Source: Bacteroidota bacterium (lineage in GTDB: Bacteria; Bacteroidota; Bacteroidia; AKYH767-A; JAHEYN01). Taken from it: a stretch of DNA of 33,686 bases. Positions 1 through 33,686 of this stretch are shown piece by piece. Both the position numbers and the translations under genes were made by a program. The stretch lies in contig CANFOZ010000023.1 in NCBI GenBank assembly GCA_947448795.1, positions 1 through 33,686 of the forward strand. Reading direction: 5' to 3'. Numbering within the stretch: position 1 is the stretch's first letter; each line of letters starts with the position of its first letter. The notes beneath the pieces are model-generated. The model did no database searches and was not told where the DNA came from. It saw only the letters and a program-made list of their open reading frames with translations.

Positions 1-411
1 GGCGATGGATCACCGAGCTTCACAGGAACAACAGCGGCACATCAATACACTGCCGCAGGCCTTTATACCGTAACGCTAACAGCACGTAACGGAAGCTGCG
101 ATGGCAGCTCTCAGCAACTCCTGATGGTGGAGCAAAATCCAACGGGTATTCGTGAGTCTGATGTAAAGAATGGTGTGTCTATCCTATCCCAAGAAGGCTC
201 TGTTGATCTATACTTCAATCTTACCCATGAAGCAACAATGGACATTAGTATAAACAATATACTTGGACAAGAAGTTTTTTATGTCGCCGGCTACAAAGCT
301 TCTAAAAACAAATTGTCAGTCGAGCTAGGGAGTGCTACTGAAGGGCTGTATTTCCTGCATATAAAACAGCAGGACCAGGAGATTACAAAGAAGTTTTTAT
401 TGAGAAAATAA
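1..411 (+). CDS. C-terminal fragment of a secreted PKD-like-domain protein with a T9SS type A sorting domain (5' end outside the window)
   Basis: The frame is open from base 1 (GDGSPSFTGTTAAHQYTAAGLYTVTLTARNGSCDGSSQ..., PKD-like) and ends in ...NILGQEVF...LYFLHIKQQDQEITKKFLLRK, typical of Por secretion (T9SS) tails. Confidence 0.8.
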   Translation, partial: GDGSPSFTGTTAAHQYTAAGLYTVTLTARNGSCDGSSQQLLMVEQNPTGIRESDVKNGVSILSQEGSVDLYFNLTHEATMDISINNILGQEVFYVAGYKASKNKLSVELGSATEGLYFLHIKQQDQEITKKFLLRK

Positions 412-441
412 ATTAACTTTGCGGATATTAATATTAACAAA

Positions 442-624
442 ATGAAATTAAACTACGTTCTTTTTATTCTCGCCTGTCTATCCGCGACAACGCTTTTTGC
501 ACAGCCCTGCCCTCCTGGCTGCCCTGACATTGTCCCGATTGATGGAGGCATAAGTTTATTGGTGGCGGCAGGAGTCGCTTACGGTGCTAAAAAAGTGCAC
601 GAAAGAAAAAAGAAGGCACAATAG
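442..624 (+). CDS. 60-aa secreted mini-protein with a PID-CTERM-like (exosortase-type) C-terminal sorting signal
   Basis: Signal peptide MKLNYVLFILACLSATTLFA, short QPCPPGCPDIV segment, then a PIDGG motif, hydrophobic helix ISLLVAAGVAYGA and basic tail KKVHERKKKAQ. Directly upstream of an exosortase-like gene. Confidence 0.8.
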   Translation: MKLNYVLFILACLSATTLFAQPCPPGCPDIVPIDGGISLLVAAGVAYGAKKVHERKKKAQ

Positions 625-630
625 CAGCGT

Positions 631-1161
631 ATGAATCTAATTGAAACAAGACCGGTGCTGAGGTTTTTAATCCTCGCCACCGGTCTTTATATTTTATGGT
701 ATGTTGTATATGACCTCTGGCTTCACCCAACAGGACAACTAGATAGTATTGTTGTTGAGAACAGCATCATCTTAGCAAAGAACGTGTTGGCTGGATTGGG
801 CTACAGTGTCTTTACAGATACACGAATGATCGGCGTTGCGGGTGCAGGTGGCGTATGGATAGGTGATCCCTGCAACGGAGTTCAACTGTTTGCATTGTTT
901 GCCGGATTTATAATTGCCTTTCCAGGCCTAGGCATTCACAAGCTATGGTTTATACCTGCAGGCATTTTGAGTATTCATTTATTAAATGTGATGCGTATCT
1001 GTGCGCTTATCCTCATACAGAAACATGCGCCAGGCTCTCTGAATTTCAACCACACCTATACCTTCACTTTTTTCATGTATGCCTTTATTTTCGGCACTTG
1101 GATGCTTTGGGTTAAAAAGGCTTTGCCCGAAAAAGGCGATCATTCAAAAGAGCATTCATAG
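631..1161 (+). CDS. exosortase/archaeosortase family transpeptidase (XrtX-like or another Bacteroidota type)
   Basis: Multi-TM protein with the exosortase catalytic pattern: GDPCNGVQLFALFAGFIIAFPG (Cys), HLLNVMRICALI (Arg), FNHTYTFTFFMYAFIFGTWMLWV (His). Confidence 0.82.
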   Translation: MNLIETRPVLRFLILATGLYILWYVVYDLWLHPTGQLDSIVVENSIILAKNVLAGLGYSVFTDTRMIGVAGAGGVWIGDPCNGVQLFALFAGFIIAFPGLGIHKLWFIPAGILSIHLLNVMRICALILIQKHAPGSLNFNHTYTFTFFMYAFIFGTWMLWVKKALPEKGDHSKEHS

Positions 1162-2474
1162 AGCAGGTGTTTGATGCACCTTTGCTCGCCACTCCTTGTT
1201 TCAAACAGGTTCTCTACGATTCGTAGCTTACTGATTTTTTCTGAAGACGCATGCTTTTCGTTCCAATCAGAAACAATAAACCGTGCGAGGTTATCTTTAA
1301 ATTCGGGCTCGTGTATGAAAGGACAATAATAGATGTAATTCCGCCAGCGCAAAGAGGCATACGCATCGTTTAAGGGCAGTTGCTGATTCGCAGTGTTTAT
1401 TCCTTCTAATTCAACAACAACAGCCTGACGCATTGATTCGCTTGAGAACATATTCCAGCGCTGATCGAGTCGCAATGCATAGGCAGGGAGCATTATAAAC
1501 CGAGGGCCATGAAGCAGTTGCAAGGATATTATGTTTAGAAACAACATATAAAACAACAGCATTAGTAAAGCCACTTTACGATAGCGACTTGGCTCCGACA
1601 TAACAGGCTTTGTTGCCGCTGAAGCAGGCCAAATTCCGAGCAATGCAAGTAGGCCGACCCAAGAAAAAACCCCTAGTCTAAAGAAGAGTAGATTAGCTAT
1701 ATGGAAACATGCAAATAGCCCTATAAAAGAGAATCGAAAAAGACGGTTTTTAAATGGGATAAGCAACAAAAAAGGCAAGGTCAATTGACCTATAATCACC
1801 CCAATTGCAAGACTCGGTGATAATCGAACAAAGGCATTAAAATATGGACCTGCAAGATCTGTCATGTGGGCAACATGCTCAAAGGAATAATCGCCATTTC
1901 CAGCTTTTGCAAGCCCAGCACCTACATACATGCATACAAGCTGTATAACAAGCGCCAGTGAAGCAATCGATGCAAAGTCGTGATCGGTTTTTGTATTGAT
2001 TTTTCGAGCATCCCAAGAATATCTGCTGCCTAATGGAAGAAACATCGACCAAAACAAAACAAGGCGTAAGAGTTGATCGCCACCGTTGAGCAAATATTGA
2101 TTGCGGTTATGCAAAGAAACAAGCAGCAACCAAGACAAGACTGTCATCAGTTGAGTGCGCACGCCAATTAACAACAAGAATGCGATGATTGCTGAAACAA
2201 CAAACAATACATATTGCCAAACGGGAGAACCACTCCAGGCATGCATGCAAAAATAGCTTGGCTCCCAAAGTATTCGATGCATGAAATCGCGAGGCAATAC
2301 GCCTACATCTGAATAATGTGCCGAGATCCACGATCCTCTTTCCAATAAATCCAAAAGCAAAACACTACCCAAACTGATGCGCATCAGCGCCAAGGCTCGC
2401 CGATCGACCGATGCGATGATGCGCGACCAATTCGTCACAGCACGATAAAAAATATCCGCACCTTTGATTTCCAA
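1140..2474 (-). CDS. HTTM-domain (vitamin K-dependent gamma-carboxylase-related) multi-pass membrane protein
   Basis: LALMRISLGSVLLLDLLERGSWISAHYSDVGVLPRD and LVSLHNRNQYLLNGGDQLLRLVLFWSMFLPLGSRYS, typical of HTTM proteins. 3' end overlaps the exosortase gene convergently by 22 bp. Confidence 0.8.
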   Translation of the reverse strand: MEIKGADIFYRAVTNWSRIIASVDRRALALMRISLGSVLLLDLLERGSWISAHYSDVGVLPRDFMHRILWEPSYFCMHAWSGSPVWQYVLFVVSAIIAFLLLIGVRTQLMTVLSWLLLVSLHNRNQYLLNGGDQLLRLVLFWSMFLPLGSRYSWDARKINTKTDHDFASIASLALVIQLVCMYVGAGLAKAGNGDYSFEHVAHMTDLAGPYFNAFVRLSPSLAIGVIIGQLTLPFLLLIPFKNRLFRFSFIGLFACFHIANLLFFRLGVFSWVGLLALLGIWPASAATKPVMSEPSRYRKVALLMLLFYMLFLNIISLQLLHGPRFIMLPAYALRLDQRWNMFSSESMRQAVVVELEGINTANQQLPLNDAYASLRWRNYIYYCPFIHEPEFKDNLARFIVSDWNEKHASSEKISKLRIVENLFETRSGEQRCIKHLLYECSFE

Positions 2475-2517
2475 AGCTTGAGAATTATTAGGAATTTAGA
2501 ACTCTGAAAAATATTGA

Positions 2518-2997
2518 ATGATCAAAAGTAACGACAAAAGCCGAACTATCACACTAGGGTTGATTCTACTGGCTATAGGTAGCCTTCTGCTCGTTTATGG
2601 AACAGGTATACTGAGAGACAAAGTCTTTGTCTCGATGAATCGCATCTTGGGCACAAGTGGACCAAGGCACCCGGTTCAGCTCTTTTCGAGTCAATGGATA
2701 TTGCTTGCAAAATGGGCACTGACCTTGTTTTTCTCTTTGCTTTATTACAGCTTTTGTTTACTGATGATACGCTTAGTGCGGCCAGAGAAAACGCTTTACA
2801 AATTATGCACGTATTTATATGCTGGCTTGTTTACGACCTCGTTGCTCATCTCTTTAGTAGGCCTACTTATAGGGCAAACGGAAAGCGCTTACCGCATAGC
2901 CCGCGACATCGCAGGCTTGGTGCAGTCGCCCATATTGATCATGCTCGTTTTCGCAGCCATTCAACTGTATAGCAGGATGCCACAAGAAAAAAAATAA
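2518..2997 (+). CDS. small multi-TM protein, probable exosortase-associated membrane protein
   Basis: About 4 TM segments (TLGLILLAIGSLLLVYGTGI; WILLAKWALTLFFSLLYYSFCLLMIRLV; LYAGLFTTSLLISLVGLLIG; SPILIMLVFAAIQLYSRM). Position in the exosortase locus resembles known XrtF/XrtX-associated proteins. Confidence 0.6.
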   Translation: MIKSNDKSRTITLGLILLAIGSLLLVYGTGILRDKVFVSMNRILGTSGPRHPVQLFSSQWILLAKWALTLFFSLLYYSFCLLMIRLVRPEKTLYKLCTYLYAGLFTTSLLISLVGLLIGQTESAYRIARDIAGLVQSPILIMLVFAAIQLYSRMPQEKK

Positions 2998-3001
2998 TAG
3001 G

Positions 3002-3009
3002 TACATTTG
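3002..3009 (+). promoter_or_regulatory. Bacteroidota -7 box TACATTTG upstream of the nucleotidyltransferase
   Basis: Matches TAnnTTTG, 9 nt before the preferred ATG at 3019. Confidence 0.4.
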
Positions 3010-3018
3010 CGGTTGAAA

Positions 3019-4038
3019 ATGACAAAAAAGAATTTCAAAGTAATTATCCCTGTAGCGGGCATTGGAAGCAGACTGCGCCCGCATACGCATACACAGCCCA
3101 AAGCTTTGGTGCCCGTAGCTGGCAAACCTATACTCTCGCACATCATCGAAAATTTGATGGAGGCGGGTATACATGATTTTATTTTCATCATTGGGTATCT
3201 TGGCGACAAGGTAGAATCCTATATCACCGAAAAATATCCGGACTTAAATACCCGTTTTATTGTTCAGGAGCCAAGAGAAGGGATTGCTCATGCGGTATGG
3301 TCGGCAAGGATGGAGGTAACGGACCAAGATGATTTACTGATTGTTCTCGGTGATACCATCTTCGATGTGAACTTAAAAGACATATTAAATTTACCTATAT
3401 CCTCACTTGGTTTAAAGCGCGTGGATGACCCGCGGCATTTCGGTGTAGCCGAATTGAATACCGATGGATTTATTCAACATCTTTCTGAGAAACCGCTTGT
3501 TCCTACATCCAACTTGGCCTTAGTGGGTATTTATTTGATCAAGGAAGCGACGATGTTGATGGAATCGATCGACTACCTTATCAGCAATAACCTGCGCACC
3601 CAAAATGATTTTCATTTGACAGATGCGCTAATGCGCATGATCGACCAAGGAGTTAAAATGGGAACCTTCCCGGTTGAGAATTGGTATGATTGCGGCAGCA
3701 AAGAAAACCTCTTGGAAACCAATGCCATTCTTTTGAAGCGTTATCCACCAGAACCCTTTTGCGAGCATGCTAATCCAGCGTCTAACAACATCGTAATTCA
3801 GCCCGTTCGAATAGCCGCTAATTGCAAGATTACCAATTCTATCATTGGACCAAATGTGTCGATTGGAGAAAACACGATCATCACATCATCCATACTGGGC
3901 GACTGCATCATTGGCTCCTACTCGCAGCTCGAGAATGCCGTTTTACATCAATCGGTAATCGGCAATGACGCGTCTTTGAAAGGACTTAGTCAGAGCTTAA
4001 ACATTGGCGACAACACAGAAATTGACTTTAGTTCATAA
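3019..4038 (+). CDS. sugar-phosphate nucleotidyltransferase
   Basis: KVIIPVAGIGSRLRPHTHTQPKALVPVAGKPILSHI signature plus C-terminal left-handed beta-helix hexapeptides (ITNSIIGPNVSIGENTIITSSILGDCIIGSYS). ATG at 3019 preferred over the track's TTG at 3007. Confidence 0.9.
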   Translation: MTKKNFKVIIPVAGIGSRLRPHTHTQPKALVPVAGKPILSHIIENLMEAGIHDFIFIIGYLGDKVESYITEKYPDLNTRFIVQEPREGIAHAVWSARMEVTDQDDLLIVLGDTIFDVNLKDILNLPISSLGLKRVDDPRHFGVAELNTDGFIQHLSEKPLVPTSNLALVGIYLIKEATMLMESIDYLISNNLRTQNDFHLTDALMRMIDQGVKMGTFPVENWYDCGSKENLLETNAILLKRYPPEPFCEHANPASNNIVIQPVRIAANCKITNSIIGPNVSIGENTIITSSILGDCIIGSYSQLENAVLHQSVIGNDASLKGLSQSLNIGDNTEIDFSS

Positions 4039-4047
4039 TACAAAACC

Positions 4048-5316
4048 ATGAAAAAAGACACTGCCATTTTCAACCTCATCCAAGAGGAACTCGAACGCCA
4101 ACAACACGGCATCGAACTTATCGCTTCAGAAAACTTCGTAAGTCAGCAAGTGATGGATGCCATGGGCTCCTGCTTGACAAACAAATATGCTGAAGGCCTG
4201 CCCGGCAAACGCTATTATGGCGGTTGCGAAGTAGTAGATAAAGTGGAACAACTTGCTATTGATCGTGTGAAAGAATTGTTTGGTGCAGTGTGGGCAAATG
4301 TTCAGCCGCACTCGGGCGCGCAAGCCAATGCAGCGGTTATGCTCGCTGTGTTAAAGCCAGGCGACAAAATACTTGGATTCGATCTTTCGCACGGTGGCCA
4401 TTTAACCCATGGTTCGCCGGTAAATTTCTCTGGTAAATTATACAATCCTGTATTTTACGGAGTAGATGAAGAAACAGGTCGCCTCAATTACGATAAGATG
4501 CAGGCAATCGCAACAGCTGAGCAACCTAAGCTCATCATTGCAGGCGCTTCCTCCTACTCGCGCGATTGGGATTTTAAACGCATGCGCGAAATTGCTGACT
4601 CGGTTGGCGCTTTGCTGCTAGCCGATATCGCGCATCCTGCAGGCCTGATAGCAGCAGGCTTGCTTACTAATCCACTGCCACACTGCCATATTGTTACAAC
4701 AACGACGCACAAAACACTGCGTGGTCCGCGTGGAGGTTTGATCATGATGGGGCACGATTTTCCAAACCCATTTGGATTAAAAACACCAAAAGGCGAGATA
4801 CGTATGATGTCCTCTATTCTTGACGCAGCTGTTTTTCCAGGCACTCAGGGTGGTCCTTTAGAGCATGTCATCGCTGCAAAAGCGGTTGCATTCGGAGAAG
4901 CATTAACCGACGAATACAAAGCGTATTGCAAGCAAGTTATGAGCAACGCATCAGCAATGGCAAAAGCCTTTATGGACAAAGGCTACAAAGTCATTTCAGG
5001 CGGCACCGACAACCACAGCATGCTTATTGATCTTCGATCTAAAAACATCAGTGGAAAAGCAGCCGAGAACGCGCTTGTAAAAGCCGACATCACACTCAAC
5101 AAAAACATGGTGCCTTTCGACGACAAATCTCCCTTTGTAACCTCGGGCATTCGCGTTGGAACACCTGCTGTTACGACGCGTGGTTTGAAAGAAAAGGATG
5201 TTGTACAAGTTGTTGAATTACTCGACGAAGCCTTGATGAACATTGAAAACGAAGCACATCTTTTGGAAGTAAAGAAAAAGGTAAACACCTTTATGAAGGA
5301 CTTCCCGCTGTATTAA
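4048..5316 (+). CDS. glyA: serine hydroxymethyltransferase
   Basis: [73 protein letters not shown]. Confidence 0.98.
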
Positions 5317-5336
5317 TTTAAAATACAAAGCGATAG

Positions 5337-5363
5337 AAAGGCGTCTGCAAAGGCGCCTTTTTT
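5337..5363. terminator. candidate intrinsic terminator between convergent glyA and the DUF4249 gene
   Basis: AAAGGCG-N10-CGCCTTT followed by a T-rich run. Confidence 0.55.
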
Positions 5364-6297
5364 ATTTGGCGTAAATCGTATCGTACGTAACTCCAAAGCC
5401 GCCCCAGAAGCCAAGTGCACCACCAACGATGTTTGTTTTAATAGAGGATGGTGATGCAAAGGGATTGCCCTGTGAAGAAAGAAAATCCTCGTAGCTTTTC
5501 CTAAAAAGATAATGCCCGTGATCGATGGTAGAGGACTTCACAACGATGGTGTCACCAATTCGGAAGTAACCGGAGCTATCGCCATTTTCGCGATCACGAG
5601 CGCTGAAAGGACGGTCGTAAGCAAAATCAAAACTGCTTCCGTTATAAAAACGATCATCCGAAGATCCTCCGCGTGGCGTAGCAAAATCCGGATCTTTACC
5701 GAGACGCTTCACTTGCCAATTGTAGGCATTGCCTAGTGTATCAGGGTCAGTGAGATGAGCCCACGTAAAACCAAGGCCACGAGCAACCTGATCTTTTTCT
5801 ACTTTAAACCAAACCGAATCCAAAGGAACTAATACCGGAATCTGCGTTTCGGAAGTATACGTTTTGCCATCGGAAACAATTCTCAAGCCGTACGTTTTAC
5901 CTGGAACGCCCGTTATTACTGGAGGAAACGAAGTATAGACGCAGTAGTTCACACTACGCAGCACTTCGAAAGGTATGCCGACAGCATCAGCCAGCAGCAT
6001 CAACTCTTGATCACTGAAATCGCTTGAGCAAAACTCGTTTAAAGTATAGCTATTGCCACCTTCCGAAATTTCGATATTGGCACCGTGCACGAATGAATTT
6101 TGGAAAGCCGCTAAATCTGTTTTATCAAAATAGGCCGCACTTTTAGTCAGTGTGATGAAAGGCGGCAAGCCTGGCTCGATATAGCCCTCCACCACTAGCT
6201 TAGCGCTGCTGTCGGGTAGTTTAACGGTAATGTTTTTCTCGCATGCACCAAGTATCAAGGAGAAAATAAAAATCAAAAAGAGGCCTTTTTTCAGCAT
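5362..6297 (-). CDS. DUF4249-family lipoprotein (TonB receptor partner)
   Basis: Lipoprotein signal MLKKGLFLIFIFSLILGAC, VVEGYIEPGLPPFITLTKSAAYFD, and location directly downstream of a TonB-dependent receptor. Confidence 0.8.
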   Translation of the reverse strand: MLKKGLFLIFIFSLILGACEKNITVKLPDSSAKLVVEGYIEPGLPPFITLTKSAAYFDKTDLAAFQNSFVHGANIEISEGGNSYTLNEFCSSDFSDQELMLLADAVGIPFEVLRSVNYCVYTSFPPVITGVPGKTYGLRIVSDGKTYTSETQIPVLVPLDSVWFKVEKDQVARGLGFTWAHLTDPDTLGNAYNWQVKRLGKDPDFATPRGGSSDDRFYNGSSFDFAYDRPFSARDRENGDSSGYFRIGDTIVVKSSTIDHGHYLFRKSYEDFLSSQGNPFASPSSIKTNIVGGALGFWGGFGVTYDTIYAK

Positions 6298-6300
6298 GAC

Positions 6301-8694
6301 TTAAAATTTAAAATTCCATGTGATTGATGGCAATATTGGGAATAGCGAAACCTGTTTGGCTTGCACTTCTAAAGTACCTTGAGCGAAATCGCCCTTGTTC
6401 TGAAAATAGATGAAATAAGGGTTTTTGCGATTGTAGACATTGTATATCGCAAAAGTCCAACTGGATTGCACCTTGCCTTTGTTTTTTCCGTTCAGCGTGG
6501 CTGAAATATCGGCACGGTGATAAGGCGGCATTCGGTACCCGTTGCGGTCGCCGTATTCAGATACCACTTGCCCGTCTATTACATAACGGCGAACGGGAAT
6601 AGTAATAGCATTGCCCGACCCATACACCCAAACGAAAGAGAAAGTCCAACGCGGATTCAGTTCGTATGAAGAGATGAACGACACATCGTGGCGACGGTCG
6701 TAGCGCGCATAAAACTTTTTACCATAATTAAGATCCTCGAACTGACGAGTTGTCCAAGATAATGTATAGCCAATCCAACCGGTTAATTTGCCATATTTTT
6801 TATTTACAAAAAGCTCACCACCATAGGATTCTCCTTTGCCAAATACAAAGTTATTATCCGGATTCTCCTTCACATTATCGCCAGGTGCAAAACCGTCTTT
6901 GTAGTCGATGAGATTATGCATTGTCTTGTAATATGCTTCGAAGGAAGTTTCTATTTTGTTGTCTTTGAAATTCTTAAATAAACCGATCGCATATTGCCTT
7001 CCCAACTCAGGTTTAACTTTGTCGGTGCTCGGGAACCAGGTGTCGGTTGGCAGAGAAACTGAAGCCAAGGATGCTAGATGCGTGTATTGATAATTCTGAG
7101 TGAACGAGGCTTTGATCGACGTTGCCTTGTTAATTGCGAATTTCATACCGAGACGAGGTTCAGGTCCTGTATAGGTTTTTATGATATCGGATGACGTGTA
7201 ACTGGTAGTATCCACCACCCTGTCGTTACGGTCTTTTATATACCGATCAAAAGGACCAACGAAGGCATAGCCGGAATAGCGAATGCCGGCATTAATAGAG
7301 AGCCAGTCATTCACTTCGTAATCATCCGTAATATAAAGCGCCGCGTCGTGTGCATGCAGTTTAACAACTTTCCCTAAATCAAAAACAACTCCGCCTGATT
7401 CTGCAGAAGCACTGGTTGGCGTGAAGGTGTGATACACATAATTCAAACCAAATTTAACAGTATGTCGCACGTGCGGAAAATAGCTGAAGTCGACTTTGCC
7501 ATTCCAATCGCGAATACCCGAGAATAATTTGAAATCAAAATTATCCTGCCCTAATCCAAGCTCAAATTTATAGTCGCTAAAAATCAGCGATGAATTTACA
7601 AATAGTTTATCGTTGAAAAGGTGATTCCAGCGCAAAGAACCCGTCGCATTTCCCCATGGAATATTCGCCGAAAACGCCGACTCGGAATTTTTGTAGGTAA
7701 AAACATCACGACCGAAATAGCCACTCAGAAAAACCCGGTCTTTATCGGATAGTCGGTAATTCACTTTGGTATTCAGATCGTAAAAATAATAGCCAGAGCC
7801 AGCAAGTCGAGAAGTAGATTTAACAAGCGGCTTTATAAGAAAGTCGATGTAGGTTCTGCGCGCAGAAACGATAAACGACCCTGTATCGCTTTTGATAGGC
7901 CCTTGCAATGTAAGACGAGAGGCAATGAGTCCTATTCCGCCTTCGGCATGATACGACTTGCTATTGCCTTCCTTCATATTAATATCGATGACAGACGAAA
8001 GGCGACCACCGTATTGGGCTGGCATACCGCCTTTATAGAGCTCTAGGTTTTTAATAACATCGGAGTTGAACACCGAGAAGAAACCAAAGAGATGCGACGC
8101 GTTATACACGGTTGCTTCATCGAGTAAGATAAGGTTTTGATCAGGACCACCACCGCGCACATAGAAGCCGGAGTTACCTTCCCCTGCCGACTGCACACCG
8201 GGCAAAAGTTGAATGGTTTTAAGAATATCCACCTCACCCATAAAGGCAGGCAATTTCTTGATGGTTTCCATGGGTATCTCGTTCATCGACATCTGCGTAC
8301 TCTGCACGTTTTGATCTTTACGCTCGCCTTCGATGACAACCTCTTTAGACAATATCGACTTACTTTCAAGATTTGTATTGATACGCGTGTCTTTGTCGAG
8401 TGTGACAGGAATTGCTTTGTCAATAAAACCGAGGTAGGAGATCATCAGTGTATAGGTTCCTTTCTCCACTGTTATTGAATAGAAGCCGTATTGATTGGAG
8501 CTGGTTCCTTTCAGATTTTCCTTCAGATAAACATTGGCTCCCATCAGGTATTCGCCCGTGGCGGCTTCCTTAACATAACCACTGATGGTGTATTTTTCCT
8601 GAGCAACTAGTTGCTTAAAGGGGAAAAGAAAAAACATTACCAGCGAACAGATAAAAACAAAGTCGCTGATTGTTGATTTGTGTCGAAAATTCAT
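6301..8694 (-). CDS. TonB-dependent receptor with N-terminal carboxypeptidase-like regulatory domain
   Basis: YTISGYVKEAATGEYLMGANVYLKE, plug motifs LLPGVQSAGEGNSGFYVRGGGPDQNLILLDEATVYNASHLFGFFSVFN, C-terminal beta-barrel. Confidence 0.93.
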   Translation of the reverse strand: MNFRHKSTISDFVFICSLVMFFLFPFKQLVAQEKYTISGYVKEAATGEYLMGANVYLKENLKGTSSNQYGFYSITVEKGTYTLMISYLGFIDKAIPVTLDKDTRINTNLESKSILSKEVVIEGERKDQNVQSTQMSMNEIPMETIKKLPAFMGEVDILKTIQLLPGVQSAGEGNSGFYVRGGGPDQNLILLDEATVYNASHLFGFFSVFNSDVIKNLELYKGGMPAQYGGRLSSVIDINMKEGNSKSYHAEGGIGLIASRLTLQGPIKSDTGSFIVSARRTYIDFLIKPLVKSTSRLAGSGYYFYDLNTKVNYRLSDKDRVFLSGYFGRDVFTYKNSESAFSANIPWGNATGSLRWNHLFNDKLFVNSSLIFSDYKFELGLGQDNFDFKLFSGIRDWNGKVDFSYFPHVRHTVKFGLNYVYHTFTPTSASAESGGVVFDLGKVVKLHAHDAALYITDDYEVNDWLSINAGIRYSGYAFVGPFDRYIKDRNDRVVDTTSYTSSDIIKTYTGPEPRLGMKFAINKATSIKASFTQNYQYTHLASLASVSLPTDTWFPSTDKVKPELGRQYAIGLFKNFKDNKIETSFEAYYKTMHNLIDYKDGFAPGDNVKENPDNNFVFGKGESYGGELFVNKKYGKLTGWIGYTLSWTTRQFEDLNYGKKFYARYDRRHDVSFISSYELNPRWTFSFVWVYGSGNAITIPVRRYVIDGQVVSEYGDRNGYRMPPYHRADISATLNGKNKGKVQSSWTFAIYNVYNRKNPYFIYFQNKGDFAQGTLEVQAKQVSLFPILPSITWNFKF

Positions 8695-8751
8695 AATTTA
8701 CAGCCGTGTTAGTATCAGACGAGATACATCTTTAAATCCTTCGACATTGAG

Positions 8752-8825
8752 CAGGGATAACGGGATTTGCCCCCACTACCTCCAACACCCCATGTTGGCG
8801 CGATACCAGGCTACGCTACACCCCG
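8752..8825 (-). tRNA. tRNA-Pro(GGG)-like gene with aberrant 3' half (possibly degenerate)
   Basis: Reverse complement CGGGGTGTAGCGTAGCCTGGTATCGCGCCAACATGGGGTGTTGGAGGTAGTGGGGGCAAATCCCGTTATCCCTG folds as a 74-nt cloverleaf. Anticodon stem CCAAC/GTTGG, loop ATGGGGT (anticodon GGG), D-loop with GG, T-stem GTGGG/CCCGT. Confidence 0.7.
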
Positions 8826-8852
8826 AACTTTATATTTTTGGAATTTGCGGTG

Positions 8853-8882
8853 CAAAGGTACGCTTCAAAAATGAATTTTCAA
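8853..8882 (-). promoter_or_regulatory. Bacteroidota-type promoter TTG-N19-TACCTTTG for the tRNA-like gene
   Basis: Minus strand reads TTGAAAATTCATTTTTGAAGCGTACCTTTG, ending 27 nt before the cloverleaf 5' end. Confidence 0.6.
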
Positions 8883-9763
8883 GGAATGTAGACGTTGCGC
8901 AACACGCAGTTTGCAAAAAACAAACATAGGGATAACAGGAGTAGTGTAGCATCCAAGTATAGATAATACCACTCCGAATCTCGCTTGAAAGCAGGACTAA
9001 AAATGAGGTATGCAGCAGCTGCAGCGACTACGATATCGGATGCAAAAAGCAGAAATGCGCCATTAAACAAATGCATAAAAGCAAGCACTACATAAACACC
9101 CAGCAGCACTGCAGACAAGCGCCTAGCCATCCCATTACCCCATCGTATCGGCAGTGAATTAACTCCTGCAATGCGGTCCTGCAATGCATCGCGAACATCA
9201 AAGGGCAAGGTGATTGCGATAATAAAGCAACAGCGCTGTATGCATAGCACGACTATTTTTAGCTGCATGCCATCCATGCCGCTTTGCATAGCAGGCAGAA
9301 GGATGCTTACAATTGACCAAACGACACCGATCAACATCAGCTTTATAAACCCAAACCTGCGTAGGCCTTTCAATTGCAGAGAACCTGCAGTGAAAGAAAC
9401 CGAATAGAGCAGTGTCAAACCTGCTGACACGAGAAAAACATACCTTACGCTTGTAGAGACCGCATTCAAAAAAAACAACGTTGCGCAAAAACAAAGCAGG
9501 TATAAAAAAAGGAAGGCCAAGTCCGAGCCCTTTATTTTTGGCTTCTTTGTGATTACCGAAAAGTGTGACCAGAAAAGCACTAAACGACTAAGTTTATATT
9601 CCAGATAGGTAGCAAAGAAAACCAATCCAACCAGCGGGCTAAAAATTGCATGTTCGCCCCAAGCAATCGGCGCAGTATAAACAAGGCCAGCAGCCGCAAA
9701 CGCTATTAGCCATTGGCTTTGGTAAAACAAAAGAAGGCATTTGCGCAGGTATTGCATTGACAT
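8879..9763 (-). CDS. UbiA-prenyltransferase-like multi-pass membrane protein
   Basis: About 9 TM segments and a C-terminal-half motif FDVRDALQDRIAGVNSLPIRWGNGMARRLS resembling the UbiA second Asp motif. Confidence 0.6.
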   Translation of the reverse strand: MSMQYLRKCLLLFYQSQWLIAFAAAGLVYTAPIAWGEHAIFSPLVGLVFFATYLEYKLSRLVLFWSHFSVITKKPKIKGSDLAFLFLYLLCFCATLFFLNAVSTSVRYVFLVSAGLTLLYSVSFTAGSLQLKGLRRFGFIKLMLIGVVWSIVSILLPAMQSGMDGMQLKIVVLCIQRCCFIIAITLPFDVRDALQDRIAGVNSLPIRWGNGMARRLSAVLLGVYVVLAFMHLFNGAFLLFASDIVVAAAAAYLIFSPAFKRDSEWYYLYLDATLLLLSLCLFFANCVLRNVYIP

Positions 9764-9815
9764 ATTCCTGCAAGATTACTCAAAACATTGATAAAACACA
9801 CAGAAAGAGCAGTTC

Positions 9816-9845
9816 TTTGGGGATGCGATCCTTTTTCTAACTTTG
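9816..9845 (+). promoter_or_regulatory. Bacteroidota-type promoter TTTG-N18-TAACTTTG
   Basis: ttctTTTGgggatgcgatcctttttcTAACTTTGc, 13 nt upstream of ATG 9859. Confidence 0.55.
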
Positions 9846-9858
9846 CACAAAAACGGAC

Positions 9859-10419
9859 ATGAATAACAGCGCATTCACACGCACTTCAATGCAATTTGGG
9901 GCATATAGCGGGCTTTCTAAGTTCGTCTTGTTCTTGTTGCTCTACTTTATGCATGTGAGCCCCTTGGGCAATTGGTCGTCCCTGGGTTATATCCTTGCCA
10001 TACTTTTTATCGTTTTAGGCACCCGTTTTCACCGCGATCAAGACTCCGAGTCATACATGACTTTTGGAAGAGGTGTCGGTATCGGTTTCTCTATTTCGAC
10101 ATGTTCTTCTATTCTTTATGCGCTCATGGTTTATATTTTCGGCATGTTGGTAGATGCATCCATTCTTGATGTATATAAAAAAGAGAGTTTAAAAGCGTTA
10201 GACGAAGCATCGAAAATGTTCCAGAGCGAAGCCATGCAATCTAAGATGGGTGAGGTTGTGCAACAGATTGAAAAGATTACCATGGTGGATATAGCACAAT
10301 CGGTATTCATGAATGGCATCTTGGGAGGTCTCTTCGCTGCACTAATCGTGTCTCTTATCCTCCGCCGAAAGCGTCCTTTCTTTGACGACAACCAGTCTAC
10401 CTCTAACGAATCCAACTAA
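9859..10419 (+). CDS. DUF4199 domain-containing membrane protein
   Basis: Small membrane protein with YMTFGRGVGIGFSISTCSSILYALMVYIF, upstream of a GT2 gene, a common Bacteroidota arrangement. Confidence 0.7.
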   Translation: MNNSAFTRTSMQFGAYSGLSKFVLFLLLYFMHVSPLGNWSSLGYILAILFIVLGTRFHRDQDSESYMTFGRGVGIGFSISTCSSILYALMVYIFGMLVDASILDVYKKESLKALDEASKMFQSEAMQSKMGEVVQQIEKITMVDIAQSVFMNGILGGLFAALIVSLILRRKRPFFDDNQSTSNESN

Positions 10420-10430
10420 AAACGAATTCC

Positions 10431-11396
10431 TTGAGTCAAAACTCGCATCCTGCTATTTCCGTTATCGTTCCCTTGCTGAATGAAGACGAGTCCCTTCCTG
10501 AGCTCGCCTCTTGGATTGAACGGGTGATGACTGCCCATGGCTACACCTATGAAGTGCTCTTTATCGACGATGGCAGCACTGATAAATCCTGGTCGGTGAT
10601 TCAAGAATTAGGTCGTGCAAACAGTTCCATGCGTGGCATTCGCATGCGTCGTAACTATGGCAAATCGGCGGCACTGAGTATTGGCTTCAGCGCTTGTAAA
10701 GGCAAAGTAGTCATCACCATGGATGCTGATTTACAAGACAGTCCCGACGAGATACCTGGACTTTATAGTATGATTACTGAAGAAGGGTACGATCTTGTTT
10801 CTGGCTGGAAGAGAAAACGCTACGACCCAATCTCCAAGACACTCCCAAGTAAATTTTTCAATTGGACCACGCGTCGCATGTCGAAAGTAAAAAACCTACA
10901 CGACTTCAACTGCGGCTTAAAAGCCTATCGTAGCGAGGTGGTGAAAAGCATCGAAGTGTACGGCGAGATGCATCGCTATATTCCCGTTATTGCTAGCTGG
11001 GCTGGTTTCAACCGCATAGGCGAGAAAATAGTGGAACATCGCGAACGCAAATATGGAACCACCAAGTTTGGCTTAGAGCGCTTCGTGAATGGATTCTTGG
11101 ATTTGCTCAGCATCTCCTTCTCTTCGAAGTTCGGCAAGAAGCCGATGCACCTCTTCGGATTGCTCGGTTCCATCTTCTTTATGGTTGGTTTTGTAATTGC
11201 CGCATACTTGATGTACGAAAAGATCTTTAACCAAGTGTTTCGCATGACCGAGCGTCCCCTGTTTTATTTTGGTTTACTTGCCATGGTTATCGGCACACAA
11301 TTGTTTGTCGGTGGCTTCTTGGGCGAATTGATCTCGCGCGTTTCACCTGATCGAAACAACTACCACGTGGCCGAAAAATCAAATATATCCGAATAG
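10431..11396 (+). CDS. glycosyltransferase family 2 (DPM1/GtrB-like)
   Basis: ISVIVPLLNEDESLPELASWIERV, VLFIDDGSTDKSW, MDADLQDSPDEIP, and two C-terminal TM helices. TTG start. Confidence 0.92.
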   Translation: MSQNSHPAISVIVPLLNEDESLPELASWIERVMTAHGYTYEVLFIDDGSTDKSWSVIQELGRANSSMRGIRMRRNYGKSAALSIGFSACKGKVVITMDADLQDSPDEIPGLYSMITEEGYDLVSGWKRKRYDPISKTLPSKFFNWTTRRMSKVKNLHDFNCGLKAYRSEVVKSIEVYGEMHRYIPVIASWAGFNRIGEKIVEHRERKYGTTKFGLERFVNGFLDLLSISFSSKFGKKPMHLFGLLGSIFFMVGFVIAAYLMYEKIFNQVFRMTERPLFYFGLLAMVIGTQLFVGGFLGELISRVSPDRNNYHVAEKSNISE

Positions 11397-11398
11397 TT

Positions 11399-12496
11399 AT
11401 GGAATTGAATGAGGTAAAATTCGACTGTCGGTATTTCAAGGGAGGCATTCCTTGCACACCGAATAAGAAAGAAGGCAAGGTTTGCCCTACCTGTGATTCC
11501 TACTCCCCCATCACAAAAAAAATCCTCATCATCAAATTAGGTGCTTTGGGTGATGTTATCCGAACAACGCCATTGGTGACGCGTTTCAGAAACGAATATC
11601 CTGGTTGTCACATCACTTGGATTACGTTATCACCTGCTATTTTACCAAAGAAAAAGATAGACGAAATCCTCCCTTTTGATTTCGTTTCGGTTTATGGTTT
11701 ACAACACCGTGCTTTTGACATCGCTATCAACCTCGACAAAGAGCTTGAAGCCTGTGCTCTTTTAGCGGATGTTCAAGCAGAAAAAAAATTGGGCTTCATT
11801 TGGAAAAACAACCAACTGGACATCGCCAACCCAGAAGCCAAGCATAAACTCATCACTGGCCTCTTCGACAACATCTCGCAAAGCAATACCAAAAGTTATC
11901 TAGAAGAAATCTTCGAAATCTGCGGAATGAAATTCCAAGGCGAAGAATACCTGCTCGATATCGACCCTGACTTTTCCGAGAAGTGGAAATCACTCGACGC
12001 AAAAGCCAATGGAAAAATTATTGTAGGACTTAACACCGGCTGCGGAAAGCGTTGGCTGACGCGCCTTTGGAGAGAAGATTATTGGTTACAACTCATCAAG
12101 GATTTGGAACAAGGCGGCTACTACCCCGTGCTCCTTGGCGGAAAAGATGAAGATGCCCAAAACCAGCGCATGAGCACGCTTAGCGGAGCATACTATCCAG
12201 GCACCTTCTCCTTAGAAGAATTCATCGCACTTACGAGTCGATGCGACCTGGTGGTATCGGCTGTGTCGATGATGATGCACATTGCTGTAGGCTTGCAAAA
12301 ACCTTTGATTTTATTCAACAATATTTTCAACCCCAATGAGTTTCATCTCTATGGACGCGGCGCTATCGTGCAACCAGCAACCGGCTGCGATTGCTACTTT
12401 GGCAATACCTGTTCTCGCACCGATCGCTGCATGAATCACCTCGATCCCAAAAGCGTTTACCAAGCTATCGAAGCACACGCTCCATCCAAGGCATGA
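11399..12496 (+). CDS. glycosyltransferase family 9 (heptosyltransferase-like) with Cys-rich N-terminus
   Basis: ILIIKLGALGDVIRTTPLVTRFRNEYPGCHITWIT, GLNTGCGKRWLTRLW, LGGKDEDAQNQ, DLVVSAVSMMMHIAVGLQKPLILFNN. Confidence 0.9.
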   Translation: MELNEVKFDCRYFKGGIPCTPNKKEGKVCPTCDSYSPITKKILIIKLGALGDVIRTTPLVTRFRNEYPGCHITWITLSPAILPKKKIDEILPFDFVSVYGLQHRAFDIAINLDKELEACALLADVQAEKKLGFIWKNNQLDIANPEAKHKLITGLFDNISQSNTKSYLEEIFEICGMKFQGEEYLLDIDPDFSEKWKSLDAKANGKIIVGLNTGCGKRWLTRLWREDYWLQLIKDLEQGGYYPVLLGGKDEDAQNQRMSTLSGAYYPGTFSLEEFIALTSRCDLVVSAVSMMMHIAVGLQKPLILFNNIFNPNEFHLYGRGAIVQPATGCDCYFGNTCSRTDRCMNHLDPKSVYQAIEAHAPSKA

Positions 12497-13611
12497 AGAT
12501 AGCCTACCTATCTACTTTTTATCCACTGCGCGGTGGCATCGCTCAGTTCAACGCTGCACTCTACCGAGAATTAGAGAAGGAGCATCAAACAAAGGCCTAC
12601 ACCTTTTCGAGACAATATCCCGCCATCTTATTTCCAGGCAAGTCGCAATACGTGACTCCCGAAGACCACGCAGATCCTATTCCGGCGGATGCTGTTTTAG
12701 ACACCATCAATCCGCTGACCTATTACACGACAGCAAAAAAAATAAAAACCTTTGGTCCAGATCTTGTGCTGACCAAGTTTTGGATGCCCTACTTTGCACC
12801 ATCCTTAGGAAGCGTATTCAAACAATTGAAAAACAAGAGTCGCATTGTCTCCATTCTAGACAACGTTATTCCCCATGAAAAACGACCGGGAGATATGGCG
12901 CTTACACGCTTCTTTCTTCGACAAAATCACGGTTTTGTGGTCATGAGCGAAGCCGTAAAAAAAGACCTGCTCAGTCTGCACCCGACAGCACGATACCTGT
13001 ATCATCCGCATCCCCTTTATGACCATTTTGGAAAGGCAGCAGAACGCAAAGAAGCAAGAACAAAACTGCATTTACCACAAGACAAGAAGATGCTGCTCTT
13101 CTTTGGTTTTATTCGCGACTACAAAGGCTTGGACCTATTAATCAACGCCCTTCAGCAACTTGACGCTTCCTACGAACTCATCATAGCAGGCGAAGTATAC
13201 GGCGACTTCACAAGCTACCACGAACAGATTGAACGACTTGGTTTAACGAAGCGCGTTCATCTCCATACCCGTTATATTAGCGACGACGAAGTGCCTTTGT
13301 TTTTTTCAGCCGCAGATGTGTGTGTGCTGCCCTACAAAACGGCTACTCAGAGCGGAATCACATCCATCGCCTACCACTTCGAACTGCCTGTTATTGCAAC
13401 CGATGTAGGCGGCCTGAAAGAATACATCCTTCATCAACAAACAGGCTTGATTGTTGATAGACCAGATGCTCAACTTATCGCAGAGGCAATCAAACACTAT
13501 TTCGATGCATCGATGATCGAGCACTTCAAAGCAGCGATCAAACAATTAAAAGACGCCCATTCCTGGGCCCATTTAGCGAAGGAAATTATTGACTTCCAAA
13601 ACACCCTTTAA
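12493..13611 (+). CDS. glycosyltransferase family 4-type
   Basis: MKIAYLSTFYPLRGGIAQFN, LLFFGFIRDYKGLDLLINAL, VCVLPYKTATQSGITSIAYHFELPVIATDVGGLKEYI. ATG at 12493 forms an ATGA overlap with the upstream stop, so the track's 12391 start is unlikely. Confidence 0.9.
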   Translation: MKIAYLSTFYPLRGGIAQFNAALYRELEKEHQTKAYTFSRQYPAILFPGKSQYVTPEDHADPIPADAVLDTINPLTYYTTAKKIKTFGPDLVLTKFWMPYFAPSLGSVFKQLKNKSRIVSILDNVIPHEKRPGDMALTRFFLRQNHGFVVMSEAVKKDLLSLHPTARYLYHPHPLYDHFGKAAERKEARTKLHLPQDKKMLLFFGFIRDYKGLDLLINALQQLDASYELIIAGEVYGDFTSYHEQIERLGLTKRVHLHTRYISDDEVPLFFSAADVCVLPYKTATQSGITSIAYHFELPVIATDVGGLKEYILHQQTGLIVDRPDAQLIAEAIKHYFDASMIEHFKAAIKQLKDAHSWAHLAKEIIDFQNTL

Positions 13612-13613
13612 GC

Positions 13614-14345
13614 ATGATTAAAACAACATTTTATCGCATTCTGCTTTGCCTTTTCATTGCGCTTCCTGCCGTTGGGTTCAGTCAAACCTTCAAAATATTC
13701 AAAGGCGACACCATCAACCGCATCGATGCAAAGGGTAAAAAGCAAGGCGTCTGGAAGAAATACTACAAAAGCGATAAATTGTATTTCACCGGAACTTTTA
13801 AGGACGATGTAAAAACTGGACTGTTCGTGTATTATTACGAAAACGGTCGTGTGATGGGAAAGTACAACTTCTTTGATACTGGCAAGCGCTGCGTTTTCGA
13901 AGGCTTTTATGAATCGGATAGCTTGAAATCCAAAGGGTTTTACTTGGATGAAAAGAAAGATAGCATGTGGACATTTTATTATGAAAACGGCACGCTATCC
14001 TCCACAGGAAAATATATTTTGGATAAAGAGGAAGGACCCTGGAAATCGTTTTACGATAACGGCATTCCCTTGGAGACAACGCAATACAAAGCAGGCAAAA
14101 AAGAAGGTCCGATCAAAAACTACTACCCCGATGGCAAGGTTAAAATGGAGACCCAGCTCAAAGGCGGAGATTTCGATGGATTGAGCCGATTCTATCACGA
14201 GAATGGAAAAGTTGCTCAGGAAGGCATCTATCGAAACGGATTGCGCGACTCTACGTGGAGTCACTACACCGACGCAGGCAGTATCGAATACCTTGAATTT
14301 TATAGCAAGGGCGTGCTTTTACGCACCGAAGAACAGAAAAAATAA
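13614..14345 (+). CDS. MORN/YwqK-type repeat protein, exported
   Basis: Signal peptide and repeats of the form G.W..YY..GKL...G.Y..../G.....YENG (KKQGVWKKYYKSDKLYFTGTF, KTGLFVYYYENGRVMGKYNF, KEGPIKNYYPDGKVKMETQL). Confidence 0.8.
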   Translation: MIKTTFYRILLCLFIALPAVGFSQTFKIFKGDTINRIDAKGKKQGVWKKYYKSDKLYFTGTFKDDVKTGLFVYYYENGRVMGKYNFFDTGKRCVFEGFYESDSLKSKGFYLDEKKDSMWTFYYENGTLSSTGKYILDKEEGPWKSFYDNGIPLETTQYKAGKKEGPIKNYYPDGKVKMETQLKGGDFDGLSRFYHENGKVAQEGIYRNGLRDSTWSHYTDAGSIEYLEFYSKGVLLRTEEQKK

Positions 14346-14347
14346 GT

Positions 14348-14355
14348 TATCTTTG
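14348..14355 (+). promoter_or_regulatory. TATCTTTG -7-like box upstream of mnmA
   Basis: Matches TAnnTTTG, 17 nt before the TTG start at 14373. No clear -33 element. Confidence 0.35.
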
Positions 14356-14372
14356 TAGCTCAAAACAGCCCC

Positions 14373-15521
14373 TTGAGCAAGCACGGAAAAATATTGGTAG
14401 CCATGAGTGGCGGCATCGACAGCTCGGTGGCCGCAGTCATGTTGCATGAAGAAGGTTATGAGGTGATTGGTATCACCATGAAGACCTGGGATTACGCCAG
14501 CAGTGGCGGAGCCAAAAAAGAAACAGGATGTTGCTCCCTCGACTCCATCAACGATGCGCGCGCAATTGCCGTCAACAAAGGCTTTCCGCACCTTATTCTT
14601 GATATTCGTGCTGAATTTGGCGACTTTGTAATCGACAATTTCGTAGACGAGTACCTGGCCGGCAGAACTCCTAACCCGTGCGTTCTGTGCAATACCCATA
14701 TTAAATGGGAGGCGCTCTTAAAACGCGCCGACATGCTCGATTGCGAATTCATCGCAACAGGCCATTACGCTAAAATCAATCAGCGAGAAGATCGCTTCTT
14801 TGTTTCTAAGGGACACGATGAGGCCAAAGACCAAAGCTATGTGCTTTGGGGTCTCAAGCAAGAGTGTCTTCAACGCACCCGCTTTCCGATAGGCGGCTTC
14901 ACGAAGCCCGATATTCGCGCGATGGCAATCGAGATGGGATTCAAAGAGCTGACCACCAAGCCCGAATCGTACGAGATTTGTTTTGTGCCCGATAACGACT
15001 ACCGTTCTTTTCTTCGCAATCGCATACCTGACCTCGACAAACAGTTGGTTGGCGGTCGTTTTGTGAGCCGCGATGGAAAATATCTTGGCGAACACCGTGG
15101 CTATCCCTTCTACACGATTGGGCAGCGCAAAGGACTCGAGATAGCTATCGGTGAACCCCTTTATGTAGTGGAGATAAAACCCGATACCAATACCGTTATT
15201 CTAGGCACACTTGAGGATTTAAATAAAACAGAGATGCTTGTGCGCAACTTGAATCTGCAGAAATACAGTGCTTTGCCAAGCGACCTAGAGATTACCACCA
15301 AGATCCGATACAAGCACGAAGGCACCTTGTCACGGCTTACACCTGAAGGCGACAAAACACGCGTCACCTTCTTCGACACCGTATCGGCCGTGGCACCAGG
15401 GCAATCTGCCGTTTTCTATGAAGGAGAGGATCTTATCGGAGGTGGCTTTATAGCCAAAGAAACGTTCACGGACCTAAAAGAAACGCAAAGCGTTAGCCGC
15501 ATTCCACTTTTCAAATCCTGA
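14373..15521 (+). CDS. mnmA: tRNA-specific 2-thiouridylase MnmA
   Basis: ILVAMSGGIDSSVAAVMLHEEGYEVIGITMKTWDY, TPNPCVLCNTHIKW, ATGHYAKI, SYEICFVPDNDYRSFL, GQRKGLEIA. Confidence 0.97.
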   Translation: MSKHGKILVAMSGGIDSSVAAVMLHEEGYEVIGITMKTWDYASSGGAKKETGCCSLDSINDARAIAVNKGFPHLILDIRAEFGDFVIDNFVDEYLAGRTPNPCVLCNTHIKWEALLKRADMLDCEFIATGHYAKINQREDRFFVSKGHDEAKDQSYVLWGLKQECLQRTRFPIGGFTKPDIRAMAIEMGFKELTTKPESYEICFVPDNDYRSFLRNRIPDLDKQLVGGRFVSRDGKYLGEHRGYPFYTIGQRKGLEIAIGEPLYVVEIKPDTNTVILGTLEDLNKTEMLVRNLNLQKYSALPSDLEITTKIRYKHEGTLSRLTPEGDKTRVTFFDTVSAVAPGQSAVFYEGEDLIGGGFIAKETFTDLKETQSVSRIPLFKS

Positions 15522-15528
15522 TTAGCGC

Positions 15529-16206
15529 ATGAAACAGCCTCTCGTTTGGTTTGCCTTATTGCTGCTGCTTCAAGTTTCTTGTAAGAAAGAAGAACTAGCG
15601 CCAGCAGCCGATTTAGGCTATGCCTACTACCCTACCGAAATTGGACACTGGGTGATGTATGAAGTTGATTCTGTGTATTACATAGCAGGCCTTAGGGTGG
15701 AGCAAAAATTTCAAATGAAAGAAGTGGTGCAAGACCACTTCGATGATTTAGAAGGCAGAGCATCGATAACCGCTATTCGATATCGCAAAAAGTTTGACGC
15801 AAGCACACCATACGACCAATTGCCATGGGATGCCGGCTACCTAATCACAGCCACACGCACCGCACAAAACCTGCAGCTGCTGGAAGACAATCAAACCTAT
15901 CTAAAACTAATTTTTCCGCCTATTAGCGGCAAAAAATGGAATGGCAACAGCTTCAATGCACAAGATGCATGGACCTTCACCTACACTGATGTAAACAAAG
16001 CCTCTAGCTTAGCTTCCGCGTTTGATTCCACCTTGACTGTGGATCAATCAGGGCTTAACGATCCGGTGATTAATACACAGCGTGGAAAGGAAGTGTATGC
16101 AAAACATGTTGGTTTGGTTTATAAAACCCAAACGGTGCTCAATGTGCAGGGCCAAGATACGAGCGGCACCTCCTTCACCATGACCTTGAAAGACTTCGGA
16201 AATTAA
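15529..16206 (+). CDS. hypothetical lipoprotein
   Basis: Lipobox LLLLLQVSCKKEE, then YYPTEIGHWVMYEVDSVYY, common in Bacteroidota lipoproteins. Confidence 0.7.
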   Translation: MKQPLVWFALLLLLQVSCKKEELAPAADLGYAYYPTEIGHWVMYEVDSVYYIAGLRVEQKFQMKEVVQDHFDDLEGRASITAIRYRKKFDASTPYDQLPWDAGYLITATRTAQNLQLLEDNQTYLKLIFPPISGKKWNGNSFNAQDAWTFTYTDVNKASSLASAFDSTLTVDQSGLNDPVINTQRGKEVYAKHVGLVYKTQTVLNVQGQDTSGTSFTMTLKDFGN

Positions 16207-16218
16207 TACCGCAGCTCC

Positions 16219-17925
16219 ATGCCAACAGCACTGAAATCGATTACATATATAGCCCTTGTTGGTATTTGCAGCATGCTGATGTGCAGCACAACGCAGGCAC
16301 AGCCTATTCAAAACTATTTCATTCGCTTCGCAGACAAAATCAACACCCCTTTTAGTTTAAACCAGCCACAGGACTACCTTTCACAACGATCAATTGCACG
16401 ACGCGAACGCCAGCATATCGCCATCAACGAGCAAGATTTGCCAGTTGATCCCGCCTATATTCAACAGCTAAAAAACACCGGCGTTGAGCTGCTCAACCGA
16501 AGCAAGTGGATGAACGGCATCACGATTCGCATCGCCGACACCAATCAGATAGCAAGCACCCTGCAAGCCATCATGCTGCTCCCCTTCGTGTCGGGTAACA
16601 CAGAAGTCAAGCGCCTTTCGCATCAAAGCTCGACTACCCTCCCTTCCAACAAACTTGATATTCCCGTTTTACGCCTTGCTGACGCTAGTTCAGTACAAGC
16701 CACAGATTACGGATACGGCTACAATCAGATTCACATGCTGAATGGCGACTCCCTTCATCAGAAAGGCTTTCGAGGCAAGGGCATGCAAATTGCGGTGTTG
16801 GATGCCGGGTTTAAAAATGCCGACCAGATCCATGCATTCGATAGTATTCGCAACAGAGGACAAATCCTCGCCACGCACGATTTTGTTGTTGGTGATGACG
16901 AAGTTTATTCCGACGACCAACATGGCTGCTGCGTGTTGTCGAGTATAGCCTGCAACCTGCCGGGCCAACTTATAGGCACCGCGCCGGAAGCAAGTTTTTA
17001 CCTGCTTCGTTCCGAAGACAATGCCTCAGAGCATCTTATCGAAGAATACAATTGGGTATCGGCTGCTGAATATGCGGATAGCGCTGGCGCCGACATTATT
17101 TCCTCTTCCCTTGGCTACTCTATATTCGACGGCTCTGGACCAAGTCACACCTATGCCGACCTTGATGGTCATACCACCGTTGTTACGCAAGGCGCCGAAG
17201 CCGCATTTGCGCGTGGGATGCTCGTTATTAACAGCGCAGGCAACGAAGGCAGCGGCAGCTGGCATTACATCATCGCACCAGCCGACGGCGACCATGTTAT
17301 GGCTATTGGCGCGGTAGACTCGGTGGGCATCAAAGCAAACTTCAGCTCCTTCGGCCCAAGCTCTAGCGGAGCCATCAAACCCAATGTAGCAACGCAAGGC
17401 AAAGGCACCTGGCTCGCCGATCCGTATGGAAATATCTTCTCCGGCAACGGCACATCCTTCGCTTGCCCTGTCCTTTCTGGAATGGCAGCATGCCTGTGGC
17501 AAGCAGCACCCAATGCAAGCAATTTGCAAATCAAGCAAGCCATTGAAAGCAGCGCCACACAAGCCGACAGTCCCGATTTTTCACTAGGCAACGGCATCCC
17601 AAACTTTGCAAAAGCACTTTACTATTTGCGCGATAAGACACAGACAAACTTCACTTCCAGTCGCATACTCGGGCTTTATGGAAATCCCTTTCGAGAATCC
17701 GTTGGTGTAAATTTCTACTCCCTAACAGAGCAAACCATTACGTTAACCCTCATGGATATTTTAGGCAGAACCGTTGTTCGTTACACAAAAAGCCTCCAAG
17801 CCGACAGCTTCAATCAGCTGCTAGTGCCTGAAGGCGCTGATATTGGAAGTATATCCTCTGGAATATATTATCTTCACATCGTAACTTCAACTAATGATTT
17901 TTTACTTAAGGTTTTAAAGAATTAA
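16219..17925 (+). CDS. secreted S8 family (subtilisin-like) serine peptidase with T9SS sorting domain
   Basis: Catalytic triad context MQIAVLDAGF (D), DDQHGCCVLSSIA (H), GNGTSFACPVLSGMAA (S). Tail ...GIYYLHIVTSTNDFLLKVLKN. Confidence 0.92.
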   Translation: MPTALKSITYIALVGICSMLMCSTTQAQPIQNYFIRFADKINTPFSLNQPQDYLSQRSIARRERQHIAINEQDLPVDPAYIQQLKNTGVELLNRSKWMNGITIRIADTNQIASTLQAIMLLPFVSGNTEVKRLSHQSSTTLPSNKLDIPVLRLADASSVQATDYGYGYNQIHMLNGDSLHQKGFRGKGMQIAVLDAGFKNADQIHAFDSIRNRGQILATHDFVVGDDEVYSDDQHGCCVLSSIACNLPGQLIGTAPEASFYLLRSEDNASEHLIEEYNWVSAAEYADSAGADIISSSLGYSIFDGSGPSHTYADLDGHTTVVTQGAEAAFARGMLVINSAGNEGSGSWHYIIAPADGDHVMAIGAVDSVGIKANFSSFGPSSSGAIKPNVATQGKGTWLADPYGNIFSGNGTSFACPVLSGMAACLWQAAPNASNLQIKQAIESSATQADSPDFSLGNGIPNFAKALYYLRDKTQTNFTSSRILGLYGNPFRESVGVNFYSLTEQTITLTLMDILGRTVVRYTKSLQADSFNQLLVPEGADIGSISSGIYYLHIVTSTNDFLLKVLKN

Positions 17926-17935
17926 CGAAGGGGCC

Positions 17936-18736
17936 ATGAAAGACAAAGTAGTCATCATCACTGGGGGATCTTCGGGCATTGGACTTGCCTGTGCTTTGGA
18001 ATTCCAAAGACAAGGCGCAAAGGTGGTAATCTCCGGTCGCGATGCCGCGAAGCTGCAAGCAGCAGCTAAACCCGGCATGCTTGCCATTCCGGGTGATGTG
18101 AGTAGCGAAGCAGACTGCAAGCACCTCATCGAACAAACACTACAGCATTTCGGCCGCATCGACATACTGATCAACAATGCGGGGATCTCCATGCGATCCG
18201 TTTTTAAAGACACGCACTTAGATGTGCTCCGCAAGCTCATGGATATCAATTTCTGGGGCACCGTCTATTGCACTAAATACGCCATGCCCGAGCTGCTGCG
18301 CAACAAAGGCAGTGTAGTCGGTATTTCCTCTATCGCAGGAAAGATGGGCTTACCTGCACGCACGGGGTATTCAGCATCCAAGTTTGCTATGGAAGGCTTT
18401 CTCGAAACTATTCGCACCGAACACCTTCACGACGGGCTGCATGTGCTTGTGGTTTGCCCGGGCTTCACGGCAAGCAACATCCGCAACACCGCGCTGTCGC
18501 ACGATGGCACTCAGCAAGGCGAGTCGCCGCGCGATGAACAGAAAATGATGAGCGCCGAAGAGGTGGCGAAACACATCGCATCGGCAGTGTTATCACGCAA
18601 GCGCGACTTGGTGCTCACCACCGAAGGGAAGCTCGCCGTTTGGGTTCGTAAATTTATGCCAGCCTTTATTGACACACAAATCTTTAACAAGATGAAGCGT
18701 GAAAAAGACAGTCCATTAAACCACCATAATAAATAA
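17936..18736 (+). CDS. SDR family oxidoreductase
   Basis: KVVIITGGSSGIGLACALEFQRQGAKVVISGRD, ILINNAGIS, YSASKFAMEGFLETIRTEH. Confidence 0.95.
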   Translation: MKDKVVIITGGSSGIGLACALEFQRQGAKVVISGRDAAKLQAAAKPGMLAIPGDVSSEADCKHLIEQTLQHFGRIDILINNAGISMRSVFKDTHLDVLRKLMDINFWGTVYCTKYAMPELLRNKGSVVGISSIAGKMGLPARTGYSASKFAMEGFLETIRTEHLHDGLHVLVVCPGFTASNIRNTALSHDGTQQGESPRDEQKMMSAEEVAKHIASAVLSRKRDLVLTTEGKLAVWVRKFMPAFIDTQIFNKMKREKDSPLNHHNK

Positions 18737-18748
18737 AATCCACACGCA

Positions 18749-19267
18749 ATGAGAATCTATCTTGTAGGCTACATGGGCAGCGGAAAGTCAACCTTGGGTA
18801 AAGAGTTAGCCAAGAAAATCGGCTTTCGCCTCATTGATATTGACGAGATGATTGAAAAAGACACGCGCAAAACCATCGAAAAAGTTTTCGAAGAAAAGGG
18901 CGAGGATCGTTTCAGAGTGGTGGAGCAGCGCCTGCTGCGTGAAACAAAACGCATGTTTAATGTGGTGATTGCAACTGGCGGAGGTGCCGCTTGTTACGAA
19001 GACAATATGGACTGGATGAATCAGAACGGCATCACGGTTTACCTCAAAGTGAGCCCGGGTGCAATCTTTCATCGCCTCACCCAAGCCAAAGCTCAACGCC
19101 CGCTTATCAAGAGTGTTCAAGATGTGGATCTGATGGAGATGATTCAAGCACACCTGGTGCTACGCGAACCCTTTTACGAAAAAGCAAAACACACCATCAA
19201 AGGCGACGCGGTAAAAGTGGCTAAGCTTATGACACAGCTTAAGCTGGAAGCAAAGCAATTGCCCTAA
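18749..19267 (+). CDS. aroK: shikimate kinase
   Basis: IYLVGYMGSGKSTLGKELAKKIGFRLIDIDEMIE, FRVVEQRLLRE, VIATGGGAACYEDNMDWMN. Confidence 0.95.
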   Translation: MRIYLVGYMGSGKSTLGKELAKKIGFRLIDIDEMIEKDTRKTIEKVFEEKGEDRFRVVEQRLLRETKRMFNVVIATGGGAACYEDNMDWMNQNGITVYLKVSPGAIFHRLTQAKAQRPLIKSVQDVDLMEMIQAHLVLREPFYEKAKHTIKGDAVKVAKLMTQLKLEAKQLP

Positions 19268-20019
19268 AATTTTTCCTGCACGCCCAAGCCGAACAAGGCA
19301 AAATCGTATTTAACAGGATCGTCAGGCGCGTATTCGCGTAATTTAGCGGTAAGTTCCAAGGCCGCTTTCCAATCGTCCTGAGGGCGCTCTAAAAGCCCCA
19401 TGCGACGCGCTACACGCCCCGAATGCACATCGAGCGGGCATATCAATTGGCTTGGCTGAATGCCTTTCCAAATTCCAAAATCAACACCGCGCTTATCGGA
19501 GCGCACCATCCAGCGCAAAAACATAGTCAGACGTTTGCAAGCCGAATTGCTTAACGGTGATGAAACATGCTTCTCTGTTCGTTGCGCGTGAGGCAATTCA
19601 AAAAATACCGTGCGAAAAGCCACCAAGGCATTCCCCACATGCTCATCCTCCGGCTTTATGACCTGCTGGAAAGCACCCGATAAGCCACCATGCACCTCGT
19701 AGATATTGCGTAGTGAACGCATAAAATAAAGGCAATCCTCGCCATTGAATGTGCGGTGAACGAACTTCCCAAAGGGCTTCAGATCTGCCTTGCTGTGATT
19801 CATCAGGAAGTTATGCGGCTCTTCATCCATCCAGTGCATCAAGCGGTTGGCATTGTTTAAAACCGTCTTGCGCTGCCCCCATGCCATAACAGCGGCAAAG
19901 AAACCCGCTATCTCGCGATCCTCTTGCTTGCTGAAACGATGTGGAACACTGATCGGATCAAGCTCGATAAAAGAGAGATTGTTGAATTTGTCGTGCTTCT
20001 CGTTAAGAAAATCAAGCAT
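19264..20019 (-). CDS. TIGR02757 family protein
   Basis: DPISVPHRFSKQEDREIAGFFAAVMAWGQRKTVLNNANRLM, CKRLTMFLRWMVRSDKRGVDFGIWKGIQPSQLICPLDVHSGRVAR. Confidence 0.88.
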   Translation of the reverse strand: MLDFLNEKHDKFNNLSFIELDPISVPHRFSKQEDREIAGFFAAVMAWGQRKTVLNNANRLMHWMDEEPHNFLMNHSKADLKPFGKFVHRTFNGEDCLYFMRSLRNIYEVHGGLSGAFQQVIKPEDEHVGNALVAFRTVFFELPHAQRTEKHVSSPLSNSACKRLTMFLRWMVRSDKRGVDFGIWKGIQPSQLICPLDVHSGRVARRMGLLERPQDDWKAALELTAKLREYAPDDPVKYDFALFGLGVQEKF

Positions 20020-20046
20020 CGCACAAAGAACGGAAAATTATAGGAC

Positions 20047-21498
20047 TCAAGCGGAAAAGGCCAAGGGTGCACGATCCTTTAAAACAGGCTGCGCAACTTG
20101 TGGTGGTGCTTGGTTTGGTAAAATAATTTTTATCGTTGTGCCTTCACCCGTTTTCGAGTTTACTATAATAGAACCACTGAGTTTGGAAACGATTTCCTTA
20201 ACGATGTAAAGACCAAGTCCAGACCCCTTCGACAACTCGGTGGCGCGGTAAAACATATTGAAGATGTAATCCAAATGATGCTCTTCGATACCAATACCAT
20301 TGTCTTGTATCACGATCAAGGCACGCTGCTCATCCACTTCGATAGACAGCTTCACCCAAGGATCGATCGCTACTGGATTATGGTACTTCACCGCGTTTGA
20401 TATCAGGTTGTTGAAGATGGTACTGATACGGCGCTCATCACTCCAAAAAGCCACCTTATCAATAGATTTCTCCAGGCGCACTTTGTGTGCATCTTCCATG
20501 TACCGAAGATCGTCGACACGGTCGGATATGATCGATTCAAAATCAACCGGCTCAGACACAATCTCAAGGCGCGTGTTCCTGGAGAAATGGATTAAATCAT
20601 TGATGAATTTATCAAGCTTGCGTATGCTTCGCTCCATCATGTCGTAGTAGGTGGTTTGGTCTTCTGGACGCATCTCGGTGCGTGCAAGCGAAATCAAGCC
20701 CAAGACCGAACTCAAAGGCGCTTTTAAATCGTGCGAAGCACTATACACGAAACGATCCAGTTCGAAATTAATTTTCTCGAGCTCAACGTTTTTCGACCGC
20801 AAGATCTCTTCGTGCTGCTTGAGCGATGTTATATCCAAACCAAAGCTTATAAATGCGTCGGGATTCGGAGCATCGGTAGAAGGCAAGATGGTGCGCAAGG
20901 TATATTTCTCTTCGCCGCGCTCGTTGGTATAATTTTGCTCTACAGAGATGGCGAACTTGCGTTTAAGGGCACTTTCAAAAAGCACCTTGCGCTCTTCGGA
21001 GATGCGCGGATCGAGCTTTTTCAAAGCTACATAATCAGCATCGGTGCGCCCTATCAACCACTGCCGCTCGGCAGCATCATGAATGGTGCTCGGGTTGCAA
21101 TAGATGTATTTAAAATCACGGTCGTAAACCGCTACATCAACAGGAATTTTATTTAAGATGTTTTCATAAAACAGTTTCTGCGTAAGCAGTTTTTCTTGCA
21201 CCGTTCTGTTTGCCATAATGGCCTCGTCCATCATGCTACCCATGCTGCTACTGATCTCCTTCACAACAAATAAATTAACCAAAGCAGCAGCAATAAGCAT
21301 CACCCCAGAAAAAACCAATATATAAGGAAGCTGAAAATGATAATACCAAGAGACCATGCCCACAAAAAGGACATTGGCCAGAAGTATGATGAGGGTGAGC
21401 GGCAGCAAAGCACGAAAAAGTCGGCTCTTTATAGAACCCGACTCATCACCCGCAATTTGGGCAAGACCTTTAAACGGCTTTAACAACTCGCTGAACAT
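20047..21498 (-). CDS. membrane PAS-domain sensor histidine kinase
   Basis: Two TM helices, PAS (VAVYDRDFKYIYCNPSTIHD), HisKA SASHDLKAPLSSVLGLI, HATPase IFNNLISNAVKYHNP, DNGIGIEEHHLDYIFNMFYR, GSGLGLYIVKEIV. Confidence 0.96.
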   Translation of the reverse strand: MFSELLKPFKGLAQIAGDESGSIKSRLFRALLPLTLIILLANVLFVGMVSWYYHFQLPYILVFSGVMLIAAALVNLFVVKEISSSMGSMMDEAIMANRTVQEKLLTQKLFYENILNKIPVDVAVYDRDFKYIYCNPSTIHDAAERQWLIGRTDADYVALKKLDPRISEERKVLFESALKRKFAISVEQNYTNERGEEKYTLRTILPSTDAPNPDAFISFGLDITSLKQHEEILRSKNVELEKINFELDRFVYSASHDLKAPLSSVLGLISLARTEMRPEDQTTYYDMMERSIRKLDKFINDLIHFSRNTRLEIVSEPVDFESIISDRVDDLRYMEDAHKVRLEKSIDKVAFWSDERRISTIFNNLISNAVKYHNPVAIDPWVKLSIEVDEQRALIVIQDNGIGIEEHHLDYIFNMFYRATELSKGSGLGLYIVKEIVSKLSGSIIVNSKTGEGTTIKIILPNQAPPQVAQPVLKDRAPLAFSA

Positions 21499-21506
21499 TT
21501 AATTTT

Positions 21507-22010
21507 TCAATTTGTACGAGAACCTCGTTGATGATGTTTCTTAAAGTTATCCATGATTGTGGCGATCGGATCGCCGGTAGCACGCTTGATGTCTGATATC
21601 TTCTTAAGCTCGGTCAACAACACCTCGTTGATTGGCTTATAAATGTACTTCATCACCGCGTTGTACTTCATGGCTTTAGAACGATCACCATCCGATGAAG
21701 ATGAAGTAAGAATAACCACCTTGCAATGCTCGGTGATGTTTTTTGGTAAACGCTCGAAAGCCGTGAGGAAATCAAAGCCGTTCATGAGTGGCATGTTAAG
21801 ATCTAAGAAGATCAGCTCTGGCAAATCTTCTTGCGTCTTCGCAGCTTTTAAGTACTCGAGGGCCAAACGACCCGATTGCACCTTGTGCACCTGGCTCGCG
21901 AAGCCGGTGGTGGTAAGTACCTTCTCGTGAATGAATAAATCGATTTCTTCATCGTCAACAAGCAGTACATTCTTGCAAGTAATGTCTGATAGTTTTTCTT
22001 GGAGTTCCAT
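21507..22010 (-). CDS. single-domain response regulator
   Basis: NVLLVDDEEIDLFIHEKVL, LPELIFLDLNMPLMNGFDFL, VVILTSSSSDGDRSKAMKYNAVMKYIYKPI. Internal ATG (MELQEKLSDITCKN) preferred over the track start at 22133, which would overlap a candidate sORF. Confidence 0.9.
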   Translation of the reverse strand: MELQEKLSDITCKNVLLVDDEEIDLFIHEKVLTTTGFASQVHKVQSGRLALEYLKAAKTQEDLPELIFLDLNMPLMNGFDFLTAFERLPKNITEHCKVVILTSSSSDGDRSKAMKYNAVMKYIYKPINEVLLTELKKISDIKRATGDPIATIMDNFKKHHQRGSRTN

Positions 22011-22053
22011 GAGCGATGGTTGTTTAATAGGTGGTTTGAGGTTGGGTGGTATT

Positions 22054-22233
22054 TTAGCGCTGAACAGGTGATGCTTGGTGAACGAAAGCCATGGAGGCAG
22101 ATGGTGCAACACCGTCTTGATTCGGTTGCACAAGGAACCAGGTAAGCAGGGGCACGATTACCGCAAAACTAATGAGGTAAAACATAACAAGGAGTTTTCG
22201 AGTGCGGCTGCTGATGATTTTGTTTGCTTCCAT
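22054..22233 (-). CDS. candidate 59-aa single-TM small protein (not in ORF track)
   Basis: Hand translation of the minus strand: MEANKIISSRTRKLLVMFYLISFAVIVPLLTWFLVQPNQDGVAPSASMAFVHQASPVQR*. Basic N-terminus and one TM helix, immediately upstream of and co-oriented with the response regulator. Confidence 0.5.
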   Translation of the reverse strand: MEANKIISSRTRKLLVMFYLISFAVIVPLLTWFLVQPNQDGVAPSASMAFVHQASPVQR

Positions 22234-22386
22234 AATGCCCGTCGTTTAAGGGTTTGTATCAATTACGAAAGCAAAGGTCGCTCATCCCTATGCATTTATA
22301 ATGGACACATTACCCCCCTACTGACATTCGCGCAAGACATAACATTAGCTGCACTACGCCTTTTAAATTGCGAGCAAAAAGATGGT

Positions 22387-22411
22387 GTAAGCCTTATCCA
22401 ATAAGACTTAC
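22387..22411 (-). terminator. candidate hairpin/terminator downstream of the 104-aa secreted protein gene
   Basis: GTAAGcCTTAT-cca-ATAAGaCTTAC; on the minus strand it is followed by ACCATCTTTTT. Confidence 0.35.
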
Positions 22412-22575
22412 AAGGATATTGACAAGAACAAAAAAACAGACATTTGTCTAATTTTTCTACGCTTTGCCAAACCTCTTAAAAAAACCCCTTAATACCTATT
22501 AAAACCCAGTATTAACAAGGCTTTCATCAAACAAAAGCAGGATTAAAACACCCTGACATTCGCACACTGTGTTTA

Positions 22576-22890
22576 TTACAAAGCAATATCGCCAGTATCA
22601 ATGATAATTCCGTCGTCCGAAACAGACACCATCGTCTGACTGCCATCGGCATTAAACACCAACCATTCGGTGCCGTCGTTATTCAGTGCTTTGGCTGCCA
22701 AGGGCTTGTATCCCCAATCAGCAACAGCGGAAAGCACTTCCGATTCCTTAATTTCATGTTCTCTCTTATCGTCGTGAGCATAGGCCGATGAGGCACTGAT
22801 GCCGGTGATTTTACTACTGAGTGAAGTGATACTGCTTAGTAACACCAAAATGAGTAGAGACTTGCGCATTAAACGGTTGAAGTTTTGCAT
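22576..22890 (-). CDS. 104-aa exported protein, PepSY-like
   Basis: Signal peptide SLLILVLLSSITSLSSKITGISASSAYA, then HEIKESEVLSAVADWGYKPLAAKALNNDGTEWLVFNADGSQTMVSVSDDGIIIDT, which has a PepSY-like layout. Confidence 0.65.
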   Translation of the reverse strand: MQNFNRLMRKSLLILVLLSSITSLSSKITGISASSAYAHDDKREHEIKESEVLSAVADWGYKPLAAKALNNDGTEWLVFNADGSQTMVSVSDDGIIIDTGDIAL

Positions 22891-22898
22891 AATAGGAT

Positions 22899-22904
22899 CC
22901 TCCT
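22899..22904 (-). promoter_or_regulatory. Shine-Dalgarno AGGAGG for the 104-aa protein
   Basis: Minus strand AAACAGGAGGATCCTATTATG, 8-nt spacer. Confidence 0.6.
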
Positions 22905-23302
22905 GTTTAAGTGGTTAGTAATTTTTTTGAATTTTGAGACAATTTTTAAAAATACGGCTATCAATTTTAAATTTCAGCTGTAAGATTTGTTTTGTTTATG
23001 TTCTCTTTTTTTATGAAGAAAAGCAGCCACAGCTTGCCTTTGTTAATAAGTTACACATTCTAATTTCTGCACTCATTAGGGCTAAGTTATTGATTCCTAT
23101 GATATTTCAAAGAATTATTTGAAAATATTTATTTTGAAGCAACCCGTTTTGCTGTTTACAAGTTTCTAAAATGTTTATAAAAAAAAGTAAAAAACGGTGT
23201 AAGATTTACCTTGTTTTTGTTCAAAAAATATGACCTTTGAGGCATTATGAGGCGTTTTATTTAACAACCTTACATCTGTTTCGCTTAATACAATAGAAAA
23301 TC

Positions 23303-24811
23303 GTGGCTATCCGCACAAAAGACCATTCTTTACAAGAACTTCTGCAGGCCATGAATCCGCAGGAAATCGATATCCTACGCCATTACCTCACGGCCTTTGG
23401 GAGTCGCAAAGAAGCCGAGCCGCTCTCCCTGCGTTTAATGGACATGCTTCTAAAAAGCAAGGACCCGCTCAGCGACGCTATCTGCTCTAAAAAATTGTAT
23501 GGAAAAGCAAAAGATAACCGCTACGAGAAATTAAAATCGAGATTAAAACAAAAGGTCCTTGATTCTTTGATTAACGACATAAACATTGAACGGAACAAGG
23601 ATTGGGACGACATTGAATTGGTTACGATTAAGCTGCGCAAAAAATTAGCACAGTATTACTTTCTTTCCTTGTCGAAACCAAACCAGGCCATGATTCAACA
23701 CCTCTTGGATGAAATCATTCAAGTAGCAAAAAAATACGAATCATACCAAGTACTTGCTGAAGCGTTAAAGTTTCAAAAATACACAGTCGGCTTTCGTAAA
23801 GGGGCGACAACTTATAATTTGATAAATCAGGAAATAAAGAAATATGAATTATTGCAGCAATCAGTAAATCAAGCAAATGACCTTTATTATAGAATGTTGT
23901 TAATTCAAAATTTTAGCTCAAATGTTGAAAAATCAAAATACAGGAAGTACTTAAAAAAAAATATTTTGATTCTAAAGCAACTATATAATAATACTAAATC
24001 TTCTAGTGTAGGGTACTTTTTCTTCCTCTTTGAACGAAATTTTTATGGCTTAGAAAATGACTATAATGCTGCATCAGAAACCTGTTTTAATTTAATTGAA
24101 ATACTAACAAATAACCCAGCAATTTTTCGCAAGCAGAGAATAGGTAGTGCATATTTATTTTTAAGTCAATGTAAAATCGAACTCGACGAAAATGAAGATT
24201 CACTGCAGTATGCTAAAAAAGGCAAGCTATATTTCCCTGTTAAAAGTGATAATTATTTATCCGCACTGGAAATTGAATTCAGAGCTAATCAAAGCTTGCA
24301 AAAAATACATGACGCGTTCGAAATAACGAACGATCTAATTCAAAATACTCAATTCACTAAGGCAAGTAGTTTAAGACAAGGTATTTATCATTATTACCAT
24401 GCATGTACTCTCTTTCAAATTAAAAATTATCCAGCTTGTATAAAATCCTTTTTAACCAATAGTGCATTATCTCAAGACAAAACTGGATGGGATTTCGGTT
24501 TAAGATATATGATTATACTTAGCCACATTGAATTAGAGCATTATGATTTGGCAACGAATGCTGTGGAAGCACTTCGAAAACACATCGAACGCAGCGATCG
24601 CGAAAAACCCATTCGAAAACGAGACAGGATGATTTACCAAATACTAAGAACACTTAGCGAACATAGCTTCAACTTTAAAGAAACGCTGAGAATTGAGCGA
24701 ACAAAACTAGATAAATTAGAAAGCCAGGTAGCTCATTTAAAGTGGGAGCGCTTAGGGCACGAATTGGTGCGGTTCGAGCAATGGCTGCTTCGGAAAGCGG
24801 ATTCGCATTAG
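23303..24811 (+). CDS. ~500-aa helical/TPR-like protein of unknown function (paralog A)
   Basis: Long all-helical ORF from a GTG start; shares many motifs with the ORF at 25227-26732. Confidence 0.75.
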   Translation: MAIRTKDHSLQELLQAMNPQEIDILRHYLTAFGSRKEAEPLSLRLMDMLLKSKDPLSDAICSKKLYGKAKDNRYEKLKSRLKQKVLDSLINDINIERNKDWDDIELVTIKLRKKLAQYYFLSLSKPNQAMIQHLLDEIIQVAKKYESYQVLAEALKFQKYTVGFRKGATTYNLINQEIKKYELLQQSVNQANDLYYRMLLIQNFSSNVEKSKYRKYLKKNILILKQLYNNTKSSSVGYFFFLFERNFYGLENDYNAASETCFNLIEILTNNPAIFRKQRIGSAYLFLSQCKIELDENEDSLQYAKKGKLYFPVKSDNYLSALEIEFRANQSLQKIHDAFEITNDLIQNTQFTKASSLRQGIYHYYHACTLFQIKNYPACIKSFLTNSALSQDKTGWDFGLRYMIILSHIELEHYDLATNAVEALRKHIERSDREKPIRKRDRMIYQILRTLSEHSFNFKETLRIERTKLDKLESQVAHLKWERLGHELVRFEQWLLRKADSH

Positions 24812-25018
24812 GCGCTCCTTGGCAGGAATTTGCTTCGAATTTATTGACGGCTTATTAACAACCTGTTCTTGACCGATGTTGTAAGACATTACCCCGACTG
24901 CTATAATCATCAATGCAATTCCGGAAAAATACTGTAACAGGCATCGCTGCCGATGAGAATTGTATATCAGCATGCGCAACAGAGCATTCAAACTAATTAA
25001 ATATCGCCGCGGCATCAT
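24752..25018 (-). CDS. possible 88-aa single-TM basic membrane protein
   Basis: Arg-rich N-terminus, TM YFSGIALMIIAVGVMSYNIG, mostly outside other genes. No homology recognised. Confidence 0.35.
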   Translation of the reverse strand: MMPRRYLISLNALLRMLIYNSHRQRCLLQYFSGIALMIIAVGVMSYNIGQEQVVNKPSINSKQIPAKERLMRIRFPKQPLLEPHQFVP

Positions 25019-25129
25019 TCCATAGTTTTTTACAAAGTCCCTCAGGCATTTTTGTAAAACTACTGTCTATAAAAATCTATTTAGCGGAAAGACAATCCTA
25101 AAAAGACACACCCAAATTGCCTATTTTTT

Positions 25130-25137
25130 TATCTTTG
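25130..25137 (+). promoter_or_regulatory. TATCTTTG -7-like box upstream of paralog B
   Basis: ttttTATCTTTGc, 89 nt upstream of ATG 25227. Confidence 0.35.
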
Positions 25138-25226
25138 CTAACTCAAAAAAATAACTGGCAGTATATTCTTAATAAGCATTATTAAGGTTGCCCTTTCTGA
25201 AACTGTAATTAAATTTTTTCATTATA

Positions 25227-26732
25227 ATGAACAAAAATGACCAACTCGAATCGCTGCGATCTTTGATTATTTCTTTAACCAAAAGGGAATTTTTATTAGT
25301 GCAGAAACAAATAGTTCTCTTCTCAAGCAAGCGAGAAAACCAGAGTCTGAAACTTTTGCTATTGCTTCAAAAGGATAAAGCAAAAAAGTTGAATAAAGAA
25401 AAGCTCATTGAAAAATTGTATCCTCAAAATGCTAATGGCGCGAAGGCATTTAGAATGTTAAAAGAAAGACTTAAGTTTAAAATATTCGAATATCTTACTT
25501 TAGATATAAACATTGAAAATAAATTGGAACTGGAAGAGCTAGAGCTAGTCAGCATTCAGCTTCGAAAAAAAATGTCGCAATTCTATTTTCTATCCATTTC
25601 TAAAAGCAACTCCCCATTTGCTGATGAATTACTTGACGATATTATTAATAAAGCAAAAGAATTCGAGGCATTTCAAATTCTTACTGAGGCCCTATATATT
25701 AAAAAATACCGGAGTGCCTCTAATGCAGAAGAAAAAGAGTACAACAGATATTCTTACGAAATAGAAAAATATGAAGAATCATTAAAATCAATCCATATTG
25801 CTTCTGATGTTTTTTTTAAAATGTACCTAATTCAACATCGCAACGCTAACCCCGAAAAACTGAAGTACAAAACCTTTTTAAAACTGAGTTATCAAAAGCT
25901 TGAATCACTTTTTAAACAAACAGGTGCATTGACTATTCAATATTACATGTTAGTTTTAAAGCGTAATTATTATGTCGCGACAGAAGAAATCGAGTCCGCC
26001 ATTAATATCTGCAAGGATATTATTGACAATTTGAAGAATAACAAAGCTGTATATAGAAGACAACGCATCGGTTCTGCATATTTAATTTTAACTCAATGTT
26101 TGATTATCAAGAATGACTTTACACAGGCTAAAACCATTGCCGCAGAAACTTTAAAATGGTATATCAAGGATAGCGAGAATTATGGATTAGCTTTAGATTT
26201 GCAGTTAATTATACTTATAAGTACGGATAAGCTAAAAGAAGCAATTAAATTTATTGTAATTTCAATTGAAAAAGCTAAAACTTCAAATCAAAAATTACGT
26301 TTAGGAAAACTGAATTATTATTATGCAATAATCCTTAATAAGATGGGCCAATATAATGAAAGTCGAGCATTACTTATTTATAACTCCGTGTTAATTGAGG
26401 ACAAAACAGGTTGGGGCATAGGCTATAGAATGCTTATGATACAGAACCATATAGAATTGGAACACTACGATCAAGCGAGCGCTGCTATTGAAGCTTTGAG
26501 AAAGCACATGACGAACAAAAAACACGATCAATTAATGCGGCAACGCGATGTGCTTATTTTAAAGATTATGCGCAGTCTATCCAATGCATCCTTTAATTTT
26601 AAACAAACTCGCTTACTGGAAGCAGAGAGTCTCAAAAAACTAGAAAGCAAGGACAGCCGTTATGCATTCGAGTTCTTTTGTCATGAGATGTTTCCGTTTC
26701 AAGAATGGTTTGCAGAAAAAACAAAAAGCTAA
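25227..26732 (+). CDS. ~500-aa helical/TPR-like protein of unknown function (paralog B)
   Basis: Shares with paralog A: DINIE, ELV.I.LRKK..Q.YFLS.SK.N, RQRIGSAYL.L.QC, DKTGW, HIELEHYD.A..A.EALRKH, SFNFK.T. Confidence 0.8.
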   Translation: MNKNDQLESLRSLIISLTKREFLLVQKQIVLFSSKRENQSLKLLLLLQKDKAKKLNKEKLIEKLYPQNANGAKAFRMLKERLKFKIFEYLTLDINIENKLELEELELVSIQLRKKMSQFYFLSISKSNSPFADELLDDIINKAKEFEAFQILTEALYIKKYRSASNAEEKEYNRYSYEIEKYEESLKSIHIASDVFFKMYLIQHRNANPEKLKYKTFLKLSYQKLESLFKQTGALTIQYYMLVLKRNYYVATEEIESAINICKDIIDNLKNNKAVYRRQRIGSAYLILTQCLIIKNDFTQAKTIAAETLKWYIKDSENYGLALDLQLIILISTDKLKEAIKFIVISIEKAKTSNQKLRLGKLNYYYAIILNKMGQYNESRALLIYNSVLIEDKTGWGIGYRMLMIQNHIELEHYDQASAAIEALRKHMTNKKHDQLMRQRDVLILKIMRSLSNASFNFKQTRLLEAESLKKLESKDSRYAFEFFCHEMFPFQEWFAEKTKS

Positions 26733-26767
26733 CCCCAACACTATCCTAAAAAATTGTCTTTTTCTTC

Positions 26768-26775
26768 TACCTTTG
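26768..26775 (+). promoter_or_regulatory. TACCTTTG -7-like box
   Basis: ttcTACCTTTGc, 18 nt upstream of ATG 26794. Confidence 0.4.
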
Positions 26776-26793
26776 CTACCCTAAGTTTTCACC

Positions 26794-27915
26794 ATGGCAT
26801 TAGAACTACGCGAAGTTAAGACTGAAGCAGACGCCAAGGCGTTCGTACGCTTGCCATTCAATCTCTATCAAGGCAATGCCTTTTGGGTGCCGCCGATGAA
26901 AGCGGATGAGCAAAAAATGTTGTTTTCGAAAACGAATCCGGCTTTTAATTTTTGCGAAGCGAAGTTTTGGCTAGCCTACCGCAACGGGGGGTGTGTGGGT
27001 CGCATTGGCGGCATCATCAACACGCTTTACAACGAAAAAACCGGTGATGCGATGGCTCGTTTCTCGCGCCTAGAGCTGCTCAACGATCCAGAAGTAGCGA
27101 CGCTGTTGCTGCATACTGCTGAGGAGTGGGCAAAGGAGAAGGGCATGAAGGGCGTACATGGTCCCTTGGGCTTCATCAACCTCGATAACCAAGGGGTTTT
27201 GGTGGAAGGCTTCGATCGGCTTGCCTCTATCGGCTCGGTGTATCACCTACCCTATTATCAGCAGCTGCTGGAGCAAAACGGCTACGAGAAAGAGATCGAC
27301 TGGCTCGAGTTTCGACTCACGGTTGCAGGTGCGGCGGTAGACAAGGCGGAGCGCGGATCACAGCTTATAAAAAAACGCTACGAGATGGAGGTGATGCACT
27401 TCAAACGGATCGAAGACCTGATGCCGCATGCAGACACCATTTTTGAAATACTCAACGACTCGTTCGTGGATCTGCCTTATGTTACGGCCTTGCCACGCGA
27501 GATGATGCATTTTTACAAAGAGAAATTTTTGAAATTTCTGAACCCGGAGTTCGTGAAGCTGGTGAAGATGAAGGGTGAGATTATCGGCTTTGTCATCGGC
27601 ATTCCGAGTTTGTCGGAGGCGATGCAGAAAGCGGGCGGATCACTCTTTCCTTTTGGCTTTCTGCACATTCTGAGTGACCGTAAAGGCAAGGAGGTGTTGG
27701 ATCAGATGCTTACGGGTGTTCGCAAAGAGCACATGGCTACAGGCGCCGGCGTGGTGCTTATGGCCGAGTTGCAAAAGCAGATGCTTGCGAAGGGCATGCG
27801 CTACATTGAAACAACGGGCATCTTCGAAACGAACCAGAACGCCATTGCTAACTGGAAGAATTACGAGCATATACAACACAAACGCAAGCGCGTGTACCAC
27901 AAGCTTTTTAGCTGA
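26794..27915 (+). CDS. GNAT-like N-acetyltransferase family protein
   Basis: FVRLPFNLYQGNAFWVPPMKADEQKML, GRIGGIINTLYNEKTGDAMARFSRLELLND, GPLGFINLDNQGVLVEGFD. Confidence 0.75.
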   Translation: MALELREVKTEADAKAFVRLPFNLYQGNAFWVPPMKADEQKMLFSKTNPAFNFCEAKFWLAYRNGGCVGRIGGIINTLYNEKTGDAMARFSRLELLNDPEVATLLLHTAEEWAKEKGMKGVHGPLGFINLDNQGVLVEGFDRLASIGSVYHLPYYQQLLEQNGYEKEIDWLEFRLTVAGAAVDKAERGSQLIKKRYEMEVMHFKRIEDLMPHADTIFEILNDSFVDLPYVTALPREMMHFYKEKFLKFLNPEFVKLVKMKGEIIGFVIGIPSLSEAMQKAGGSLFPFGFLHILSDRKGKEVLDQMLTGVRKEHMATGAGVVLMAELQKQMLAKGMRYIETTGIFETNQNAIANWKNYEHIQHKRKRVYHKLFS

Positions 27916-27954
27916 TCTTAGAACGGACGTGTTCGTTCAGTAAAATCTCCATCC

Positions 27955-29187
27955 ATGAAGTTCATCGAGAACATTCAGATTGCCTTTTCCTCCATTCGCA
28001 GCCAGCTGCTACGAACCATCATCACTGCGATGATCATCGCTACGGGGATCATGGCATTGGTGGGTATCCTGACGGCTATCGATGCCATTAAGTACTCGAT
28101 CAACAGCAACTTCGCCTTGATGGGCTCAAACACCTTCACCATACGCAATACGGCGATGGGTGTGCGCATGGGGCACCGTGGCCGCAGACCGAAGCCTTTT
28201 GAGCAGATCAACTACGACGAGGCCAACACCTTCAAGGAGAGCTTCACGCTTTCATCGGTTTGTGGTGTTTCGATGCGGGCTTCACAGGTGGCCACGCTGA
28301 AGTACGGCAGCCGCAAAACCAACCCAAACATTACCGTGATGGGAGGCGATGACAATTATTTGAAGGTATCTAGTTACAGCTTGAATTACGGGCGTAACTT
28401 TTCGGTGCAAGACCTGCAATACGGCAATCATGTGATCATATTGGGCAGCGAGTTGGTAACGACGCTGTTTCCAAACGAGAATCCGATCGATAAGATTGTG
28501 GCGGTGGGCAGCAACAAATACAAGGTTATCGGCGTGATGAAGGAACGCGGGTCGACCTTGGGCTTTGGCGGTGATAAACTGTGTGTGCTGCCTTTGCTGC
28601 ATGTGAAACAGTATTATGCAGAGCCTGATGCCTCCTATACGATCAGTGTGATGGTTAACGACATCACGCAGCTGGAAATGGCTATCGGCGAGGCCACCGG
28701 GCTGTTGCGTACAATCCGCAAGGTACCGCTGGGTGAGGAAGACGATTTTGAGATTACGCGCAGCGATAGTTTGGCAAACATATTAATCGAGAATATTCAA
28801 TACGTTACGATTGCGGCCACCGTAATCGGCTTTATAACGCTTTTAGGCGCGGCAATCGGTCTTATGAACATCATGCTTGTTTCGGTTACCGAACGCACGC
28901 GAGAGATTGGTATTCGCAAGGCCATTGGTGCCACACCGGCAGTAATCAAGAGTCAGTTTCTGATGGAGGCGATTGTGATCTGCCAACTCGGTGGTATATC
29001 GGGCATCATCTTGGGCATGTTGATTGGCAATGTGATGTCGTTTCAGATGGGCATCGGCTTTATCGTGCCCTGGGTATGGATTCTATCGGGCGTGGTGATC
29101 TGTGTGCTGGTGGGGCTTATTTCGGGCTACTACCCGGCAGCGAAGGCGGCTAGCTTGGAGCCTGTTGAGGCGCTGCGGTACGAGTAG
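27955..29187 (+). CDS. FtsX/MacB-type ABC transporter permease
   Basis: [87 protein letters not shown]. Confidence 0.95.
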
Positions 29188-29266
29188 CTTCGACAAGGTT
29201 CGGCTTTGCTCACCTCAAGTGCTCAGCTTCCGTTTTACCTATTCGTAATTCCTGCGGTTCCTGATT

Positions 29267-29333
29267 GCAAATCCTTTGCAGCGCATCCGCCAGCTGGCGT
29301 AAAGAAATCCTGCGCAGCGGGTTAGGGATTTGC
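29267..29333. repeat. intergenic palindromic element with nested inverted repeats
   Basis: GCAAATCC (29267) pairs with GGATTTGC (29326); inner GCGCA pairs with TGCGC; central perfect palindrome CGCCAGCTGGCG (29288-29299). Confidence 0.5.
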
Positions 29334-29360
29334 TCACCACCGGAAATTCCGCGCAAAAAA

Positions 29361-29385
29361 AAGGCGACTCTTTTGGAGTCGCCTT
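29361..29385. terminator. bidirectional intrinsic terminator
   Basis: AAGGCGACTC-ttttg-GAGTCGCCTT, 10-bp perfect stem with an A-run 5' (T-run on the minus strand), between convergent permease and rplI. Confidence 0.85.
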
Positions 29386-29408
29386 AAAAACCATTTACAA
29401 CAATTTCC

Positions 29409-29855
29409 TTATTCTGCTACAACATCGAAGCTGATCGTTGTTTTCACTTCGCGGTGAAGCATCAGTTCAGCTGAGTAGGTACCCAGGGCCTTGATGTGCT
29501 CTTCAGTGAGTGTGATGTGTTTACGATCGATGTTTTGACCCATTTTAGCAAGTGCTTCAGCAACTTGAGCATTGCCCACAGAACCGAAGATTTTGCCATT
29601 GTCACCTACTTTCACAGCGATGCGAATAGTAAGTGCTTTGATGTTATCCGCAATTTTAGTGAGTTCAGCTTTGCGTAAACCTTCTTTGAAGGTGCGCTGC
29701 TTTTGGGTTTCGGCATGCATTTTTTTCATTCCCGGAGTGGCCAATGATGCAAAGCCTTTTGGTATTAGGTAGTTAAGACCGTAACCGTTTTTCACTTTCA
29801 CGATATCGTCCTTCTCGCCGAGGTTCTTAACGTCTTGTTTTAAGATAACTTCCAT
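29409..29855 (-). CDS. rplI: 50S ribosomal protein L9
   Basis: MEVILKQDVKNLGEKDDIVKVKNGYGLNYLIPKGFA, IFGSVGNAQVAEAL. Confidence 0.98.
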   Translation of the reverse strand: MEVILKQDVKNLGEKDDIVKVKNGYGLNYLIPKGFASLATPGMKKMHAETQKQRTFKEGLRKAELTKIADNIKALTIRIAVKVGDNGKIFGSVGNAQVAEALAKMGQNIDRKHITLTEEHIKALGTYSAELMLHREVKTTISFDVVAE

Positions 29856-29899
29856 TGTGGTGATCGTATTTAATGTTATTGAATTTCCTTCACTCCTGA

Positions 29900-30163
29900 C
29901 TATTTCATCATGTCAGCCACGAATGGCATGAGGGCGATGTGGCGGGCACGCTTTACAGCTTCACCTACTTTGCGTTGGTATTTCAAAGAAGTACCAGTAA
30001 GACGGCGCGGAAGGAGCTTGCCTTGTTCGTTTACGAACTTAAGGAGGAATTTCTCGTCTTTGTAATCGATGTATTTAATGCCAGTCTTTTTAAAACGGCA
30101 GTATTTCTTTTTTGTAACCTCAACTGTTGGAGGAGCGAGGTAGCGAATCTGTTCAGAAGCCAT
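29900..30163 (-). CDS. rpsR: 30S ribosomal protein S18
   Basis: [64 protein letters not shown]. Confidence 0.98.
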
Positions 30164-30193
30164 GATTATGTATTGAATGTATTAGATAAATGA

Positions 30194-30556
30194 TTAAGCA
30201 ACAGTGTCCGCTTTCTTTTCAGTAGCGTTTTTGCGTTTTTTCTCGTTGTACGCGATGGCATGCTTGTCCAAAGCGATAGTGAGGAAACGCATGATGCGCT
30301 CGTCACGACGATACTCAACTTCGAGGCGTGCGATCAAATCACCAGGAGCGGTGAATTCCACGAGGTAATAAAAACCGTTCGTCTTCTTCTGGATTGGATA
30401 CGCAAGTTTGCGCATGCCCCAGTTGTTTTCGAAAACGATTTTTGCACCCTGATCCTTGATCATAGCTACAAATTTCTGAGCGCATTCTTTAACTTGCTCA
30501 TCTGACAGAACTGGATTCATGATGAAAACAGTCTCGTATTGCTTGTGATTTTCCAT
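30194..30556 (-). CDS. rpsF: 30S ribosomal protein S6
   Basis: [52 protein letters not shown] at 30556 (MENHKQYE) preferred to the track start at 30610. Confidence 0.97.
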
Positions 30557-30854
30557 TGTTGTAATTTTCAAAAGGGATGCAAAGCTAACTAAAAGGTTTG
30601 AAACTTGCAAGAACTTACCTATTTATTCTTTGGGCAGGAAATTATCGTTTCGAAGGCATTCACGCATTTTAAACAAAAACCACACAAAACCGATGCGATT
30701 TATTTGCAAAAATACGGATTTTTGTAATAAAATAGTATTTTTTATTTGTTTTTAGCAAAAATGCTCTTTATCGTGCCGCTGCTTAATTTTTTAAAATAAA
30801 TTATTTAACATACTGAATTTGCCGACAAGGCCATTTAAGTTTTTCTTTGCAGCC

Positions 30855-31340
30855 ATGAATACGACACCTGAAAATTACAGCATCCGAAAAGGCGAGCGAA
30901 AAGATCTTTCGCGTCTACTCGAACTCATACAAGAGCTGGCCATCTACGAAAACGCACCCGATGCGGTAACCAACACGCTCGAGCTATTAGAAGAGGATGG
31001 CTTTGGAGCCAAGGCGCTCTACCGCTTCTTTGTTGCAGAAAACAGCAAGCAAGAGGTGATTGGCATTGCGCTCTTCTATCCCAAGTACAGCACTTGGAAA
31101 GGGCGCGGCCTATACCTCGACGACATCGTTGTAACAGAACGTTATCGCCGCATGGGGGTTGGTAAACTGCTTTTTGACGCGGTTGTAAAAACAGCGCAAG
31201 AAGAAAAGGCGCGCCTCCTTTGGTGGCAGGTGCTGGATTGGAACACACCGGCGATCGAATTTTACAAAAAATACAATGCGAACATCGAGGGTGGTTGGCT
31301 CAATTGCGTGCTTCAAAAAGACCAACTCGAACGCATGTAA
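30855..31340 (+). CDS. GNAT family N-acetyltransferase (diamine acetyltransferase-like)
   Basis: YSIRKGERKDLSRLLELIQELAIYE, GLYLDDIVVTERYRRMGVGKLLFDAVVKTAQEEKARLLWWQVLDWNTPAIEFYKKYNA. Confidence 0.92.
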   Translation: MNTTPENYSIRKGERKDLSRLLELIQELAIYENAPDAVTNTLELLEEDGFGAKALYRFFVAENSKQEVIGIALFYPKYSTWKGRGLYLDDIVVTERYRRMGVGKLLFDAVVKTAQEEKARLLWWQVLDWNTPAIEFYKKYNANIEGGWLNCVLQKDQLERM

Positions 31341-31365
31341 TCACGGCATCGCTATTTTTTTGCTT

Positions 31366-31373
31366 TAGCTTTG
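31366..31373 (+). promoter_or_regulatory. TAGCTTTG -7-like box upstream of aspartate kinase
   Basis: cttTAGCTTTGc, 19 nt before the TTG start at 31393. Confidence 0.35.
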
Positions 31374-31392
31374 CAAATAAACACCACCAGTT

Positions 31393-32664
31393 TTGAACAC
31401 CTCGCTACGCATTTTTAAATTTGGCGGCGCCTCTGTAAAAGACGCCGCGGCCGCACGCAATGTGGTTTCTATCTTACAGCGCTTCAAAAACGAGCGATTG
31501 CTTGTGGTGGTATCTGCCATGGGCAAAACGACCAACTTGTTAGAACAACTCGTTGCTGCCTATGTTAATAAAGACAAGTCCTTGCAAGACATTTTCGGAC
31601 AGGTAAAGACCTTTCATCTAGCTCTTCTGCACGCTCTTTTCCCCGACACCAAGCATGCAATCTATGCGGAGGTGAATAACCTTTTCGTGGAGATTGACTG
31701 GGTTTTAGAAGAAGAGCCTGGCCGCGATTACGACTTCATCTACGATCAGCTGGTATCGGTGGGCGAGCTCCTGTCCACCAAAATCGTTGCCGCACTTATT
31801 AACGCTGGCGGTTTGCAGTGCCAGTGGCTCGACGCCCGCGACATGATTGCCACCGACAACCGTTATCGCGAGGCGCGGATTGATTGGCAACAAACGGAGC
31901 AGCACACGCGCGAATGCCTTAGCAAGCATCCTACGCACAAGCTATTTATTACGCAGGGCTTTATCGGTTCCACCTCGGAAAACTTCACCACCACGCTAGG
32001 TCGCGAGGGTTCGGATTACACGGCTGCTATACTCGCCTACTGCCTCGATGCTAAAGATGTGGTGATTTGGAAGGATGTGCCTGGAGTTCTTAACGCCGAT
32101 CCGAAGTATTTCCCCGACGCACAACTGCTGGAGCAGGTGTCGTATCAAGATGCTATTGAGCTGGCGTATTTTGGCGCGAGTGTGATTCATCCAAAGACCA
32201 TACAACCTTTGCAGAACAAAGGCATTCCATTGCATGTTCGATCGTTTGTTCAAACCGATGCAGAAGGCACGCTGATAGGCCCCGATAGCCGCACGAACGC
32301 GTCCATCCCATCGTACATTTTCAAAACAGAACAAACGCTGCTTTCCATTTCGGCGCGCGACTTTTCGTTCATTGCGGAGGATCATCTAAGCTCTATTTTT
32401 GCTTGCTTTGTGCAGCATCGTGTACGCATGAATCTGATGCAGAATTCGGCGATCAGTTTTTCGGTATGCACCGATGGAGACACGTTGAAGATAGAGGCCT
32501 TGGTAGCAGACTTACGCGAGCGTTTTCATGTGCGTTACAACGAGCACCTCACCTTGCTGACGATCCGTCATTACAATGCAGAGACGATGGCCCGCTTGAG
32601 CGAAGGCAAGTCCGTTTTACTCGAGCAGCGCAGTCGCCACACGGTGCAGTTGGTGATGCAATAA
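31393..32664 (+). CDS. lysC: aspartate kinase
   Basis: IFKFGGASVKDAAAARNVV, VVSAMGKTTNLLEQLV, ITQGFIGSTSENFTTTLGREGSDYTAAILAYCLDAKDVVIWKDVPGVLNADPKYFPDA. TTG start. Confidence 0.93.
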   Translation: MNTSLRIFKFGGASVKDAAAARNVVSILQRFKNERLLVVVSAMGKTTNLLEQLVAAYVNKDKSLQDIFGQVKTFHLALLHALFPDTKHAIYAEVNNLFVEIDWVLEEEPGRDYDFIYDQLVSVGELLSTKIVAALINAGGLQCQWLDARDMIATDNRYREARIDWQQTEQHTRECLSKHPTHKLFITQGFIGSTSENFTTTLGREGSDYTAAILAYCLDAKDVVIWKDVPGVLNADPKYFPDAQLLEQVSYQDAIELAYFGASVIHPKTIQPLQNKGIPLHVRSFVQTDAEGTLIGPDSRTNASIPSYIFKTEQTLLSISARDFSFIAEDHLSSIFACFVQHRVRMNLMQNSAISFSVCTDGDTLKIEALVADLRERFHVRYNEHLTLLTIRHYNAETMARLSEGKSVLLEQRSRHTVQLVMQ

Positions 32665-32674
32665 GTACATTTTA

Positions 32675-33616
32675 TTAGCCCAGGGCGATAATCTTCGCCG
32701 CCAACACCTCAGCAATCTTGCGCTTGGATTCGTGCGTCCATCCTGCTATGTGCGGGGTGAGTATGGCAGCGCGCGATTCACGCAGGTAGCGCATCGGCTC
32801 AGGCACGGCTTGATCGGCTTTGTATTTTTCGAAGGAAGCGTCTTCGTATTCGTTCACATCCAAACACAGCCCAGCGACTTTGCCGCTCTTCATCGCTTCA
32901 ACCACATCGGCGGTAGCAACCAGTCGGCCACGCGCCGTGTTGATGAGCAGTATTTTTTTTGTGAAGCGATTGATAAAATCGGTGTTCACGAGGAACTCCG
33001 TTTCGGCGTTTAAAGGCAGGTGCAAACTTAGGATATCCGCTTCGTCAAAGATGCGCTGCATATCGCTTTCGATCACCTGATTAGTTCCAAAATCCGATTT
33101 GTATTTATCGTAAACAAGCACGGTCACTTTCATGCCCGACAGGCGTTGTGCAAAAGCAGCACCGGTGTTTCCATACCCGAGCAAGGCCACGGTCTTACCT
33201 CCTAGCTCGATGCCTCGATTGGCTTCTCTGTTCCATTGTCCTTCGCGTACTTCGCGGTCGGCGATGGGTAAATTATTGAGCAGTCCGAGCAACATACCAA
33301 GAGCATGTTCGGCAACAGCATCGCGATTGCCTTCGGGCGAATTCAATGCTACGATGCCTTTTTGTTTCGCGTAAGCGATATCGATGCCTTCCATGCCAGC
33401 ACCGGCGCGTGCCACGAATCTCAAGTTTTTTCCCCGATCCAAAAACTCGCGGTCGATGGCGATGCGGCTGCGAATCTCGGCGCCGTAGAAATCAGGTAAT
33501 AGCTCGAGTATTTCTGCGCGATTCATGGCGGTGCCATCAACAAGCATATAGCCGGCAGCCTGCAAGGTCTCTACGAAGACAGGATGCACATCGTCGATGA
33601 CCAAGATCTTTCTCAT
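32675..33616 (-). CDS. D-2-hydroxyacid dehydrogenase (phosphoglycerate dehydrogenase-like)
   Basis: FVARAGAGMEGIDIAYAKQKGIVALNSPEGNRDAVAEHALGMLLGLLNNL, VALLGYGNTGAAFAQRL, LLINTARGRLV, LTPHIAGWT. Confidence 0.93.
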   Translation of the reverse strand: MRKILVIDDVHPVFVETLQAAGYMLVDGTAMNRAEILELLPDFYGAEIRSRIAIDREFLDRGKNLRFVARAGAGMEGIDIAYAKQKGIVALNSPEGNRDAVAEHALGMLLGLLNNLPIADREVREGQWNREANRGIELGGKTVALLGYGNTGAAFAQRLSGMKVTVLVYDKYKSDFGTNQVIESDMQRIFDEADILSLHLPLNAETEFLVNTDFINRFTKKILLINTARGRLVATADVVEAMKSGKVAGLCLDVNEYEDASFEKYKADQAVPEPMRYLRESRAAILTPHIAGWTHESKRKIAEVLAAKIIALG

Positions 33617-33625
33617 GCTGTGTGT

Positions 33626-33686
33626 TTAGAGCAAGATACCGCGCAGGAAGAGTGCCGCCACGGAAAAATAAATTACGAGTCCGGTA
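33626..33686 (-). CDS. C-terminal end of a probable membrane protein (rest outside window)
   Basis: Minus frame TGLVIYFSVAALFLRGILL* runs to the window edge. Confidence 0.4.
   Translation of the reverse strand, partial: TGLVIYFSVAALFLRGILL

Follow-up and report, generated by a model that had tools for sequence, protein, structure and literature searches.

The gene at positions 442-624 of the 33,686-nucleotide stretch of Bacteroidota DNA analysed here (the whole stretch is hereafter called the window) encodes a PID-CTERM microprotein, MKLNYVLFILACLSATTLFAQPCPPGCPDIVPIDGGISLLVAAGVAYGAKKVHERKKKAQ, that lies between the gene for a T9SS-exported protein and the gene for exosortase XrtX, and genes of this family are paired in many genomes with genes for T9SS proteins that share a domain with the gliding adhesins RemA and RemZ. 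We give about an even chance to the reading that the exosortase-anchored microprotein retains a RemA-type T9SS adhesin on the cell surface, possibly through disulfide exchange. The association of XrtX with the microprotein and the RemA-like T9SS domain provides, to our knowledge, the first concrete XrtX partner, and it bears on the role of exosortase substrates of some 14 residues and on the surface retention of type A T9SS adhesins.

The PID-CTERM microprotein and its exosortase

In the 60-residue product a signal peptide is followed by a brief Pro-rich exported stretch containing two cysteines, then by the PIDGG motif, a hydrophobic segment and a basic C-terminal tail (Table 1). The NF046080 profile matches residues 31-54 (E 2.5e-13), and the extreme C-terminus has the PID-CTERM layout of PIDGG, hydrophobic stretch and KKVHERKKKAQ tail, as the N-terminus has a signal-peptide layout that recurs across the family. 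An earlier note on this DNA had predicted an exosortase substrate, which this match and the adjoining xrtX (6 bp downstream of the PID gene) bear out. The same note had foreseen a tiny mature part with two cysteines, and if signal peptidase cuts between LFA and QP and XrtX cuts at PID, the mature peptide would indeed be the 14-residue QPCPPGCPDIVPID. At scores above the NF046080 cut-off this is the sole PID_CTERM protein of its own genome (assembly 93.7% complete). A lipoprotein reading via Cys12 (ILAC) was discarded, as the preceding hydrophobic stretch is short and Cys12 is no feature of the family.

Table 1. Features of the window around the PID-CTERM gene (positions in the window).
Feature	Position	Strand	Basis
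C-terminal 136 aa of T9SS-exported protein (PKD domain and T9SS type A sorting domain)	1..411	+	TIGR04183, 35.6 bits (cut-off 23); Pfam PKD_4 and Por_Secre_tail
TAACTTTG, possible own promoter of the PID gene, 20 bp 5' of its start codon	414..421	+	sequence and motif scan
PID-CTERM microprotein, 60 aa	442..624	+	NF046080, 49.5 bits (cut-off 26)
Sec signal peptide, aa 1-20, likely cut between LFA and QP	442..501	+	by eye: hydrophobic core, AxA-like site
Predicted mature peptide with Cys23 and Cys27	502..543	+	sequence; Cys pair here in 98/135 relatives
PIDGG motif, predicted XrtX recognition/cleavage site	535..549	+	near-invariant in 40 representatives; pN/pS 0.03
Transmembrane segment and basic cytoplasmic tail (KK...)	550..621	+	NF046080 match to aa 54; conservation
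Exosortase XrtX, 176 aa; Cys81 (871-873), Arg122 (994-996), His141 (1051-1053)	631..1161	+	NF046081, 200.2 bits (cut-off 170)
XrtX-associated membrane protein, 159 aa	2518..2997	+	NF046082, 65.5 bits (below cut-off 75); homologues 3' of XrtX in 72/80 loci

A gap of 30 bp separates the end of the T9SS gene from the start codon of PID, and TAACTTTG within it fits the Bacteroidota -7 promoter motif, TAnnTTTG. Cys81, Arg122 and His141 of XrtX occupy conserved positions in an alignment of 20 XrtX proteins and presumably form the active site, as in the exosortase family; a search by sequence found no solved structure of any XrtX relative. The window's sorting signal, the adjoining exosortase and the associated protein thus all match the PID-CTERM/exosortase X families (NF046080, NF046081, NF046082), the last below its cut-off. 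An HTTM-domain gene (1140-2474, minus strand) sits between xrtX and the gene for the associated protein and splits the usual operon. The associated protein is followed by a gene for an rmlA-like sugar-nucleotide transferase (3007-4038, plus strand) and by glyA, encoding serine hydroxymethyltransferase (4048-5316, plus strand), which comes after the associated protein in about half of the XrtX loci in many families. The window holds a second T9SS candidate at 16219-17925 (plus strand), a subtilase whose C-terminus shows a weak T9SS sorting domain.

Among the 295 genomes of the class, PID_CTERM occurs in 124 and XrtX in 158, and both occur together in 117 (41 with XrtX only, 7 with PID_CTERM only and 130 with neither; Fisher 3e-37, a value that, like those below, is inflated by the relatedness of the genomes). 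In 80 named XrtX loci, all from Bacteroidota and largely Flavobacteriales-like, Crocinitomicaceae and MAGs, the order PID - XrtX - associated protein recurs, with PID just upstream of XrtX in 65 loci and the associated protein present in 72; glyA lies nearby in 39, an HTTM gene in 15 and DUF5819 in 10. PID genes are also often found away from XrtX, with several copies in some genomes. In G001, the other genus of the family to which the window's genome belongs, the order is Wzc, a T9SS protein of 1494 aa, PID, XrtX, the associated protein, an rmlA-like gene and glyA. Two XrtX matches carry one in-frame stop (TGA or TAA; G045:C4:278856-279353 and G285:C22:154578-155045) and may be pseudogenes.

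Small size is a property of the whole family, and an exceptional smallness of this product is not supported: in 135 distinct PID proteins, collected by searches of relatives and of the 295 genomes, practically all are about 60-90 aa long, with mature parts of about 10-30 aa (approximate, since the cleavage sites were set by a simple rule). The only far longer case, a 995-aa open frame with a PID_CTERM match (G224:C1:2167132-2167203, within L106), may be a genuine long substrate or just a reading frame free of stops. The segment before PID comprises about 30% Pro, 16% Gly and only some 1% Glu. Since QPCPPGCPDIVPID itself has no Glu and HTTM genes lie near just 15/80 XrtX loci, we agree with the note that gamma-carboxylation is implausible, and the HTTM protein was rejected as a functional partner on these grounds. 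In 54 independent pairs of relatives pN/pS was 0.03 in PIDGG, as against 0.19 in the ten residues preceding it and 0.22 in the transmembrane segment. Of these figures only the contrast is used, since ungapped alignment inflated the signal-peptide pN and the choice of pairs drew on part of the mature region; the mini-peptide is thus constrained like the transmembrane segment. Purifying selection on PIDGG and the ten residues before it, together with the co-occurrence of PID_CTERM and XrtX and the position of PID just upstream in most XrtX loci, rules out a non-coding or chance open reading frame at 442-624.

Upstream T9SS proteins and their RemA-like domain

In the named loci, 34 of 72 PID genes directly follow a gene for a T9SS protein whose sorting domain is of type A. 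When all PID genes with enough upstream sequence are considered, a T9SS or RemA-like protein is encoded directly upstream of 47/95 XrtX-linked and 20/33 unlinked genes; about half of the XrtX-linked PID genes thus have no T9SS gene directly upstream, which counts against the proposed adaptor role. The unlinked genes show that the pair persists without XrtX alongside. Where a PID gene has moved or been duplicated, the T9SS gene often accompanies it, and in one genome (G274) all five PID genes are preceded by genes for RemA-like proteins, five in number, with the domain ending about 500 bp upstream. Overall, we regard the pairing of peptide and T9SS protein genes as well supported.

The T9SS partners have in common a domain of about 460 aa that precedes the sorting domain and that no Pfam or NCBIfam model matches in the members scanned. 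Searching with a profile of this domain recovered two chains of solved structure, RemZ (E 1.1e-26) and RemA (7e-25), from work on the F. johnsoniae T9SS translocon. In these gliding adhesins (PDB 8gl6, 8gl8), type A T9SS substrates like the partner protein, the homologous region immediately precedes the T9SS sorting domain. An AlphaFold model of the domain is mainly beta (pLDDT 89.5, pTM 0.87), and a Foldseek comparison of this model with the PDB gave no match below E 0.1; in the RemZ structure only the C-terminal sorting domain is well resolved. In the window, the 5' part of the T9SS gene at 1-411 lies beyond the contig start, so any RemA-like domain would lie past the contig edge, and the 136 aa encoded there match over their full length the C-terminal end of a protein of the same genome that carries the RemA-like domain (42%, 1.5e-30).

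With presence scored at E <= 1e-20, the RemA-like domain occurs in 153/158 XrtX genomes versus 31/137 others, and in 122/124 PID genomes versus 24/130 with neither PID nor XrtX (Fisher 2.6e-49, likewise inflated by relatedness). The T9SS marker SprA is found in 286/295 genomes, and the co-occurrence of the domain with XrtX is therefore not mere presence of the T9SS. Genomes often encode several domain proteins and one PID, which also speaks against the proposed adaptor role. One order-level family (f4) has XrtX loci and PID proteins with 0 or 1 Cys and essentially no RemA-like domain protein, indicating that this partner is not universal. Four loci of this family (L011, L013, L016 and L018) encode, beside XrtX, PID peptides some 10 residues long that have a single Cys (QSCNPNVPID or QNCNPNVPID) or none.

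Cysteines that vary together in peptide and domain

The earlier note had suggested checking whether CxxxC and PIDGG are conserved, and the answer is divided: PIDGG is conserved, and a Cys pair is common in other spacings. Two cysteines precede PID in 98 of the 135 proteins, none in 32 and one in 5, and the spacing is C-x4-C in 74, C-x6-C in 14, C-x5-C in 6, C-x7-C in 2 and C-x3-C in 2, the last being a rare form found only in the window's peptide (CPPGC) and in L127. The commonest form of the pair is CxPPPC, typically CWPPPC, and it is present in many lineages. After thinning to 40 representatives the pair is found in 17 and no cysteine in 22, from which we conclude that the pair is a lineage trait.

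Comparison of 59 adjacent peptide/domain pairs revealed one domain column (Y-[ST]-C-[VI]-x-L-[EQ]-D) that is Cys in 39/45 domains next to a peptide with a Cys pair and in 0/14 next to a peptide without one (Fisher 2.9e-9, subject to the same inflation). Domain proteins that had played no part in finding this column served as a test. As predicted, all three domain proteins elsewhere in the window's genome have the column Cys (ASACIILDDL, SSACIFLEDL and SSTCIVLEDL), as against neither of the two in the sister genus G001, whose peptide has no Cys pair. In further genomes tested in this way the column Cys was present in 12/12 non-adjacent domain proteins, the PID pair being confirmed in most of these genomes and weak or unread in G180, G149 and G280, and it was found in 0/3 domain proteins of the pairless G098. 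Within family f9 it is present in the pair-bearing G159 and absent in the pairless G295 and G045.

Across 104 proteins the column Cys accompanies the peptide pair in 51/56 and occurs without it in 4/48. These four exceptions are two domain proteins each in G053 and G110, which have the column Cys although no peptide with a pair is known from either genome, the one known in each being pairless. The domain protein that actually adjoins the peptide in G053 has no column Cys. Conversely, five pair-bearing neighbours lack it. A search of pairless genomes for a hidden pair-bearing PID, able to detect C-x4-C spacing only, found none. The domain tree shows only 4-5 changes in the Cys state of PID, too few for significance in an independent-contrast test. 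We rate the association between the tracking cysteines as strong, and as moderate evidence that the two are functionally linked. The descriptions of the PID-CTERM/exosortase X families that were consulted name the parts only, and both the pairing with RemA-like T9SS proteins and the tracking cysteines are absent from them. In our search, which covered open-access papers, none named the PID-CTERM/XrtX system, and the pairing and the tracking cysteines appear to be new.

Candidate mechanism and competing readings

Exosortases are thought to cut at their signature motif and to join the protein to another molecule. We propose that the product of 442-624 would be a dedicated microsubstrate of XrtX: Sec and signal peptidase would expose the 14-residue Pro-rich peptide with its Cys pair on the periplasmic side, and XrtX would cut at PID and attach the C-terminal end thus created to a component of the envelope, which by analogy with other exosortases and archaeosortases is probably a lipid or glycolipid. 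We read the anchored peptide as an adaptor because only about 14 residues would remain after processing; it would keep in the outer envelope, against an exopolysaccharide-linked background, the RemA/RemZ-type T9SS surface protein whose gene immediately precedes its own. Fusions to RemA are partly anchored on and partly released from cells (PMC12618676). A peptide working by itself is not supported in view of the upstream T9SS protein, the co-occurrence of the RemA-like domain with XrtX and the domain Cys that tracks the peptide pair.

In most lineages the peptide Cys pair may form a strained disulfide that the single Cys of the adhesin domain could attack to give a covalent link. From the same phylum, SprF and PorG offer a direct chemical precedent: the internal disulfide of their twin-Cys motif is attacked by one GldK Cys, which ties them covalently to the track as it moves, and PorG variants with just one Cys exist (PMC12635249). 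The peptide (with a pair or, rarely, one Cys) and the domain (with one Cys) have the same stoichiometry, and the paired cysteines would likewise act as donor disulfide to one partner Cys. The likeness is one of mechanism and not of membership: SprF and PorG sit in the outer membrane and connect to a track in the periplasm, unlike the PID peptide, and SprF has C-x-C, as compared with C-x3-C in the window's peptide and C-x3-C to C-x7-C in the PID family. RemZ, unlike most pair-linked partner domains, has no Cys at the tracking position in the alignment. A disulfide between peptide and adhesin would account for cysteines whose covariation is confounded by shared ancestry, and the full version of this proposal, in which the peptide is a covalent docking peg whose disulfide is attacked by the conserved Cys of the RemA-like domain, such that exosortase and T9SS meet in one disulfide-linked surface complex, is tentative and in our view rather doubtful.

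The signal peptide, short motif, transmembrane segment, basic tail and EPS neighbourhood are common to the PID-CTERM/XrtX and the PEP-CTERM/EpsH systems, the latter serving many full-size substrates as opposed to one or few microsubstrates for XrtX. PEP-CTERM exosortases are reportedly linked to EPS in the classical case, and XrtX might accordingly join the peptide to lipid or polysaccharide and so hold EPS or O-antigen, the T9SS gene being a syntenic neighbour that uses the same surface. Wzc-like tyrosine kinases in 58/80 XrtX loci and ABC-2 polysaccharide exporters in 26/80 speak for this, as does XrtF, another Bacteroidota exosortase with unknown substrates, which F. johnsoniae requires for surface colonization and for biofilm, lost in xrtF mutants (PMC10936215). 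It would leave unexplained that the peptide-T9SS pair is kept at 20/33 sites away from XrtX, that the RemA-like domain itself, beyond the T9SS, co-occurs with XrtX, and that the cysteines track each other, and we consider it unlikely.

An uncleaved peptide, acting as a single-pass membrane accessory of XrtX or of its associated protein with PIDGG as a contact motif, would suit a small protein that adjoins xrtX and has a short conserved transmembrane segment and basic tail, and our search of open-access papers turned up no report of XrtX cleavage. Yet PID genes are frequently separate from XrtX and present several times in a genome, and the motif-transmembrane-basic layout is that of sorting signals, making such a role improbable. 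Still less credence goes to a disulfide-looped peptide that leaves the cell after two cuts as a signal or antimicrobial: a predicted mature part of 14 aa that is Pro-rich and has a Cys pair, and a CxPPPC form conserved in many lineages, would agree with it, but the neighbourhood has no recurring dedicated exporter, receptor or modifying enzyme, exosortase-type signals suggest anchoring, and the pairing with T9SS proteins argues against release. Nothing specific points to a signalling peptide or a glycan carrier, and of the options listed in the note the surface-attached peptide fits best, consistent with the adaptor that we favour. The Wzc-like kinases divergent from PID/XrtX (L158:3-473, L135, L177 and others) end in very long Tyr-Gly repeats (YGYGYGYG).
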